From Pseudohongiella sp. (lineage in GTDB: Bacteria; Pseudomonadota; Gammaproteobacteria; Pseudomonadales; Pseudohongiellaceae): DNA of 64,000 nucleotides. Below, piece by piece: positions 1 to 64,000 of this stretch. The notes beneath the pieces are model-generated. The model worked only from the letters and a program-made list of their open reading frames with translations. It had not been told where the DNA came from and did not search any database. A program made the translations under genes and the position numbers. Every line of letters starts with the position of its first letter. The stretch's first letter is position 1. The stretch spans positions 62,001 through 126,000 of the forward strand of contig NZ_DRFV01000012.1 in assembly GCF_011050365.1 (NCBI RefSeq). The letters run 5' to 3'.

Positions 1-174
1 CAACCTCACCAGATGATTCAGCGCGCCGAAGTGATGCTGCGTGAGTCCATCGCCCAATCTGGATTCCAATAACGTGCGACTGAGCTGGGCAATAATGCCG
101 ATCTCGTTCAACATGTCGAACATGAGCTGCGCGCCACCGTTCTGTTGTATGTCAGGTAACTCTGATTTTTTCAT
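1..174 (-). CDS. MarR-family transcriptional regulator, N-terminal part (runs off the window)
   Basis: Read on the minus strand from an ATG at 174, the 58 codons reach the window edge without a stop. The start is Met-Lys-Lys-Ser-Glu-Leu and continues through MFDMLNEIGIIAQLSRTLLE to a segment ending HHFGALNHLVRL. This is the first helices of the MarR dimerisation region leading into the winged helix. It overlaps the end of the upstream nitroreductase-like gene by 23 bases, so the two are probably co-transcribed and translationally coupled. MarR proteins usually repress their own operon in response to phenolic or oxidative ligands; that role here is inferred. The DNA-binding half is outside the window. 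Confidence 0.75.
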   Translation of the reverse strand, partial: MKKSELPDIQQNGGAQLMFDMLNEIGIIAQLSRTLLESRLGDGLTQHHFGALNHLVRL

Positions 175-1333
175 CAAGGCTCCAGCGGGGTGTGGGGGGA
201 ACAGCTGCAGCATACCCCAAACGGCCCAACATCTGAACGGTTTCGCCGTCGTTGGCCAGCAGCTGATGTCCGCGTTGATAGTGCGTTTGCATCTGCGGAT
301 ACTCCTGCAGGCACTGACTGACAGGGTGTAGCGCCATGCCTTGTTGTGTCGTGGTCAAATTGAGTCGCAGCCACGCCTGGCCAGCTGCGATCTGGCTTTC
401 CCGACTATTGTCGGCGGTGGTCAGCCAGACAAAAGCCGGGGTGGCGGCAAACATGTCCTGATACATATTCAAACCGGTCTGATAGGCCAGTGTGCCTGGT
501 GTTGCAAGATCACCCGGGCTGATCAGGCCCAGGCGCTGAAGTCCTTCCAGCGGCATGCCACCAATATCAATACCATCGGGTGTCGCATTGATGGCGGTTT
601 TGCCAAAGCGCATCAGGTCTATGCTTTCCTGCAACGTGGCGGGTGTTTCGTACTCGACCTGAAATGCGTTCCAGATCAGCTCGCGTAACCTGGCAACTTG
701 TTCAGGACTGCGTGTGCCGGCAAATCTGACCCCAGCGACTGCCTGCGACAGGGCCACGATATTACTGTCATTAACCGCTTTTCCCATGTCAAACGGTTCT
801 TTGGTTGATCGCCGTGATGAGACAAAATTGAACAGGGGGTCAGGCTGGACCTGGCCAGGTCGGAAGCGTACTTTGGCAACCGGTCGTGCGCTGATCAGTT
901 GCGAATCGGCTCCGTCAGGGAACAGAGTGACGTCGATGTCATAGCCTTGCGCTGACGCTGCGATGCGCATCAACTCCAGAAAACCACCTAAACCGATAGT
1001 CAGTTGGCGATCAAACGGGTCGGTTTCGGGCAAACGTCGATCCGGGTCTGCCAGCAGCGTTACCATGTCGGGCTCACTCAGATCGACCATCCATGGCTGC
1101 AGGTTGTGGGGGTTGGGCGCCAGTATTGCGTATGACAGGGCAAAGCGACGCGGTTCAGCAAATTGTCCCGCCTCTGCCCACGGAGCCAGCGCTGCCTTGG
1201 GTGTTCGGGTGAGCGAAAAACCAGCGAGACCGGCGCCTGCGGCAAGGATGACGCCGCCGCCGACCGTTGCGATAAACTGTCTTCGGGATAGCAATGGTCG
1301 CGATGTAGCTGAATGTTTGTCTGAACTGGACAT
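152..1333 (-). CDS. Nitroreductase-family protein with twin-arginine signal
   Basis: A protein of 393 residues. A start at 1333 is preferred to the upstream 1357 because GGAGG lies 8 bases before that ATG. The N-terminus carries a twin-arginine signal (LSRRQFIATVGG followed by an alanine/glycine-rich hydrophobic stretch), so export in folded form, probably with bound flavin, is likely. The body resembles the Acg-like branch of nitroreductase-fold proteins: an N-terminal ALSYAILAPNPHNLQPW motif typical of FMN binding, SSRRSTKEPFD in the middle, and a late GQAWLRLNLTTTQQGMALHPVSQ segment. The substrate is unknown. It is followed by an overlapping MarR gene, which suggests control by small aromatic or redox signals. 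Confidence 0.75.
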   Translation of the reverse strand: MSSSDKHSATSRPLLSRRQFIATVGGGVILAAGAGLAGFSLTRTPKAALAPWAEAGQFAEPRRFALSYAILAPNPHNLQPWMVDLSEPDMVTLLADPDRRLPETDPFDRQLTIGLGGFLELMRIAASAQGYDIDVTLFPDGADSQLISARPVAKVRFRPGQVQPDPLFNFVSSRRSTKEPFDMGKAVNDSNIVALSQAVAGVRFAGTRSPEQVARLRELIWNAFQVEYETPATLQESIDLMRFGKTAINATPDGIDIGGMPLEGLQRLGLISPGDLATPGTLAYQTGLNMYQDMFAATPAFVWLTTADNSRESQIAAGQAWLRLNLTTTQQGMALHPVSQCLQEYPQMQTHYQRGHQLLANDGETVQMLGRLGYAAAVPPTPRWSLDEKIRVT

Positions 1334-1368
1334 GATGCTTGCCTCCGGGCAGGTCAACAGGAAAATCC

Positions 1369-1397
1369 ATCATATAGTACGATATCGAATCAAACAA
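1369..1397 (-). promoter_or_regulatory. Promoter for the nitroreductase-marR unit with internal palindrome
   Basis: On the minus strand, TTGTTT (1392-1397) and TATGAT (1369-1374) are separated by 17 bases and lie about 36 bases before the start at 1333. The spacer contains the 8-base palindrome CGATATCG (1380-1387). This is a plausible place for autoregulation by the MarR protein of the same unit. Site function is inferred. Confidence 0.5.
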
Positions 1398-1556
1398 GTC
1401 CGACATGGTACTAAAATGCCTTTCCTATTTGATGATCCAGATCAACCAGCGACCTCGTCGGTAGCATTAAAGTAACGGGACACAAGGGCATTATCGATCA
1501 CGCCATCGTGAGGCTCAAATGCGCGACAAAAACCAAATCATTGAGGAGAACTGAAC

Positions 1557-1700
1557 ATGTCCAGAGAAGCAGGTGAACGTTACCGTTGTGAGTCGTGTAA
1601 AGCAGAGCTGGTGTATGAAGTGGGGTGCCCTTGTCCCGACAAGATGGCACATTCAGAAATTTGCTGTGGCGCGCAAATGGTCAAGGTCGACAAGCAATAA
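1557..1700 (+). CDS. 47-residue Cys-rich (zinc-ribbon-like) small protein
   Basis: A short ORF with a strong AGGAG 8 bases before its ATG. The 47 residues contain Cys11-x2-Cys14, then Cys24-Pro-Cys26 and Cys36-Cys37, with His32 between them. The pattern suggests a small metal site (zinc ribbon or rubredoxin/desulfoferrodoxin-like knuckle), but I do not recognise a named family. It stands alone between the nitroreductase unit on the other strand and the padR gene 319 bases downstream. The SD and regular cysteine spacing argue that it is a real gene. Redox or metal binding is an inference. Confidence 0.6.
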   Translation: MSREAGERYRCESCKAELVYEVGCPCPDKMAHSEICCGAQMVKVDKQ

Positions 1701-1969
1701 ACCGCTTAAATGCCCGGGCGGTGTTACCCGCCTGGTGAGCACAGCGTTAGTTCGGATTACGGTCGGGTGCCAGCTGAATTCTGGCACTTTCCGACTCATG
1801 CCATCAGTGTTTTCTCCCGCCAATCATTGCCGTGCTGGCAGATCTCAGGGCATTCAGACCTGAGACCCTGTTCCCGATTGCTGACATTTATTTCTCTCTA
1901 TCCTGTTAATAAATCTAGAGATAGATCACTATTTATGTGTTTCTTGCAAAGCCTTCGTGTCCGGTTTAG

Positions 1970-2003
1970 TATAATGCTATGTGCTGCACAGTATGTGGCA
2001 TAC
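1970..2003 (+). promoter_or_regulatory. padR promoter region with inverted repeat
   Basis: TATAAT lies at 1970-1975. A weak TTGCAA (1944-1949) is 20 bases upstream, longer than ideal. Downstream is a perfect inverted repeat, GTATG-3-CATAC (1991-2003), that would overlap the start of transcription and is a candidate PadR operator. The rest of the 1701-2018 gap holds only a short GGCGG/CCGCC hairpin near 1719-1735 with no T tract; I see no gene there. Confidence 0.4.
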
Positions 2004-2018
2004 AGTATGAGGTAATTG

Positions 2019-2366
2019 ATGACCGCAGCGCAGCTGGACAAAATGCGACTCGAACTACGCCGCGGAGTGCTGGTGCTCGCGGTACTGGCGTCACTGAAGC
2101 AGCCGCACTACGGCTACTCGCTGCGCAGACAACTGCAGGACAGGGGCATTGATATTGATGAAGGCACCTTGTATCCCCTGATTCGCCGCCTGGCAGATCA
2201 GGAATTGCTGAACAGTGAGTGGCGTCAGGGAGAGGGCCGTGAGCGGCGCTACTATCAACTGTCAGACCTGGGGACTGAACTACTGGGGCAGTTAAGTGAT
2301 GAGTGGCAACAATTAAACGGGGCGCTGAGCAATATACTGGGCGGCGCGGCAGAGGAGACAGACTGA
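2019..2366 (+). CDS. PadR-family transcriptional regulator
   Basis: About 115 residues, start ATG at 2019 (an in-frame ATG at 2043 is an alternative, and the SD-like GAGG is close to the first). The motif GVLVLAVLASLKQPHYGYSLRRQLQDRG is followed by the wing ... EGTLYPLIRRLADQELL and ERRYYQLSDLG, diagnostic of the PadR winged helix. Only a short C-terminal helix follows, as in the small PadR class. Its stop overlaps the ATG of the next gene (TGATG), which encodes a membrane protein. PadR regulators often control such a partner, so local autoregulation is likely. Confidence 0.85.
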   Translation: MTAAQLDKMRLELRRGVLVLAVLASLKQPHYGYSLRRQLQDRGIDIDEGTLYPLIRRLADQELLNSEWRQGEGRERRYYQLSDLGTELLGQLSDEWQQLNGALSNILGGAAEETD

Positions 2367-3310
2367 TGGATCTGGTTGCGCGTTATGTGGCTGCTGTGCA
2401 GCGCGAATTACCCGAGGCCAAGCGTGATGAGATTGGTCGGGAATTAAAAGCCAATATTATGGATAAGCTGGATGGCATGGCTGAGCAGCATGGCTCGCTG
2501 ACAGAGGCGGACATCGCAGGGGTTCTGAAACAGATGGGCCGACCGCGTGCAGTGGCGCAGCAATTTGCGCCGCCGCAGCCACTGATCCGTCTCAGCTATA
2601 TGCCGTTGTATCAGTACACCTTGTTTTTGGTGCTGGGCATTCTGTTTCTGTTGCAGGTTGTAGAAACCACTATCAATTGGGTGTCCAGCAGTGACATGGG
2701 GCTGGTGCAGTATCTGTTCAGGCTGGCTGCCGGGTTTCTGGATGATGTCATTTTTGCTTTTGCCAGTATCACGGCAGCATTCTGGTTCATGTCACGCCAG
2801 CCTTCTGCCAAACCAGAAGATTGCACCACCGACTGGCACCCTGAGCAACTGCCCAAGGCAGGTCCGAGCTGGCAGCATATCTCCCTGCAGGATACTTTTA
2901 CCGATCTGGCGACTTACCTGTTCCTGCTGGTGGTGATCTGGTACCCGATGTGGATGTCGGCGGAGCAGTTGGACAGCAGCCGTCTGCTGCTGACTGACCA
3001 CGCGTATTTGTGGCTTAAATGGGCCAGTCCGCTAGCTGTGCTGGGACTCGCATTGGGTATCTGGCAATTGCAGCAACGCCTGTGGAGTCGTGCCATGCTG
3101 ATCAGTAACCTTGTGCTCAACTGTGCCCTGACTGCTGTTATCCTCGGGCTGGCGGCCAGTGGGCGGCTGCTTCAGCTTGATGTCGAACGATGGCACGGTG
3201 TGTTTGAGTTGTATCAACTCGAACGCGCGGCCGTCACATCACTGATTATTATTGCCATGTTCCCATTGTGGGAGGTGGGCCGGGATCTGCTGCGGCTGCG
3301 CAAGCTATGA
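2366..3310 (+). CDS. PadR-associated HAAS-like membrane protein
   Basis: 314 residues from the ATG that overlaps the padR stop. The first 75 residues form a soluble helical domain (RYVAAVQRELPEAKRDEIGRE, then a segment like TEADIAGVLKQMGRPRAVAQQF) of the HAAS/permease-prefix type found next to PadR regulators. The rest has about five or six hydrophobic segments (roughly residues 80-100, 120-145, 180-200, 220-240, 250-275, 290-305). The family is usually thought to be a signalling or sensory partner of PadR; substrate or ligand is unknown. An upstream in-frame ATG at 2303 exists but lies inside padR and is less likely. Confidence 0.7.
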   Translation: MDLVARYVAAVQRELPEAKRDEIGRELKANIMDKLDGMAEQHGSLTEADIAGVLKQMGRPRAVAQQFAPPQPLIRLSYMPLYQYTLFLVLGILFLLQVVETTINWVSSSDMGLVQYLFRLAAGFLDDVIFAFASITAAFWFMSRQPSAKPEDCTTDWHPEQLPKAGPSWQHISLQDTFTDLATYLFLLVVIWYPMWMSAEQLDSSRLLLTDHAYLWLKWASPLAVLGLALGIWQLQQRLWSRAMLISNLVLNCALTAVILGLAASGRLLQLDVERWHGVFELYQLERAAVTSLIIIAMFPLWEVGRDLLRLRKL

Positions 3311-3385
3311 TAGGCGTGCGATATGAATACGATAGAAATTGTTCAGTCCGGAAATGTGGCCCGGATTCAGCCAGCAGTCCAATCT

Positions 3386-3421
3386 ATCAGACCGGCCATC
3401 AGACCGGCCATCAGACCGGGC
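3386..3421 (+). repeat. Three tandem 12-base repeats
   Basis: ATCAGACCGGCC occurs at 3386-3397 and 3398-3409, and a third copy with one change at 3410-3421. They sit in the 206-base gap between the HAAS-like gene and the TPR gene. The same stretch is part of a 57-codon open frame (3323-3496), in which the repeat reads Ile-Arg-Pro-Ala; that frame has no convincing SD and is not called as a gene. Confidence 0.8.
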
Positions 3422-3516
3422 CTGTCATCAGCACACTACCGGTATGGCGACTCAGTCGCGCCATTCGCGTTATACTTCGTGCCCGCGATTGAATGAAAAC
3501 AACAACGGAGCGCGCT

Positions 3517-5175
3517 ATGAAACGAATGCTGTTTATTCTTGTCTTCCTGTCAGGTTTTGTCTCTGTCACGCCAGCACTGGCGCAGGATCAGTCATTGGCA
3601 ATACTGGTGCCAGGCGGTGGCACCTACAGTCGACCAACCTCCATAGACAACCCGGAAGCACAGGCCTTCTTTGACCAGGGGCTGCGTATGGCCTGGAGTT
3701 TCTATTTCCCGGAATCCATTGCCTCGTATCAGGAAGCCGCGCGTTTGGCGCCGGACAATCCGATGCCGCACTGGGGGCTGGCACATGCCGCCGGTCCCAA
3801 CCCCAACAGCCGTTATGCCAATCTGCCGGATGATCCGCAAGGCGCCGGTCTGGCCGCCATTCGTCGGGCGTTGGAACTGTCAAACAATGGCACCGCCAAA
3901 GAGCAGGCCATGATCAATGCCTTGTTTGTCCTGTACAACAAAGATGCCATTCCGGATGACCGGGAACGTGATGCCGCCTATTTGAATGCCATGGGCGAGC
4001 TGCATCAGGCGTATCCCGATGATCCCGATATTGCCACGGTTTATGCCGAAGCCTACATGAACACGACGCGCTGGGACTATTGGGGCCCGGACGGCGTGGC
4101 CAAAGCCGGTACGGCAACGGCACAAATGGCACTGGAAACGGCGATGGCTGTGGAACATGATCATCCGGGCGCCAATCATCTGTATATTCACCTGATGGAA
4201 GCATCTTCGCAGCCTGAGCTGGCGATGCCCGCTGCACAAAAACTGGAGTCGATTGTGCCGATTTCCGGGCACATGGTGCACATGCCAGGCCACATCTACC
4301 TGCGGGTCGGCGAATACGAAAAAGCCGTCAGCACCAACGAACGCTCGCAGATTGTGGATCAGCAATTTGCCGAACTCTGGGGTGATACCAATTTTCCGAC
4401 TATTGGTACCTATTCATTGTCGCATCGATCGCATTCGGCGCACGCACTGGACTTTGTCCGTTATGCCAATATGCTGCAGGGCAACTATGAGCAGGCTGCG
4501 GAAGCGGCGGCTCGCAATGCCGCCAATGCGTCTGCCGCCAGCGGCCGGGGCCAGAAGAACATTGCTCATGAGTGGGTTATAGACAAAGTGTTTGCGCAGT
4601 GGGACAAGATACATGCGGATCATGCCGCCAATCTGGAAAACGCTTCCACCCCTTATCTGCGTGGCATGCTCAGTTATGTGATGGGAAGCGCGCATGTTGC
4701 CAAAGGTCATACAGCCGCGGCGCAACAAGAGCTGAACAATATCAACGCGCAGATTGCGGCGGATGATGTGGATGTGGGGGTTGGGCCGACGCCTGCCTCG
4801 CATGTGTTGACGTTGGCCATGCATGCCCTGATGGGCGAGATGGAAGAAGCCCGGGGCAATCTTGATGCCGCCATCGCGCACTATGAGCAGGCGGTGCAAT
4901 ACCATGACAACCTGAACTACACTGAGCCACCAGACTGGTCGCAGTCTGTTCGTCTGTATCTGGGAGCAGTCTTGCTGGATGCCAATCGCCCTGAAGCTGC
5001 CGAGGCAGTGTACCGCAAGGACCTGGAATGGAATCAGCAAAATGGCTGGGCCAACTTTGGGCTGTATCAGGCACTCGCTGCACAGGGCAGAACGGCTGAG
5101 GCGGCCATCGTCTATCGTCAGTATCTGGACCAGTGGCGCAATGCCGATGTGACACTGACGCGGTCGCGATTATAG
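3517..5175 (+). CDS. Secreted tetratricopeptide-repeat protein
   Basis: About 552 residues from the ATG at 3517. This start is chosen over 3493 because GGAG lies 8 bases before it and it begins directly with a signal peptide (MKRMLFILVFLSGFVSVTPALA, cleavage after ALA). TPR-like helices lie around residues 35-90, 260-300 and 410-540. The middle contains a conserved histidine-rich region (HDHPGANHLYIHLMEAS and HMVHMPGHIYLRVG) known in a family of uncharacterised exported TPR proteins. These histidines could bind a metal or heme, but that is speculation. It is monocistronic, with a convergent cryptochrome gene 44 bases downstream. Confidence 0.75.
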   Translation: MKRMLFILVFLSGFVSVTPALAQDQSLAILVPGGGTYSRPTSIDNPEAQAFFDQGLRMAWSFYFPESIASYQEAARLAPDNPMPHWGLAHAAGPNPNSRYANLPDDPQGAGLAAIRRALELSNNGTAKEQAMINALFVLYNKDAIPDDRERDAAYLNAMGELHQAYPDDPDIATVYAEAYMNTTRWDYWGPDGVAKAGTATAQMALETAMAVEHDHPGANHLYIHLMEASSQPELAMPAAQKLESIVPISGHMVHMPGHIYLRVGEYEKAVSTNERSQIVDQQFAELWGDTNFPTIGTYSLSHRSHSAHALDFVRYANMLQGNYEQAAEAAARNAANASAASGRGQKNIAHEWVIDKVFAQWDKIHADHAANLENASTPYLRGMLSYVMGSAHVAKGHTAAAQQELNNINAQIAADDVDVGVGPTPASHVLTLAMHALMGEMEEARGNLDAAIAHYEQAVQYHDNLNYTEPPDWSQSVRLYLGAVLLDANRPEAAEAVYRKDLEWNQQNGWANFGLYQALAAQGRTAEAAIVYRQYLDQWRNADVTLTRSRL

Positions 5176-5219
5176 TGGCTGTGCAGGGTCGAGAGTGAAC
5201 AGGTCATAACGGCGGCAGA

Positions 5220-6560
5220 TCAGCTTATCGGCCAGTCTGCCGCATCCACCGAGTCCAGCGCCAGCTCCGGCGCATCGGGCGCCCAACGCGCAATATAGGC
5301 GCCCTGTGGATCGTAGAGGGCGGTCTGTTTATCGATGTCAAAATGTCTGCCGCCGCGTGGATCGACACCCACGCCGGCGATGTACTGCCAGTTGCCCCAG
5401 TTGACGGCAACATCATAATCGATCAGCTGGTGCTCAAACCACGCCGCTCCATAACGCCAGTCCATGGCCAGCTCATGGATAAAGCAACTGGCGGCAATCT
5501 GGCGGCCGCGGTTGGACAGGTAGCCGGTTTCTTTCAATTGACGCATGCAGGCGTTCACCAGCGGCCAGGGTGTATTGCCGTGGCACCACTTCTGATAGCG
5601 CTCCGGGTGCAGGCAGCCGTGCTGGGGTTTGTCTGACAGTCCTTTCAACGTATAAAGCGTGTCGCCTTGTGCCAGCGCCAACCATTGATAGTACTCGCGC
5701 CATAGCAACTCAAAAAACAGCCATTGCGTTGATTCATTGCTGCCATGTTTCTGTTCATAGGTGCGTAAGGTCTGCGCGCCCCGCCGGACTGACAGACAAC
5801 CCTGGTTCAGCCACGGCGACAACTTTGAGGAATTTGTCCAGCCATCCAGCTCATTGCGGGTTTCCTTGTAGCTGGATGGCAGTGTGCCGCTAAAATAATC
5901 GTGCAGATGTTGCTTGCCAGCAGCTTCGCCACCACCCATGGCCGCGATGCTGTTTTTGGTCTGCGATACGGCAGGTCGGCGGTAACTGGCGGGAATCCAG
6001 TCCGGCTGCTGGTGAGCCGGCACCGCTCTGAGTACGGGGCGTGGCAGCGACATGGGGGCTTGCGCAGGCGCCGGCACTGGCAGCTGCTCGGCCTGTTTAC
6101 GATAGGAAGTAAAGCCGGTCAGGAGCTGGGCCGGCGTCACAGGGAGCTGCTGCTGGTCAAACAGCGTGGTGCTGTCGATCTCTTCGATTTGAAGTTTGGG
6201 GAAGCGTTCCGCCAGGAACCTGAGCACTTTGCGTTCATCGCTGCCGAACTGCCGGCTGCATACCAGGCGATTGATCTTGTGTTTGGCTATCAACCCGATG
6301 AGCTGCTGTTCCGGGTAACCGAACTCGACATAGAGATGCTGGTTCAGGGTGGTCAGGGCGGCGGACAGATCATCCAGCGACTGCTGCAGGAAGTGCCAGC
6401 GGTGGTGGCCCATGGAGCTGATGTGATAGCGGTGCGGATTGAACCAGCGTTGATCGACGCAAAACACACAGAGCAGGGCATCACTCTGTGCGGCGCGGGT
6501 CAGGGCCGGGTTGTCATCCAGTCTCAGGTCCTGTGTGAACCAGTAAAGCGTTGTCAGCAT
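5220..6560 (-). CDS. DASH-type cryptochrome / photolyase-like protein
   Basis: 446 residues with the photolyase layout: an N-terminal alpha/beta domain starting LYWFTQDLRLDDNPALTRA, a variable linker, then the FAD-binding helical domain with YKETRNELDGWTNSSKLSPW, WLFFELLWREYYQW, MDWRYGAAWFEHQLIDYDV, NWGNWQYIAGVGVDPRGGR and FDIDKQTALYDPQGAYI. These signatures and the length fit the Cry-DASH branch, which binds FAD and a folate antenna and acts on UV lesions in single-stranded DNA or in light signalling. I use no symbol because DASH and photolyase names vary. It starts at ATG 6560, divergent from the NHL lipoprotein gene with 90 bases between. Confidence 0.85.
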   Translation of the reverse strand: MLTTLYWFTQDLRLDDNPALTRAAQSDALLCVFCVDQRWFNPHRYHISSMGHHRWHFLQQSLDDLSAALTTLNQHLYVEFGYPEQQLIGLIAKHKINRLVCSRQFGSDERKVLRFLAERFPKLQIEEIDSTTLFDQQQLPVTPAQLLTGFTSYRKQAEQLPVPAPAQAPMSLPRPVLRAVPAHQQPDWIPASYRRPAVSQTKNSIAAMGGGEAAGKQHLHDYFSGTLPSSYKETRNELDGWTNSSKLSPWLNQGCLSVRRGAQTLRTYEQKHGSNESTQWLFFELLWREYYQWLALAQGDTLYTLKGLSDKPQHGCLHPERYQKWCHGNTPWPLVNACMRQLKETGYLSNRGRQIAASCFIHELAMDWRYGAAWFEHQLIDYDVAVNWGNWQYIAGVGVDPRGGRHFDIDKQTALYDPQGAYIARWAPDAPELALDSVDAADWPIS

Positions 6561-6650
6561 TGCGTTATCCTGCGGTCTCGGTTGACCTGTTGGTTCTGGG
6601 GAGTATGCTTAACGGGGCATGGCATTACAACAATAAGGAGCAAATGACCC

Positions 6651-7796
6651 ATGACTGATACGACCAGATTCCCGAAACCGATTTTTATGGCAGCCGCTGT
6701 TGCCGTTGCGGTCCTGTTTACCGGTTGCGCCAATAATGCGGCGAACAGTGGTAACAGTATCAGCGGGGAAGGCATGTCCAACCCCAACCCGGTGGTTACC
6801 CGAAATTGGGGTGAGCTGCCCGAAGGCCGGGAATGGGGGTCGACCGCCGGTGTTGATATCGATCCGTTTGACGGTCATGTGTGGGCATACGAGCGCTGTG
6901 GCGCCGGCAGTTTTGGCTCGGGAGTGCCAATTAACTGCCATACCAATCTGGTGGCACCCATCTTCAAATTCGATCGCAATACCGGTGAGGTACTGGCAAA
7001 TTTTGGTGCCGGCATCATGGTGACGCCGCACGGTATCCATGTCGACGATGAAGGCTATGTATGGGTGACTGACTTTGCCACCAACGACGAAGGCACCAAG
7101 GGCCAACAGGTACACAAATTCAGCCCCACGGGTGAGTTGTTGCTGAGCCTGGGCACACCGGGTCGAACGGGCAATGACAGCCGCCACTTTAACCAGCCTA
7201 ATGATGTCGTTGTGGGCCCTGATGGCAGTATCTACGTCTCGGATGGCCACAGCGGTCAGGGCATGACGACCAACCAGGCCATGGCCGAAGGACGTGCCAA
7301 CGGCCTGACCGCGCGCGTCATGAAATTCGCGCCAGACGGCACGTTTATCAAGCAGTGGGGCCAGATTGGCGTGCGACATGGTGAGTTCCGCACACCGCAT
7401 GCGCTGGATTTTGATTCACAGGGGCGTCTTTGGGTTGCTGACCGGGGCAATCATCGCCTTGAGATTTTCGATCAGGATGGCAACTATCTGGAGTCGCGCT
7501 ATATGTTCAGCCGCGTCAGCGGAATCTTTATCACCGATGATGACATGCTGTATGCCATTGATTCGGAATCCAGTCCGACCAACCATGTGGGATGGCGCAA
7601 TGGCGTTCGTATCGGGCATATCGATCATGATCATGTGACGGGGTTCATTCCGCCTTTTGAGCGCGAGGATCGCGTTTATCAGGGCACCGCCGGTGAGGGT
7701 GTGGCCGTGGATGCCGACGGCAATGTGTTCGCTGCCGAAGGCCCCAATTCTTTGAATCAGGCGGGAGGGGCGTTTACCAGATACTCGGTCGATTGA
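6651..7796 (+). CDS. NHL-repeat beta-propeller lipoprotein (amidating-lyase-like)
   Basis: 381 residues. The N-terminus is a lipoprotein signal ending LFTGC (Cys about 25), so the protein is probably lipid-anchored in the envelope. The body has repeated NHL strands, for example GIHVDDEGYVWVTDFATND, NDVVVGPDGSIYVSDGHSG and ALDFDSQGRLWVADRGNHR, which fit a six-bladed propeller similar to peptidyl-hydroxyglycine alpha-amidating lyase and related esterase-like proteins. Histidines and tyrosines that ligate metal in the lyase may be present (TPHGIHV, RTPHALDF), but activity is unproven. AAGGAG lies 11 bases before the ATG. It stands alone on the plus strand. Confidence 0.7.
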   Translation: MTDTTRFPKPIFMAAAVAVAVLFTGCANNAANSGNSISGEGMSNPNPVVTRNWGELPEGREWGSTAGVDIDPFDGHVWAYERCGAGSFGSGVPINCHTNLVAPIFKFDRNTGEVLANFGAGIMVTPHGIHVDDEGYVWVTDFATNDEGTKGQQVHKFSPTGELLLSLGTPGRTGNDSRHFNQPNDVVVGPDGSIYVSDGHSGQGMTTNQAMAEGRANGLTARVMKFAPDGTFIKQWGQIGVRHGEFRTPHALDFDSQGRLWVADRGNHRLEIFDQDGNYLESRYMFSRVSGIFITDDDMLYAIDSESSPTNHVGWRNGVRIGHIDHDHVTGFIPPFEREDRVYQGTAGEGVAVDADGNVFAAEGPNSLNQAGGAFTRYSVD

Positions 7797-7829
7797 GCGG
7801 GGCCGGAATGCAGGCAGGTGCATGATCCA

Positions 7830-8006
7830 TCATGGTGGGAAATGCACCAGTTCCCGCTTCACAACTTCCAGCAACAATCGACGCAGGCGCTGTTTGCCGT
7901 GGTTGTCGACACTGTGCATATCCTCCAGACTGACCACCCGGGCCTGCAGCAGTCGCCGGATTGTGGTCAGATCCATTTCCAATACAATGCTGTTTTCGTT
8001 GCGCAT
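7830..8006 (-). CDS. 58-residue protein behind a Fur box, unknown function
   Basis: A minus-strand ORF of 58 codons beginning MRNENSIVLEMDLTTIRRLL and ending VKRELVHFPP. It has no cysteine, signal or membrane segment; about residues 10-54 look like two amphipathic helices rich in Leu and Arg. Only a weak GAGAG precedes the ATG. A Fur-like site lies 48 bases upstream, so expression should rise in iron limitation. It is not HemP or a bacterioferritin-associated ferredoxin by sequence. The downstream end faces the NHL lipoprotein gene and the upstream end follows valS. I do not recognise the family; a regulatory or chaperone-like small protein is possible but unsupported. Confidence 0.6.
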   Translation of the reverse strand: MRNENSIVLEMDLTTIRRLLQARVVSLEDMHSVDNHGKQRLRRLLLEVVKRELVHFPP

Positions 8007-8053
8007 GAGCTGGATTTCTCTCGGTGGATGATGATTGGTACACTCATCCTAAT

Positions 8054-8072
8054 GCGAAAGATTCTCATTTGC
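8054..8072 (-). promoter_or_regulatory. Fur box
   Basis: Read on the minus strand the 19 bases are GCAAATGAGAATCTTTCGC, matching 13 of 19 positions of GATAATGATAATCATTATC, including the central AATGA-AATC-TT core. It lies 48 bases upstream of the 58-codon ORF at 7830-8006. No other start codon is better placed, so iron-dependent repression of that ORF is the simplest reading. Confidence 0.65.
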
Positions 8073-8160
8073 AATAGCCGTGTTGGCGATCGGGCAGACA
8101 ACCACAAATATATGGTTATCTACCCGTGGTGCCGTTGCATGTGGCTGGTGTCATATGAAG

Positions 8161-10971
8161 CTACAGTGCTTTGATGGCCGTCAGTTTTTCGTTCAAGGCC
8201 ACGATGGCTGCCTGCGCTGCGCGTTGACGCTCACGTTCAACCTCCACCAGTTCCGCCGGGGCATTCTGCACAAACTTCTCATTGTTGAGTTTGCCACTGA
8301 TGCCTTGCAGGTTTTTTTCCAGCTTGCCGATCTCTTTTTGCAAACGGGCAATCTCTGCATCCTTGTCAATCAGGTCAGACAGCGGCACCAGAATTTCCAT
8401 GTCCTGATAAAGTTGCGTCGCGCTGACCGGTGCTTCTTCATTGTCAGCCAGGCAACGGATCTCTGACAGCTTGGCGAGCTTCAGCAGGTTCTGCAGGTTT
8501 TCATCCAGTCGGCGGTTATCGTCGGCATCGGTTTTTCGCAGCAGGGCAGGGAAGGTCTTGCCCGGCGGAATATTCATTTCGCCACGGATATTGCGTACGC
8601 CGATGATGACACCCTTGACCCACTCAATGTCACGTTCGGCGCTGGTGTTGATCAGTGCTTCGTCCGCGCGCGGATAGGCCTGCAGCATGATGCTGGTATC
8701 AGCCGTGTTGACACCGGTGAGCGTGGCAATTTTCTGCCAGATTTCCTCGGTGATGAAAGGCATCAGCGGATGCAGCATGCGCAGGCTGGTTTCCAGTACT
8801 GTCAGCAGGGTCAGTCGCGCTGTACGTGCTTTTTCCGGTTGGTTGTCAGCATCCCACAGCACGGGTTTCGACAGCTCAACATACCAGTCGCAATACTCGT
8901 TCCAGAAAAAGTCATAGATCACCTGTGACATCAGATCGAAACGGTAGCCAGCCATGTGCTCGTGCACCTGGGTCACGGTCTGCTGCAATCGGGACAGAAT
9001 CCAGCGGTCAGCCAGGCTCAGGTGCGGGTCGTTGCGCAAGGCGGCAACATCGTCGGCACTGAACTGAATGCCTTTCTCTTCCGTGTTCATGATCACATAA
9101 CGAGACGCATTCCAGATTTTGTTGCAGAAATTGCGGAAACCTTCCATGCGGCCCAGATCGAACTTGATGTCGCGCCCGGTGGAGGCCAGCGAATAATAGG
9201 TGTAGCGCAGCGCATCGGTACCGTAACCGGTGATACCCTCGGGGAATTCGGCGCGGGTATTTTTTTCAATTTTTTGCTGCAGTTGTGGCTGCATCAGGCC
9301 TTCGGTGCGTTTGGTGACCAGGTCTTCCAGCGAGATACCGTCGATCAGATCGATGGGGTCGAGTACGTTGCCCTTGGACTTGGACATCTTCTGCCCCTGA
9401 CCGTCGCGGATCAGGCCGTGGATATACACCTTCTGAAACGGAATCTCGCCGGTGAACTTCATGGTCATCATGATCATCCGGGCAACCCAGAAGAAGATGA
9501 TGTCAAAACCCGTCACCAGCACATTGGTGGGGTGAAAGGTTTTTAATGTCTCCAGGTCATCCGGCCAACCCAGCGTGGAAAACGTCCACAGTGCCGAGGA
9601 GAACCAGGTATCCAGAACATCCTCATCCTGACGCAGGCTCAGCGAGGCGTCGAGTTGGTATTTTTCACGCACCTGCTCTTCGCTGCGGCCAACATAAATA
9701 TTGCCGTCGGCGTCATACCAGGCCGGAATGCGGTGGCCCCACCAGAGCTGCCGTGAAATACACCAGTCCTGCAGGTCCCGCATCCAGGAAAAATAGGTGT
9801 TCTCCCAGTTTTTGGGCACAAACTCGATGTCGCCGTCCTCGACTGCCTTGATGGCGGGTTCGGCCAACGACTTGACCGCCACATACCACTGGTTGGTCAG
9901 GTAGGGTTCAATCACGAAGCCGGTGCGATCGCCGCGAGGCACTTTCAATTTATGCGGTTCTACTTTCAGCAACAGACCCAGCGCTTCCATGTCAGCGACG
10001 AGTTTTTTGCGTGCATCGAACCGGTCCAGTCCCCGATAAGGCTCTGGCGCGTTGTCGTTGATGGCGGCATCAATGCTGAAGATGTTGATCATCTCCAGGT
10101 CGTGGCGCTTGCCGACTTCATAGTCATTGAAGTCATGTGCCGGCGTTATCTTTACGCAGCCGGTACCAAACTCGGGATCAACATAGTCGTCCGCGATAAT
10201 CGGGATGCGGCGATCACACAGGGGCAGGTCGATGTATTTACCAACCAGTGATTTGAAGCGGGGGTCTTCCGGGCTGACGGCCACTGCGGTGTCACCCAGC
10301 AGGGTTTCCGGCCGGGTCGTGGCGATGGTGATAAAGCTGTCGCCACTGTCAGTGGTGGCGCCGTCAGCCAGTGGATATTTGAAATACCAGAAAAAGCCGT
10401 CCTCTTCTTCGGACAATACTTCCAGATCCGATACCGCGGTATGCAGTTTGGGATCCCAGTTGACCAGGCGGTTGCCGCGGTAGATCAGGCCCTCGTCATA
10501 CAGGCGGACAAACACTTCCTCGACCGCTGCTGACAGGCCTTCGTCCATGGTGAAGCGCTCACGCGACCAGTCGATGGAGCCACCCAGGCGGCGGATCTGC
10601 TGGGTGATGATGCCACCGGACTCTTCTTTCCACTTCCAGACTTCGTCGGTGAATTTCTCGCGACCCAGGTCGGTTCGCTTGATGCCGTCGCGCTCAAGCC
10701 TGCGCTCGACAACCATCTGGGTGGCAATACCGGCATGGTCGGTACCGACCTGCCACAGCGTATTTTTGCCCATCATGCGTTGATAGCGAATCAGTGCGTC
10801 CATGATGGCATTCTGGAAACCATGGCCCATGTGCAGACGGCCGGTGACATTGGGGGGCGGGATCACGATGCTGTAGGATTCGCCTTCGCCGCTGGGGGCA
10901 AAATAATTGCGTTCTTCCCAGGTGCTGTACCACTGTTGTTCGATGTCTTTGGGCTGGTAAGTCTTGTCCAT
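8161..10971 (-). CDS. valS: Valyl-tRNA synthetase
   Basis: 936 residues, a normal length for bacterial ValRS. The class I HIGH motif appears as HMGH (residues 47-50, within [14 protein letters not shown]) and KMSKS starts at residue 528. The editing domain ([30 protein letters not shown]), the anticodon-binding helices and the C-terminal coiled coil ([20 protein letters not shown]) are all present. It charges tRNA-Val. It lies 117 bases downstream of pepA on the same strand, as in many gammaproteobacteria, but the holC gene often found between them is absent. Confidence 0.97.
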
Positions 10972-11088
10972 GTCTGTGCTCGGTTTGCTCTGGCTTTGCT
11001 AGCGCGTTCGAAATTTGATAAGCCGGCAAGTATACCTGATACATACTTGGCTGTCAGACAGCTGATGCATCCCGAGCAACAGTTCAGG

Positions 11089-12579
11089 TCAGGCTTTTTG
11101 TTTACGCAGATACTCTACCAGCAGCGGCACGGGTCGGCCGGTGGCACCTTTTTTGCCGCCGCCCAGCCACGCCGTGCCGGCTATATCCAGGTGCGCCCAA
11201 TGGTATTTTTCTGTAAAGCGGGACAGGAAACAGGCTGCCGTGATGGTGCCAGCTTTGGGGCCACCGATGTTGGCGATGTCGGCAAAGTTACTGTCCAGCA
11301 GCGATTGATATTCGTCGTCCAGCGGCAGTTGCCAAACCGTATCCAGGGTGTCCTGACCCAGCGCAAACAGCTCCTGCGCCAAGGCTTCGTTGTTACTGAG
11401 CATGGCGGTATTGACTTCGCCAAAGGTGGCGACCGCCGCCCCGGTCAGGGTTGCGATATCAATAACCGTGCGCGGCTTGAAACGCTCGGCATAGGTCAGA
11501 GCGTCGCACAGCACCAATCGGCCTTCTGCGTCAGTGTTAAGAATTTCGATGGTTTTGCCGGACATGCTGGTGACAATGTCACCGGGCTTGGTGGCGGTGC
11601 TGCTGGGCATGTTCTCGGCTGCGGCAATAACGGCAGTTACGTTGATGGGCAGCCCGAGTTTGGCAATGGCTGTCATCGTACCCATGACACTGGCTGCGCC
11701 GCACATGTCGAATTTCATCTCGTCCATACCGGCACCGGACTTCAGGCTGATGCCGCCGGTGTCAAAAGTGATGCCTTTACCCACCAGGCAGTAGGGGGCT
11801 GAGCTGGATTTGCGGCTGCCTTTGTATTCTATGACGATCAGGCGCGACTCTTCTTTGGAGCCACGGCCGACGGACAGCAGGGAGCCCATTTTGAGGTTCT
11901 CCATCTGCTTTTCGGTCAGCACCCTGGTCTTGATGCTTTTATTGCGCACGCCCAGTTCAACCGCGCGCTCGGCCAGGTACGAGGGTGTACAGATATTGCC
12001 GGGCAGATTGCCCAGGTCGCGGGCGACACTCATACCCAGGCTGATGGCTTCGCCGGCGTCGATGGCGTCATTCAGTTGCTTGCGGTTGGCATCCGGGGCG
12101 GCCGCTATAACGGCACTGGTGAGTGCGGGCTTGTCGGCCTTTTTGCTTTTGGTCTGGTCATAACGGTACAGCGCATTGCCCAGTTCAGTGACCAGCTGCG
12201 TCGTGGCCCAGGCCGCGTCGCGGTTGGTGACCGGCAATTGCGCCAAACTGACCATCGCCGTTCTGGCAGGTGTCTGGGTCAGCGCATGCGCTGCAGCGCG
12301 TGCGACTTTACGGTAGGCTTTGGCATCAAACTTGTTTTTGTCGCCCAGGCCTACTAACAGTATGCGGTCACTGGCGGCTTTTGCCGGTACATGAACAAGC
12401 AGGGTTTCGCCGATTTTGCCTTTCATGTCGCCGGATTTGATCACGGCATCGCACTGGTCACGAACGATTGGCGCAAGCATGTCAGACGGTGCATCAAGCC
12501 CGGTCCTGTCCCAGACGCCAAGAACCAGGCAGTCAGTCTTTTTATCCAGCGTTTTACTCGTGAGCAGTTGGTATTTCAT
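11089..12579 (-). CDS. pepA: Leucyl aminopeptidase (M17)
   Basis: 496 residues. An N-terminal macro-like domain is followed by the M17 catalytic domain with the two-metal motifs VGKGITFDTGGISLK and NTDAEGRL (residues 348-355). It removes N-terminal residues from peptides in the cytoplasm; in E. coli PepA is also an accessory DNA-binding factor for Xer recombination, which cannot be judged here. AGGAAA precedes the ATG. It is divergent from the thioesterase-lptF-lptG unit with a 252-base shared promoter region, matching the pepA/lptFG arrangement of E. coli. Confidence 0.95.
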   Translation of the reverse strand: MKYQLLTSKTLDKKTDCLVLGVWDRTGLDAPSDMLAPIVRDQCDAVIKSGDMKGKIGETLLVHVPAKAASDRILLVGLGDKNKFDAKAYRKVARAAAHALTQTPARTAMVSLAQLPVTNRDAAWATTQLVTELGNALYRYDQTKSKKADKPALTSAVIAAAPDANRKQLNDAIDAGEAISLGMSVARDLGNLPGNICTPSYLAERAVELGVRNKSIKTRVLTEKQMENLKMGSLLSVGRGSKEESRLIVIEYKGSRKSSSAPYCLVGKGITFDTGGISLKSGAGMDEMKFDMCGAASVMGTMTAIAKLGLPINVTAVIAAAENMPSSTATKPGDIVTSMSGKTIEILNTDAEGRLVLCDALTYAERFKPRTVIDIATLTGAAVATFGEVNTAMLSNNEALAQELFALGQDTLDTVWQLPLDDEYQSLLDSNFADIANIGGPKAGTITAACFLSRFTEKYHWAHLDIAGTAWLGGGKKGATGRPVPLLVEYLRKQKA

Positions 12580-12831
12580 AGGTTTTCCTTATCGCGGTTC
12601 CGTGATATCGATGCTGTGGCGAAGGCATATCATCCTAGAGAATATGTCAAAACAAGGCAACCTGCGCCAATACTGACTATAACACGCGCAGCAGCGGCTT
12701 TTCCCCGGTCAGTGTCAATTGCTCCGGCTTAAGTGTACTTTAGCGGCCCGGGCGATTAAAATTGGCCACCGATTTGCCAGGGCCTTCAGCAGGAGAGCCC
12801 GCTGCCAAGAAACACTGTTTACGGAGTTGAT

Positions 12832-13266
12832 ATGCCCCGCGTCAAAATAAACATGCCGGAAGAGTTCCTGTTTACCATGGAGCACCCGGTGCGGTTCAGT
12901 GATTTGGATTACGCCAAGCACTTGAACAGCGTCGCCATGGTGCATATCCTGCACGAAGCCAGATTGCAGTTCCTGGCCAGCCTGGGGCTGACCGAAGCCA
13001 ATATTTTTGGCCTTGGTATGGTGGTTACAGACATGGCAGTTGACTATCGTTCGCAGTCGTTTGCCAAGGATGTGCTGGTCATTGAGGTCGGGGTCAGCCG
13101 GTTTAACAAATATGGTTGCGATATCTGCTTTCAGATTACTAATTCGGCGCTTGACCGGGTTGTGTGCAATGCCAAGCAGGGCGTTGTCTTTTTTGATTTC
13201 GACAAACACAAGATTGCGGCTGTGCCACTGGCCTTCAAAAGCCTGGTTGGCGAGTCCGACGAGTAA
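12832..13266 (+). CDS. Acyl-CoA thioesterase-like hot-dog protein
   Basis: 144 residues of the 4-hydroxybenzoyl-CoA thioesterase/YbgC-like hot-dog fold. The signature VRFSDLDYAKHLNSV places the catalytic Asp and the following His/Asn near residues 20-28, and VDYRSQSFAKDVLVIEVGVSR is the central strand region. Substrate is probably a short or medium acyl-CoA but is not determined. It ends 15 bases before lptF and is likely its operon leader. This insertion between the pepA promoter and lptF is not part of the E. coli arrangement. Confidence 0.75.
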   Translation: MPRVKINMPEEFLFTMEHPVRFSDLDYAKHLNSVAMVHILHEARLQFLASLGLTEANIFGLGMVVTDMAVDYRSQSFAKDVLVIEVGVSRFNKYGCDICFQITNSALDRVVCNAKQGVVFFDFDKHKIAAVPLAFKSLVGESDE

Positions 13267-13281
13267 GCGGGCCTCTATCCA

Positions 13282-14388
13282 TTGATTCTGTTTCGATACT
13301 TCACCCAGCAACTTCTTCAGGTCACCATGGCGGTGTCGCTGATACTGCTGGTTGTATCGTTTACGTCACGATTTCTGCAATACCTCGCTGATGCTGTCGC
13401 CGGCAAAATGACCACCGATATCCTGCTGATGTTGATGTTGTATCGCCTGCCCGAATTTCTGCTCATTATTGTGCCGTTTGCCTTTTTCCTGGCCGTGTTG
13501 CTGGCTTACGGGCGGATGTATGCCGAGAACGAGATGGTCGTGTTGCATGCCTGCGGCTTCAGTCGCGCAAAACTGCTCACTATGACCATGGGTGCGGGCT
13601 TGCTGCTGGCCTGTGCCATGGCCGTTCTGAGTCTTTATGCGGCGCCGGCAGGTTTGCAGCAGACCGAGACCCTGCGGCAGTCTCAGGATGAATTAACCGA
13701 AATCGATCTGATTGTCTCCGGACAGTTTCAATCGTTCAATCGCGGGCAGCGCGTCACTTATGCCGAGTCCCTGTCAGAGACTGCGGTGGGCCGTCAGTTG
13801 AATAACCCCTTTGTGGTACTGCGGGATCCGAACCCGCCACAAGGCGAGTCAGGTTTGCGCATTATGGTGGCCGAATCGGCGCGTCCGATCGTGGATGAGG
13901 CGAGTGGCCGCCGTTTCATGTTGCTGGAGAATGGCTATTTTTACGATGGCACGCCGGGTGCCGCCGACTATAGTGTGACCGAATTTCAGGAGCAGGGAGT
14001 CCTGCTGCCGGAGCAGAGCACAATCGCGCCGGTATTGCGAGGCACCGAATTGCCAACAATGGCATTGTTGGGGTCTTCGGATCCCGCCCTGATCGCTGAA
14101 TTGCAATGGCGTATTTCCGTCATATTGCTGATTCCCGTGCTGACGTTGCTGGCGGTGCCGCTGAGCAAAGTCGATCCGCGTCAGGGCCGTTTCGCCAGGC
14201 TGGTGCCTGCGGCACTGTTGTATGGTCTGTATTTCATGTTGCTACAGGTAACCCGCGATGCCGTTGAAGATGGCAGTTTGTCGCCTGTTGTCGGAATGTG
14301 GTGGGTGCATCTTGTTTTTATTGCCGGTGGTCTGGCACTGATGTGGCGTGGCCGGCCCAGAAAGCCAACACTGGCGAGGGTCGCATAA
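13282..14388 (+). CDS. lptF: LPS export ABC transporter permease LptF
   Basis: 368 residues starting at a TTG. This start gives the typical LptF beginning MILFRYFTQQLLQVT, and no better start follows. There are three N-terminal membrane helices, a periplasmic beta-jellyroll-like region (residues about 130-265) and three C-terminal helices. LptF pairs with LptG and the ATPase LptB to extract lipopolysaccharide from the inner membrane and pass it to LptC. The stop is one base from the lptG start. SD is weak, so translation may be coupled to the thioesterase gene upstream. Confidence 0.92.
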   Translation: MILFRYFTQQLLQVTMAVSLILLVVSFTSRFLQYLADAVAGKMTTDILLMLMLYRLPEFLLIIVPFAFFLAVLLAYGRMYAENEMVVLHACGFSRAKLLTMTMGAGLLLACAMAVLSLYAAPAGLQQTETLRQSQDELTEIDLIVSGQFQSFNRGQRVTYAESLSETAVGRQLNNPFVVLRDPNPPQGESGLRIMVAESARPIVDEASGRRFMLLENGYFYDGTPGAADYSVTEFQEQGVLLPEQSTIAPVLRGTELPTMALLGSSDPALIAELQWRISVILLIPVLTLLAVPLSKVDPRQGRFARLVPAALLYGLYFMLLQVTRDAVEDGSLSPVVGMWWVHLVFIAGGLALMWRGRPRKPTLARVA

Positions 14389-14389
14389 T

Positions 14390-15463
14390 ATGCCCATGCT
14401 TGCCCGCTACATGGCCAAAACCGTACTGCTGTCGATGCTGGTGGTGCTGGGGCTGATCACGATGATTGACCTGGTGTTCACGGTGGCAGAAGAGCTGGCA
14501 GACACCAATCGTTACTACACGGCCTGGGATGCCATCGTTTATGTGCTGCGGACCTTGCCTACCAGTGTCTATGAATTGTTGCCGTTCGTGGCTCTTGGTG
14601 GGGCGCTGATAGGTCTGGGTATTCTGGCATCCAGTCAGGAACTGCTGGTCATGCAGTCGTCAGGTGTAAAAACATCAGTGTTGGTGGGCTGGGTCATGAT
14701 ACCCGTGTTGGGGGTCATGGTATTCAGCCTGATTCTGGGCGAATGGATCGCTCCGACGTTACAACAGACCGCGCAAAGTCAGCGCGCGCTGATCCAGAGT
14801 GGGGGGCAGGCCATCAGTAGTTCACAGGGTGACTGGCGCAAGATTGGCAATGAGTACATTCATATCAATGCCATCGCCCCGGGCGGCCGTGAGCTGTTTG
14901 GTGTGACCGTTTACGAGTTAAGCGACAGGCGCGAATTGTTGCGCAGCAGTTTCGCTGAACAGGGTTATTATATGGATGACGACGGTGAACCATACTGGCG
15001 TCTGACCGGCGTGCGCGAAACGCGCTTTGCCGGCGACCGGCTGCAGGCTGAGTACCATGATGAATGGCAATGGTCAGTGGACATGTCGCCCTCTCTGCTC
15101 AGCGTGCTGTTGGTGCGACCTGACCGGCAATCGATCAGTGGTCTGTATCAGTTTGCCCGCTACTTTGATACTGAGGGGCTGGACAGCAGCAATTATTACC
15201 TGGCGTTCTGGAAGAAGTTGTTGCAGCCGCTGGCGACCTTGAGCCTGGTATTGCTGGCGGTTTCTTTTGTATTTGGTCCTCTGCGCGAGGCCACCATGGG
15301 ATTTCGGGTGTTTGTGGCGATTGCCATCGGCCTGGGGTTCACGATTGTTCAGCGCACGCTGGGGCCAGCGACCATTCTGTATGGCATCAGCCCCTTTGTG
15401 GCTGTCCTGGCACCTATAATGCTGTGCGCACTGCTGGGGTTATTCCTGCTGCGCCGCGTTTAG
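14390..15463 (+). CDS. lptG: LPS export ABC transporter permease LptG
   Basis: 357 residues from ATG 14390 (an in-frame ATG at 14348 lies inside lptF and would lengthen the N-terminus atypically). It has the same plan as LptF: three helices (MLARYMAKTVLLSMLVVLGL at the start), a periplasmic domain in residues about 130-260, and three more helices. The ISGLYQFARYFDTEGLDSSNYYL region before the fifth helix is characteristic of LptG. It forms the permease heterodimer with LptF. It converges on the leuA-like gene with 6 bases between stops. Confidence 0.93.
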   Translation: MPMLARYMAKTVLLSMLVVLGLITMIDLVFTVAEELADTNRYYTAWDAIVYVLRTLPTSVYELLPFVALGGALIGLGILASSQELLVMQSSGVKTSVLVGWVMIPVLGVMVFSLILGEWIAPTLQQTAQSQRALIQSGGQAISSSQGDWRKIGNEYIHINAIAPGGRELFGVTVYELSDRRELLRSSFAEQGYYMDDDGEPYWRLTGVRETRFAGDRLQAEYHDEWQWSVDMSPSLLSVLLVRPDRQSISGLYQFARYFDTEGLDSSNYYLAFWKKLLQPLATLSLVLLAVSFVFGPLREATMGFRVFVAIAIGLGFTIVQRTLGPATILYGISPFVAVLAPIMLCALLGLFLLRRV

Positions 15464-15469
15464 GCTGCC

Positions 15470-17011
15470 TTACGGTATCAGGCTGTGCATGCGTATATTG
15501 ATCATGCGCAATGTGGCTTTGACGGCGGCCAAGACCTGGTTGGCGTCCACGCCCCGGGTTTTTAATTCCCGATCCTCGATTTTCCAGGTGATGATACATT
15601 CGGTCAGGGCATTGGTATTGCCACCGCGCGGGATATGCACTTCATAGTCCACCAGTGCCGGCATGACAAAGTCACGCTTTTTGAGAATTTTGCTGATGGC
15701 GTCGATAAATGCTGCAAAACCGCCATTGCCCGAACCGGACGCGTTGAAGGTTTTATCCTGAATGCTGACGCGAATGCTGGCTGTGCTGTCCACGTCCAGC
15801 CCGCTGCTGATGTAGCAATTCATCAGTTCTACATAACGAAACTCGCGCCGCTCCAGCACATCGGCAATGATAAACGGCAGGTCATCGGCAGTGATCAGTG
15901 CTTTGGAATCGCCCAGCTTGACGATTTCCTGCAGCACCTTGCGCTGGTCCTCGCTGTTCAGCTCCAGACCCATCTCTTCCAGATTGTTGGCCAGTGATGC
16001 TTTGCCGCTCATCTTGCCCAGGGCATAGGTGCGCTTGCGGGCAAACCGTTCGGGGCGCAGGGCCGTGATATACAGGCCACCTTTCTGGTCGCCATCGGCG
16101 TGGATACCGGCAGTCTGGGTAAAGACATCAGCGCCAACGATCGGCGTATTGGCAGCAATCCATTTGCCTGAAAAATTTTCCACCATCCGGCTGAGCATGG
16201 CAATACGGGTTTCATCGATAGATAAACGAATGCCCAGCTTGTCTTTCAGTACCACCGCCACCTCTGCCAACGATGCGTTACCGGCACGTTCGCCCAGGCA
16301 GTTGATCGTACAGTGAATGGTGTCGATACCGGCTTTGACGGCGGACATGACATTAGCCGTGGCTAATCCATAGTCGTTATGGGGATGGAAATCAAAGCGC
16401 TGCGTCGGAAAACGGCCGGTCATGTCGGTCAGCGCGGCGTAAACTTCATCCGGCGTCATCACGCCCAGTGTGTCAGGCAGCATAAAGTTGCCGATGCCGC
16501 AGTCGCTGACGCCGGCCACCAGGTCAAACACATATTGGGGACTGTCTTTGTAGCCATTAGACCAGTCTTCCAGATACATGTTGACGCGCAGACCGTTGTC
16601 CTGGGCGTAGGCGACAGTGCGTTTGATGTCATTGATATGTTCGTCCAGCGTTCGCCCGAGTTGTTCGCGACAATGTTTCTCGCTGCCTTTGGCGAGCAGG
16701 TTGATGACCTTGCCACCGGCATCACGCACCCAGTTGACGCTGAGGGTGTGATCGACAAATCCCAATACTTCAACTTTATCGAGCAAGCCTTCCTGGGCCG
16801 CCCAGCTATTGATGTCTGCGACGGCCTTTTTCTCACCTTCCGAGACGCGTGCTGACGCGACTTCAATGCGATCGACTTTAAGCGACTGCAGCAAAGCGCG
16901 GGCGATTTGCAGTTTTTCTTTGGCGGCGAATGAAACGCCCTGGGTCTGCTCGCCATCACGCAGGGTGGTGTCCAGTATCTGGACCTGTCTGCCACTTGCT
17001 TGTGCACTCAT
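15470..17011 (-). CDS. Alpha-isopropylmalate/citramalate synthase homologue (LeuA2/CimA type)
   Basis: 513 residues. The N-terminal TIM barrel has ILDTTLRDGEQTQGVSF (metal and substrate site), FHPHNDYGLATANVMSA and HCTINCLGERAGNASLAEV, followed by a linker and a C-terminal allosteric-type domain (from about residue 385, VELMNCYISSGLDVDSTASI). It condenses acetyl-CoA with a 2-keto acid; substrate could be pyruvate (citramalate, isoleucine route) or 2-oxoisovalerate. A second, longer leuA at 49349-51034 makes a citramalate role attractive, but the sequence does not decide it. leuB lies 1.2 kb away on the same strand. Confidence 0.82.
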   Translation of the reverse strand: MSAQASGRQVQILDTTLRDGEQTQGVSFAAKEKLQIARALLQSLKVDRIEVASARVSEGEKKAVADINSWAAQEGLLDKVEVLGFVDHTLSVNWVRDAGGKVINLLAKGSEKHCREQLGRTLDEHINDIKRTVAYAQDNGLRVNMYLEDWSNGYKDSPQYVFDLVAGVSDCGIGNFMLPDTLGVMTPDEVYAALTDMTGRFPTQRFDFHPHNDYGLATANVMSAVKAGIDTIHCTINCLGERAGNASLAEVAVVLKDKLGIRLSIDETRIAMLSRMVENFSGKWIAANTPIVGADVFTQTAGIHADGDQKGGLYITALRPERFARKRTYALGKMSGKASLANNLEEMGLELNSEDQRKVLQEIVKLGDSKALITADDLPFIIADVLERREFRYVELMNCYISSGLDVDSTASIRVSIQDKTFNASGSGNGGFAAFIDAISKILKKRDFVMPALVDYEVHIPRGGNTNALTECIITWKIEDRELKTRGVDANQVLAAVKATLRMINIRMHSLIP

Positions 17012-17126
17012 GCCGGGAAGTATCCTGAAGCCGTTGAATCAAGGGCTGGATTCTATCAGATCCTTTCAGGCATCATAAGTGTGGCGCCAGATTCAAGTTT
17101 TATGGCGAATTGTCGATAGGAACCCT

Positions 17127-17606
17127 ATGAATCATGTAACTACAAAAATTGGTGCAGGACTTTTACTGGCTACCGTCATGTGCGGTGGCCTGGCTGCAGC
17201 TGAACCCGGAGCCGGAGCCGTAAAACCGCAACGCCTGTGGCTGCCCCCGAGCCAGGAAAATCTGCGCGAACTGCTGGTCGCTGCGGCTCATCAGGCGCTG
17301 TTGGACCCCGATTGCGCCGAGGTGCTGTATGGGCGTCTGAATGAGTACCGCACTGAAAACGACGAAACTGCATTTACCATTCTGTGTATGCGCGATGCGC
17401 GTTATACCTTTAACCTGGTGTTTAATGCCAGTGATCTGGAGCCTGTCGACACAGAGCAGGAAGTGGTGTCAAATGCTGAGGATCTGCAGCGATTGCGCGC
17501 GTTGCTGGGTGATATCCCGGCATCGGTGCGTTCAGGAAACACCGATGGTGATGCGGAACAGACACCCGAGGAGCCTGAGGATACGACCCCGCCGGTGCTG
17601 TTCTGA
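17127..17606 (+). CDS. Conserved hypothetical exported protein
   Basis: 159 residues from the ATG at 17127, with AGGAA upstream and a signal peptide (LLLATVMCGGLAAAEPG). The mature part contains HQALLDPDCAEVLYGRLNEY and ETAFTILCMRDARYTFNLVF with two cysteines (about residues 58 and 85) that might form a disulphide. The C-terminus is acidic and Pro/Glu-rich. I do not recognise a domain. It is divergent from the leuA-like gene and 66 bases upstream of an RDD protein, possibly one unit. Confidence 0.6.
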   Translation: MNHVTTKIGAGLLLATVMCGGLAAAEPGAGAVKPQRLWLPPSQENLRELLVAAAHQALLDPDCAEVLYGRLNEYRTENDETAFTILCMRDARYTFNLVFNASDLEPVDTEQEVVSNAEDLQRLRALLGDIPASVRSGNTDGDAEQTPEEPEDTTPPVLF

Positions 17607-17672
17607 GCAACAAGGTGCTGGTAAATACGTTATACTGGCGCCTTGTCTGATTAGCAGCCGTGTTTGTCCCCA

Positions 17673-18194
17673 ATGAGTTCAAAAAAGAAAATCCAGCGCC
17701 GACTCCTTTCCGAGGCTGAAACTGCCTTATTGCCGCGCGCGGGTCTTTTGCGCCGGCTGGCCGCACTGCTCTACGATATGTTTCTCGTATTTGCGATGTG
17801 GATGATTCTCGGATTCATTATACTGTTTGTATTCGGGCTGTTTGCTGACAATACCAGCGAGCTGGTCGATGGTCAGGTGCAGACCCATCCGGTACTGCTC
17901 ATGCTGAATTTTGTCATGATGGTCACCACCGCTGCCTGTTTCTACCTTTGGTTCTGGCGTCGCACCGGGCAGACCCTGGGTATGATCGCGTGGCGAATCA
18001 AGGCATTGCGTACTGACAACAAACCCATTTCGCTACAGCATGGGTTGATCCGTTTTGTGGCCGCGTGGCCTGCATTCTGGCTGGGCGGTCTGGGCTATCT
18101 GTGGCTGTATGTGGATAAGGATCACGACGCCGTCCATGAAAAGCTCTCCGGTACCAAGACCGTCCTGCTGCCCAAGGACGCGCGACCTTTTTAA
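17673..18194 (+). CDS. RDD-family membrane protein
   Basis: 173 residues from the ATG at 17673; an upstream in-frame TTG at 17664 is less likely. The RDD signature RLAALLYDMFLVFAMWM opens the first membrane helix, a second covers about residues 75-95 (MLNFVMMVTTAACFYLWFW), and the C-terminal segment (GLIRFVAAWPAFWLGGLGYL) is a third. RRTGQTLGMIAWRIKAL is the conserved loop. Function in this family is uncertain (transport or ion homeostasis has been suggested). It is convergent with leuB. Confidence 0.82.
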   Translation: MSSKKKIQRRLLSEAETALLPRAGLLRRLAALLYDMFLVFAMWMILGFIILFVFGLFADNTSELVDGQVQTHPVLLMLNFVMMVTTAACFYLWFWRRTGQTLGMIAWRIKALRTDNKPISLQHGLIRFVAAWPAFWLGGLGYLWLYVDKDHDAVHEKLSGTKTVLLPKDARPF

Positions 18195-18229
18195 CGCCTG
18201 GCTGACGAGCAGCCAGGCGGGACAACTGC

Positions 18230-19339
18230 TCAGGCAGGTACAGGCATGCTACGCAGTGCTTCCACGACGCGATCGCCGAAGGCCTGGGTGTCAATCATCT
18301 TGACCCCGCTGCCGGGCTTGGACAGATCAGCCGTCGAGTAACCATCAGCAAAAACGCTTTGCATGGCATGCCAGACATTCTTCGACTCCTGATCCATGCC
18401 AAAGCTCATCTCCAGCATCATGGCCACCGAACCAATCATTGAGTACGGATTGGCAATGTTCTTGCCAGCAATATCCGGTGCCGAACCGTGCGACGGTTCG
18501 TAGTAGGCTTTGTCATCACCCAGGCAGGCAGACGGCATCAGGCCCAGTGACCCGAGAATACCGCCGCCCTGATCACTGAGAATGTCGCCAAACATGTTTT
18601 CCATGACCATGACGTCAAACCGGCCCGGGTTCAGGCACAGGTAGGTCGCGGCTGCGTCGACCAGAATGTTTTCGACAGTCACGTCCGGGTAGTCCTTGCC
18701 GACCTCGGCCATCACGTCGTTCCACAGCACACTGGACTTCAGGACGTTGCTTTTGTGGATGTTGTGCAGCACTTTTTTGCGCTTCATGGCGGTGTCAAAA
18801 GCGACGATGGCAATGCGGCGGATCTGGTTTTCGTCGTATTCCAGTGTTTCCTTTACGTAACGCACGCCGTCAGCGGTAGTGCCGGTCTCTTTTTCGCCAA
18901 AATACAGGCCGCCCACCAGCTCGCGGATGATCATGATGTCGATGCCGTCGCCGATGATCTCCTTTTTCAGCGGTGAGAAGTGTGCCAGGCCCCTGGGCAG
19001 AAACACCGGACGAAAGTTGGCATAGGTGTTGTAACGACGGCGCAGCGGCAACAGGGCGCCACGTTCGGGTTGCATATCCACCGGGATTTTTTGTGAATCT
19101 TCGTGATTCAGGCCGATAGGGCCTTTCAGGATGGCATCGGCTTCATCGCAGACTTTCTTGGTCTCGTCCGGGAACGGATGACCACAGTCAAAATACGCAC
19201 TGGCGCCAAATGGCGTATGAATCAGGTCAAACGTGACGTTGTTGCGCTCGGCAACCAGGTCCAACACTTTGACCGCCTCTTTCATGATTTCCGGGCCGAT
19301 GCCGTCACCGTCCAGCAAAGCGATTTTGTAGTGGCTCAT
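18230..19339 (-). CDS. leuB: 3-isopropylmalate dehydrogenase
   Basis: 369 residues from the ATG at 19339, chosen because AGGAA precedes it and it gives the normal beginning SHYKIALLDGDGIGPEI; an in-frame ATG at 19354 is also present. The isocitrate/isopropylmalate dehydrogenase motifs are visible: ALLPLRRRYNTYANFRP, IIRELVGGLYFGEKE, NMFGDILSDQ and the NAD-binding EPSHGSAPDIAGKNIANP. It oxidises 3-isopropylmalate in leucine synthesis and may also serve beta-methylmalate if the neighbouring synthase is CimA-like. leuC and leuD are not in the window. Confidence 0.9.
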   Translation of the reverse strand: MSHYKIALLDGDGIGPEIMKEAVKVLDLVAERNNVTFDLIHTPFGASAYFDCGHPFPDETKKVCDEADAILKGPIGLNHEDSQKIPVDMQPERGALLPLRRRYNTYANFRPVFLPRGLAHFSPLKKEIIGDGIDIMIIRELVGGLYFGEKETGTTADGVRYVKETLEYDENQIRRIAIVAFDTAMKRKKVLHNIHKSNVLKSSVLWNDVMAEVGKDYPDVTVENILVDAAATYLCLNPGRFDVMVMENMFGDILSDQGGGILGSLGLMPSACLGDDKAYYEPSHGSAPDIAGKNIANPYSMIGSVAMMLEMSFGMDQESKNVWHAMQSVFADGYSTADLSKPGSGVKMIDTQAFGDRVVEALRSMPVPA

Positions 19340-19552
19340 AAGGGTTCCTGTCATTGCAGCTGATAATTAACCTTCGAACACGTCCAGGCGCACGCGAGCT
19401 CGCGCCCACCCGATCGATTGGCCGTGGTCGATGAAAAGGGGACGTAATTTAGCATGGCAGGGGATGCCGGAACAACTTGGTGTATCGAGGGGGAGGGTCG
19501 GCAAACCTGGCGCTGATTCAGTTACCTGAACAGCGCGCTGCCGCGATGACAG

Positions 19553-19687
19553 CTAAAACAGGACCATGACCTGACGGATAAAAATGATAGCGAGCACCAC
19601 TACAACAACGTAGCTGAGGGTCTCACTGACTTCGAAGCCAAAGAATTTTTTGGGTTTATCTTCCTTGTTTTCCTTCTTCTGAGCCAT
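19553..19687 (-). CDS. 44-residue single-helix membrane protein
   Basis: A short ORF beginning MAQKKENKEDKPKKFFGFEV, then a hydrophobic helix (about residues 24-43, ETLSYVVVVVLAIIFIRQV) and a stop soon after. The lysine-rich N-terminus would stay in the cytoplasm. Its layout resembles the N-terminal anchor of signal peptidase I, but no catalytic part follows, so it is either an orphan small membrane protein or a remnant. It lies 213 bases upstream of leuB on the same strand. Confidence 0.5.
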   Translation of the reverse strand: MAQKKENKEDKPKKFFGFEVSETLSYVVVVVLAIIFIRQVMVLF

Positions 19688-20146
19688 CTGGCAAGGCACT
19701 CCAATGATTAAAATCAGTCACTTAGGCCGTGCATTCTGGCATAGTGAGCATAGGCTTGCCAGCCTCGAACAGGGGGTTTACCCGTTTTGTGCCCTATTTT
19801 TTCCTGATGCTGGCAACTAACAGGGCTGTCGGGCACCTTTGTGACACAACACGGTCACTCTTTGAGGTTCTGCTCTGCTCCGGGTCCGTGATTGGCGCTG
19901 GCATACTCCCGGTTGCTTGCACGGCGAGCTTGCCAACCTTGGTCATTTGACTTATATCCGTGAGTATTCAGTGGCATCCGTCAACAAACCGTTGTAATCT
20001 TTGATACATTCGCGACCTGAAAACATCCAAGTCAGGTTGTGGTTGTATACAATTCCGCTATCAGATGCTTTGCTCATGACGCTCTTTTCAGGCCGGTTTC
20101 CGGAGACACGAAGACGAAATGTAAGGCAAAGCCCGGAGACATATCA
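19688..20146. other. 459-base intergenic region, no gene seen
   Basis: Between the small membrane protein (minus strand) and the DUF305 gene (plus strand). I see no coding frame worth calling. The notable element is the perfect palindrome TTGTATACAA at 20043-20052, about 95 bases before the start of the next gene, of the type bound by GntR-family regulators; no such regulator is in the window. TTGACT at 19947-19952 lacks a matching -10. Confidence 0.5.
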
Positions 20147-22591
20147 ATGACCAAACCAGCCTCTCAGATCTTCCGTATCGCGTCCAGCGTGTCGCTCGCA
20201 ACCGCCGTCTCACTGTTCATGGCCGCCGAAAGTTACGCACAGGTGCCGATCGTGCAACCGGGTGCACCCGGGCAGAGCAGCCGTCAGATCACTGCCGAAG
20301 AGGCTTCAGATCTGGCTGGCATGCGCTTCAGTGATGCCGATGTCAAATTTATGCAGGACATGATTGCGCATCACGCGCAGGCGGTCGAGATGAGTGCGCT
20401 GCTGGAAGACCGCTCACAAAATGCAGACATGGAACAGCTGGGGCAGCGCATATCGCTGTCGCAGGAGGATGAAATGAGTTTCATGCAGGACTGGTTGCGT
20501 GAGCGCGGCCAGCCCACCACCAGTTCCATGGCAGATCATGTCATGCGCGGCGGTTCTCATGGCTCTCACAACGACATGATGCCGGGCATGATCACTGACG
20601 AGGAAATGGCCGAACTCGCCGGCGCCGAAGGCGTGGACTTTGATGCCCGCTATCTTGAATTGATGATCAAACACCATCAGGGCGCCATCACCATGGTGGA
20701 AACCTTGCTGGAGCAGGGTGGTTCCGCCCAGGATCCGGTGCTGTTCGAGTTCACCTCTGAAGTCACCACCGAGCAGACCAGTGAAATTGAGCGTATGACA
20801 CTGATGCTGGCCACGCTGTCACCGGATCCACGCGTCAATCTCAGTGCCGGTTATGATACGGCGGGACAGGCTTCCCTCAATATGCGGCTGATGGCGGCCA
20901 TGCCGAAGCCGGAAGGCTTCTATGACCCGGCCAATCCGCAGGGCCTGCCCATGAGCCGGATCAACGACACTGGCGAAGAATCAGACGATGAAGATGCCGA
21001 GCCGCGTCCCAGTCTGCTGGATTTTGCCAATACCGATATCGCTTTTACTGACGATGTCCTTATCGCCGGCAACTACCATGGTTTCAATGCGTACGACATC
21101 AGCAACCCGACCAGCCCGCAACTGATGAGCTCGGTGGTATGTCCGGGCGGCCAGGGCGATGTGTCGGTGATCGGTGACTTGCTGATCATGTCCGTTGAAC
21201 AGAATCGGGGTCGACTCGACTGTGGCCTGACCGGTGTTGCCGAGCGCGTCAGCGACGAGCGTTTCCGTGGCATCCGGATTTTTGATGTCAGCGACTTTAC
21301 CATGCCGGTTCAGGTGGCCGCTGTGCAGACCTGTCGTGGGTCGCACACACACACGGTGGTCAGCGATGCCGATGCCGATAACAATATTCTGGTGTATATC
21401 TCGGGTACCAGCTACGTGCGTCCCGGCGAAGAACTGGAGGGCTGTGTGAATGAATCGCCCTTTGAAGATGCAGAATCGGCGCGCTTCCGTATCGAAATAG
21501 TTCAGATTCCGCTCGATAACCCGCAGGACGCACGCATCGTCAGCCGACCGCAGGTATTCTCTGATCCGGGCACTGGTGTGATTGCCGGACTGTGGGAGGG
21601 CGGTGACCATGGCGAAGGTACCCAGGACACCAACGAAACCAACCACTGTCATGACATCACCGCATTCCCGTCACTGGGTATTGCAGCCGGCGCCTGTTCC
21701 GGCAACGGTATCCTGTTTGATATCAGCGACCCGATGAACCCTACGCGCCTGGATCAGGTGGTTGATACCGGTTTTGCTTATTGGCACTCGGCCACCTTCA
21801 ATAATGAAGGCACCAAAGTGTTGTTTACCGATGAGTGGGGCGGTGGCTCGCGTGCACGCTGCCGTGCCTTTGATCCGCAGAATTGGGGTGCCAACGCCGT
21901 GTACGACGTTGTCGATGGCAATCTCGAATTCCGCAGCCATTACAAGATGCCGGCACCCCAGTCTGACCAGGAAAACTGTGTCGCACACAATGGTTCACTG
22001 GTGCCGGTCCCGGGCCGCGACATTTTTGTGCAGTCCTGGTACCAGGGTGGTATTTCAGTGATGGACTTCACTGATTCGGAGAATCCGGTAGAGATCGCGT
22101 TTTTTGATCGCGGACCGATTGACCCGGAAGAGCTGGTCATGGGTGGTTACTGGTCTGCGTACTGGTACAACGGTGTGATTTACGGCACCGAAATTGCGCG
22201 CGGCCTCGATGTGTTTGAGCTGACGCCCAGTGACTATCTGAGTGAAAATGAACTGGCAGCCGCTGCGCTCACCGCCTCGGAGAACCTGCACAATCCACAG
22301 CAGCAGCGACAACTCGACTGGCCTGCCGATCCGGTGGTAGCTAAAGCCTACATGGATCAGTTGCGACGCCTGGGAGCGCTGGATGTTGTGCAGGATCAGA
22401 CGCTGACGGCAGCGCTGGATCAAGCTGCTGCCGCACTGGCCAATGGTTCTGGCAGTGCAGCGGTGGCGACACAACTGGCGTCACTGGCAACAGGGCTGGA
22501 GAGCGAAGCAATGAGCCGGACCGGCGCGACACAGGCGCGATACCAGGCGCTGTTGGAGACGGTAGAAGGTGTTGCCGACCGCTTACGTTAA
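20147..22591 (+). CDS. Exported DUF305 protein with LVIVD-type beta propeller
   Basis: 814 residues from ATG 20147, with CGGAG upstream; earlier in-frame ATGs add sequence before the signal peptide (SLATAVSLFMAAESYAQ). Residues about 45-235 hold two DUF305 units marked by FMQDMIAHHAQAVEM and LELMIKHHQGAITM, with an intervening GGSHGSHNDMMPGM stretch. Paired His and Met side chains suggest copper or another soft metal. Residues about 290-690 are a propeller of LVIVD-like repeats (YHGFNAYDISNPTSPQLMSS, GNGILFDISDPMNPTRLDQV, GGISVMDFTDSENPVEIAFF). A helical tail follows. The combination implies a cell-surface or periplasmic metal-related protein of unknown function. Confidence 0.75.
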   Translation: MTKPASQIFRIASSVSLATAVSLFMAAESYAQVPIVQPGAPGQSSRQITAEEASDLAGMRFSDADVKFMQDMIAHHAQAVEMSALLEDRSQNADMEQLGQRISLSQEDEMSFMQDWLRERGQPTTSSMADHVMRGGSHGSHNDMMPGMITDEEMAELAGAEGVDFDARYLELMIKHHQGAITMVETLLEQGGSAQDPVLFEFTSEVTTEQTSEIERMTLMLATLSPDPRVNLSAGYDTAGQASLNMRLMAAMPKPEGFYDPANPQGLPMSRINDTGEESDDEDAEPRPSLLDFANTDIAFTDDVLIAGNYHGFNAYDISNPTSPQLMSSVVCPGGQGDVSVIGDLLIMSVEQNRGRLDCGLTGVAERVSDERFRGIRIFDVSDFTMPVQVAAVQTCRGSHTHTVVSDADADNNILVYISGTSYVRPGEELEGCVNESPFEDAESARFRIEIVQIPLDNPQDARIVSRPQVFSDPGTGVIAGLWEGGDHGEGTQDTNETNHCHDITAFPSLGIAAGACSGNGILFDISDPMNPTRLDQVVDTGFAYWHSATFNNEGTKVLFTDEWGGGSRARCRAFDPQNWGANAVYDVVDGNLEFRSHYKMPAPQSDQENCVAHNGSLVPVPGRDIFVQSWYQGGISVMDFTDSENPVEIAFFDRGPIDPEELVMGGYWSAYWYNGVIYGTEIARGLDVFELTPSDYLSENELAAAALTASENLHNPQQQRQLDWPADPVVAKAYMDQLRRLGALDVVQDQTLTAALDQAAAALANGSGSAAVATQLASLATGLESEAMSRTGATQARYQALLETVEGVADRLR

Positions 22592-22620
22592 ATAACAGGC
22601 TGTTCTGAGACTGCAGAGCC

Positions 22621-22659
22621 AGGGGTTGCGTTGATCCGTCATGACGCAACCCCTTTTTT
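22621..22659 (+). terminator. Rho-independent terminator after the DUF305 gene
   Basis: A perfect 11-base-pair stem (22621-22631 with 22644-22654) with a 12-base loop, followed by six T (22654-22659). It lies 30 bases after the stop at 22591 and separates this gene from the M1 peptidase gene. Confidence 0.93.
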
Positions 22660-22693
22660 ATCATAGCCTGCCAATTAGACTGGAGACTGAAGC

Positions 22694-25288
22694 ATGACGT
22701 CTGGCAAATTTATTGGTGTGCTCGTAATGGCGCTTTCTCTTATGTCCTGTCTTGCTTCCGGTAACAATAGCGCTGGCAACAATAGTTCCGGCAACAGCAG
22801 TGCTGCCAGTCCTGCCCCCGGTGTGGCACTGACACTGGCACAACGGCGTGCGGCCAGCATCAGCAACGTGGTTTATGATCTGCATTTTCGTGTGCCCGCC
22901 GATGTCAATGAGCCGGTGACAGGTACGCTGCTGGCCGTATTCGATTTGAGCGACGCGTCGCAGCCGTTGGTCATCGACTTCCGGGTACCCGCAGATCATG
23001 TTGTGGATGTCACCCTGAACGGTCAGCCAGTGACCTACCAGGTGACTAACGACCATATTGTGATTCCGGCCGCAGCGCTGGCACAGGGATCTCAGCAGCT
23101 GGGTGTTGAATTCACAAGTGCGGATACAGCGCTGAATCGTCGCAGTGATTTCATGTACGCCCTGTTTGTGCCCGATCGCGCCTCGACGGCTTTTCCGGTG
23201 TTTGAACAACCCGATATCAAGGCCCGCTATCGTCTGCAGTTGAGCATCCCGGCGAATTGGCGGGCACTGGCCAATGGTGCTGAGACCACGCGCCAGCCAG
23301 ATCCGGCACTGCCCGGCATGGATCTGATCGAATTTGCCGAAACCCTGGCCATCAGCTCTTATCTGTTTGCTTTTGCCGCCGGTGATCTGCAGGTCGAAAC
23401 CGCCCAACGTGGTGGTCGAACCTTTAACATGTATCACCGCGAAACTGACCCCGAGCGACTGGCGCGCAACCGCGATGCCATCTTTGATTTGCATGCGACG
23501 GCCATTGACTGGCTGGAAGACTACACGGCCATTGATTATCCATTTGGCAAGTTCGACTTTTTTGCCATACCGGCGTTTCAGTTTGGTGGCATGGAGCACC
23601 CGGGCGCCATCTGGTATCGTGCCGACACGTTGTTTCTTGATCCCAGCGCGTCACGCGCACAGGAGTTGAGCCGGGCCAGTCTGATTGCGCATGAAACGGC
23701 ACATATGTGGTTTGGCGATCTTGTGACCATGCGCTGGTTCAATGATGTCTGGATGAAGGAAGTCTTTGCCAATTTCATGGCAGCCAAGATTGCCGGTCCG
23801 GCATTCCCGGAGCTGGATCTGGACCTGCGTTTTTTTCAGGCACATCATCCCTCAGCCTACGCAGTTGACAGAACTGCAGGGGCCAATCCGATTCGCCAGC
23901 AGCTGGATAATCTGCGTGATGCCGGCTCGCTGTACGGTGCCATCATTTACCAGAAGGCGCCAATCGTAATGCAGCAACTGGAGACGCTGTTGGGGGAGGA
24001 CGTGTTGCGCGCCGGCCTGCGTCAATATCTGCAGCAGTTCGCCTTCGGCAACGCCGGTTGGCCGGATCTGATCAGCCTGCTGGATGCCATGAGTGCTGAG
24101 GACCTGACGGCCTGGAGTCGGGCGTGGGTGGATCAACCGGGACGTCCGCGCATTCAGGCACGCTGGCAGCAAGGTGGTATTACCGTGTCACAGAGCGATG
24201 ACGATACGGCGCGCAGCCTGCAGTGGCAGCAGCCGGTAGTGGTGGCAGTGGCAAGGGACGGACATGTTACGGAGCATGTGGCACAGCTTCGCCAACGCAG
24301 TGCGCGGGTGGAGGTGCCGGGTATTGTGCCGCCGGACTTTATTCTGGCCGGTGCCGATGGTGTCGGCTATGCCCGTTTCGAGCTCGATGAAAACAGTCGG
24401 CAGTTTTTACTCGGCTCTGTCCATGGGCTTGAGTCGGGTCTGCACCGGGCGGTTGTGTGGCAACACCTTTGGGAAGATGTGCTGGAGGACTCGCTGGCGC
24501 CAGCGGCCCTGTACGACGCTTTGCTGATTGCGGTGCAGCGTGAGCAGGACCCGTTGATTGCGCAACAGGTGCTGGGTCTGTTGCGCGGAGTCTGGTGGCG
24601 TTATCTGTCCGCTGCAGACCGGAGCGCGCGCGCAGACAATCTGGAGGCGACACTGTGGCAGGCGCTGGCGCGTGCTGATGGCGCTGGCCGAAAAGGGGCA
24701 TACTTCAATACCCTGGTGGATGTTACCGCAACAGAAACCGGTCTGGCAGAGCTTGCCGCGATCTGGGGCATGAGCCGTGACATTGAGGGATTGCCACTGC
24801 AGGAGCAGCAATATATCGATCTGGCTGAAACCCTTGCGCTCAGGGCAGTACCCGGGGCCGACAGTATTCTTGACGCGCAGCAGGCCCGGATCAGTAACCC
24901 GGACCGGCTGGACCGTTTCCAATTTGTGCGTCCGGCCCTGAGTCAGGATGCTGATCGCCGCGCCGAACTGTTCCTGTCATTTGCAAATCTGGAAAACCGA
25001 CGTCAGGAATCCTGGGTGCTGGATGCGACACGCCTGATCCATCATCCGCTGCGCGCGGGTAGCGCCCGGCCGCTGATCAGACCGGCACTGATGTTGCTGG
25101 AAGAGATTCAGCAGACCGGTGATATATTCTTTCCACTGCGCTGGCTGAATGCCACTCTGGACGGCCACAGCTCGCCAGAAGCAGCGGCGATTGTTCAGCA
25201 GTATCTGGATGAACGTACTGATATGCAGCCCAAGTTGCGAGCTAAACTCCTGCAGGCGTCCGACGGTCTGTTTCGGGCCGCCCGGTGA
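22694..25288 (+). CDS. M1-family aminopeptidase lipoprotein
   Basis: 864 residues. A lipoprotein signal ends LMSC, followed by an Asn/Ser/Gly-rich linker, so the enzyme is probably anchored outside the inner membrane. The M1 zinc site is HETAH (residues 333-337) with the third ligand Glu356 in WMKEVFANF. The exopeptidase motif is GGMEH (298-302) in place of the usual GAMEN. An N-terminal beta domain precedes the catalytic domain, and an ERAP/PepN-like helical C-terminal domain follows. It is likely to trim peptides taken from outside the cell. SD is weak but the signal fixes the start. Confidence 0.9.
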   Translation: MTSGKFIGVLVMALSLMSCLASGNNSAGNNSSGNSSAASPAPGVALTLAQRRAASISNVVYDLHFRVPADVNEPVTGTLLAVFDLSDASQPLVIDFRVPADHVVDVTLNGQPVTYQVTNDHIVIPAAALAQGSQQLGVEFTSADTALNRRSDFMYALFVPDRASTAFPVFEQPDIKARYRLQLSIPANWRALANGAETTRQPDPALPGMDLIEFAETLAISSYLFAFAAGDLQVETAQRGGRTFNMYHRETDPERLARNRDAIFDLHATAIDWLEDYTAIDYPFGKFDFFAIPAFQFGGMEHPGAIWYRADTLFLDPSASRAQELSRASLIAHETAHMWFGDLVTMRWFNDVWMKEVFANFMAAKIAGPAFPELDLDLRFFQAHHPSAYAVDRTAGANPIRQQLDNLRDAGSLYGAIIYQKAPIVMQQLETLLGEDVLRAGLRQYLQQFAFGNAGWPDLISLLDAMSAEDLTAWSRAWVDQPGRPRIQARWQQGGITVSQSDDDTARSLQWQQPVVVAVARDGHVTEHVAQLRQRSARVEVPGIVPPDFILAGADGVGYARFELDENSRQFLLGSVHGLESGLHRAVVWQHLWEDVLEDSLAPAALYDALLIAVQREQDPLIAQQVLGLLRGVWWRYLSAADRSARADNLEATLWQALARADGAGRKGAYFNTLVDVTATETGLAELAAIWGMSRDIEGLPLQEQQYIDLAETLALRAVPGADSILDAQQARISNPDRLDRFQFVRPALSQDADRRAELFLSFANLENRRQESWVLDATRLIHHPLRAGSARPLIRPALMLLEEIQQTGDIFFPLRWLNATLDGHSSPEAAAIVQQYLDERTDMQPKLRAKLLQASDGLFRAAR

Positions 25289-25295
25289 TACCCGG

Positions 25296-26528
25296 TCAGA
25301 GGTTGCCAAGTACCTGAATAATAGTTCGTGAACCCAGTGCCACCGTTACCGTCAGAATGATGATGCCCAGCAGATTGTTCAGAGGGGTATTTTTGTGGGC
25401 ACCCAGCACGGAGCTGCGGTTCATGATCCACAGTACGATGGCCACCACCACGGGCAGGGTCAGGCCATTGGCAACCTGGGCGAAACGGATGATCTCGATG
25501 GGATTGATGCCAAGCGACGAGAAGGTAATGCCGGTGGCCAGAATCAGCATCCACACCAGACGAAAACCAGCGTGTTTCAGATCTGCCGGCCATCCCATGC
25601 AGCCACGCACAACATAGGCGGCCGCCAGCGGGGCGGTAATGGCGGAGGTGATGCCGGCAGCAAACAGGCCCAGACTGAGAAAGTATTTGGCAAAATTGCC
25701 AAACAGCGGCTCCAGGCCAAGTGCCAGGTCGGCTGCATTGCGAATGCCCGATGTATTGACCGCCGCCGCGCATACTATGATGGCCATGGAAACCAGTCCG
25801 CCGACGCTGATCGCAATGAAGGTGTCGCGCCGTGCATGTGGCAAAGCGTCCACGCTACGCCATTTTTCGCTGACCAGTGAGGCATGCAGGAACAGATTAT
25901 AGGGGACAACCGTGGTGCCGATCAGCCCCAGTATGGTCAGCAGATTGGCATCGTTGAGCGAGGGCGCCAGCAGGCCCTGCAGTAGCGCGCCCATGTCCGG
26001 CCGGGTCAACACCGCGGCGAGCACAAAGGCCAGACTCATCAGGATCACCATGGCAATCAGGGCGCGTTCCAGCACCTTGTAGCTACCCACAAATAACAGA
26101 CCGAAGGCGATAGCGCCGATGAGCAGACTGAGCCAGCGTGCGCCCGATGCCGGCTCGATGCCGAGCAGGGTTTCCAGCCCCAGTCGCCCGCCGCTGATAT
26201 TGCCCGCTTCATAGGCAGCATTGCCGATAACAATGGCACTGACGATCATCAGTAATACAATAAATCGGACAAGAGGCTGATGATGGAGCTGGCTGCGAAT
26301 GACATCGGTGAGACCACGGCCGGTGACAATGCCGATACGAGCAGACATTTCCTGCAAGACCATGGTCGCAAGTACCGACAGCAGCATGACCCATAACAGG
26401 TCATAGCCGAATTCGACACCGGCCAGCGTGCACACGGTAACGGTGCCCGGTCCAATAAATGCGGCTGCCACCAACGCGCCCGGGCCACTGTTGTTGTACC
26501 AGGCGCGGGCGTTGGCGGCGTCACTCAT
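25296..26528 (-). CDS. Nramp-fold transporter with altered metal-binding motifs
   Basis: 410 residues with about eleven membrane helices of the Nramp (SLC11/MntH) fold. In canonical members helix 1 carries DPGN and helix 6 carries MPH. Here the matching segments are GPGT (residues 26-29, after SGPGALVAAAFI) and VPYN (208-211, in GTTVVPYNLFLH). The ligand Asp, Asn, Met and the nearby His are therefore all changed. The protein may carry another cation such as Mg2+, as known for Nramp-related magnesium transporters, or something else. Its start overlaps the stop of the methyltransferase gene by 8 bases, so they form an operon. Confidence 0.8.
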   Translation of the reverse strand: MSDAANARAWYNNSGPGALVAAAFIGPGTVTVCTLAGVEFGYDLLWVMLLSVLATMVLQEMSARIGIVTGRGLTDVIRSQLHHQPLVRFIVLLMIVSAIVIGNAAYEAGNISGGRLGLETLLGIEPASGARWLSLLIGAIAFGLLFVGSYKVLERALIAMVILMSLAFVLAAVLTRPDMGALLQGLLAPSLNDANLLTILGLIGTTVVPYNLFLHASLVSEKWRSVDALPHARRDTFIAISVGGLVSMAIIVCAAAVNTSGIRNAADLALGLEPLFGNFAKYFLSLGLFAAGITSAITAPLAAAYVVRGCMGWPADLKHAGFRLVWMLILATGITFSSLGINPIEIIRFAQVANGLTLPVVVAIVLWIMNRSSVLGAHKNTPLNNLLGIIILTVTVALGSRTIIQVLGNL

Positions 26529-27219
26529 GGCTTGTGTGGTCCGGCGTTACAGTCGCGCCGCTGGAGACTGTGCGTTTTTGCAGAAGCACACTCAAATTGT
26601 TGGCGGGCATGGTCACTACATCCAGCAGCTTGAGGTGGTGCGCTGCCGCCAGTGTGCAGACATCATCCAGGTCGCGTATCCCCCATTGCGGGTTACGTGA
26701 TCGCAAGTCTGCATCAAACAGGGCGTTGCTTTGTGCTGTGTGTTGACCCTTGCGCTGGTAGGGGCCATACAGGTACAACAGGCCGCCTTCGCTCAGCAGG
26801 GTTTCAGCCGTTTGCATCAGGCCCCGGGTGGCTTGCCAGGGACTGATATGAATCATGTTGATACACACAATAGCGTCCAACAGTGCTGGCCCGGAACCGG
26901 CATCGGTCAGCACGGTGATATTTTCCGTCACCGGGCGACTGACATCAAACATCAGTGCCGGCTGCAGGACCGATGCATCTGCCTCGTCACGCCAGGCATT
27001 GATACTGTCGATAGCATCGGCGTTAATATCGCTTGGCCACCATCGTGATGCTGCCAGCAGTGTGCTCAGATACACCGCGTGTTCTCCGGTTCCGGCAGCG
27101 ATTTCCAGCACCCGGCTGTTGGCGGCCAGGTATGTTTGCAATACCTGGCCGATGGCTTCGCGGTTGCGCAGCGAGCTGGGGCTGCTGCGGCGGGCGTCAT
27201 CGCTGGCGTGTGTGCTCAA
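26521..27219 (-). CDS. DUF938-family SAM-dependent methyltransferase
   Basis: 232 residues starting at a TTG (AGGGAA upstream; no in-frame ATG near). The sequence begins with a SSPSSLRNREAIGQVL helix, then the class I methyltransferase motif I VLEIAAGTGEHAVYLS, with motif IV at DAIVCINMIHISPWQ and the DUF938 signature YGPYQRKGQHTAQSNALFD. Substrate is unknown. It lies 18 bases after the MAPEG gene and overlaps the Nramp-like gene by 8, and is probably co-expressed with both. Confidence 0.85.
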   Translation of the reverse strand: MSTHASDDARRSSPSSLRNREAIGQVLQTYLAANSRVLEIAAGTGEHAVYLSTLLAASRWWPSDINADAIDSINAWRDEADASVLQPALMFDVSRPVTENITVLTDAGSGPALLDAIVCINMIHISPWQATRGLMQTAETLLSEGGLLYLYGPYQRKGQHTAQSNALFDADLRSRNPQWGIRDLDDVCTLAAAHHLKLLDVVTMPANNLSVLLQKRTVSSGATVTPDHTSHE

Positions 27220-27237
27220 TGCAAGGTTCCCTGTGGC

Positions 27238-27621
27238 TTAGCGCAAACTCAATGCGGCGCCGATCAGCGCGCCGAGCGCCAATGCCAGGGACGGCAACAT
27301 GGTCAGGGCAAAACCCAGGCCGCGTGATTTGGGGTCTTTGACATATGCGCGCAGGTACAGATAACGGCCGATAATGAAGACCACGCCCAGCGCGGCGGCA
27401 ATCTCGGCATTGACATAGGTAGCAAACAAAAAGATCGAGGGCAGAAACAGCACCAGACTTTCCTGTGTGTTCATATGGACGCGATAATAACGTTCAAAAA
27501 CAGGATCGCCGGTGACCGCTGGTGCTTCTATCTTATAGGTGCCGCGTGCCTTGCCAACCAGAATGCCAAATACCATATATTGCAATAACGCCAGTACAAC
27601 AACGATTGTAACCAGTTCCAT
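27238..27621 (-). CDS. MAPEG-family membrane protein
   Basis: 127 residues with four hydrophobic segments. The stretch FERYYRVHMNTQESLVLFLP is the hallmark of the MAPEG family (membrane-associated eicosanoid and glutathione metabolism proteins), with YLRAYVKDPKSRGLGFALT near the third and fourth helices. Bacterial members are often glutathione transferases or peroxidases, but the activity here is unknown. AGGAG lies 9 bases before the ATG. It follows the HAD phosphatase gene by 80 bases. Confidence 0.85.
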   Translation of the reverse strand: MELVTIVVVLALLQYMVFGILVGKARGTYKIEAPAVTGDPVFERYYRVHMNTQESLVLFLPSIFLFATYVNAEIAAALGVVFIIGRYLYLRAYVKDPKSRGLGFALTMLPSLALALGALIGAALSLR

Positions 27622-27701
27622 AGTGTGTCTCCTTTGTAGGTGATGTGCAGGATGTTTCTACTTATTGTTGGTGGTCATTATCGATGCCGATATCACAACC
27701 G

Positions 27702-28523
27702 TCACAGATTAAAGCGCCCTCGCAGGTAATGTGCAATACCATCGTCATTGTTGTGACCGATGACGGCGGTTGCTTCCGCCTTGACATAATCCTTGGCGTT
27801 GTCAGGGGCATAACTTTCGTCGGCGACCCGGAACATACTCAGGTCGTTGTCGCTGTCACCAAAACAGATCAGGCTGCTGATGTTCAATTGCTGGCGCAGC
27901 AGAGTGAGGGCATCGCCCTTGCTGGCGCTGCTGTGATGAAAATCCACCCATTTCAGGTCCTTGCTTTCCATGGCAACGCCCGAGTATGAGACCAGATGAT
28001 CTTCGTTTGCCAGGTTTTCCCTGATGGCGTCGATGCCGGCAGCACTGCCCAGCATGCTGATATTGGTAATACGGGCATCGGCGGGCAGGTCGGTTAATGG
28101 CCGGATTTGCGCGCCGCCGCGACTGCGAACCACGTCCAGCAGCTTTTTTTCTACGGTGTTCAGTGACGAGGGATGAAACACGTAGTGTTGCTTGTCCTCG
28201 GTCACGGTATTGACCCAGGGGCTGATCTCTTCGTTCAGTGCTGCGCGCAGGACATGCGTGGCTTCAGAAACCGTCAGGTAATTGTTCAGTGACAGGGTCT
28301 CCACGCGGGGGTCCCAGATGACGGTGCCGTTGGTGTACACATGGGGCAGCACAAAACCGTGATCAGCAATGATCTGCTGACCGGAGTGCAGGTTGCGTCC
28401 GGTTGCCACCGTATATGCGACCCCGCTTTGCGTCAGTCGAGTGAGAGTTTCGCGGGTGAACACGGAAATTTTTGAGGCATCATTGAGCAAGGTGCCGTCG
28501 AGATCAAAAACAACAAGTTCCAT
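27702..28523 (-). CDS. HAD-superfamily hydrolase, Cof type
   Basis: 273 residues. The N-terminal DxD motif VVFDLDGTLLND, a C2-type cap domain in residues about 85-185, and the late acidic motif CFGDSDNDLSMF mark a Cof-type HAD phosphatase (IIB). Likely substrates are sugar phosphates or flavin or nucleotide phosphates; none is assignable. Residues about 185-200 (KWVDFHHSSASKGDAL) contain the conserved lysine. It is probably the first gene of the minus-strand run that ends in the Nramp-like transporter. Confidence 0.85.
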   Translation of the reverse strand: MELVVFDLDGTLLNDASKISVFTRETLTRLTQSGVAYTVATGRNLHSGQQIIADHGFVLPHVYTNGTVIWDPRVETLSLNNYLTVSEATHVLRAALNEEISPWVNTVTEDKQHYVFHPSSLNTVEKKLLDVVRSRGGAQIRPLTDLPADARITNISMLGSAAGIDAIRENLANEDHLVSYSGVAMESKDLKWVDFHHSSASKGDALTLLRQQLNISSLICFGDSDNDLSMFRVADESYAPDNAKDYVKAEATAVIGHNNDDGIAHYLRGRFNL

Positions 28524-28661
28524 AGCGGGGAGCGGATCTCCTGAGTGTCGGCCTGATAGGGATGGATCGTGTGTTTGCTATTTAACCACAAATGGCGCCG
28601 GATGGGGGCGGCCGTGTTGCGCGAGCGCGGCCTCACGGCCGCGAATGTGAACCCGGGCGGC

Positions 28662-30503
28662 TCAGTTGTCGCCCTGCATCATGTCCACGATGGCAGGCAC
28701 AGGCGCGTTGCCATAGCTGAGGAAACGATTGTGGAACGTCTTCAGATCAAACTCATCTCCCATGCCGGCTTTCAGGCGCTCGCGAAAGTCATAAATTTCG
28801 GCATAACCGGTGAAGTACGATGTTAGTTGCACCTGCGACAGCGTGATCCGGCGCCATTTATTCTCCGCTTCAGTCCGTTCCTGGAATGCCTCGCGCAGCA
28901 TCATGTCCATGGCTTCCTGCTCAGTCATGTTCAATACATGAACGGCGTAGTCCATGATGGCGTTGGTGACCACACGTAAATTCCATTTGCCGTACATCAG
29001 CCACATCTCAGGCGCCTGGTCACCCCAGCCTTGCTCCAGCATCATGCGTTCGGAATAGACCGCCCAGCCCTCGATCATGGCGCCATTTCGCAGCAGGCTT
29101 TTGATCAATCCGGATGATTTGTTGCCGTGTACCAGTTGCGTGTAGTGGCCCGGTATTGCCTCATGGATGTTCAGAATCTGCAGCACCCACTGGTTGTATT
29201 CACGCAGGTAACTGGCCGCCTGTTCATCACTGTAGTCGTCCAGCGGGGTCACGTTATAGTAGGTGTCAGCGGTCGGGTTAAACGGGCCCGGGGCACTGAC
29301 CGATGCCCCGGCGCCGCCGCCGCGCATGTATTCGGGCGTTTCGCGGACCACCAGCGGCCTGGTCGGGTCCTGATCGATCAGGTCATTTTCAGTGACAAAA
29401 GCCGTCAGCAGCGGGATCTGACGTTCAATCTCACTGATAAAATTCTCGCGGGCAATATGTTGATCTGACAGGTGGTCAATAAGCAGGCCGATGCGGTCGA
29501 GCCGGTCTTCAGGCATGGCCTGATCAGGAAAATAGTCGCTCCAGAGCTCAATCGCGATGGCATCCATGTCGTTATGCAGGCGATTTTTTTCCGCCAGCGC
29601 TCGATCGTAGAGCTCCCGCGCGGTGAAGCCTGATTGAATGTCGTAGCGGAATTTAGCGTCGTAGAGCCCGGCACCAATGCGGAAAGGACGGGCGTCGTCA
29701 TTTTCCGTCAGGGCCCCGGAGATGGACTGAAGTTCCGTGATAAAGCCGTCGATGGTTTCAACCGCCGCCTGCCGGGTTCGTTCGTAGCGCTCTTTTTCTG
29801 CTGTTTCCAGACTGGAAGCGGCTACGCGCTCGCGCAAACTGTCGCCCAGCAGGTTCAGCGTACCGCGATTCTGTGTGATCGCCAGCTCGGTATGTTCGCG
29901 TGTCGGATTGCTGATATTGCTGCGCGCCGCCTGGTAGTAGGCGGGTACCTGTTCCAGTCGTGCCAGTACCGTTCGCAAACGATCCGCTTCCGATGCATAG
30001 GGCGTATTCAATATCAGACCGATAGGGCCGGCGACATTGTAATTGGAGGGATCCCACTGCCAATCCCTGAATTCAGTGAGGTACCAGCGCATGGAGGCCA
30101 GCCGGTTGGTCAATAGAGCGTGATCAATACGCAGTTCCGGCGGCAGGGTTTGTGGGTCGATCCGCGATAGAGCTGCCAGCTCGGCTTCGGCAAACGCCAG
30201 GTCTTCGGCGCGACGGGCAGCATCCGGGATAGTGACCCGGTCGGCAACGTCGTATCGACCCGCGTAAATGGACCATTCCGGGGCTCGTGTCAGCATGCGC
30301 TGCATCAGCGCTTCGCTGGCACTGGCAAAGGCGGCTACCGCCGGGTCAGGTGCTGCGTTCTGGACCGCCCCGGACATGTTTGTGGGGTTGCCAGCCGGGC
30401 TTGGTGCCAACGGCATATTGCCATCGGGCGAGCATGCTGCCAGCATGGACGCTGCCAGGACGAGTACCAGCGCGCATGTTCGATAGTCGGGTGATCGCAT
30501 CAT
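28662..30503 (-). CDS. DUF885-family lipoprotein (putative metallopeptidase)
   Basis: 613 residues from the first of two adjacent ATGs, with AGGAG 7 bases upstream. The lipobox MLAAC is near residue 23. The body is the DUF885 fold (long helices) with the active-site signature NIHEAIPGHYTQLVHG near residues 465-480 and a second region EGWAVYSERMMLEQGWG. Members are thought to be zinc carboxypeptidase-like, but biochemistry is scarce. The C-terminus ends with conserved LKAGMGDEFDLKTFHNRFLS. It is divergent from the small ORF at 30590. Confidence 0.82.
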   Translation of the reverse strand: MMRSPDYRTCALVLVLAASMLAACSPDGNMPLAPSPAGNPTNMSGAVQNAAPDPAVAAFASASEALMQRMLTRAPEWSIYAGRYDVADRVTIPDAARRAEDLAFAEAELAALSRIDPQTLPPELRIDHALLTNRLASMRWYLTEFRDWQWDPSNYNVAGPIGLILNTPYASEADRLRTVLARLEQVPAYYQAARSNISNPTREHTELAITQNRGTLNLLGDSLRERVAASSLETAEKERYERTRQAAVETIDGFITELQSISGALTENDDARPFRIGAGLYDAKFRYDIQSGFTARELYDRALAEKNRLHNDMDAIAIELWSDYFPDQAMPEDRLDRIGLLIDHLSDQHIARENFISEIERQIPLLTAFVTENDLIDQDPTRPLVVRETPEYMRGGGAGASVSAPGPFNPTADTYYNVTPLDDYSDEQAASYLREYNQWVLQILNIHEAIPGHYTQLVHGNKSSGLIKSLLRNGAMIEGWAVYSERMMLEQGWGDQAPEMWLMYGKWNLRVVTNAIMDYAVHVLNMTEQEAMDMMLREAFQERTEAENKWRRITLSQVQLTSYFTGYAEIYDFRERLKAGMGDEFDLKTFHNRFLSYGNAPVPAIVDMMQGDN

Positions 30504-30589
30504 TTGATTCTCCTGTTGGCAGTAATTGTACTACCTGGTCACACTTTCCGATATTATCGGGCGGCTGTCATTGTTTTGACGAGGCATTT

Positions 30590-30826
30590 ATGGAACCGGA
30601 TCACAGCAAGTCCCCAAACCAGGCTTCAGCGCCAACGCTGGACGGCCGGCGTCTTGGCCTTAATGAGCTGAACCTGGGGAATACCAGCGGTCGTGGCAGG
30701 TTTAAACGGTTTCTGCGGCATCTTTCGCAGTTCCTGGCGGGTATGTACACGGGCGAAAGTTGCGCGGGTACGCCACATGACGAGCGCCGATCAAAACCGG
30801 CTCCGCTGCATCGCAATAAATCCTGA
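30590..30826 (+). CDS. 78-residue basic hypothetical protein
   Basis: ORF from an ATG with GAGG 6 bases upstream. The sequence MEPDHSKSPNQASAPTLDGR leads to a glycine/arginine-rich stretch (GLNELNLGNTSGRGRFKRFL) and an amphipathic basic helix, with a single Cys near residue 57. I do not recognise it. It lies between two divergent/downstream hydrolase genes and ends 33 bases before the amidohydrolase start. Codon pattern is like its neighbours, but the call rests mainly on the SD and the open frame. Confidence 0.4.
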   Translation: MEPDHSKSPNQASAPTLDGRRLGLNELNLGNTSGRGRFKRFLRHLSQFLAGMYTGESCAGTPHDERRSKPAPLHRNKS

Positions 30827-30859
30827 ATTCGAATAAACCTGATACTAAGGAACACAGAT

Positions 30860-33781
30860 ATGCGCTTTTTTATATGTTGGCTGGCAACCATGCTCATGGT
30901 GTCGCCCGTGTTTGCCCAGGAAACCGCAACGCCCAATGGGATAGCCGATAACAGGCGCAATGCAATCGCCCTGACCGGCGCCACTGTCTATCTGCCGGGA
31001 CAGGGTTATCAGGAAGACGCAACGGTCTTGGTCCGTGATGGGGTTGTCGTTAATGTGGTCGCGGGCACTGACGCGCGGGATGGTTATTTTGCCATTGATA
31101 TGGCGGGCAAGTACGTCTACCCGGGCTTTATCGACCTGTATTCCGGTTACGGCCTGCCAACACCGGGGCGTCCGGTGCAGCGTGGCGGCGCCGAAGTGGT
31201 GAGGTCGGGCAACCAGGCCTACAACGCCAACGATGCCATTCGCTCGCATTATCGTGCCGTGGAAAATTTCACGCCCGATGCTGACAGCAGTGAGACATTG
31301 CGTGACCTGGGCTTCAGCTCAGTGCTTAGTCATCATGCGGATGGCATTGCCCGTGGCACCTCGACGCTGGTGACCCTGGGTAATCACAATGCCAATGAGG
31401 CAGTTGTGATAGCTGACGCCGCCGCACACTACTCCCTTGACAAAGGCAGCTCCAGCCAGACGGTTCCGGTGTCTTTGATGGGGTCGGTTGCCTTGTTGCG
31501 ACAGACTTACCTGGATGCACAGTGGTTTGCTGCACACGAGCAACGTCCGTTTGTCGACGAATCGCTGGAAGGGTGGATACGTGCCCAGAGCCTGCCGCAG
31601 ATAATGGAAGTGGATAATTGGCATCAGGCATTAACAGTGGATGGCGTCGCGCAAGAGTTCGACACCGATTATGTCATTCGCGTCGGTACAGACGCCTATC
31701 AGCAGGCAGAGAAACTGGCTGCCACCGGCGCGCGCCTGATAGTGCCGGTGAATTACCCGGATGCACCCGACGTGGCCGATCCGTTCATCGCCGACGAAGT
31801 GTCCTTCTCTGACCTGAAACACTGGGAGCTGGCACCGTATAACCTGCGCCTGCTGTCGGAAGCCGGTATTGAGTTTGCGCTGACCAGTGCCGGCGCCGGC
31901 GCGGACTTCTGGGATAACCTGCGACAGGCCGTTGCTAATGGCTTGCCGCACGATGACGCCATTGCCGGGCTGACCACTGTGCCGGCCCGGATACTCGGAG
32001 TGTCTGATCGTCTGGGGCAGCTTGACGCCGGTGCGCTGGCCAATATGGTGGTCACTTCCGGGCCCCTGTTTGATGACGACACCGTGTTGCTGGAGAACTG
32101 GGTGCGCGGCGAGCGTTTTGTGCTGAATACCGGTCTCGATGAGCGACGTGGGCAATATTCGCTGATGGCTGGCAACCGGCAGCTGGCTGTGGCGCTGGAT
32201 TTTGCCGATGGCGGTGCCAAACTCAGCCTGTTGGACGGCAATGCCGAGCCGGATGCAGATGCATCGGTCGATGCCAGCATCGGCAATGACCTGATCAGCC
32301 TGACGTTCACTGCCGCCAGCGACACCGGCCCGACCCGCCTGAGTGGCTGGTCGGTAGACAATGGCTGGCAGGGCACCGGGCAAACGGCAGCGGGTGAGCC
32401 GATAGACTGGCGTTTGACTTACACAGGCCCGCTGGTCGCGCCCGAGCCGGAGCCGGACTCAGCGCCGGTCACTTCCGCCACAGATGCTTTGCCTTCGCCT
32501 GTTCTGTATCCGTTCTCCGCATACGGTAGCGAGTCGTTGCCGGCTCAGCAGGATGTGGTCATTCGCAATGCCACGGTATGGACCAATGAAGACATGGGTA
32601 TACTGGTCACTGATGTGCTGGTGCGTGATGGCCGCATTGCCGCTGTCGGGGACAACCTGTCGGCCGGCGGCGCCGTTGAAGTCGATGGCACTGGCAAGCA
32701 CCTGACCCCCGGCATCATTGATGAGCATACCCATATTGCCTTGTTCAGCATCAACGAGATTGCTACCAACTCAAGCATGGTGAGAATGCAGGATGTGGTG
32801 AACTCCGAGGATGTGAACATCTACCGCAACCTGGCAGGTGGCGTGGTCGCGGCACAACAGCTGCACGGTTCATCCAACCCGATAGGTGGCCAGTCGTCCA
32901 TCATCAAGCTGCGTTGGGGTATGGCGCCGGAGGAACTGCAGCTTGACGATGCTCCCAAGTTTATCAAGTTTGCGTTGGGCGAAAACGTCAAGCGCAGCAC
33001 CAACCCGGCCTCGATCCGTTACCCGCAGACCCGTATGGGTGTCGAGCAGGTTTACGTCAATGCTTTCAGCCAGGCACAGCAGTACGAGCAGCGCTGGAAT
33101 GCCTACAACGCGTTGTCCAATGCGCAACGCCGCGATACGGTCATGCCCCGACGTGATCTGGTGCATGAAACCATGCTGGAAGTACTCAAGGGCGAACGGT
33201 ATGTGACCAACCATTCCTATGTGCAGTCCGAAATCAATATGATGATGACCATGGCCGAGAGTTTCGGTTTCAACATCAACACCTTTACGCATATTCTGGA
33301 AGGTTACAAGGTCGCCGACAAGATGGCGGCCCATGGCGCGGGTGGTTCTACATTCTCGGACTGGTGGGCATTCAAATGGGAGGTGCGTTACGCCATTCCC
33401 TACAATGCTGCATTGATGCAGCTGGCCGGTGTGGTGGTAGCGCTGAATTCAGACGATGCCGAGATGTCGCGGCGCCTGAACCAGGAAGCCGGCAAGATGG
33501 TCAAGTATGGCAATGTCAGTGAATCGGACGCCCTGAAGATGATCACCCTGAACCCGGCCAAACTGTTACACCTGGATGATCGCATGGGCAGTATTCGTGA
33601 AGGCAAAGATGCTGATCTGGTGTTGTGGGATGAGCATCCTTTATCGGTGTATGCCCAGGCACAGACGACCTGGGTAGATGGTGTGCCGTATTTTGACCGG
33701 GCACGAGATCAACAACTGCGGCAGTATATTGCTGATGAGCGCGCGCGCCTCATCGCCGCTATCATCAGCGAAGAGGAGTAA
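30860..33781 (+). CDS. Secreted tandem amidohydrolase-fold protein
   Basis: 973 residues with a signal peptide (FFICWLATMLMVSPVFA). Two amidohydrolase-like halves follow. The first (about 40-440) begins with the composite-barrel strands but has GFIDLYSGYG where active members have HxH, so it looks catalytically dead. The second (about 560-960) has His623-Thr-His625 in GIIDEHTHIALFSINE, a downstream ALNSDDAEMSRRL segment that could supply the active-site Asp, and the closing ITLNPAKLLHLDDRMGSIREGKDADLVLWD. The likely role is hydrolysis of a periplasmic amide or peptide. The next gene encodes a related protein. Confidence 0.8.
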   Translation: MRFFICWLATMLMVSPVFAQETATPNGIADNRRNAIALTGATVYLPGQGYQEDATVLVRDGVVVNVVAGTDARDGYFAIDMAGKYVYPGFIDLYSGYGLPTPGRPVQRGGAEVVRSGNQAYNANDAIRSHYRAVENFTPDADSSETLRDLGFSSVLSHHADGIARGTSTLVTLGNHNANEAVVIADAAAHYSLDKGSSSQTVPVSLMGSVALLRQTYLDAQWFAAHEQRPFVDESLEGWIRAQSLPQIMEVDNWHQALTVDGVAQEFDTDYVIRVGTDAYQQAEKLAATGARLIVPVNYPDAPDVADPFIADEVSFSDLKHWELAPYNLRLLSEAGIEFALTSAGAGADFWDNLRQAVANGLPHDDAIAGLTTVPARILGVSDRLGQLDAGALANMVVTSGPLFDDDTVLLENWVRGERFVLNTGLDERRGQYSLMAGNRQLAVALDFADGGAKLSLLDGNAEPDADASVDASIGNDLISLTFTAASDTGPTRLSGWSVDNGWQGTGQTAAGEPIDWRLTYTGPLVAPEPEPDSAPVTSATDALPSPVLYPFSAYGSESLPAQQDVVIRNATVWTNEDMGILVTDVLVRDGRIAAVGDNLSAGGAVEVDGTGKHLTPGIIDEHTHIALFSINEIATNSSMVRMQDVVNSEDVNIYRNLAGGVVAAQQLHGSSNPIGGQSSIIKLRWGMAPEELQLDDAPKFIKFALGENVKRSTNPASIRYPQTRMGVEQVYVNAFSQAQQYEQRWNAYNALSNAQRRDTVMPRRDLVHETMLEVLKGERYVTNHSYVQSEINMMMTMAESFGFNINTFTHILEGYKVADKMAAHGAGGSTFSDWWAFKWEVRYAIPYNAALMQLAGVVVALNSDDAEMSRRLNQEAGKMVKYGNVSESDALKMITLNPAKLLHLDDRMGSIREGKDADLVLWDEHPLSVYAQAQTTWVDGVPYFDRARDQQLRQYIADERARLIAAIISEEE

Positions 33782-33785
33782 GGAC

Positions 33786-35096
33786 ATGAGAACACGAATC
33801 CGAGTTATGTTGTTTGCCGCACTGTGTTTATCGATTCCTCTGTCGCAGGCGATTGTACCCAAACCGGCAGAAGAACAAAGTGAGCCGATCGCGATCATTG
33901 GTGCCGTGATTCATGTCGGTGACGGCAGTGTGATCACGGATGGGGTAATGGCTTTTGATGAAGGCGTGATCACCTATGTTGGCACTGACGCCAATCGGCC
34001 TGACTTTTTCAGTCATCAGCTTATTGACGTGCAGGGTGCCCATGTTTATCCCGGCTTTGTGCTACCCAACTCAACGCTGGGTCTGTCGGAAATAGCCAAC
34101 CTGCGGGCCACCAATGATGTGGTGGAGGAGGGCGATATCAATGCCAGTATTCGCTCGGCGATTGCCTACAATACTGATTCCGAGCTGATTCCGACCTTTC
34201 GCTTTAACGGCATACTGACGGCGCAGATAGCGCCGCAGGGCGGCCTGATTTCCGGTCGCTCCAGTGTCATGAACCTGGATGGCTGGAACTGGGAAGACGC
34301 CTTGCTGGCGGAAAACGGGGGCATGCACATGCATTGGCCGTCACGCACTCGCCGTGAACGCAATGACATCACCGGTCAGTTTGAAACCGTCGACAATGAA
34401 GACTATGCCCACCAGACCCAATTGCTGCATTCGCTGTTTCAGAATGCCGTCAGTTACACGGGCACACCGCTGAATCTGAATTTGCAGGCGATGGCGCCAT
34501 TGTTCACCGGTGACGCCAAACTCTTCATCCACGCCAATGATGCGCGCACGATTGTCAGTAGCGTTCAGTTCGCCAGCAGCTATGGCGTCCAGGAGATTGT
34601 CCTGGTAGGTGGCCGTGACGCCATGAAGGTCAAGGATCTGCTGCTTAGCGAATCGGTGGCAGTGGTTTATGAGTCCGTACATTCACTACCCGGCAGGGAG
34701 TGGTACGACGTGGACGAACCCTACAAAGTACCGTTTCAGTTGCACGAGGCGGGCATCCTGGTCGGTATTGGTGGTGGTGAAACCGCGCTGGATTCCCAGC
34801 GCAATCTGCCGTTTTTTGCCGGCACGGCTGCGGCGTACGGGCTGGACAGGGAGACCGCGCTGGCCATGGTGACCCAGCACAATGCAGAAATTCTGGGTGT
34901 GGATGATCAGGTGGGGACCCTGGAGGTCGGCAAGAACGCGACATTTTTTGTTTCCGTCGGTGATGCGCTGGACATGCGGACCAGCCAGGTACAGGAAGCC
35001 TTTGTGCAAGGGCGTCTGATCGATCTGTTCGGCACTCAGCAGGAGTTGTATCAGCGTTACTACGAGCGCTATTCAAACCAGCCGCTCGAACAATAA
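33786..35096 (+). CDS. Secreted amidohydrolase-like protein lacking HxH
   Basis: 436 residues from ATG 33786, with AGGAC upstream and a signal peptide (MLFAALCLSIPLSQA). The fold is that of the first half of the upstream protein: IIGAVIHVGDGSVITDGVMA at the start and LGVDDQVGTLEVGKNATFFV at the end. The segment that would carry the metal ligands reads YPGFVLPNSTLGLSEI, with no HxH, so metal catalysis is doubtful. It starts 5 bases after the upstream stop and may form a complex with that protein. It ends 22 bases before the thioesterase. Confidence 0.78.
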   Translation: MRTRIRVMLFAALCLSIPLSQAIVPKPAEEQSEPIAIIGAVIHVGDGSVITDGVMAFDEGVITYVGTDANRPDFFSHQLIDVQGAHVYPGFVLPNSTLGLSEIANLRATNDVVEEGDINASIRSAIAYNTDSELIPTFRFNGILTAQIAPQGGLISGRSSVMNLDGWNWEDALLAENGGMHMHWPSRTRRERNDITGQFETVDNEDYAHQTQLLHSLFQNAVSYTGTPLNLNLQAMAPLFTGDAKLFIHANDARTIVSSVQFASSYGVQEIVLVGGRDAMKVKDLLLSESVAVVYESVHSLPGREWYDVDEPYKVPFQLHEAGILVGIGGGETALDSQRNLPFFAGTAAAYGLDRETALAMVTQHNAEILGVDDQVGTLEVGKNATFFVSVGDALDMRTSQVQEAFVQGRLIDLFGTQQELYQRYYERYSNQPLEQ

Positions 35097-35118
35097 ACGA
35101 TTTTACCGGGAGCACGTT

Positions 35119-35550
35119 TTGCCGACTTGGGATAGACCTGACCCGCACACGTTGAGTATTGTGGTGGCCGCCGATGAGATTGATGAGCTGGGCCACACCA
35201 ATAACGCTGTTTATGTACGCTGGCTGGAGCGTTGCGCCTGGCAACATTCGGAGGCTCTGGGTCTGGATCTGGCTTCATACCGGCTACTGGACCGTGCCAT
35301 GGTTGTGCTGCGCCATGAGATTGATTACCTGGCCGCTGCCTACCTGGGTGATGAGCTGCAGGTTGCGACCTGGATTGTGCAGTCAGATAACAAGCTCCGG
35401 TTAACCCGTGAGTTTCAGATTTGCAGGGGTTCAGACCAGCAAACCCTGTTGCGGGCTAAAAGTACATTTGTCTGTATTGCGCTGACAACCGGCAAACCCA
35501 AGCGCATGCCAACAGTATTTCTGGAGCGCTACGTTGGTGCAATGGTTTGA
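35119..35550 (+). CDS. Acyl-CoA thioesterase (4-hydroxybenzoyl-CoA thioesterase-like)
   Basis: 143 residues starting at a TTG preceded by GGGAG. The hot-dog signature AADEIDELGHTNNAVYVRWLE places the catalytic Asp and His-x-Asn near residues 22-29, followed by VVLRHEIDYLAAAYLGDELQ. It probably hydrolyses acyl-CoA thioesters in the cytoplasm. It is the second hot-dog thioesterase of the window; the two differ clearly in sequence. Probably the last gene of the amidohydrolase unit. Confidence 0.8.
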   Translation: MPTWDRPDPHTLSIVVAADEIDELGHTNNAVYVRWLERCAWQHSEALGLDLASYRLLDRAMVVLRHEIDYLAAAYLGDELQVATWIVQSDNKLRLTREFQICRGSDQQTLLRAKSTFVCIALTTGKPKRMPTVFLERYVGAMV

Positions 35551-35631
35551 GTCAGGGCTGCCAGCCGTGCAACTGACGGTGGCGCAATTGACCGAGATAT
35601 ATAACGCCAGCCCGCTGAAATGCATGACTGC

Positions 35632-35646
35632 CCGGCAACGTGCCGG
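35632..35646 (+). terminator. Short hairpin after the thioesterase gene
   Basis: CCGGCA (35632-35637) and TGCCGG (35641-35646) form a 6-base-pair stem with a 3-base loop, followed by CTTTG only. It lies 82 bases after the stop. Weak terminator candidate. Confidence 0.3.
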
Positions 35647-35722
35647 CTTTGCAATACATTACGATTCTGTGTACGACTGAAAACCTGGTTAAATAATGCT
35701 CTAAAACTTACGAGGAAGTGTT

Positions 35723-36616
35723 ATGCGTTTTATGTTTTTATTACTGTTGATATGCTCGCCGGCTGTGCTCGCGCAGCAAACCACTCAGATAGACGCGGGC
35801 CGCGGTGACATCCCGTTAATCGTGCCCGATAGCTATCAGGCCAATGCGCCGGTACCGCTTTTTGTATTGTTGCATGGTTATGGCTCAAGCGGTGTCCAGC
35901 AGAACGAGTACATGCGTTTTGGTGAGCTGGTCAACAACTATGGATTTATTCTGGCCACACCCGATGGCACTCAGGAGACGCAGGGGCGCAATGCCCGGTT
36001 CTGGAATGCGTCGGATGCGTGTTGTAATTTTTACGCCAATGACCTTGATGACTCTGCTTATGTACTCAACATCATCAATACGGTCAAGGCGCAATACCAG
36101 GTCGATGAGCGCCGGGTGTATCTGATTGGTCATTCCAACGGTGGCTTCATGTCATACAATGCCGCTCATGAACACTCGGGTGTGATTGCCGGTATCGCCA
36201 GCCTGGCCGGGGCGGAGGCAACCGTCGCACAAGCGGCACCTGAAAACCCGGTTCATATTCTGCAGATTCATGGCACTGCCGATGGCACCATCGCTTACGA
36301 CGGTGGCGACATTCAGGGCAATGTTTACCCCAGTGCCAACGAAACGGTCAACCGCTGGGTGGAGTACAATGGCTGTTCGTCTGATGGCGAGGTTGTTGCT
36401 ACGCTTGATCTGGATGTCAGCCTGGCAGGACTGGAGACGACAGTGACCCGCTACAGTGATGGTTGTCACCCCGGTGGTTCAGCCGAACTATGGACGATCG
36501 CCGAAGGTGCCCATATACCGCAGATTACCCCGGCGTTTTCAGAGGAAGTGGTTCAATGGTTGCTGGCGCGACCGAAGATACTGGGCACGGATAATGTCGC
36601 AGTGACACAAAACTGA
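35723..36616 (+). CDS. Secreted esterase, polyhydroxybutyrate-depolymerase-like
   Basis: 297 residues. A signal peptide (LLLLICSPAVLAQ) is followed by an alpha/beta hydrolase of the LpqC/PHB depolymerase type: oxyanion-hole HGYGSSG, nucleophile Ser138 in GHSNGG, a later Asp in IHGTADGTIAYDGG and a His in the EGAHIPQITP segment. A Cys-Cys pair (100-101, in SDACCNF) is typical of the family and may be part of a disulphide. It probably cleaves polyester or aryl esters outside the cytoplasm. GAGGA lies 8 bases before the ATG. Confidence 0.85.
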   Translation: MRFMFLLLLICSPAVLAQQTTQIDAGRGDIPLIVPDSYQANAPVPLFVLLHGYGSSGVQQNEYMRFGELVNNYGFILATPDGTQETQGRNARFWNASDACCNFYANDLDDSAYVLNIINTVKAQYQVDERRVYLIGHSNGGFMSYNAAHEHSGVIAGIASLAGAEATVAQAAPENPVHILQIHGTADGTIAYDGGDIQGNVYPSANETVNRWVEYNGCSSDGEVVATLDLDVSLAGLETTVTRYSDGCHPGGSAELWTIAEGAHIPQITPAFSEEVVQWLLARPKILGTDNVAVTQN

Positions 36617-36644
36617 TTCGTCTGTCGCTGCGGGCATGTTGGTG

Positions 36645-37110
36645 CTAGCGTGCCGCAGCGAAGATGGTTTGCATTTGATGGGCCGTGCTGGTTATTGCTG
36701 CTGATTGCATGGCCGTCATCATCTGCTCCACAGTATTTTTATAGCCAGACAAACGCGCCACCGGGTCACCCAAACCTTCAACGGTGTTGTTCATGGCCGG
36801 GTCGTCAATGTGTGTTTGCATGATGTCCGCCATCGCATGTGCCCGCAGATAATCGGCAATCACCCATTCAAGCTCGTTGGTTTGCGTCAACAGCTGTTCG
36901 GCAACGTTGGTCAACTGTGTGCGGGCAGATTCACTCAATGTGGCCGGCGGGTGATGCAACGCGCGGGCATGGCGAATCAGCTCCAGGTGTTCAAATTGCA
37001 GAAAGTCGTAGTGCGCTACTTCGCCTGAGTGAACACGTGCCATTTCGGTCAGCAATTTTTCCTGGGCAGACTGCGCTGCAGCAATTGCAATACCATAGGC
37101 GTCGCTGTGC
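36645..37110 (-). pseudogene. C-terminal helical domain of the peroxidase protein, out of frame
   Basis: The +1 frame relative to the peroxidase gene stays open here and encodes GAHSDAYGIAIAAAQSAQEK, followed by LLTEMARVHSGEVAHYDFLQ and about 120 more helical residues with several histidines (HYDFLQFEHLELIRHARALH). No ATG or GTG start lies upstream in this frame before a stop; the only internal start is a TTG at 37055 inside a helix. The peroxidase frame ends in nonsense-like sequence (LWYCNCCSAVCPGK) over the same bases. Removing one C from the CCCC run near 37111-37125 joins both parts. This is probably one protein of about 600 residues, broken by a frameshift. Confidence 0.65.
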
Positions 37111-38439
37111 GCCCCGGGCCCGGGGCCCGGGGCTGGCGGGGTTGGCTGACGCGGTATTGGTGTCGCCAGCAGGCATTGTGCCGGTTCTACTCTGGCTCTG
37201 TGGCATCTCTTGCTGCCTCATACCCTGGCCCGGTCGCATTCCACCCTGATGCATACCCTGGCCTTGTCGCATGCCCTTACCTTCATGCATGCCCTGGCCT
37301 TGTCGCATGCCCTGACCTTCATGCATGCCCTGGCCGCGTCCCATGTCCTGACCTTGTCGCATGCCTTGACCACGGCCCATGCCCATATTGCCCATCATCA
37401 TGCCCATGCCACGCCCGCCCAGAGACTGCAGGAATGCGGAGATGTCGTCGATATCCTGTTGGCTCAATTGTCGGCCCAGTTGATGCTCGCCCATCTCCTC
37501 GATGGCGGCTTCCAGGGTATCGATGCTGCCGTCATGAAAATAGGGAGCGGTCTCGGCAACGCCGTGCAGAGTCGGCACTTTGAAGACGTGCGCGTCGTGT
37601 TCCCGCAAACTGCGGTTGATCAAACCGTTGTCATTTACATTCGCTACGCGATGTTCGACAAAATAGGATGTCGCAGACCCGAGTTGTTGGTAGGAATTGC
37701 CTCCCAGATTGATGCCATTGTGGCAACTGACGCAACCAATCTCGTCGAAGCGCTGCCAGCCCCGCATGGCCTGCTCACTGAGCTGATCTTCTTCGCCCGC
37801 CAGGTGACGAAGGAACGGGGTGTTAGCCCGGGTAAAGTTCATGGTCTGGAAGTAGGCGAGCGCATCGCCGATGTTGTGAGCGGTAATGCCGTCCGGGTAA
37901 AGGACGGCAAATTCGGCCGCGTAGTTGTCGTCATTTTGCAGCAGTTCCACCACGGTGGCCAAATCGTGCGCCATTTCTATCTGGCTTTCAATTGGCCCCA
38001 GTGCCTGTTCAGTCAGGGTCACTGCGCGGCCATCCCAGAACTGACGGAAATTCATCGCCGCATTGAACGTTGTTGGTGCGTTCAGATGTCCGCTGACACC
38101 GAATGCTCCGGTTGATACCCGGCGACCATCAGTACCGCCGAACATGCCGGAGTGACAGCTATTGCAACCAATATTGTTGTCCGCAGACAGCCGGCGCTCA
38201 TGAAACAGATCGAATCCCAATCGCAACTTGTTGGCATCGACATCGCTGGCGCTAAATCCGGCAATTGGCCGGTAGCCGGTCAGTGCCAGCTCATGATCGG
38301 CGTTGGCCGCTATCAGTGCCGGCTTGCCCAGCGCGTTGTTGAATGCCAGCCATGCCTCGTCAATTGGTTCGGCGGCATCGAGTAACGGGCCGCAAAAACA
38401 CAAGGCGAGTAAGGCAAACGTTTGCGATTCAGTTTTCAT
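36991..38439 (-). CDS. Di-heme cytochrome c peroxidase/MauG-like protein with Met/Gly/Gln-repeat tail
   Basis: 482 codons as read. A signal peptide precedes two c-heme sites, CNSCH (92-96) and CVSCH (236-240), in the arrangement of bacterial cytochrome c peroxidases and MauG. Met/His ligand candidates include the region after residue 280 (HDAHVFKVPTLHGVAETAPY). From about residue 343 to 410 the chain is a repeat of Gly-Met-Arg/His-Gln/Glu-Gly-Gln units, then a Pro/Ala linker. The last 40 residues as read are probably out of frame (see the adjacent entry). It lies 20 bases downstream of the redoxin gene. The electron donor is unknown. Confidence 0.82.
   Translation of the reverse strand: MKTESQTFALLALCFCGPLLDAAEPIDEAWLAFNNALGKPALIAANADHELALTGYRPIAGFSASDVDANKLRLGFDLFHERRLSADNNIGCNSCHSGMFGGTDGRRVSTGAFGVSGHLNAPTTFNAAMNFRQFWDGRAVTLTEQALGPIESQIEMAHDLATVVELLQNDDNYAAEFAVLYPDGITAHNIGDALAYFQTMNFTRANTPFLRHLAGEEDQLSEQAMRGWQRFDEIGCVSCHNGINLGGNSYQQLGSATSYFVEHRVANVNDNGLINRSLREHDAHVFKVPTLHGVAETAPYFHDGSIDTLEAAIEEMGEHQLGRQLSQQDIDDISAFLQSLGGRGMGMMMGNMGMGRGQGMRQGQDMGRGQGMHEGQGMRQGQGMHEGKGMRQGQGMHQGGMRPGQGMRQQEMPQSQSRTGTMPAGDTNTASANPASPGPRARGAQRRLWYCNCCSAVCPGKIADRNGTCSLRRSSALRLSAI
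37215..37407 (-). repeat. Imperfect tandem repeats encoding Met/Gly/Gln-rich tail
   Basis: About ten imperfect copies of an 18-24-base unit (for example CATGCCCTGGCCTTGTCG on the plus strand). In the peroxidase frame they encode Gly-Met-Arg-Gln-Gly-Gln-like units, with His-Glu variants. The unit is a multiple of three, so copy-number change would keep the frame. Methionine and histidine density suggests copper or heme-iron contact; that is inference. Confidence 0.85.
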
Positions 38440-38459
38440 GATAAATGCTCCCGGGCTTA

Positions 38460-39056
38460 TCAGCTCAGGAAAAACCCGACCAGGCAGCCCTTGGAATCCG
38501 GGATGTCGTTCATGTTTATGGTTTCTCCCGCCATGACCGCGTCCAGCGCATCGCGCAGGTAATTATGTTCGGTGTTGATGCGCTGGGTTTCGTAGCCCAG
38601 TGAGTCGTCAATGGGGCCGCGGAACACAACCTTGCGCGTACGCGGGTCAACGATAAACACCTCGGCGGTTCTCTCAACCCCCAATGAACGTGCCACGGAC
38701 TGGTCGGCGTCTTTTAGAATGGGAAAATCAATATTGAAATCCGCTGCCTCTTTACGGATGCGGGGGATGTCATCCTGGATAAACGAATTCAACATCAGGA
38801 AAGTGATGTTGCTGTCTGCATAATCATCGCGAATGCCCAGGAAGGTCGGGACTGACAGGCGCGCGATCGGGCAGCCTGAACCATGCACATACATGACAAT
38901 AAATTCGTTGTCGGCATATTCGTCGAGCGCGTGGGTGACCCCCATGTGATCGGTCAGCTCAAAGTCCTTCATCGTTTTCAGCCATTCGTCAGCCATGGCA
39001 TTTGTGGTGAGCAGCGTCAGGAGGCTGAAAAATACCAAACTCAGTGTCTTGTTCAT
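38460..39056 (-). CDS. Exported redoxin-domain (thioredoxin-fold) protein
   Basis: 198 residues from ATG 39056 with GGAAG upstream; the signal peptide is SLVFFSLLTLLTTNAMA. The AhpC/TSA-like fold starts with DFELTDHMGVTHALDEY and has a single reactive cysteine, Cys62, in HGSGCPIARLSVP, without the second Cys of thioredoxin. DADQSVARSLGVERTAEVFIVDPRTRKVVFRG follows as in redoxin-domain proteins. Probably the first gene of a unit with the peroxidase, suggesting a periplasmic peroxide or thiol chemistry pair. A C-terminal Cys (about 192) may resolve the reactive one. Confidence 0.75.
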   Translation of the reverse strand: MNKTLSLVFFSLLTLLTTNAMADEWLKTMKDFELTDHMGVTHALDEYADNEFIVMYVHGSGCPIARLSVPTFLGIRDDYADSNITFLMLNSFIQDDIPRIRKEAADFNIDFPILKDADQSVARSLGVERTAEVFIVDPRTRKVVFRGPIDDSLGYETQRINTEHNYLRDALDAVMAGETINMNDIPDSKGCLVGFFLS

Positions 39057-39323
39057 GGTTGCTTCCTTCCAGTTGTGGTTGTCGGACAAGTCTACCGCCC
39101 GGGCGAACAGATGATGAATCAAGTATCTGGCAAAACAGAGTCAATCGCCATGTGACACATTGCCGCAGCGCTGGTCGGCGTCGAAGCATAAAAAGCGCAG
39201 ATAATTGCTTCAATTTTAATATTACTCCCGGGTGGGCAGGGTGACCATGCGCTATATCAAGGTTTGGCTCTGATTGTAGTTGTGGTTGTGAGGCGCAATC
39301 GCCTGTCAGCCGGTGATCGTGTG

Positions 39324-40943
39324 TCAGTCTGTGCTTTCGTTGTGCCCGGCTATCTCCGCTGACCGTTCATGGTCGGCCTCGCTCTGCTCTCTGTCGGCCT
39401 CGTAATCCTTGAGCATGCGTTGCATGCGTACTTCCAGCATGGCTGCGTGCAGTTCCATCTGCCGCTGTTCCTCGCGCAGGGAGCGAAGCAGCGCGGCCGC
39501 CATGAAGATCATCAGGATCATGAAGGGAAATGCTGCGACAATGGACATCGTCTGCAATGCGCCCAGCCCGCCGCTGAGCAGCAGCACCCCGGCCACCAGC
39601 ACCTGAATGAAGCCCCAGCCGACACGCAGCCAGCGACTGGGCGTCAACACACCCTTGCCGGTAAACATGCCGAGCACGAACGTGGCCGAGTTGGCGGAAG
39701 TGATCACGAACAGTATGATCAGGATCAATACCAGCCAGCCAAGAATTTCCGGAAAGGGAAGTGATTCCAGCATCAGGAACAATCCGGAGCTGATTTCGGT
39801 ATCGACCGCCGCTGCGATGCCTGCCGACTCGAACAGTTCGTAGTACAGTGCTGATCCGCCAAAAACCGCGAACCACGCCACGCTCAACAGCACCGGCATA
39901 CCAATCACGCCCAGCACAAACTCGCGGATGGTGCGCCCGCGTGAGATACGGGCGATGAAGCTACCCACGAATGGTGCCCAGGAGAGTCCCCAGGCCCAAT
40001 AAAAGATAGTCCAGCGCTCCACCCAGTCCTCGCCGGTATAGGGCGTCATGACCAGGCTCATCCCGATGACATTGCTAAAATAGTCGCCGATGGCATTGGT
40101 CATCGCCGCAGTGATGAAGTCGGTAGGGCCAGCAAAGAATACAAACACCAGCAGCGCGGCGGCCAGCAACATGTTGGCATCACTGACATATCGCACGCCG
40201 CTTTCCAAAGGCATCAAAGAGCAGAGCAGGAAGATCACGGAGACGCCGGCCAGTATCATCATCTGCTGGCTGGTACCGAAACCAACGTCGGCCACGGCGC
40301 CAAGGCCGCTGTTGATCTGGATGATACCCAGACCAAGCGTGGTTGCGACGCCGAATACGGTCGATACCACGGCCAGGGTATTGATGCCGTGACCCAGAGG
40401 GCCGTCGACCCGGTCACCCAGGCTGGCCCGGAAGGTTTCACTGATCAGCCCGGCCCGTTGCCGTCGGAAGCGCACATAGGCGATGGATAGTCCGACCACC
40501 GCGAAGTTGGCCCACTGGTGAAATCCCCAGTGAAAAAGTGAGTACTGCATACTGATCCGGGCCGCCTCCGGGGTTCCTCCGGTCGTCTGGCCCAATGGCG
40601 GGTTATTGTAGTGGCTCATGGGTTCGGCCACGCCCCAGAACACCAGACCGACACCCATGCCGGCCGAGAAGATCATGCCAAGCCAGGTAGGATAGGGAAA
40701 CTCGGGACTTTCGCCATCGGCACCCAGACGAATACGGCCGGCGGGCGAGAACGCTACCCCAAAGCAGAACAACAGAAACCCTGTCGTGGCGAACAGGTAC
40801 AGCCACCCGAAATGTTCCGTGGTGAAGTCCAGCGCAAGCTCGGCGCCTTCCGCCAGTTGCTCGGGCCTGCCGATCCCCATGACTACAAATACGGCGAGTA
40901 AAACGACGGAAAGATAGAATACCCATCCAGGGCGCTTTTGCAT
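39324..40943 (-). CDS. BCCT-family transporter
   Basis: 539 residues and twelve predicted helices. GMGVGLVFWGVAEP (95-108) is the glycine-rich family motif and WTIFYWAWGLSWAPFVG (311-327) with RISRGRTIREF marks helix 8. Compared with BetP, as remembered, aromatic-box residues match at Trp139, Trp144 and Phe147 (BetP Trp189, Trp194, Tyr197), but Gly319 replaces BetP Trp374. Substrate may therefore not be a standard betaine or choline. A long charged C-terminal helix (about residues 480-539) could sense osmotic conditions. It is 23 bases downstream of the dicarboxylate symporter gene, probably in one unit. Confidence 0.88.
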   Translation of the reverse strand: MQKRPGWVFYLSVVLLAVFVVMGIGRPEQLAEGAELALDFTTEHFGWLYLFATTGFLLFCFGVAFSPAGRIRLGADGESPEFPYPTWLGMIFSAGMGVGLVFWGVAEPMSHYNNPPLGQTTGGTPEAARISMQYSLFHWGFHQWANFAVVGLSIAYVRFRRQRAGLISETFRASLGDRVDGPLGHGINTLAVVSTVFGVATTLGLGIIQINSGLGAVADVGFGTSQQMMILAGVSVIFLLCSLMPLESGVRYVSDANMLLAAALLVFVFFAGPTDFITAAMTNAIGDYFSNVIGMSLVMTPYTGEDWVERWTIFYWAWGLSWAPFVGSFIARISRGRTIREFVLGVIGMPVLLSVAWFAVFGGSALYYELFESAGIAAAVDTEISSGLFLMLESLPFPEILGWLVLILIILFVITSANSATFVLGMFTGKGVLTPSRWLRVGWGFIQVLVAGVLLLSGGLGALQTMSIVAAFPFMILMIFMAAALLRSLREEQRQMELHAAMLEVRMQRMLKDYEADREQSEADHERSAEIAGHNESTD

Positions 40944-40966
40944 GTGTTCTCCTTTTCCGCGATTGC

Positions 40967-42379
40967 CTATGATGTTGAAGGGGGCCCGGTTTTCTCCTGA
41001 AGATGTTGCTGTTCACGGACAGCCTGCTGCGCCAGTCTGTCTTCGGCATCACCCTTGCCGCCGACCCACTCCTCCATCAGACGACAGGTGACCAGGTCGC
41101 CGGTGACGTTGATTGCCGTGCGGCACATGTCCAGGATGCGGTCTACACCCATGATCAGCGCGATGCCGGCGGCAGGAATGCCAACTGACTCGAGCACCAT
41201 TGCCAGGATGACAATACCGACCCCGGGGGTAGCCGGCGACCCGATTGATGCGCCAACCGCTATGGCCACTACCAGGGCCATGCTGGCCATGCTCAGGTCA
41301 ATGCCGTAAACCTGCGCCAGGAACATCGTGGCCACTGCCTGGTACAACGCGGTGCCGTTCATATTGATGGTGGCGCCCAGCGGGATAACGAACTGGGAAA
41401 TGGATGGCCGTACATGCAATCTATCCTCGGCCGTGCGGATGGACAAGGGCATGACGGCCGCTGAACTGGACGTGGAGAACGCCAGCAATAGCACATCGCG
41501 GGCGTCGCGCAGGAATCCCAATGGCCGAACACCGGAGAAAACCCGCAGCAACAGCAGGTAGACCAGCAGCAACAGCATCAGCCCGATAATCACGGTGGCG
41601 ACATAGAAGGCCATGCCCCCCAGCGCAGCAACGCCGAGGGTTGTGGTGAGCTGGGCCATCAGCCCAAACACGGCATAGGGTGCCAGACGCATCGCCCATC
41701 GCACGACCGTCATGCAAATCTGCTGCAGAGAGTCGAGCAGGTCCAGCATCGGACGGGCCGCAGCGGGCACCATGGTCACCAGCGCAATGCCGACAATGAT
41801 TGAGAAAATCACCACCTGCAACATTTGCCCTTCGACCATGGCATCCAGGGGATTGCCCGGCAACAACCCGATCACTGCACTGGGGAATTCGGTCAAACTG
41901 GGAATCGTGGCGGATGTTACCTCGGGTTGCTCCAGGTTAGCGCCCGGTTGCTGTCCCTGCAGCAGGCGGCCGGGTTTGAGCAAGTCGCCGAGCCACAGGC
42001 CGATAATTGCCGCCATGGCCGTGGTAACGGCAAAGAACAGACTTACCCGGACGCCCAGCTTGCGCAGCTGTTCCAGATTTTCGCTGGCCGCCAGACCGCG
42101 GATCACCGAGGCGATGACCAGCGGGATCACAATCATCTGTATGGTGGCCAGAAACAATTGACCCGGAAAGGCCAGCCAGCTGCCGATCATCGAGCCGGTG
42201 GCAGGTTCTACCAGGCCCATCGAAGGTCCCAGCAGTGCGCCGATGCACAGGCCGAGAAACATGCCAATTAATACCTTCAACCACAGGCGGTCCTTTACCA
42301 GGCCGGTGAGGTAATCCCCCAGGTAGCGAAGGGAGCGTAAATGCAGTGAGCGGAGGGCACTGTCTGGGGTGGAGGGCAT
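40967..42379 (-). CDS. Dicarboxylate/amino acid:cation symporter (DAACS)
   Basis: About 470 residues from the ATG at 42379; an in-frame GTG at 42388 would add three residues. The fold of the glutamate transporter family is clear: helix 3-4 FLATIQMIVIPLVIASVIRG, the first hairpin FSTSSSAAVMPLSIR, the NMNGT cation-site motif, the second hairpin GSPATPGVGIVILAMVLESVG and helix 8 DRILDMCRTAINVTGDL. The Arg in DMCRTAIN matches Arg397 of GltPh, which favours aspartate or glutamate over neutral amino acids. Located in the inner membrane, Na+ or H+ coupled. Followed directly by the BCCT gene. Confidence 0.9.
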   Translation of the reverse strand: MPSTPDSALRSLHLRSLRYLGDYLTGLVKDRLWLKVLIGMFLGLCIGALLGPSMGLVEPATGSMIGSWLAFPGQLFLATIQMIVIPLVIASVIRGLAASENLEQLRKLGVRVSLFFAVTTAMAAIIGLWLGDLLKPGRLLQGQQPGANLEQPEVTSATIPSLTEFPSAVIGLLPGNPLDAMVEGQMLQVVIFSIIVGIALVTMVPAAARPMLDLLDSLQQICMTVVRWAMRLAPYAVFGLMAQLTTTLGVAALGGMAFYVATVIIGLMLLLLVYLLLLRVFSGVRPLGFLRDARDVLLLAFSTSSSAAVMPLSIRTAEDRLHVRPSISQFVIPLGATINMNGTALYQAVATMFLAQVYGIDLSMASMALVVAIAVGASIGSPATPGVGIVILAMVLESVGIPAAGIALIMGVDRILDMCRTAINVTGDLVTCRLMEEWVGGKGDAEDRLAQQAVREQQHLQEKTGPPSTS

Positions 42380-42528
42380 ACTTTTCACTCTATCAGAACG
42401 GCCCTTGTGACAGAAGCCAGGGTTTTAATCAGAGATGTTCAAGTATTGCATTTAATACGGGCCACGGGTTTGATTATGATCAAATCGGGAATCGGCTCGC
42501 TATCACTGTCAGCGATAGGCTTTGCAAG

Positions 42529-42710
42529 ATGGGGTCGAAGGGTCGAGCTTTATGGTACCGGAGGCCGGACTTGAACCGGCACGCTATCTCTAGCACCGCT
42601 GATTTTATGAAACAGGTGAATCCGGCGTGTTATTTTCGTAATGGGGTCGAAGGGTCGAGCTTTATGGTACCGGAGGCCGGACTTGAACCGGCACGCTATC
42701 ACTAGCACCG
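42529..42710. repeat. 70-base direct repeat including 3' part of tRNA-Leu
   Basis: The 70 bases at 42529-42598 recur at 42641-42710 with a single mismatch, at a spacing of 112. The second copy is the 3' part of the functional tRNA plus 24 flanking bases; the first ends a decayed tRNA remnant. Either a tandem tRNA duplication has decayed or an att-like repeat remains after loss of an integrated element. No integrase or phage gene remains between them. Confidence 0.85.
42553..42630 (-). pseudogene. Decayed tRNA-Leu copy
   Basis: Read on the minus strand it ends with the same acceptor, T-arm and variable-arm sequence as the functional tRNA-Leu and ends in CCA. Toward the 5' side two bases are inserted (42599-42600), then 11 bases (42607-42617) split the anticodon loop, and beyond 42630 the D-arm is replaced by unrelated bases. 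It cannot fold as a tRNA. Confidence 0.75.
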
Positions 42711-42751
42711 GATTTTGAATCCGGCGTGTCTACCAATTTCACCACTCCGGC
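42665..42751 (-). tRNA. tRNA-Leu (anticodon CAA)
   Basis: 87 bases, CCA encoded. The acceptor stem pairs GCCGGAG with CTCCGGT, the D-arm contains GGTAGACAC, the anticodon stem CCGGA/TCCGG encloses TTCAAAA so the anticodon is CAA (reads UUG). A long variable arm and the T loop GGTTCAAGTCC are present, as expected for leucine tRNA. A good promoter is found 29 bases upstream. Confidence 0.97.
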
Positions 42752-42779
42752 AGGAAGTGCGCTATTGCAGAAGGGCGCC

Positions 42780-42807
42780 ATTATAACAACATTGCGACGG
42801 CTGGCAA
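42780..42807 (-). promoter_or_regulatory. Promoter of tRNA-Leu
   Basis: Minus strand TTGCCA (42802-42807) and TATAAT (42780-42785) are 16 bases apart. The -10 lies 28 bases before the mature tRNA 5' end at 42751, leaving room for a short leader removed by RNase P. Confidence 0.75.
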
Positions 42808-42924
42808 CGGGGCTGGTGTGATAATCCCTTTGATTGCTGGATTTAGCTGTCGCCGTTGGGCTATCCTGATTTTAATCGTCAGATAACACCGCAATTTTCC
42901 GCTAACGGAACAAGGATCTATGCC

Positions 42925-44217
42925 ATGAAAAAGATGCTACTGCTCGGTGCCGCCACTTTGCTGTTGACTCAGGTTGTTGCAGTCCAGGCTCAGCCAGCGT
43001 TGCCCGACGCCGTGCAAAACCGGGTTGACAGTGTCATGCCACAGGTAGTGGAGTGGCGGCGTGATTTTCATCAGCACCCGGAACTGGGCAACCGGGAGTT
43101 CCGTACCTCCGGCATTATCGCGGAGCATCTCGAAGCGTTGGGTATGGAAGTAAAGACAGGTATCGCTCATACCGGTGTCGTCGGAATTCTGCGTGGTGGC
43201 CAGCCGGGACCGGTGGTTGCATTACGGGCCGATATGGATGCCCTGCCAGTGGAGGAGCAGGTGGATCTGCCGTTTGCTTCGCAGGTGCGCACGCAGTACA
43301 ACGGCCAGGACGTCGGGGTCATGCATGCCTGTGGTCACGACAATCACATGGCTATTCTGATGGGGGCTGCCAGCGTGCTGGCAGGCATGAAGGACGAGCT
43401 GACGGGTACCGTCATGTTTATCTTCCAGCCAGCCGAGGAGGGTGCACCTGCCGGAGAGGAAGGTGGCGCCGAGCTGATGCTGGCGGAAGGCATTTTTGCT
43501 GACCTGCGACCCGATGCCGTATTTGGTCTGCATGTCTGGCCCATTCCGGCAGGTGTGATTGCGGTGCGCGAAGGCGGCACCATGGCATCAAGCGACTCCT
43601 TCACTATCAGGGTGCAGGGGCAGCAGACGCACGGTGCGGCGCCCTGGGCCGGTATCGACCCGATCGTGGTCGCGTCGCAGATTGTCATGGGCCTGCAGAC
43701 CATCCCCAGTCGGCAGCTCAATGCCACGACCACCCCCTCCATTGTCACCGTGGGTGCCATCAACGGTGGTCTGCGCAGTAATATCATCCCCGACTCAGTG
43801 GAAATGATTGGCACTTTGCGTACCTTTGATGCCGAAACGCGAACCCAGATCCACGAACGGGTGACACGCACCGCAGAGCAGATTGCGGCCAGTGCCGGCG
43901 CCACTGCCGAGGTGGATATCAGTCTGGGTTATCCGGTGACGGCCAATGACCCCGGGTTGACCCGCGCCATGCAACCGACCTTGCAGCGTGTGGTCGGAGA
44001 CAGGCTGATCGAGTCGCCGTTGATTACCGGCGCTGAGGACTTCTCCTACTATGCCAATGAAGTGCCGGGCATGTTTTTCTTTCTTGGTATCGCGGCTGAT
44101 GATCCGGACATGGTGTACCCCAATCACTCACCGTACTTCTATGCCGACGAGCGCGCATTGCCGGTGGGTGTGCAGGCGATGACGGCACTGGCGCTGGATT
44201 TTTTATCGTCGCAGTAG
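42925..44217 (+). CDS. Exported M20-family amidohydrolase/carboxypeptidase
   Basis: 430 residues from ATG 42925, with AAGGA 9 bases upstream and a signal peptide (LLLGAATLLLTQVVAVQAQ). The M20D pattern is seen: WRRDFHQHPELGNREF, ALRADMDALPVEEQ, HACGHDNH (134-141, catalytic metal ligands) and AEEGAPAGEEGG; the dimerisation domain is at about 215-325. It hydrolyses N-acyl or amide bonds of amino-acid conjugates; the exact substrate is unknown. It is divergent from the tRNA gene and 97 bases upstream of queA. Confidence 0.88.
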   Translation: MKKMLLLGAATLLLTQVVAVQAQPALPDAVQNRVDSVMPQVVEWRRDFHQHPELGNREFRTSGIIAEHLEALGMEVKTGIAHTGVVGILRGGQPGPVVALRADMDALPVEEQVDLPFASQVRTQYNGQDVGVMHACGHDNHMAILMGAASVLAGMKDELTGTVMFIFQPAEEGAPAGEEGGAELMLAEGIFADLRPDAVFGLHVWPIPAGVIAVREGGTMASSDSFTIRVQGQQTHGAAPWAGIDPIVVASQIVMGLQTIPSRQLNATTTPSIVTVGAINGGLRSNIIPDSVEMIGTLRTFDAETRTQIHERVTRTAEQIAASAGATAEVDISLGYPVTANDPGLTRAMQPTLQRVVGDRLIESPLITGAEDFSYYANEVPGMFFFLGIAADDPDMVYPNHSPYFYADERALPVGVQAMTALALDFLSSQ

Positions 44218-44284
44218 AGGGTCGGCGTGCGGGTAGCAACGCCGGCGAACGCGTCTTGCCAGTGAATGGTTGTGCTTGGCAACA

Positions 44285-44312
44285 GGCGGGCTTTCGGGCA
44301 AACTTGCCCGCC
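44285..44312 (+). promoter_or_regulatory. Hairpin directly before queA start
   Basis: GGCGGGC (44285-44291) pairs with GCCCGCC (44306-44312), with a 14-base loop; the ATG of queA follows at 44315. There is no T run long enough for clear termination and no SD is visible outside the stem. It may end the M20 transcript or limit queA translation. Function is inferred. Confidence 0.45.
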
Positions 44313-44314
44313 TT

Positions 44315-45373
44315 ATGAAACTATCCGATTTTGATTATGAGCTGCCCGAACAGCTGATTGCGCATTATCCACTGGCCGAGCGCAGCAGCAGCCGATTGCT
44401 GTGCCTGGATCGCAGCAGTGGTTCGGTTGAACACCACAGATTCCACGATATCGTGAAGATGATTACGTCCCGTGATCTGCTGGTATTCAATGATACGCAG
44501 GTATTACCGGCAAGGCTGCTTGGCCAGCGCAAGGACACCGGCGGTGCTGTTGAGGTTCTGATTGAGCGCCTGTTGCCCGGCAATGAAGCTATCGCGCATG
44601 TCAGGGCCAGCAATGCCCGCCAGTCAGGGTTGCGACTGGTGCTCAGCTCTGCTCAGGGTGACCATACCCTGGAAGCTGAGATACTGGGCCGAAAAGGCAG
44701 GTTCTTCCGATTGCGTTTCTTTTGCGAGGAGCCTTTGGTCGATGCACTCGATAAAGTCGGCCACATGCCACTACCCACCTATATCAAACGCGATGACGAG
44801 AGTCTGGATCAAAGCCGTTATCAAACCGTGTACGCCAGGCATCCCGGAGCCGTAGCAGCGCCGACAGCCGGATTGCATTTTGATGATGCGTTGCTGGACG
44901 CGCTGAGGGCAAAATCGGTTGAGATGGCGTTTGTTACCCTGCATGTCGGGTCCGGCACATTTCAACCGGTGCGGGTAGATGATGTGCAGGATCACAAGAT
45001 GCACAGCGAATGGATCAGTGTGCCGGCCGAGGTTTGTGCGCGGGTGAACGCCTGCCATGAGCGTGGTGGACGCGTCATAGCGGTGGGAACAACATCGGTA
45101 CGAAGTCTCGAGTCTGCTGCCATGAAAGGCTTTGAAGGCAATGCCGGGACTGAACTTCAGCCCTATGAAGGCGAAACCGACATCTTCATTTACCCGGGAT
45201 ATCAATTCCGGGTGGTCGATGCCATGGTCACCAATTTTCATTTGCCGCGTTCGACATTGATGATGCTGATCAGTGCCTTTGCCGGGCGTGAACAGGTCAT
45301 GGCCGCTTACCAGCAAGCCATTGAACAGGAGTATCGCTTCTTCAGCTACGGCGATGCCATGTTTATCCGGTAG
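44315..45373 (+). CDS. queA: S-adenosylmethionine:tRNA ribosyltransferase-isomerase
   Basis: 352 residues from ATG 44315 giving the standard start MKLSDFDYELPEQLIAHYP. Diagnostic segments are LLVFNDTQVLPARLLG, YARHPGAVAAPTAGLHF, HVGSGTFQPVRVDDVQDHKM and NFHLPRSTLMMLISAFAG. QueA transfers the ribosyl part of SAM to preQ1 in tRNA during queuosine synthesis. In many gammaproteobacteria tgt, yajC and secDF follow; here mdh follows instead. The upstream hairpin and absence of an SD are noted in the adjacent entry. Confidence 0.96.
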   Translation: MKLSDFDYELPEQLIAHYPLAERSSSRLLCLDRSSGSVEHHRFHDIVKMITSRDLLVFNDTQVLPARLLGQRKDTGGAVEVLIERLLPGNEAIAHVRASNARQSGLRLVLSSAQGDHTLEAEILGRKGRFFRLRFFCEEPLVDALDKVGHMPLPTYIKRDDESLDQSRYQTVYARHPGAVAAPTAGLHFDDALLDALRAKSVEMAFVTLHVGSGTFQPVRVDDVQDHKMHSEWISVPAEVCARVNACHERGGRVIAVGTTSVRSLESAAMKGFEGNAGTELQPYEGETDIFIYPGYQFRVVDAMVTNFHLPRSTLMMLISAFAGREQVMAAYQQAIEQEYRFFSYGDAMFIR

Positions 45374-45439
45374 TGGTATACTCTGGGCCCTCAATTCTCC
45401 ACCCATTAACACTAACTTAGACTTTATAAGGGTTTTATC

Positions 45440-46420
45440 ATGGCAAAAGCACCCGTACGCGTCGCTGTCACCGGGGCAGCAGGGCAAATCAGTTATTCTT
45501 TGTTGTTCAGAATCGCATCAGGTGAAATGCTGGGTAAAGACCAGCCGGTTATCCTGCAATTGCTGGAAATCACACCGGCCCTGGAAGCGCTGAAAGGCGT
45601 CGTCATGGAGCTGGAAGACTGTGCCTTCCCACTGGTACAGGGCATTGTGCAGAGCGATGACCCCAATGTAGCATTCAAGGATGCCGACTACTGTCTGCTG
45701 GTGGGTGCGCGTCCCCGCGGTCCCGGCATGGAGCGCAAGGATCTGCTGGCCGCTAACGCGGCAATCTTCTCAGTGCAGGGCAAAGCCATCAATGACCACG
45801 CCAGCCGTGACGTTAAAGTGCTGGTGGTTGGTAATCCGGCCAACACCAATGCCCTGATTGCCTACCGCAATGCCCCGGATCTGAAGCCAGGTCAGTTCAC
45901 AGCGATGACCCGTCTGGATCATAATCGCGCGATTGCGCAATTGGCGGAGAAAACCGGCAAACACAGCACTGATGTGGATGGCATGATCATCTGGGGCAAC
46001 CACTCTGCCACTCAGTACCCTGACGTTCACCACACCTCGGTCGCTGGCAAAAAAGCCACGGACCTGGTCGATCAGGCATGGCTGACAGACACCTTTATCC
46101 CCAATGTTCAGCAGCGTGGCGCTGCCATTATCAAGGCCCGTGGCCTGTCCAGCGCGGCATCAGCGGCCAACGCTGCGATTGAGCACATGCGCGACTGGGC
46201 TCTGGGCACCAACGGCAAAACCGTCAGCATGGGTATCCACAGCGACGGCAGCTACGGCATTGCCAAAGGCCTGATTTATTCGTTCCCGGTCACCTGCGAG
46301 AATGGTCAGTACACCATCGTTCAGGGGCTGGAAATCAACGACTTCAGTCGTAACCTGATGACCAAGACCGAAAAAGAGCTGGACGAAGAGCGGGACGGCG
46401 TGGCGCACTTGCTGCCGTAA
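45440..46420 (+). CDS. mdh: Malate dehydrogenase
   Basis: 326 residues, the length of the cytosolic-type bacterial MDH group. NAD-binding starts [34 protein letters not shown] is the substrate loop with the paired Arg; [13 protein letters not shown] carries the catalytic Asp/Arg region and [12 protein letters not shown] the catalytic His. It interconverts malate and oxaloacetate in the TCA cycle. AGGG precedes the ATG. A terminator/REP-like hairpin follows 13 bases after the stop. Confidence 0.96.
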
Positions 46421-46433
46421 CCGGGTGCCTGTT

Positions 46434-46477
46434 AAAAGGGGACGGAGGGGTTATTTTTTAATGCCTCCGTCCCTTTT
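46434..46477 (+). terminator. Terminator / REP-like hairpin after mdh
   Basis: AAAAGGGGACGGAGG (46434-46448) pairs with CCTCCGTCCCTTTT (46464-46477) with one bulged G; the loop is T-rich. It is followed by a short TTTTT (46481-46485). The GGGGACGGAGGGGTT motif recurs inverted after the response-regulator gene, as in REP-type dispersed repeats, so the hairpin may be both terminator and repeat. Confidence 0.6.
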
Positions 46478-46520
46478 AGCTTTTTAATATCTTCAATCTC
46501 TACCGGCAGACAACGATGCT

Positions 46521-47591
46521 ATGAGCATTCGCACGCAGACCTTGCGCAGAGAGATACAATTCTGGTTGTTCCAGCTTCTGGGTTGGGGTACATGGGTTGT
46601 GATGTTGGTGCTGCGTGATCTGACGTTTGTGCCCGCCGAGTATATGATCGAGCGTATCGGTGTATTCCTGCTCGACGCCGTCATCGGTATGGTTCTGACC
46701 ACCGGACTGCGCTATCTCTACCGCGCCGTGTGGGAACAGATGGTGTTTTTACGTATTGTTGCCGTGGTCATGGGGTGCTGGGTTGCCTCCCAGACCTGGC
46801 GGCCATTGAAAGTACTGATCACCGACTCTGAATTCGGTGCCAGTGTGGATCTGACCGGCTACGGCTGGGTGAGCTTCACCAGCATGGTGCCGATCTCCAT
46901 GTCGATATTGTTGATCTGGAGTGTATTGTACTTCTGTATCAAGTATTACCAGTTATTCCAGCACGAGAAAGAAAAGAGCTTGCGTTCAGAGGCACTGGCG
47001 CATGAGGCGCAGCTTCGCATGCTGCGTTACCAGCTCAATCCCCACTTTCTGTTCAATACGCTTAATGCGATATCGACACTGATACTGGTCAAGTCCACGG
47101 ATCAGGCCAATAATATGGTCACCCGCCTGAGTAAATTTCTGCGTTATTCGCTGGAACATGATCCATTGGACAAGGTGGATCTGGGGCATGAGCTGGGTTC
47201 GCTGAATCTGTATCTCGATATTGAAAAGGTCAGGTTCGAAGAGCGTTTGTGTATCACGGTTGACCTGGCCCCTGACTCAGAAAAGGCATTGGTGCCGAGC
47301 ATGATTCTGCAACCGTTAGTGGAGAACTCGATAAAACACGCTATCGCACGCAGCGAAGAGGGCGGTACTATCTGGATCAATGCCCGCAGGTGCGAAGACA
47401 ATCAACTTTGTATTACAGTGGCCGATGACGGCCCGGGTTCTGTCAGTCACCCGACGTCGATAGGCGTAGGTTTGAAAAATATTCGGGACCGGCTGCAGGA
47501 AATTTACGGAGATGCCCATCAATTGGTGCTGTCAGAGCGGGAGCCCAAGGGTTTTCAGGTCATGGTGATGATTCCTTATGAAACTAGATGA
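46521..47591 (+). CDS. LytS/AlgZ-type sensor histidine kinase
   Basis: 356 residues. Four or so membrane helices lie in residues about 12-140 (WLFQLLGWGTWVVMLVL, IGVFLLDAVIGMVL, FLRIVAVVMGCWVA, MVPISMSILLIWSVLYF), then a short coiled linker. His175 in YQLNPHFLFNTLNAIS is the phosphorylated histidine of the His_kinase family; LQPLVENSIKHA is the N box and VADDGPG/IGVGLKNIRDRLQ the G boxes. Its end overlaps the response regulator by 14 bases. The stimulus is unknown. Confidence 0.9.
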   Translation: MSIRTQTLRREIQFWLFQLLGWGTWVVMLVLRDLTFVPAEYMIERIGVFLLDAVIGMVLTTGLRYLYRAVWEQMVFLRIVAVVMGCWVASQTWRPLKVLITDSEFGASVDLTGYGWVSFTSMVPISMSILLIWSVLYFCIKYYQLFQHEKEKSLRSEALAHEAQLRMLRYQLNPHFLFNTLNAISTLILVKSTDQANNMVTRLSKFLRYSLEHDPLDKVDLGHELGSLNLYLDIEKVRFEERLCITVDLAPDSEKALVPSMILQPLVENSIKHAIARSEEGGTIWINARRCEDNQLCITVADDGPGSVSHPTSIGVGLKNIRDRLQEIYGDAHQLVLSEREPKGFQVMVMIPYETR

Positions 47592-48399
47592 TTCAGTGAA
47601 AACAATTCGTGCCATTGTCGTTGATGACGAAGCGCTGGCCCGTCAGGGACTGTCGTTGCGCTTGAAGGAGTTGGGCAATGTCGAGGTGCTGCAGGAGTGT
47701 CAGAACGGGCGCGAAGCTCTGGAGGCCATCGCCGAGTTGACACCTGATCTTGTGTTCCTGGATATCCAGATGCCGGGAATGACGGGTTTTGAAGTGGTTG
47801 AAAGGCTGCAGCAGGACAATATGCCTCTGGTCATTTTTGTCACCGCCTACGATGAATACGCGGTCAATGCATTCGAGATTCATGCGGTAGATTATCTGTT
47901 GAAACCGATAGAGCTTGATCGACTGGAAGCAGCTGTTATCAAAGCACGTCAGCGCCTGCAAAGTGATCGGGGCGAAGATGAGAAAAAGTTGCTGCTCGAT
48001 ATAGTCATCAGTCTGACCGGAAAGTCCGCGCAGGCGGTAGCAGAACTGTTGCGCAGTGGTGAGAATCCGGTCAAAACCTGCGAGAAACTGGCTATCAAGG
48101 ACGGCGCATCGACCACGTTTGTGCCCATTCGGGACATCGACTGGATTGACGCTGCCGGTGATTACATGTGCGTGCATGCCAAAGGTGATACTCATATCAT
48201 GCGCACCACCATGAAAGAGCTGGAGTCGCAACTTGATTCCACACTGTTTCAGCGGGTGCACAGATCCACTATCGTCAATCTGGACCGGGTAGAGAAGGTG
48301 TCGTCACATATCAACGGTGAATTTCACCTGACACTGAGCTGCGGCGCATCGCTGAAAATGAGCCGCTCCTATAAAGACAAGGTGAAGCACTTTTTTTAG
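47578..48399 (+). CDS. LytTR-family response regulator
   Basis: 273 residues. The receiver domain (1-125) has the acidic pocket Asp16-Asp17, phosphoacceptor Asp62 in DLVFLDIQMPG, and Lys in DYLLKPIE. A linker with a QAVAELLRSG helix leads to a C-terminal LytTR domain (about 170-273) with IDWIDAAGDYMCVHAKGDTH and FQRVHRSTIVNLDRV. It should bind DNA upon phosphorylation by the overlapping kinase gene. Targets are unknown. A GC-rich repeat half follows the stop. Confidence 0.92.
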   Translation: MKLDDSVKTIRAIVVDDEALARQGLSLRLKELGNVEVLQECQNGREALEAIAELTPDLVFLDIQMPGMTGFEVVERLQQDNMPLVIFVTAYDEYAVNAFEIHAVDYLLKPIELDRLEAAVIKARQRLQSDRGEDEKKLLLDIVISLTGKSAQAVAELLRSGENPVKTCEKLAIKDGASTTFVPIRDIDWIDAAGDYMCVHAKGDTHIMRTTMKELESQLDSTLFQRVHRSTIVNLDRVEKVSSHINGEFHLTLSCGASLKMSRSYKDKVKHFF

Positions 48400-48403
48400 C
48401 GGG

Positions 48404-48424
48404 TAAACCCCTCCGTCCCCTTTA
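48404..48424. repeat. Inverted copy of the REP-like motif
   Basis: The bases here, read on the minus strand, contain AAAGGGGACGGAGGGGTT, matching 46435-46452. The kinase/regulator pair therefore lies between two inverted copies about 2 kb apart. The minus-strand Lrp gene ends inside this copy (stop 48422-48424). Confidence 0.7.
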
Positions 48425-48895
48425 CGGCAAATGATGTAAAGGCAGTGCTGTGGTATCAAGCACTTTGCGCAGGATAAAACTGGAGTGAACGTCGGCAACG
48501 CCTTCGATTCGGGTCAGCGTGTTCAGCAGAAACTCCTGATAATCGTCCATGTCGGGCACAATGACCTTGAGTTGATAGTCAGCGGACTGACCGGTGATCA
48601 GCAGGCATTCGGTGACTTCCGGGTGTTTGCGGATTTCAGCTTCAAAACGCTCGAAGCGATCCGGTGTGTGCCGATCCATGCTTACCTGTACCAGCGCGCT
48701 GAGCTTCAGGCCCAACTGTGCAGGATTAAGCACTATCACCTGGCCCTCGATCAGCCCCTCGTCCTGCATACGCTTTACGCGTCTGGCACAGGGTGTGGCA
48801 GACAGCCCTACGCACTCGGCCAGTTCGGCGTTGGTGATACTGCCATCGCGTTGTAGTTCGCGCAGAATACGTCGGTCGAGCTTGTCCAGTTCCAT
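48422..48895 (-). CDS. Lrp/AsnC-family transcriptional regulator
   Basis: 157 residues. The N-terminal HTH (MELDKLDRRILRELQRDGSI followed by NAELAECVGLSATPCARRVKRM) and the C-terminal RAM domain (GLKLSALVQVSMDRHTPDRF; ECLLITGQSADYQLKVIVPD) fit Lrp proper-like members of the family. It is divergent from leuA across 453 bases and may regulate it or another amino-acid gene; Lrp members bind leucine or other amino acids. It ends at the REP-like repeat. Confidence 0.92.
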   Translation of the reverse strand: MELDKLDRRILRELQRDGSITNAELAECVGLSATPCARRVKRMQDEGLIEGQVIVLNPAQLGLKLSALVQVSMDRHTPDRFERFEAEIRKHPEVTECLLITGQSADYQLKVIVPDMDDYQEFLLNTLTRIEGVADVHSSFILRKVLDTTALPLHHLP

Positions 48896-49348
48896 GTCAT
48901 ATCTCGGCTAAATGGCCTATATTGGTTTTAAACACTAATTAAGATAGCATAATTGAAGTAATGCGCCAAAATATACCGTATTATTCGCAAATAATGAGTA
49001 GAATCACTACGGCGATTTCCCTATTCTATGCATCAACCTGATGGCCCCGGCAGACCGCCCCGAATTGCGGGTCAGGTCAGCCAGAAAGCGGTCCCGGGCC
49101 ATGACCGAGCGTCATTGCACCACCTGGCAAACATGAGCAATCTGGACACGGTTACCACCATTTGGCCAGTCTTCAGGCAGCCGCTTACCCAGCGGATTTG
49201 ACCGGAGCTGCCACCCTGACGCCACAAACGACGGGGAATCCGGAAAGCTCACATGGCAGCGTAGTCAATTTGATAAAGATAAAGCCAGTTTTAGCGAGAA
49301 ATAGACAGTCCGGGTAACAATACCCGGTTCAAGACAGAGGGTGACAGC
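48896..49348. other. 453-base intergenic region between lrp-like gene and leuA
   Basis: The first part (48925-49010) is AT-rich, suitable for Lrp-family binding. A perfect 6-base-pair hairpin (49310-49315 with 49322-49327) lies just before the leuA SD. A 22-codon frame (49134-49202) has no leucine run, so a leu attenuator leader peptide is not seen. No gene is called. Confidence 0.5.
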
Positions 49349-51034
49349 ATGTCCGAGCACAACCGTTTCAACCATCAAAAATACGTTCCGTTTGCGCCGG
49401 TGGCGCTGACCGATCGCACCTGGCCGGACCAGATAATCCGGGTCGCGCCCCGGTGGTGCAGTGTCGATCTGCGTGATGGCAATCAGGCGTTGATTGAGCC
49501 CATGTCTGTCAGCCAGAAAAAACAGATGTTTGATCTGTTGCTTGAGGTCGGCTTCAAGGAAATCGAAGTGGGATTCCCGGCTGCATCGCAGCCCGATTTT
49601 GACTTTGTGCGCTATCTGATCGAGGAGGACCGGATTCCTGATGATGTCACGATCCAGGTTCTTACCCAGGCGCGTCCCGAATTGATCGCCCGCACCTACG
49701 AGTCACTCAAGGGCGCCAAGCGCGCCATTGTGCACGTCTATAATTCCACATCTGTGGTGCAGCGCGAGAAAGTATTTAAAACCGACAAGCAGGGCATCAT
49801 CGATATCGCGGTTGCCGGGGCGCGCGTTGTGAAAGAGCTTGCAGAAAAAGCACCGGAAACCGATTGGCACTTCCAGTACTCCCCGGAAAGTTTCACGGGC
49901 ACCGAAGTCGATTTTGCGGTTGACGTGTGTAATGCCGTTATTGACGTCTGGCAACCGACCGCCGACAAGAAAGTTATCATCAATCTGCCGGCTACCGTCG
50001 AGATGTCCACACCCAATGTGTTTGCTGATCAGGTTGAATACTTCTGCCGCAAGGTAAACCGGCGTGACGCTGTTGTGGTCAGTCTGCATACTCACAACGA
50101 CCGCGGTTGTGCTGTCGCGGCGGCGGAGTTGGCGGTGATGGCCGGTGCCGACCGGGTTGAGGGCACATTGCTGGGTAATGGCGAACGTACCGGTAACATG
50201 GATATCGTGGTCATGGCGATGAACATGTATAGCCAGGGCATCGACCCGATGCTGGATTTCAGCGACATGGACAAGATTGTGACTGTGGTCAAGGCCTGTA
50301 CTCAGATTGATGTGCATCCGCGACAGCCGTACTCCGGTGATCTGGTATTTACCGCATTTTCCGGCAGTCACCAGGATGCCATCAAGAAGTGCCTGGACAT
50401 ATATCAAGAGGGCAGCACCTGGGAAATCGCCTATTTGCCCATTGATCCACGCGACCTTGGACGTACCTATCAGGATGTGATTCGGGTTAACAGCCAGTCC
50501 GGCAAAGGTGGTGTTGCGTATGTGCTGCAGAGCAAGTTCGGCTTTAATTTGCCACGCTGGTTACAGATTGATTTCAGTCGCGTGATTCAAAGGGAAGCTG
50601 AGACGACCGGTCAGGAAATTGCAGCAGACAAGATCTGGACCCTGTTCAAGGCGACTTACCTGAATGACCAGCAATCAGTAACACTGGACAGCTTCAATTT
50701 CTCCAAATCCGGTGAGCGCGAAACGTTCAAGGCGAGCATGCAGTGTTTTGAACAGACACTGGATATCAGCGGTGAGGGTGACGGCGTTATGGACGCGTTT
50801 GTCGAGGCCATCAAAGAGGCAACTGATATTGATTTCGAGATCATGGAGTATGGTGAGCACGCTCTGGGCCAGGGGGCCGATGCAGAAGCGGTCACCTACA
50901 TTCAGCTGAAGAATGGTCTGCAACGTTATACCGGTGTTGCGATCAGCCGCGATATCGTAAGTTCGTCGCTGAACGCATTGCTGCGCGCGGCCAGTCAGTT
51001 GATAGAGGAGTCCAGGCGGCGCAACGCGGCCTGA
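49349..51034 (+). CDS. leuA: 2-isopropylmalate synthase (long form)
   Basis: 561 residues, the longer LeuA type. The barrel has WCSVDLRDGNQALIEPMS, QVLTQARPELIARTYESLKG, HTHNDRGCAVAAAELAVMAG and GNGERTGNMDIV. The C-terminal allosteric region begins about residue 430 (SFNFSKSGERETFKASM). AGAGGGTGA precedes the ATG. It catalyses the first step of leucine synthesis and is normally inhibited by leucine. A divergent Lrp-like gene and a long leader suggest regulation by amino-acid supply. A second family member is at 15470-17011. Confidence 0.93.
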   Translation: MSEHNRFNHQKYVPFAPVALTDRTWPDQIIRVAPRWCSVDLRDGNQALIEPMSVSQKKQMFDLLLEVGFKEIEVGFPAASQPDFDFVRYLIEEDRIPDDVTIQVLTQARPELIARTYESLKGAKRAIVHVYNSTSVVQREKVFKTDKQGIIDIAVAGARVVKELAEKAPETDWHFQYSPESFTGTEVDFAVDVCNAVIDVWQPTADKKVIINLPATVEMSTPNVFADQVEYFCRKVNRRDAVVVSLHTHNDRGCAVAAAELAVMAGADRVEGTLLGNGERTGNMDIVVMAMNMYSQGIDPMLDFSDMDKIVTVVKACTQIDVHPRQPYSGDLVFTAFSGSHQDAIKKCLDIYQEGSTWEIAYLPIDPRDLGRTYQDVIRVNSQSGKGGVAYVLQSKFGFNLPRWLQIDFSRVIQREAETTGQEIAADKIWTLFKATYLNDQQSVTLDSFNFSKSGERETFKASMQCFEQTLDISGEGDGVMDAFVEAIKEATDIDFEIMEYGEHALGQGADAEAVTYIQLKNGLQRYTGVAISRDIVSSSLNALLRAASQLIEESRRRNAA

Positions 51035-51052
51035 TGATGTTCTCCTCTGTCT

Positions 51053-51086
51053 GCGCAGGATGATCCCGGCCGGGGTTATCCTGCGC
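51053..51086 (+). terminator. Strong hairpin after leuA
   Basis: GCGCAGGAT (51053-51061) pairs with ATCCTGCGC (51078-51086); the 16-base loop can pair further. It is followed only by a few T, so it may be a weak intrinsic terminator or an mRNA end-stabiliser. Confidence 0.5.
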
Positions 51087-51207
51087 AATGCTGTTTATCC
51101 TCGCCGCCCAGGTGGCAATACTCCCCCGATTCCTTTTCTGTGTGATCGCAGGCAAACTCTGGTGCTGAAACTTTTTTGCCCGCGGCTGCGACATAGATAA
51201 CAAGATC

Positions 51208-51813
51208 ATGGAACCTGACAACGAATTGATAGCAAATGCCCTGAACGGATCTCTGCATGCCTGGGAGACGCTTGTGCGCCGCTATGAGGGTCGCGTCTAC
51301 AATTACAGTTTGCGTCTGACCGGCAATCGCGATGATGCTCTGGACCTGATGCAGGATGTTTTTCTGGGTGTCTACCGTAACCTGTCACGGTTTCGCGGAG
51401 AATCGCAGTTTATTAGCTGGCTGTTTCGTATTGCGCATAACAAAGCGGTCGATCTTGCCCGGCGTCGTCACGCCAATCCGGTCAAAGGGCAGGCGCTGCC
51501 GGAGGACCCGGATGCGTGGCCGGAGTCGCAATCTTCAGGCTCGCAATGGCCAGGTTCGCAAACATCGGATTCGGGGCCGCAGGAGTTGGCAATGGCCATT
51601 GAGTCCAATGTGGCCATACATCGTCTTCTGCAAGCGTTGAGCCCGGAGCAGCGTTTGATACTGGAGTTGAAGGTATTCCAGGGCATGACCTTTGACGAAA
51701 TCGCGATGATGCAGGAGATTTCTGCCAATACCGCAAAAACACGTTTTTATGCAGCTCTGAAAAAACTCAGGGCCTTGATGGAGGGACATCATGAGTTGTC
51801 ACCGAACCGCTGA
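51208..51813 (+). CDS. ECF-type RNA polymerase sigma factor
   Basis: 201 residues. Region 2 (about 15-85) has the NRDDALDLMQDVFLGVYRNL helix and RGESQFISWLFRIAHNKAVD; region 4 (about 140-190) has LSPEQRLILELKVFQGMTFD and ISANTAKTRFYAALKKLRAL. The linker (about 92-125) is long and Ser/Gln/Gly-rich (PESQSSGSQWPGSQTSDSG), probably from local repeats. It overlaps the zf-HC2 anti-sigma gene by 23 bases. Promoter targets are unknown, but such units usually regulate themselves. Confidence 0.9.
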   Translation: MEPDNELIANALNGSLHAWETLVRRYEGRVYNYSLRLTGNRDDALDLMQDVFLGVYRNLSRFRGESQFISWLFRIAHNKAVDLARRRHANPVKGQALPEDPDAWPESQSSGSQWPGSQTSDSGPQELAMAIESNVAIHRLLQALSPEQRLILELKVFQGMTFDEIAMMQEISANTAKTRFYAALKKLRALMEGHHELSPNR

Positions 51814-52444
51814 TATAGTTGCCGATTATTTTGATGCCCGGTTATCGCCGCCGGCGCGACTGGCCGTGCAGCAACATGTATCGACGTGTACCGACTGCCG
51901 CGCGGAGGTTGCGGCGCTGGCGCCAGCGCACGAACTGTTGTTGTCCTGGCAACAGCAACCGGTTCCGGAGTGGGATCGCAGTCACGGTCCGGCAGCGCAT
52001 CAGCCACGACAACCGTTGGTCAGGCGCCGGCCCCGGCCGACCTGGGGCCATGTGGGTCGTTGGCTGCCACTGGCCGCATCACTGGTGTTGTCGGTGGCCG
52101 TGCTGACCCAGACCCGGCTGGATGTATCGGCGCAGGGCTGGCAACTCAGCTTCGGCACTTCGGCAGCAGAGCGCCAGTTGCAGCAACTGGATGGTTACCT
52201 CGCGGAGCAAGCCAGAGTGCAGCAGCAGGAAAACCAGCAAATGCTGGAAGCGGCATTGCAGCAGTTTGGCGACAACACCGCCGACACGCTGGTGCAGATG
52301 GCGGACTGGTTTGAGCAGCAGCGCGCGCTGGATATTCAGCGCATGGAGGCCGGATTTCAGCAAATGCTGGACAGAGATTACCAGACCGTCAATTCCGTGC
52401 AGCAGCTAGCCAGTTATGTGCAATATCAGGGCGATTTGCCGTGA
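51791..52444 (+). CDS. Zinc-finger anti-sigma factor, single membrane helix
   Basis: 217 residues. The N-terminal ZAS motif is Cys3, His29-x3-Cys33-x2-Cys36 (VQQHVSTCTDCRAEV). A membrane helix (about 89-107, GRWLPLAASLVLSVAVLTQT) is followed by a long periplasmic helix rich in Gln and Ala (FGTSAAERQLQQLDGYLAEQ and on). It should sequester the adjacent sigma factor and release it on an envelope signal. The next gene encodes a coiled-coil periplasmic protein that may be the sensor. Confidence 0.85.
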   Translation: MSCHRTADIVADYFDARLSPPARLAVQQHVSTCTDCRAEVAALAPAHELLLSWQQQPVPEWDRSHGPAAHQPRQPLVRRRPRPTWGHVGRWLPLAASLVLSVAVLTQTRLDVSAQGWQLSFGTSAAERQLQQLDGYLAEQARVQQQENQQMLEAALQQFGDNTADTLVQMADWFEQQRALDIQRMEAGFQQMLDRDYQTVNSVQQLASYVQYQGDLP

Positions 52445-52493
52445 CGACGAGAGCGCTGGCCATACAAACGCAGCCATTTTTTGAGGGCGACAT

Positions 52494-53558
52494 ATGAATA
52501 AGCAAGCCATGCACAAGTGGTCCGGTGCGGTCGCGCTGGCAGCGGCCCTGAGTCTGCCGGCGGTGACAGCAACTGCACAAAACCTGACTGCTGAGCAGTT
52601 GGGCGAAATGCGTCGCAGTATTGACGTCTTCAGTGGTGTCATGCGCGAGAGCCTGGGTTTTAACGAGCGCCGCGGTGTGTTCAGCCCCCGGGCCGGCGAT
52701 GTTCAGGGGCATTACCTTGCCGGGCAAGGCATAGTGCTGGAGTTGACAACCCCGTTGCAGGGTTTTCGCAGCACGACCAGTATGCACTCACTTAACAGCG
52801 CTCTGGAGGAGTTGTCGTCGCAGCTGGGCAATTTGATGGCCAGCGGTGTGGTCTCCCGACCCGATTTTGAGGCCATGCGTGACAACATGGCAATGTCTCT
52901 GCGTAGCGACGAAATCGCAGCTTTCTATCGCGAACAGATGCAGCAGCTGTCGGCACTGTTTGATATGCCTGCCATTGAACAGGCGTTGTCAGCGGCTGCT
53001 GCCTCCGCCCATAACCTGCGTAATATGGGAGCAATGGACTCTGCCAGCCTGGAGCAAATGAATCAGCAGTTGCAGGATTTGCGAGTGCAGCTTGCGCAGC
53101 GTCTGAGTGAAACCGAAGCCCTGCGTCAGGAAATCCGGGACCGTGCCATGCAGGTCGATGCCTTGCCCAGCGCAGAGATTCAGGCAAACTGGCAGCGGAC
53201 GCGCGAGCAGCTTGAAGTGCAGGTTGCTGCGCTACGGGAGCAGGTTGCCGGGCAGGCGCAGGCCTTGCGAGCGCGCAATGAGGCACTGGAAGCGGAGCGC
53301 CTGGCGCAATGGCAACAGGACGTAGCCGGGCTGGAAGATCAGGTCTTTGTTGTCTTGTGTGACTACGCGTCCGGGTTGCGTGCTCTGCCTGCTGATGAAC
53401 ATCTGACATTGATGATGACCGGGCTCGGTAGTCAGGCGGCAGAGGGGCGCCAGCCCGACCGGATACATGTATTCAATAAGTCAGATCTGCTCGCTTGCCA
53501 ACGGGGTGACCTGGACCCTGAGGACATGCGCAGCCGGGCGGTCAGTTATGATTTCTGA
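52494..53558 (+). CDS. Exported coiled-coil protein of the sigma/anti-sigma unit
   Basis: 354 residues with a signal peptide (GAVALAAALSLPAVTATA). Residues about 160-275 are predicted coiled coil with heptads of Leu/Glu/Gln (LEQMNQQLQDLRVQLAQRLS; REQLEVQVAALREQVAGQAQ). The N-terminal part has ITAL-like beta sequence (QGIVLELTTPLQGF) and the C-terminal a short LPADEHLTLMMTGLG segment. I recognise no family. Its position, 49 bases after the anti-sigma gene, suggests a role as periplasmic ligand or effector of that regulator. Confidence 0.65.
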   Translation: MNKQAMHKWSGAVALAAALSLPAVTATAQNLTAEQLGEMRRSIDVFSGVMRESLGFNERRGVFSPRAGDVQGHYLAGQGIVLELTTPLQGFRSTTSMHSLNSALEELSSQLGNLMASGVVSRPDFEAMRDNMAMSLRSDEIAAFYREQMQQLSALFDMPAIEQALSAAAASAHNLRNMGAMDSASLEQMNQQLQDLRVQLAQRLSETEALRQEIRDRAMQVDALPSAEIQANWQRTREQLEVQVAALREQVAGQAQALRARNEALEAERLAQWQQDVAGLEDQVFVVLCDYASGLRALPADEHLTLMMTGLGSQAAEGRQPDRIHVFNKSDLLACQRGDLDPEDMRSRAVSYDF

Positions 53559-53695
53559 TTTTTGATCTGGGCCTGTTACAGCGGGAATTTATCTTATAGA
53601 ATGCCCTGAGTAGGTCAGGCATGTTAAAACAAAAAAGCTAAAGCATTCAGCGCGTGACTCTCGCACGCATGCAGCGGCGCCGTAAGGAGAATAAG

Positions 53696-54082
53696 ATGGA
53701 ATGCCCAAAATGTAATGCCAAGATGATAGAGCGGTCAGTCGAAACGCTCCACGGCTCAGTTGCGATTGATCAATGCAGCAGTTGCCAGGGGCTATGGTTC
53801 GACAATGGCGAAGCCGAGCAGCTCAAGTCATCCTGGATGTCAGACTTTCTCGACAGCGGAGACCCGCGTATTGGTAAAACCTACAACCGGGTTCGCGATA
53901 TACAGTGCCCGCGCTGCAGCAAGGCGATGCTGAAGGTGAATGATTCACGTCAGCCGCATCTGGAATATGAGGCCTGTCCTGATCATGGCATGTTCATGGA
54001 TGCCGGTGAGTTTACCGATTACAAACATGAAACCCTGATGGATATATTCAAGGGGCTGGTCGCGACGATGAAGCGCCGTTAA
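53696..54082 (+). CDS. TFIIB-type zinc-ribbon protein
   Basis: 128 residues from ATG 53696, with AAGGAGA upstream. Two zinc ribbons: Cys3/Cys6 with Cys27/Cys30 (MECPKCNAKM; DQCSSCQGLWFDNGE), then CPRC with CPDHG in the second half. This is the zf-TFIIB family of small bacterial proteins with unknown role. Its stop overlaps the end of the PHP gene on the other strand by 4 bases. Confidence 0.88.
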   Translation: MECPKCNAKMIERSVETLHGSVAIDQCSSCQGLWFDNGEAEQLKSSWMSDFLDSGDPRIGKTYNRVRDIQCPRCSKAMLKVNDSRQPHLEYEACPDHGMFMDAGEFTDYKHETLMDIFKGLVATMKRR

Positions 54083-54939
54083 GCAGACGACTGCTGCTGG
54101 TCGGTTACTGGCCAGCGTGGGTGCAGCCACAGTGCCCGGTCTTCACAATGGGCAGGTAATTTTCTGACCCTGCCCAGATCCATCCAGGTCGTGTGCGGTG
54201 TGTGGAAGTCGGAACCGACCGACGCCCACATGTCCAGCTCACAGCACAGGTCAGCCAGGTTGTTCATTTTGTCCGGATGCAGATTGGAATAACTGACTTC
54301 CAGCGCGTCACCGCCCGCCTCAGTAAACTCTGTTAACAGCCGCCGCAGCTTGATCCTGTTGAGCTTGTATCGATCCGGGTGCGCTACCACCGCAATGCCG
54401 CTTGCCGCCTTGATGGCCGTGACCGCTTCGCTGATGCTGCACCACTCGGCCTGACTGTGGTAACGGCCACGTTTGCCCAGATGCTTGCTGAAAGCCTGCT
54501 GCTTATTTCTGGCATGGCCACGGTCGATCAGGAAGTCAGCGACGTGGTTGCGACTGATCGCTTCGCACGGCAGGTCCGCCAGGTAGTCACTCAAGCCTGT
54601 GACGCCGGCCTTCTCCAGCTTGAGTCCGATATCCATGGCCCGCTTGCGGCGCTTGTCCTGCTGGCGCAGCAATAGCTGGTTCAAAGGCTCATCCGCAATG
54701 TCGATGAACAGCCCGACAATATGTATTTCCCGGTTGTCCCACAGGGTTGAAAGCTCGACGCCGGGAATGAGTTGCATGCCGGTCGGAACGTCCTGCGCAG
54801 TGATGGCACGGTGCGCCGCCACGCTGTCATGATCAGTGATGGCAAGCTGTCTGATGCCAAGCTCAGCGGCACGGCTCATCAACTCATGCGGGCTCAGCAG
54901 GCCGTCTGAGAACCAGGTGTGGGAATGAAGATCTATCAT
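54079..54939 (-). CDS. rnm: PHP-domain 5'-3' exoribonuclease (RNase AM type)
   Basis: 286 residues of the YciV/RNase AM family. PHP metal ligands are visible: His5 and His7 with Asp12 (MIDLHSHTWFSDG), AITDHDSV, VVAHPDRYKL and VGSDFHTPHTTWMD. E. coli Rnm trims the 5' end of 5S and other rRNAs and acts on short RNAs and 3',5'-bisphosphates. Length and motif order match that family. It is divergent from iscR. Confidence 0.85.
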   Translation of the reverse strand: MIDLHSHTWFSDGLLSPHELMSRAAELGIRQLAITDHDSVAAHRAITAQDVPTGMQLIPGVELSTLWDNREIHIVGLFIDIADEPLNQLLLRQQDKRRKRAMDIGLKLEKAGVTGLSDYLADLPCEAISRNHVADFLIDRGHARNKQQAFSKHLGKRGRYHSQAEWCSISEAVTAIKAASGIAVVAHPDRYKLNRIKLRRLLTEFTEAGGDALEVSYSNLHPDKMNNLADLCCELDMWASVGSDFHTPHTTWMDLGRVRKLPAHCEDRALWLHPRWPVTDQQQSSA

Positions 54940-54990
54940 GGCGCGTAGTCTAACACGCCGGGCGATGATAGGCGGTGTCAGTCATGGCTA

Positions 54991-55023
54991 ATAGTTGATT
55001 AAAATACTGTGGTATTCCATAAT
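54991..55023 (+). promoter_or_regulatory. iscR promoter with type 1 IscR box
   Basis: The 25 bases at 54991-55015 match 21 positions of the type 1 IscR consensus (ATASYYGACT...AGTCRRSTAT form). They overlap a promoter with TTGATT (54995-55000) and CATAAT (55018-55023), spaced by 17. IscR with its [2Fe-2S] cluster should repress here. The ATG of iscR follows 33 bases after the -10. Confidence 0.75.
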
Positions 55024-55056
55024 CCCACAAACTTACCTAATTCCGGCAGATAATTC

Positions 55057-55518
55057 ATGCGTTTGACAACCAAAGGTCGCTACGCTGTCACCGCCATGCT
55101 GGATCTGGCTATCCATGGTGATCCGGAGCCGGTGACACTGTCCGATATTTCGCTGCGCCAGGACATTTCCCTGTCCTATCTGGAGCAGCTTTTCGCGCGC
55201 CTGCGTCGCCACGGCCTGGTGCACAGCGTGCGCGGACCCGGCGGTGGCTACCGGCTGGGCCGCGATACCTCGGCGATCGCCATCGTCGACATCATAGACG
55301 CGGTGGACGAATCAGTGGATGCCACCAAGTGCCAAGGGCAGGGGAATTGCCAGCAAGGCGAAATCTGCCTGACCCACCATCTGTGGGAAGACCTGAGCGC
55401 CCAAATCAACAGTTTTTTGCGCGGCATCTCGCTCGCCGACCTGATGCAGCGACATGAGGTGAAGTCTGTGGCTCATAGCCAGGACGAGCGACGAGAGCTG
55501 GTAGTCCGCGGGGGGTAG
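55057..55518 (+). CDS. iscR: Fe-S cluster regulator IscR
   Basis: 153 residues of the Rrf2 family. The HTH spans about 1-60 ([50 protein letters not shown]). The cluster ligands Cys92, Cys98, Cys104 and His107 fall exactly at the E. coli IscR positions, so a [2Fe-2S] sensor is expected. Autoregulation is supported by the upstream site. iscS begins two bases after the stop. Confidence 0.95.
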
Positions 55519-55519
55519 T

Positions 55520-56686
55520 ATGCAGTTACCGGTTTATCTTGATTATGCCGCCACCACGCCGGTCGACCCGTTGGTCGCCGACGCCATGGCGAAGTGTCTG
55601 ACGCTGGATGGCCAGTTCGGCAATCCGGCGTCGCGTTCGCATCTGTATGGCTGGCAGGCTGAGGAGCTGGTGGAAAATGCCCGGCGCGACGTGGCTGATC
55701 TGATCAACTGCGATCCACGCGAGATTGTCTGGACATCGGGTGCCACCGAAGCAGACAACCTCGCCATCAAGGGTGTAGCCGGGTTCCACGCCACAAAGGG
55801 GCGTCACATCATCAGCTCCCGCGTTGAACACAAAGCCGTGCTGGACAGCTGTCACTTTCTGGAGCAGAAGGGGTTCGAGATTACCTACCTTACTCCCGAG
55901 GCTGACGGTTCCATTGCGCCCGCCAGGGTTGCTGAGGCTATCCGGGATGACACCATTCTGGTGACTCTGATGCACGTCAATAATGAGACCGGCAGTGTCA
56001 ATGATCTGGCTGCCATAGGCGCGATAACGCGTGAGCACAATGTGTTATTGCATGTTGATGCTGCCCAGAGCGCCGGCAAGTTGCCTATTGATCTGGCCGA
56101 ACTGCCGGTGGACTTGATGTCGTTATCAGCACACAAGGTATACGGTCCAAAAGGGGTGGGCGCTCTGTTTGTCCGGCGTGACCCGCGTGTCGAGCTGACG
56201 GCGCAGATTCATGGCGGCGGGCATGAACGCGGCATGCGTTCGGGCACGCTGCCGACTCATCAGTTGGTGGGTATGGGGCAGGCATTCCGCCTGGCCAGGG
56301 CGCAAATGTCTGAGGAGTACCAGCGTTTGCTGGTTTTGCGCGAGCAGCTTCTCGCCGGGCTGGCCGGCGTATCGGGCTGGCAACTGCATGGGCAGTCCGG
56401 CGGTGGCGTGCCGGGCATCGTTAATCTGGGGTTTGCTGGTGTTGATGGCGAATCCCTGCTGCTGGCGCTGCGTCAGATTGCGGTATCTTCGGGTTCTGCC
56501 TGTATGTCGGCAACGCTGGAGCCGTCCTATGTACTCAAAGCCATGGGGGTTGATGAAGATATGGCGCAAAGCGCTCTGCGCATCTCTTTTGGTCGCTTCA
56601 GCACCCGTCAGGACATTGATACGGCGCTGGAAAACCTGATCCGGACATTGCAGCACTTGCGTCAGCCGGCGCGTGCACAAGCCTAA
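55520..56686 (+). CDS. iscS: Cysteine desulfurase IscS, C-terminally short
   Basis: 388 residues. PLP lysine Lys206 in [12 protein letters not shown] and the catalytic loop Cys328 in SSGSACMSA match E. coli IscS numbering. The protein ends about 16 residues before the usual C-terminus, which normally includes the tail that helps bind IscU. iscU, iscA, hscB, hscA and fdx do not follow; ndk is next. It may supply sulphur for tRNA modification and other acceptors, with Fe-S assembly done by another system. It is likely transcribed with iscR. Confidence 0.93.
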
Positions 56687-56834
56687 AAGCCCCTAACGTG
56701 CCCGATATCGAAGGTTAATTGCAGCAACTGTGGCTTAATCGCGCATCGTTACAGTGCACTGCTGTAGAATTACCTGCCCATAAGCCAGTATAATGCGCGC
56801 CTTTTACACCAGTAACAGGCTGTGGAGCGAAACA

Positions 56835-57263
56835 ATGGCTAAAGAACGAACATTATCTATAATCAAACCCGATGCTGTCGGCAAAAATGTGATCGGTGAG
56901 ATCTACTCCCGCTTCGAAAAAGCCGGCCTGAGCATCGTAGCTGCCAAAATGGTGCAGTTGACTGACGAATCGGCAGGCGGCTTTTACGCAGAGCACAAAG
57001 AGCGTGGTTTTTTCAAAGACCTGATTGCGTTTATGACTTCGGGCCCGGTGATGGTGCAGGTACTGGAAGGTGAAGGTGCGGTAGCGAAAAACCGTGAGCT
57101 GATGGGTGCCACCAATCCGGCTGACGCTGCTGCCGGTACCATTCGTGCCGATTTTGCCGTGTCCATTGACGCCAACGCGGTGCATGGTTCCGATTCCGGG
57201 GAGTCTGCTGCACGAGAAATCGCCTACTTCTTCAAAAACGAAGAAATCTGTCCGCGCGGCTGA
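56835..57263 (+). CDS. ndk: Nucleoside diphosphate kinase
   Basis: 142 residues from ATG 56835 (an upstream in-frame ATG at 56793 adds unusual sequence). The start [20 protein letters not shown] and active His117 in [11 protein letters not shown] are standard; the length is normal. It phosphorylates nucleoside diphosphates. TATAAT at 56789-56794 is a candidate -10 for its own promoter, without a clear -35. It opens the conserved ndk-to-der block. Confidence 0.96.
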
Positions 57264-57321
57264 ACGCAGCGCCGGGACATGACCGGGATCAATCTGATCC
57301 GGGTCGACCAGGAGTGACGTT

Positions 57322-58479
57322 ATGAGTGAAACGGTTGATAAAATCAATTTACTGGGAATGAGCCTGCCCAAGTTGCAGGCTTACTTTCAGTCTATGGATG
57401 AAAAACCGTTTCGCGCCGTGCAGGTGATGAAGTGGATTCACCAGCGCGGCGTCACCGATTTCGCTGCCATGACCGATGTCAGTAAAAGTCTGCGCGACAA
57501 GCTACAGGCAGGCGCCGAAATCAGGTTGCCGAATATTGTCGACGAACACCTGGCCAGTGACGGCTGTTACAAATGGATTGTTGAAGTGGCCAGTGGCAGT
57601 CGGGTGGAAACTGTGTTCATTCCCGAAGCGACCCGCGGCACCTTGTGTATTTCCTCGCAAGCCGGTTGTACGTTGGACTGCAGCTTCTGCGCCACCGGCA
57701 AGCAGGGCTTCAACAGCAATCTGACCACCGCCGAAATTATTGGCCAGTTGTGGTGGGCCAACCACCGGCTGGGTGGATTCGCGACCGCCAAACGTGGCGA
57801 AGGCAAGATGAATCGAATGGTCAGTAATATTGTCATGATGGGCATGGGTGAGCCCCTGCTGAATTTTGACAATGTCATGGACGGGCTGAGCCTGATGATG
57901 GAAGACAACGCTTATGGTCTGTCCAAGCGTCGGGTTACGATCAGCACCGCAGGTGTGGTGCCAGCCATCAACCGGCTTAAAGACTTCACCGATGCGTCGC
58001 TGGCAATTTCCCTGCACGCGCCCAACGATGAGTTACGTAACCAGATTGTGCCGGTCAATCGCAAATACCCTATTCAAATGCTGCTCAACAGCGTGTCTGA
58101 TTACATGGCCAGTCTGCCGGACAAGCGCGTACCGATCATCGAGTACACGCTGATAGCGGGCGTCAACGACCATCGTCAGCATGCCCGTGAACTGGCTGCA
58201 TTGTTGCAGACGTTTCCCTGCAAGATAAACCTGATTCCGTTCAACCCCTTTGCGCAGTCTGATTATCGACGCCCAAGCAATTCATCGGTGTCCAACTTCC
58301 GGCAGATTCTGCACGAAGCCGGCTATACGGTAACCGTACGCACGACCCGCGGTGATGATATTGGTGCGGCCTGCGGACAGCTGGTAGGCGAGGTGGCCGA
58401 TCAGACCCGGCGCAGTGAACGTTATCGCCGGGCTGCGGTCGAAAGCAGTGACATTATTGTCCGCCAGACCGGGTCCTAG
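57322..58479 (+). CDS. rlmN: Dual-specificity rRNA/tRNA m2A methyltransferase RlmN
   Basis: 385 residues. A radical SAM site at Cys116, Cys120, Cys123 (CTLDCSFC) and a C-terminal Cys ([11 protein letters not shown], about residue 353) match RlmN, which methylates A2503 of 23S rRNA and A37 of some tRNAs. AGGAG precedes the ATG. pilF, often between rlmN and rodZ, is missing; rodZ follows after 8 bases. Confidence 0.96.
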
Positions 58480-58487
58480 AGAACGAT

Positions 58488-59384
58488 ATGAGCGAGGAGC
58501 ACAACACTGCCAACGATGAGACTGTAGCCGGACAACCGGCAGACGATGCTGAGGCGGTGGCCGACAATGTGCGCACCACGCCCGGTAGTCTGTTGTTGGC
58601 GCAGCGGGAAGCGCTGGAGCTGTCCCTGCAGCATGTTGCCGATGAGCTGAACCTCACCATGCATTACGTGCGGGCGCTGGAGTCAGATAGTTATGACAAG
58701 CTGCCGGGTGATGTTTTTGTCAAAGGTTATATCCGCTCCTATGCCAGGCTGCTGGGACTTGATCCCGGGCAGATGCTGGAAATATATGGTGAATTCACCA
58801 CGCATAAACTGGCGCGCAAGGAAGAGGCCATCAAGCGTTATGCCCGCCGCCGTATGGACAAGAACCGTCCGTGGATTATTTTTTCCGGTATTGCGTTCGT
58901 TGTGGTGGCCATTCTGCTCTGGTTGCTAAGCACCGGCGATGACACCGACACCGCTAGCGCAGCCGCGGATCGAGACAGCGTTGAAGCGACCGGCAACATC
59001 GACGGCGGCAACATAGATGCCATCCCCGTGTTTGACGCGGCGTCCCAGGCCGACAGCAGTGCCGATGCGCCTGTGGTTGCCCCGGACACGGCAACAGCAG
59101 CAGAGGACCTGGCCGGTCAGACAACGCTGACCTGGCCGGGTAACGACCGCTTGCAGCTTAGCTTTGTGCAGGGCAGTTCGGTTGACGTCGAGCACCGCGG
59201 TGGCCCTCAAAGCCATCGGGAAGCGTACCTGGCCGGCGAGCAACTGCTGATTCAGGGAACTGCACCATTTTCCATCGTGCTGGACAACGCGCCGGGTGTG
59301 ACTTTAAGTTTTAATGGTCGCGAGGCCGATTTCAGCAGTAATATCAAAGCAGATAATTCGGTGCGACTGAATATCGGTCTGTAA
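58488..59384 (+). CDS. rodZ: Cytoskeleton-associated protein RodZ
   Basis: 298 residues. An N-terminal Xre-like HTH (about 36-95, LLLAQREALELSLQHVADEL and SYDKLPGDVFVKGYIRSYAR) is followed by a basic stretch, a membrane helix (about 127-147, WIIFSGIAFVVVAILLWLL), a Thr/Asp/Ala-rich linker and a C-terminal beta domain (DUF4115 type) in residues about 210-298. RodZ links MreB to the envelope and shapes rod cells. It starts 8 bases after rlmN. Confidence 0.9.
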   Translation: MSEEHNTANDETVAGQPADDAEAVADNVRTTPGSLLLAQREALELSLQHVADELNLTMHYVRALESDSYDKLPGDVFVKGYIRSYARLLGLDPGQMLEIYGEFTTHKLARKEEAIKRYARRRMDKNRPWIIFSGIAFVVVAILLWLLSTGDDTDTASAAADRDSVEATGNIDGGNIDAIPVFDAASQADSSADAPVVAPDTATAAEDLAGQTTLTWPGNDRLQLSFVQGSSVDVEHRGGPQSHREAYLAGEQLLIQGTAPFSIVLDNAPGVTLSFNGREADFSSNIKADNSVRLNIGL

Positions 59385-59445
59385 ATGAAATGCCATTGAA
59401 ACCTGTTTTGAAACCAGAAATTGAAACCAGTGTTGTGAGCTCACT

Positions 59446-60573
59446 ATGTTGAAATCATCACCGATTAATCGCCGCCAGTCGCGCCGCATCATGGTCGGCA
59501 ACGTCCCCGTTGGTGGGGGTGCGCCGATTTCAGTGCAGAGCATGACCAACACCGAAACCTGTGATGTTGAAGCCACGGTTGCGCAGATACAGCGGCTCAC
59601 TGATGTGGGCGCAGATATTGTGCGGGTTTCGGTGCCGTCCATGGAGGCCGCGGAAGCGTTCCGGGCCATTCGTCAGCGTGTCAGCGTGCCACTGGTGGCC
59701 GATATCCATTTTGACTACAAGATTGCGCTCAAGGTTGCTGAATACGGCGTTGACTGTTTGCGCATCAATCCCGGTAACATCGGCAGCGAAAAACGCATCC
59801 GGGCCGTCATCGATGCTGCACGTGACAAGGGCATCCCTTTGCGCATTGGCGTCAACGCCGGGTCCCTGGGCAAGGTGCTGTTGCGTAAATACCCGGAGCC
59901 TTGTGCCGAGGCCATGGTGGAATCAGCGCTGACGCAGATTGATATTCTGGACAAACTCGATTTTCAGGACTTCAAGATCAGTCTGAAAGCCTCCGAAATC
60001 TTCATGACCCTGAAGGCCTACCGGCAGTTGGCTGGGCAGATTGACCAGCCTTTGCACCTGGGCATTACCGAAGCCGGTGGCTTGCGTTCGGGCACGGTCA
60101 AGTCAGCCGTCGGTCTGGGTGCTTTGCTGATGGATGGCATTGGCGACACTATCCGGATTTCGCTGGCAGCCGATCCGGTGGAAGAGATTCGCGTTGGCTT
60201 TGATATTCTGAAAAGTCTGGGGCTACGCAGCAAGGGCGTTAACCTGGTCGCCTGTCCCAGCTGCTCGCGGCAGAACTTTGATGTGATTTCAGTCGTCAAC
60301 GAACTTGAGGCGCGCCTGGAAGATGTTATTACCCCGGTCGATGTGGCAGTGATCGGTTGCATCGTTAATGGTCCGGGCGAAGCCAAAGTGGCCGAAATAG
60401 GCCTGACCGGCGCCTCTCCGCACAATCTGGCCTACGTCCATGGCAAGCCGCATCATAAGATCGACAACGCCCGGCTGGTCGACGAGCTGGAAGCCATGGT
60501 ACGGGCGCGGGTCGCAGAGAAACTGAAGGCAGAAGCCGAACAGGCTCCGGGCGGGATTATCGCGCGCGGTTAA
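59446..60573 (+). CDS. ispG: 4-hydroxy-3-methylbut-2-enyl-diphosphate synthase
   Basis: 375 residues. The Fe-S ligands are in [13 protein letters not shown] and [18 protein letters not shown], and the TIM barrel has [20 protein letters not shown] and [14 protein letters not shown]. IspG makes HMBPP in the MEP isoprenoid pathway and needs a [4Fe-4S] cluster. Gene order rodZ-ispG-hisS is typical for gammaproteobacteria. Confidence 0.96.
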
Positions 60574-60608
60574 CGCTTTAAAAAGTTAGTTATGAGTACA
60601 ACACGGAT

Positions 60609-61907
60609 ATGAGCAAAATACAGGCAATCCGCGGAATGAACGATATTCTTCCGGCGGAAACCCCCACCTGGCAATATATAGAGCAGGTCACACAAGGATT
60701 GGTGCAGTCTTACGGTTATCGCGAAATTCGTTTTCCGGTGCTGGAGCAATCCCAGCTTTTCAAGCGCTCTATTGGTGAAGTCACCGATATTGTAGAAAAA
60801 GAAATGTACAGCTTTGCCGACCGCAATGGCGATGAGCTCAGCCTGCGCCCGGAAGGCACCGCCGGCTGCGTGCGCGCTGCCGAGCAGCATGGCCTGCTCT
60901 ATAACCAGCAGCAACGCCTGTGGTATCGCGGCCCCATGTTCCGTCACGAACGTCCGCAGAAAGGTCGCTACCGACAGTTTCATCAGGTTGGTATTGAAAG
61001 CTTTGGCATGGCGGGTCCGGATATTGACGCTGAAATCATTCTGATTTCTGCTGCATTGTGGCGTGCACTGGGACTGAGCCAGAGTGTGCGGCTGGAAATC
61101 AACAACATCGGCACCGCCGCCGATCGCAAGGCCTTCGGTGCAGCGCTGATGACATTCCTGCAGCAGCATGAAGCAGACCTGGATGACGACAGCCGTCGTC
61201 GCCTGCTCAGCAATCCGCTGCGAGTGCTGGACAGTAAAGTGCCGGCAACCCAGGCGCTGTTGGTCGATGCGCCATCGTTGAGCGAGTTTGTCAGCCCGGA
61301 CACAACGGCACACTATGACACGCTGAAGCAGCTGCTGCGTGCCAACCAGGTAGAGTTTGTCGAGAACCCGCGCCTGGTGCGTGGCCTGGACTACTACAAC
61401 AACATGGTGTTTGAGTGGATTACCGATGAGCTGGGCGCGCAGGGCACGGTCTGTGCCGGTGGTCGGTATGATTCGCTGGTTGCACAATTGGGTGGGCGTG
61501 GTACGCCTGCCGTCGGCCTGGCATTTGGCATGGAGCGACTGGTGTTGTTGATGGAGGCTGCCGGTCGATTGCCTGAGTCGGTCAATCAGGTGCTGGACGT
61601 AACGGTATTGGCATCCGATGGCGTGGATACAGAACAGATGCTGACGCTGGCGGAGCAGTTACGCGCCAGTCTGCCCGGTGTACGCATCATGACTCTGTGC
61701 GGTGGCGGTAAATTCAACAGTCAGCTCAAGAAAGCATATAATAGTGGCGCCCGGGTTGCGGTGATTGTTGATCCTGCGCCGGGGACGGACGAACAGACCG
61801 TCCGGCTGCGTCATCTGGATGACGAGGGCCGCACCGAGTCGATTGCCGTGTCAGGCATTGTCGGCGCACTTACCCGGGTGTTGGAGACGGTGCCGGCAAC
61901 GGCCTGA
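60609..61907 (+). CDS. hisS: Histidyl-tRNA synthetase
   Basis: 432 residues. Class II motifs: [14 protein letters not shown] at the start, motif 2 in [11 protein letters not shown] and [20 protein letters not shown], the histidine motif [15 protein letters not shown], and motif 3 [15 protein letters not shown]-terminal anticodon-binding domain (about 335-425) is present. Start ATG 60609. Follows ispG by 35 bases and precedes yfgM. Confidence 0.96.
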
Positions 61908-62024
61908 CTTGACACGGATCGGGCAGTGCGACACGATGCCTGCCTGCTGTGAATCAGACATAATGGCAAGTTCTGCGCTGGCGCAGAACCCACAACGATC
62001 AGTAAATTCAGACAGGAGCTGTTT

Positions 62025-62693
62025 GTGGCTTTAAGTACGGAAGAAGAAGAAAGTTTAGAGTCGCTCAAACGTTGGTGGCGCGAAAGTGGCCGCTCGATTG
62101 CCATTGGTATCGCGGCCGTCGCGCTGGTCTATTTCGGCTGGCAGGCCTGGCAGGGTAGCCAGACACGCTCGGCGGCAGCAGCATCGGCAGTTTATGATCA
62201 GCTGTCGCAGTTGATGGTAACCCAGCCCGGGGAAACGGTACCTGAAACTGACCGTGAACCGGCGCAGGCGTTGGTGGCAACGCTCAAGTCTGAGCATGCA
62301 GGCAGTGTTTACGCGCTCTATGGCGCCCTGTTTGGTGCCCGTCTCGCAGTTGAGGCAGATGACCTGGCGATGGCTGAGCAGGAATTGCAGTGGCTGCTGG
62401 ATAACACCCGCAACGGTTTTTTTGCTAGCACCGATGAGACGCTGGTCAGACTGGCGCGTTTGCGTCTGGGCCGGGTCCTGCTGGCAAATGACGAGCCGGA
62501 CCGCGCATTGAGTGTGGTCAGCGGAGTTGAAGCCTCGGCCCTGGCGGCAGAGTTCGACGAGCTGCGCGGAGATATCTATCTGGCGCAGGGAAGTCGCGAG
62601 CAGGCGCTGGCCGCTTATGAATCTGCCATGGCTGCTGCCGCAGGTAACCCGGTTCTGCAAATGAAACTCACTGAGCTGCAAGGCAGCCTCTGA
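62025..62693 (+). CDS. yfgM: YfgM-family membrane-anchored TPR protein
   Basis: 222 residues from a GTG with AGGAG upstream. A cytoplasmic acidic start (LSTEEEESLESLKRWW) leads to one membrane helix (about 25-43, SIAIGIAAVALVYFGWQAW), and the periplasmic part has TPR-like helices (ALYGALFGARLAVEADDLAM; QALAAYESAMAAAAGN). YfgM interacts with PpiD and SecYEG as an envelope chaperone helper. It lies between hisS and bamB as in E. coli. Confidence 0.9.
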   Translation: MALSTEEEESLESLKRWWRESGRSIAIGIAAVALVYFGWQAWQGSQTRSAAAASAVYDQLSQLMVTQPGETVPETDREPAQALVATLKSEHAGSVYALYGALFGARLAVEADDLAMAEQELQWLLDNTRNGFFASTDETLVRLARLRLGRVLLANDEPDRALSVVSGVEASALAAEFDELRGDIYLAQGSREQALAAYESAMAAAAGNPVLQMKLTELQGSL

Positions 62694-62719
62694 CAGCGCA
62701 AGTCGCCGAGCATTTGAAT

Positions 62720-63868
62720 ATGAATTATGTTGTGAAAACGCTTGTTTCGATTGTAGTTGCCGGCACCTTGGGCGCCTGCAGTATTTTCTCCAGCGACGAA
62801 ACAGAGCAACCGGCCGAGCTGGTCGATTTTGATGAAGAGTTTTCACTGCAACGTGACTGGAGTGTCAATGTGGGTGATGGCCAGGGCCGTCGCTACAATC
62901 GGCTGCAACCGGTTATCGTAGGTGACACAGTCTTCGCCGCCTCTGAAGACGGCGATGTTTATGCCATCGACAAGGTCTCCGGCGACGTGTTGTGGCGTGA
63001 GCGCACCGGTGAAACCATCACCGGCGGTGTCGGTGCCGGCGGTGACATGGTGTTGCTGGGGACCCGTGATGCCAGGGTATTTGCGCTGGAGCAGAGTTCC
63101 GGCGAGCTGATGTGGGAAACGTCGGTTAGCAGCGAAGTGCTGGCAGCGCCGGCAAGCGATGGCCGCGTGGTGGCAGTGCAGACCATTGATGGTCGGCTGA
63201 TTGCACTGGAGCCGGCTGATGGGCGGCAACGCTGGGTGTATGAAACAACTGTGCCGGCATTGTCATTGCGTGGCAACAGCAAGCCGGTGATTTCCGGCAA
63301 CGTCGTGATTGCCGGATTCAGCAGCGGTATCGCGGCCGGTGTTGATGCCAATAACGGTTTCCTGATGTGGGAAGAACGTATCGCAGTGCCACAGGGACGT
63401 TATGATATCGAACGCATCATCGACATCGACGGTGATCCGGTGATTGTTGGCAACGTGGTCTATATGGGCAGTTACCAGGGCAACCTGATGGGCCTGGATG
63501 TGCAAACCGGACGTATTGTCTGGGGTTTGCCGGGATCAACCTATCATGGACTGGCGCTGGGCCTGGGTAATATTTATTGGGTTGACGGTTTCAGCCATGT
63601 TTACGCCGTGCAAAATAATACTGAACGCACAGTCTGGGAAAACGATTCTCTGCGACTGCGCCGCATAACTGCACCCACAACATTCAATAATTTTGTTGCG
63701 GTCGCTGACGTCGAAGGCTATCTGCACATTCTGTCGCAGATTGACGGTAGTTTTGTTGCCCGCACCCGTGTTGACCGTGATGGTGTGCGCGCACCGATTG
63801 TGGCTGAAGGCAGCAGCATCTACGTTTTCGGTAACAGCGGCCGGTTGTCAAAGTACAGCCTGCCCTGA
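62720..63868 (+). CDS. bamB: Outer membrane assembly lipoprotein BamB
   Basis: 382 residues from ATG 62720 with a lipobox ending TLGAC (Cys about 20). The mature protein is an eight-bladed PQQ-like propeller, with repeats such as DGDVYAIDKVSGDVLWRERT, GRLIALEPADGRQRWVYETT and GNLMGLDVQTGRIVWGLPGS. BamB helps the BAM complex insert beta-barrel proteins. der follows 56 bases downstream, as usual. Confidence 0.95.
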   Translation: MNYVVKTLVSIVVAGTLGACSIFSSDETEQPAELVDFDEEFSLQRDWSVNVGDGQGRRYNRLQPVIVGDTVFAASEDGDVYAIDKVSGDVLWRERTGETITGGVGAGGDMVLLGTRDARVFALEQSSGELMWETSVSSEVLAAPASDGRVVAVQTIDGRLIALEPADGRQRWVYETTVPALSLRGNSKPVISGNVVIAGFSSGIAAGVDANNGFLMWEERIAVPQGRYDIERIIDIDGDPVIVGNVVYMGSYQGNLMGLDVQTGRIVWGLPGSTYHGLALGLGNIYWVDGFSHVYAVQNNTERTVWENDSLRLRRITAPTTFNNFVAVADVEGYLHILSQIDGSFVARTRVDRDGVRAPIVAEGSSIYVFGNSGRLSKYSLP

Positions 63869-63924
63869 GTACATCTGATTGACACTGCGCGGCGTGGTCG
63901 CCGCGTGCATTATCTGGATATTCT

Positions 63925-64000
63925 ATGAAACCCGTACTGGCCCTTGTTGGGCGACCGAACGTGGGTAAATCCACCCTGTTTAACCGGCTTACCCGTAGTC
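63925..64000 (+). CDS. der: GTPase Der (EngA), N-terminus only
   Basis: 25 codons reach the window end. The sequence [20 protein letters not shown] contains the first P-loop (Gly9-Arg-Pro-Asn-Val-Gly-Lys-Ser16) of the double-GTPase Der, needed for 50S ribosome assembly. Position after bamB agrees. Confidence 0.93.

Follow-up and report, generated by a model that had tools for sequence, protein, structure and literature searches.

The window, by which we mean the whole 64,000-nucleotide stretch of DNA that was analyzed, encodes on its minus strand an Nramp-related transporter of 410 amino acids (positions 25296 to 26528). The open reading frame starts with ATG, and its 410 codons contain no internal stop. 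The product matched the Pfam Nramp model PF01566 with an E value of 3.6e-89 and a score of 299.8 bits (gathering cutoff, 29.8), which places it in the superfamily. It also passed the cutoff of the broad model Nramp_1 ("Nramp family divalent metal transporter") and fell below those of the MntH (Mn/Fe) models NF001923 (167 versus 430 bits) and TIGR01197 (99.3 versus 272.5 bits); a PHROGs search matched nothing. The AlphaFold2 model, which was built from 40 sequences (mean pLDDT, 85; pTM, 0.85), has the broken helices of a LeuT-type fold, with breaks at residues 25 and 26 in TM1 and at residue 208 in TM6. Its top structural match was DraNramp (6c3i_B; VIA Z 48.9, rmsd 2.3 over 376 residues). EleNRMT was nearly as good (Z 46.5), amino-acid transporters of the APC superfamily were weaker (Z about 27 to 30), and the YcsG chain 9a52 was among the Foldseek matches. 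Both the Pfam match and the match to DraNramp bear out the Nramp fold that had been predicted for this gene.

Three genes on the same strand precede the transporter gene. The start of the transporter overlaps by 8 bp a gene for a DUF938 methyltransferase with a TTG start (26521 to 27219; PF06080, E = 9.8e-68); a MAPEG family membrane protein is encoded 18 bp upstream of the methyltransferase (27238 to 27621; PF01124, E = 8.4e-22), and a HAD-IIB/Cof-type phosphatase is encoded 80 bp beyond MAPEG (27702 to 28523; PF08282, E = 8.1e-43; TIGR01484 above its cutoff). On the plus strand, a gene for an M1-family aminopeptidase (22694 to 25288; PF01433) converges on the transporter gene. An amidohydrolase and a DUF885 protein are also encoded in the neighborhood. 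The original prediction described the methyltransferase, MAPEG, and HAD genes correctly, but they are not the telling context, since all three were recognized in only four of the nine genus genomes examined (the window's, G012, G003, and G009), with MAPEG and HAD alone in G007, and the widespread partners of the clade are 5-oxoprolinases. For the same reason, the three proteins are weak candidates for functional partners. The M1 peptidase gene adjoins the transporter gene in eight of these nine genomes and lies one open reading frame away in the ninth (G009); it is also beside the transporter in L189, from another genus of the family. Between positions 25100 and 28800, four promoter-like sites (2.5 expected) and seven terminator-like sites (3.0 expected) were found, one of the latter lying close to where the MAPEG gene ends, on the minus strand; we give these counts no weight. 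The sole Rfam match at the gathering threshold in the window was a tRNA gene (42668 to 42751, minus strand).

The putative substrate site and its conservation

In alignments made with phmmer, MAFFT, and hhalign, the TM1 segment of the transporter, AAFIGPGTVTVCT, carries G26-P27-G28-T29 (26442 to 26453) where canonical proteins have DPGN. The TM6 segment, GTTVVPYNLFLH, carries T205-T206-V207-V208-P209-Y210 (25899 to 25916) where canonical proteins have A-T-x-M-P-H, so that V208-P209-Y210 occupies the MPH position. Both replacements had been predicted, and with the TM1 and TM6 metal ligands replaced, it also holds that the canonical Mn/Fe site cannot form. The further claim that all canonical ligands are gone is correct for these TM1 and TM6 metal ligands but not for H215, the second histidine of TM6 and the last residue of NLFLH, which is still present. 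The TM3 signature, N103..Y106-E107..G109-N110, lies at positions 26199 to 26222. The three alignments place N110 at the conserved glutamate, whereas the substitutions listed by Cellier imply a register with E107 there; because of this disagreement, the TM3 assignment is tentative.

Conservation was counted in 113 of the 154 recovered proteins (above 400 bits and longer than 300 amino acids), which represent 110 distinct sequences from both bacteria and archaea and cover the close clade, exclusive of the more distant Bacteroidota members. G26, P27, and G28 occur unchanged in 109 of the 110 sequences and T29 in 108, and Y106, N110, E154, G204, T205, T206, V208, Y210, H215, and S295 are present in all 110. 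Position 107 is glutamate in 104 sequences and glutamine in 6. Position 209 is glycine in 8 of the 110; the haloarchaeal proteins L143, L144, and L176, for example, have VGY instead of VPY in TM6. Since this alternative site is near-invariant among the relatives, it represents a different conserved site and not decay; a degenerate gene is ruled out by the intact frame together with that conservation. In the more distant Bacteroidota members, GPGT, N110, T205, T206, and Y210 are kept in all seven aligned rows (which include L225 and L229, two loci without an established HyuAB linkage); in these rows, glycine replaces H215 in seven, phenylalanine replaces Y106 in four, and glutamine replaces E107 in two. 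The aligned members L223, L224, L226, and L227, which are paired with HyuA/HyuB, read PYN(L/I)FLG in TM6, with glycine at the conserved histidine.

Phylogenetic placement

A maximum-likelihood tree of 46 rows, rooted at the midpoint, grouped the GPGT proteins in one clade (support 97/95) beside the NRMTs plus the canonical Nramps (93/90), with the three groups joined at 95/92. The canonical Nramps formed a clade of their own (100/100) with the transporter outside it. The PxpA-linked Nramps, which have GPGF in TM1, form another clade (100/100) that branches farther out (84/64) on a long branch; the transporter is set apart from it and is therefore not of the PxpT/YcsG type. The tree program flagged EleNRMT, BfraNramp, and three others as long branches of unsure place. 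An Nramp tree had been proposed as the check on the original prediction, and it puts the transporter outside the known Mn/Fe and Mg clades. It does not favor the view that the ligands were lost: because the GPGT clade branches outside the canonical Nramps and NRMTs, the metal ligands were probably never present, a parsimony argument that depends on the root.

The window's genome is 99% complete and encodes three PF01566 proteins, none of which is a canonical MntH. The two besides the transporter, which are encoded on contigs 8 and 10 (L147:7080-8510 and L148:7328-8641), have GTGS and GASH in TM1 and are likewise without canonical ligands. The genome also encodes one ZnuA-type binding protein.

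Linkage to two 5-oxoprolinase systems

The loci of the closest relatives in GTDB genomes, mostly Flavobacteriaceae, were taken as the best 80 of at least 592 confirmed stretches, with flanks of up to 10 kb. In 72 of these best 80 loci (of at least 592), the transporter gene is followed directly by pxpA (LamB/YcsF) in the same orientation, and pxpB and pxpC come at the second and third positions in 69 loci each; the identities of PxpA, PxpB, and PxpC were confirmed by Pfam in one representative per family. The spacing from the last sense codon of the transporter to the first possible start of pxpA is at most 60 bp in 67 of the 72 loci (median, 3). The flanks lack pxp genes in five of the best 80 loci (of at least 592). 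For L115, L118, and L130, pxpA is present elsewhere in the genome, and the other two (L063 and L068) belong to the window's genus, judging from the gene layout that they share with G014 and G011. A DUF2891 family gene (PF11199 in the representative; e.g., L073:8881-9999) lies upstream of the transporter in 57 of the best 80 loci (of at least 592) and adjoins it in 54; overlap with the transporter start is frequent. The DUF2891 protein is a candidate for a further partner in 5-oxoproline use.

Genome samples gave a similar picture. Among 148 evenly drawn Bacteroidota genomes, pxpA was present in all 24 that carry a homologue of at least 46% identity, versus 10 of the 124 others (Fisher 5e-20, uncorrected for kinship). 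In 20 of the 24, no more than 100 bp separate it from the transporter gene; in one the distance is 1.2 kb, and in three it is distant or on a different contig. The GPGT clade is rare in the window's phylum, where 8 of 299 proteobacterial genomes have a homologue of at least 42% identity. Seven of these eight have pxpA, compared with 85 of the other 291 (Fisher 0.0013), and in six of the seven, including the window's genome, the two genes are far apart; they are adjacent only in G128. As a control, we took 132 Nramp matches from the proteobacterial sample, with pxpA positions from those genomes that have an Nramp match. Six matches lie within 6 kb of pxpA, namely, one GPGT protein and five of the GPGF group (24 to 26% identity and 316 to 383 bits against a GPGF protein, with a readable GPGF motif in four); none of the six is canonical. 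Among eight plasmid regions with pxpA, an annotated Nramp gene adjoins pxpA in one, and TRAP genes were seen in another. No Nramp was recognized with the GPGT hidden Markov model within 6 kb of pxpA in Acinetobacter baumannii. The surroundings of the deeper GPGS homologue (L042/L218), which include GST, GGDEF, OmpW, and sodium:solute symporter genes, showed no pattern.

The window's genome carries a complete pxpB-pxpC-pxpA operon on contig 17, and no transporter gene was recognized directly beside it. The same kind of neighbors flanks pxpBCA in five more genomes of the genus, so that six have the full set. All 15 genomes of the genus have pxpA and 12 have the transporter, which leaves three with pxpA and no homologue. 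Given the separate contigs and these three genomes, the link between the transporter and pxp is in trans in the window's genome and is not obligate; direct 5-oxoprolinase linkage characterizes most of the clade members examined, but not the window's copy. In G008 and G010 (L202 and L203), two of the three genus genomes without the transporter, the third gene upstream of pxpB is an open reading frame of 372 to 373 amino acids with about six predicted transmembrane segments.

Other members of the clade are paired with HyuA/HyuB, a hydantoinase-oxoprolinase. On haloarchaeal plasmids (8 loci examined of 15 listed, from 599 plasmid records), HyuA follows the transporter in all eight; since one of these HyuA genes crosses the start of the record, it was identified by visual inspection of the DNA. 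An Amdase/racemase-family gene adjoins HyuB in one haloarchaeal cluster, and a CopG/ribbon-helix-helix gene lies just upstream of the transporter in seven of the eight loci (L143, L144, and L171 to L176). The haloarchaeal records label these GPGT members divalent metal transporters, names that are probably misnomers. The proteobacterium G140 lacks PxpA and has a fused HyuAB of 1216 residues, the end of which overlaps the start of the transporter gene. Ten further genomes among the 148 Bacteroidota have a homologue of 37 to 44% identity; HyuA or fused HyuAB is adjacent on the same strand in seven of them, after the transporter in six and before it in L223. The pairing in this subclade (L221, L222, L223, L224, L226, L227, and L230) is thus with HyuA/HyuB and not with PxpABC. 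The eighth of the ten has a fused HyuAB 1.4 kb from the transporter gene, the two being separated by an open reading frame in the opposite orientation, and in G384 and G418 neither HyuA nor HyuAB was present in the stretch around the homologue; G418 is the only one of the ten with pxpA. The HyuAB of L178 gave its best scores to caprolactamase models, below their cutoffs.

Substrate, rival readings, and relation to known systems

PxpABC and HyuAB are unrelated enzymes, and 5-oxoproline is their best-known common substrate; some members of the LamB/YcsF and HyuAB families, however, act on different compounds. When a clade pairs with either of two unrelated enzymes that share a substrate, the simplest reading is that it transports this substrate, and because of the double linkage a lactam carrier is the favored explanation. 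Based on sequence and gene context, we consider it fairly probable that the transporter carries 5-oxoproline (pyroglutamate), or a small lactam much like it, rather than a metal. The protein would be a secondary transporter of the inner membrane, with the LeuT/Nramp fold, that imports the lactam for an ATP-dependent 5-oxoprolinase: PxpABC in most relatives, HyuAB in others, and, in the window's genome, the PxpABC encoded elsewhere. In amino-acid carriers of the APC superfamily, the carboxylate of the substrate is bound at the G-x-G motif of TM1. The lactam may occupy the space between the helix breaks of TM1 and TM6, where the backbone amides of GPGT and side chains such as those of T205, T206, Y210, Y106, and N110 would bind it, and inward transport would presumably proceed by alternating access and be ion driven.

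Experiments on other Nramp-family proteins are reported that bear on this proposal. In Corynebacterium glutamicum, pxpT, which encodes another member of the family, is required for growth on 5-oxoproline; PxpT is 50% identical to Bacillus subtilis YcsG, the loss of which is said to prevent 5-oxoproline use too (PMC13274462). Mutation of the TM1 aspartate strongly impairs transport by EleNRMT (PMC8806188) and by BfraNramp (PMC12873925); this residue, which is essential or nearly so in metal Nramps, is glycine in the transporter. Several observations count against the lactam reading. The window's transporter gene is not beside pxp and has unrelated neighbors; three of the 15 genus genomes have pxpA without the transporter; the two genes are far apart in six of the seven proteobacterial genomes that have both; the LamB/YcsF and HyuAB families are not confined to 5-oxoproline; proteins of a related branch have published Mn phenotypes; and E107, which is glutamate in most relatives, could help to bind a cation.

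It is unlikely, though less so than the other rivals, that the protein is still a divalent metal importer, in which Mn2+ or hydrated Mg2+ would be bound at a noncanonical site formed by E107 together with hydroxyl groups and backbone carbonyls, and the metal would supply the ATP-dependent 5-oxoprolinase and other enzymes. Published Mn-accumulation phenotypes speak for it. YcsG/MntG of B. subtilis is reported as a Mn importer, since its overexpression raises cellular Mn and MntR binds its promoter (PMC10448178); MumT of A. baumannii is likewise reported as a Mn importer, since its deletion lowers cellular Mn (PMC5050338); and the NrmT of A. capsulatum rescues a Mn-transport defect (PMC4072509). 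The genes for YcsG/MntG and MumT are both in pxp-like operons, and the lack of a canonical MntH among the three PF01566 proteins of the window's genome and the frequency of glutamate at position 107 also agree with metal import. YcsG/MntG and MumT appear, however, to belong to the GPGF branch, on the grounds of operon context and one match: an Acinetobacter protein is 43.8% identical to the Nramp of L163, which suggests that MumT is of the GPGF type. They would therefore have no direct bearing on the GPGT proteins, yet they keep the metal rival alive. Against it stand the absence of the TM1 aspartate and of the TM6 methionine and histidine, the asparagine at the TM3 glutamate in three alignments, and the glutamine at position 107 in some relatives. 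Furthermore, no metal riboswitch was detected at the gathering threshold in the window, including the magnesium (M-box) type found with part of the NRMT group, or in the loci of ten relatives (three flavobacterial and seven haloarchaeal). The gene linkage is to two unrelated enzymes that share a substrate, and canonical Nramps were absent from the six matches near pxpA.

Less likely still is another small organic solute, such as hydantoins, other lactams, or amino acids resembling proline or glutamate, with 5-oxoproline as at most a side substrate. Several lactams and hydantoins are substrates of the HyuAB families, an Amdase/racemase-family gene accompanies HyuB in a haloarchaeal cluster, and the M1 peptidase, DUF885 protein, and amidohydrolase beside the window's transporter would suit such a role; against it, the substrate best known to be common to PxpABC and HyuAB is 5-oxoproline itself, and the pxpT deletion strain cannot grow on that compound (PMC13274462). 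That the protein is a degenerate, nontransporting Nramp, or only a regulator or sensor, is very improbable: every canonical TM1 and TM6 ligand is absent, but the near-invariant alternative site in 110 proteins and the conserved operons indicate selection on function, and the reading frame is intact and the predicted fold complete.

In the midpoint-rooted tree, the GPGT clade is sister to the metal-carrying Nramps as a whole, and its substrate therefore bears on how an amino-acid fold came to carry metals. It is possible, although on balance doubtful, that the metal Nramps, both canonical proteins and NRMTs, arose inside a radiation of lactam/5-oxoproline transporters. This reading draws on the GPGF and GPGT groups, which are successive outer branches, both found in 5-oxoprolinase operons, and which share the TM1 glycine and the TM3 asparagine. 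If it is true, changes to the TM1 aspartate and the TM3 glutamate would have switched the cargo of a carrier from 5-oxoproline to divalent metals. The question becomes testable across GPGT, GPGF, NRMT, and canonical proteins, and the answer could help to settle the conflict over whether YcsG/PxpT imports 5-oxoproline or Mn.

Among known systems, canonical Nramp/MntH proteins (DraNramp, BfraNramp, and DMT1) share their fold with the transporter, which differs from them in lacking DPGN and MPH and in falling below the MntH cutoffs. NRMTs (EleNRMT and CaNrmT) have in common with it GTT in TM6, IGN in TM3, and NGLxLP in TM10, but they form a separate clade and retain the TM1 aspartate, and EleNRMT also has the TM3 glutamate (PMC8806188); in the transporter, G26 stands at the aspartate position and N110 at the glutamate position in the three alignments, with the register in dispute.

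PxpT of C. glutamicum and YcsG (MntG) of B. subtilis are, like most of the transporter's relatives, Nramp-family proteins from 5-oxoprolinase operons, and we take both to be probable members of the GPGF clade, an assumption based on operon context. The PxpA-linked Nramps read here resemble the transporter in having GPG in TM1 and GN in TM3 and differ in having GPGF in TM1, GGTVGGY in TM6, and a separate clade; they scored 76 bits against the hidden Markov model of the GPGT clade in the case compared, and a search of the sequences of solved structures with a PxpA-linked Nramp as the query gave no match at 0.001.

A published counterpart is the orphan Slc11 outgroup without metal ligands described by Cellier in 2022 and 2023. 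The in silico reversions given there (h1 D to G and N to T; h3 A to Y and G to N; h6 A to T, M to V, and H to Y; PMC10606218) correspond to G26, T29, Y106, N110, T205, V208, and Y210 of the transporter. In the rooted tree of a 2026 preprint by Ray, Berry, and Gaudet, the Nramp-related proteins, likewise without the ligands, form a paraphyletic assemblage with respect to the canonical Nramps, and the preprint terms the "G-motif" groups other than the NRMT-like one and that of MntG uncharacterized. The transporter carries the same residue set and has the same paraphyletic place outside the canonical Nramps. The consulted portions of Cellier's papers and of the preprint make no mention of PxpABC or HyuAB linkage for these groups, and in the open-access literature we found neither a report linking the GPGT clade to 5-oxoprolinase genes nor a GPGT protein with a transport assay. 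In conclusion, the transporter matches an outgroup that has already been described, a kind that is known but uncharacterized; the new element is the strong linkage of the GPGT clade to two unrelated 5-oxoprolinase systems.
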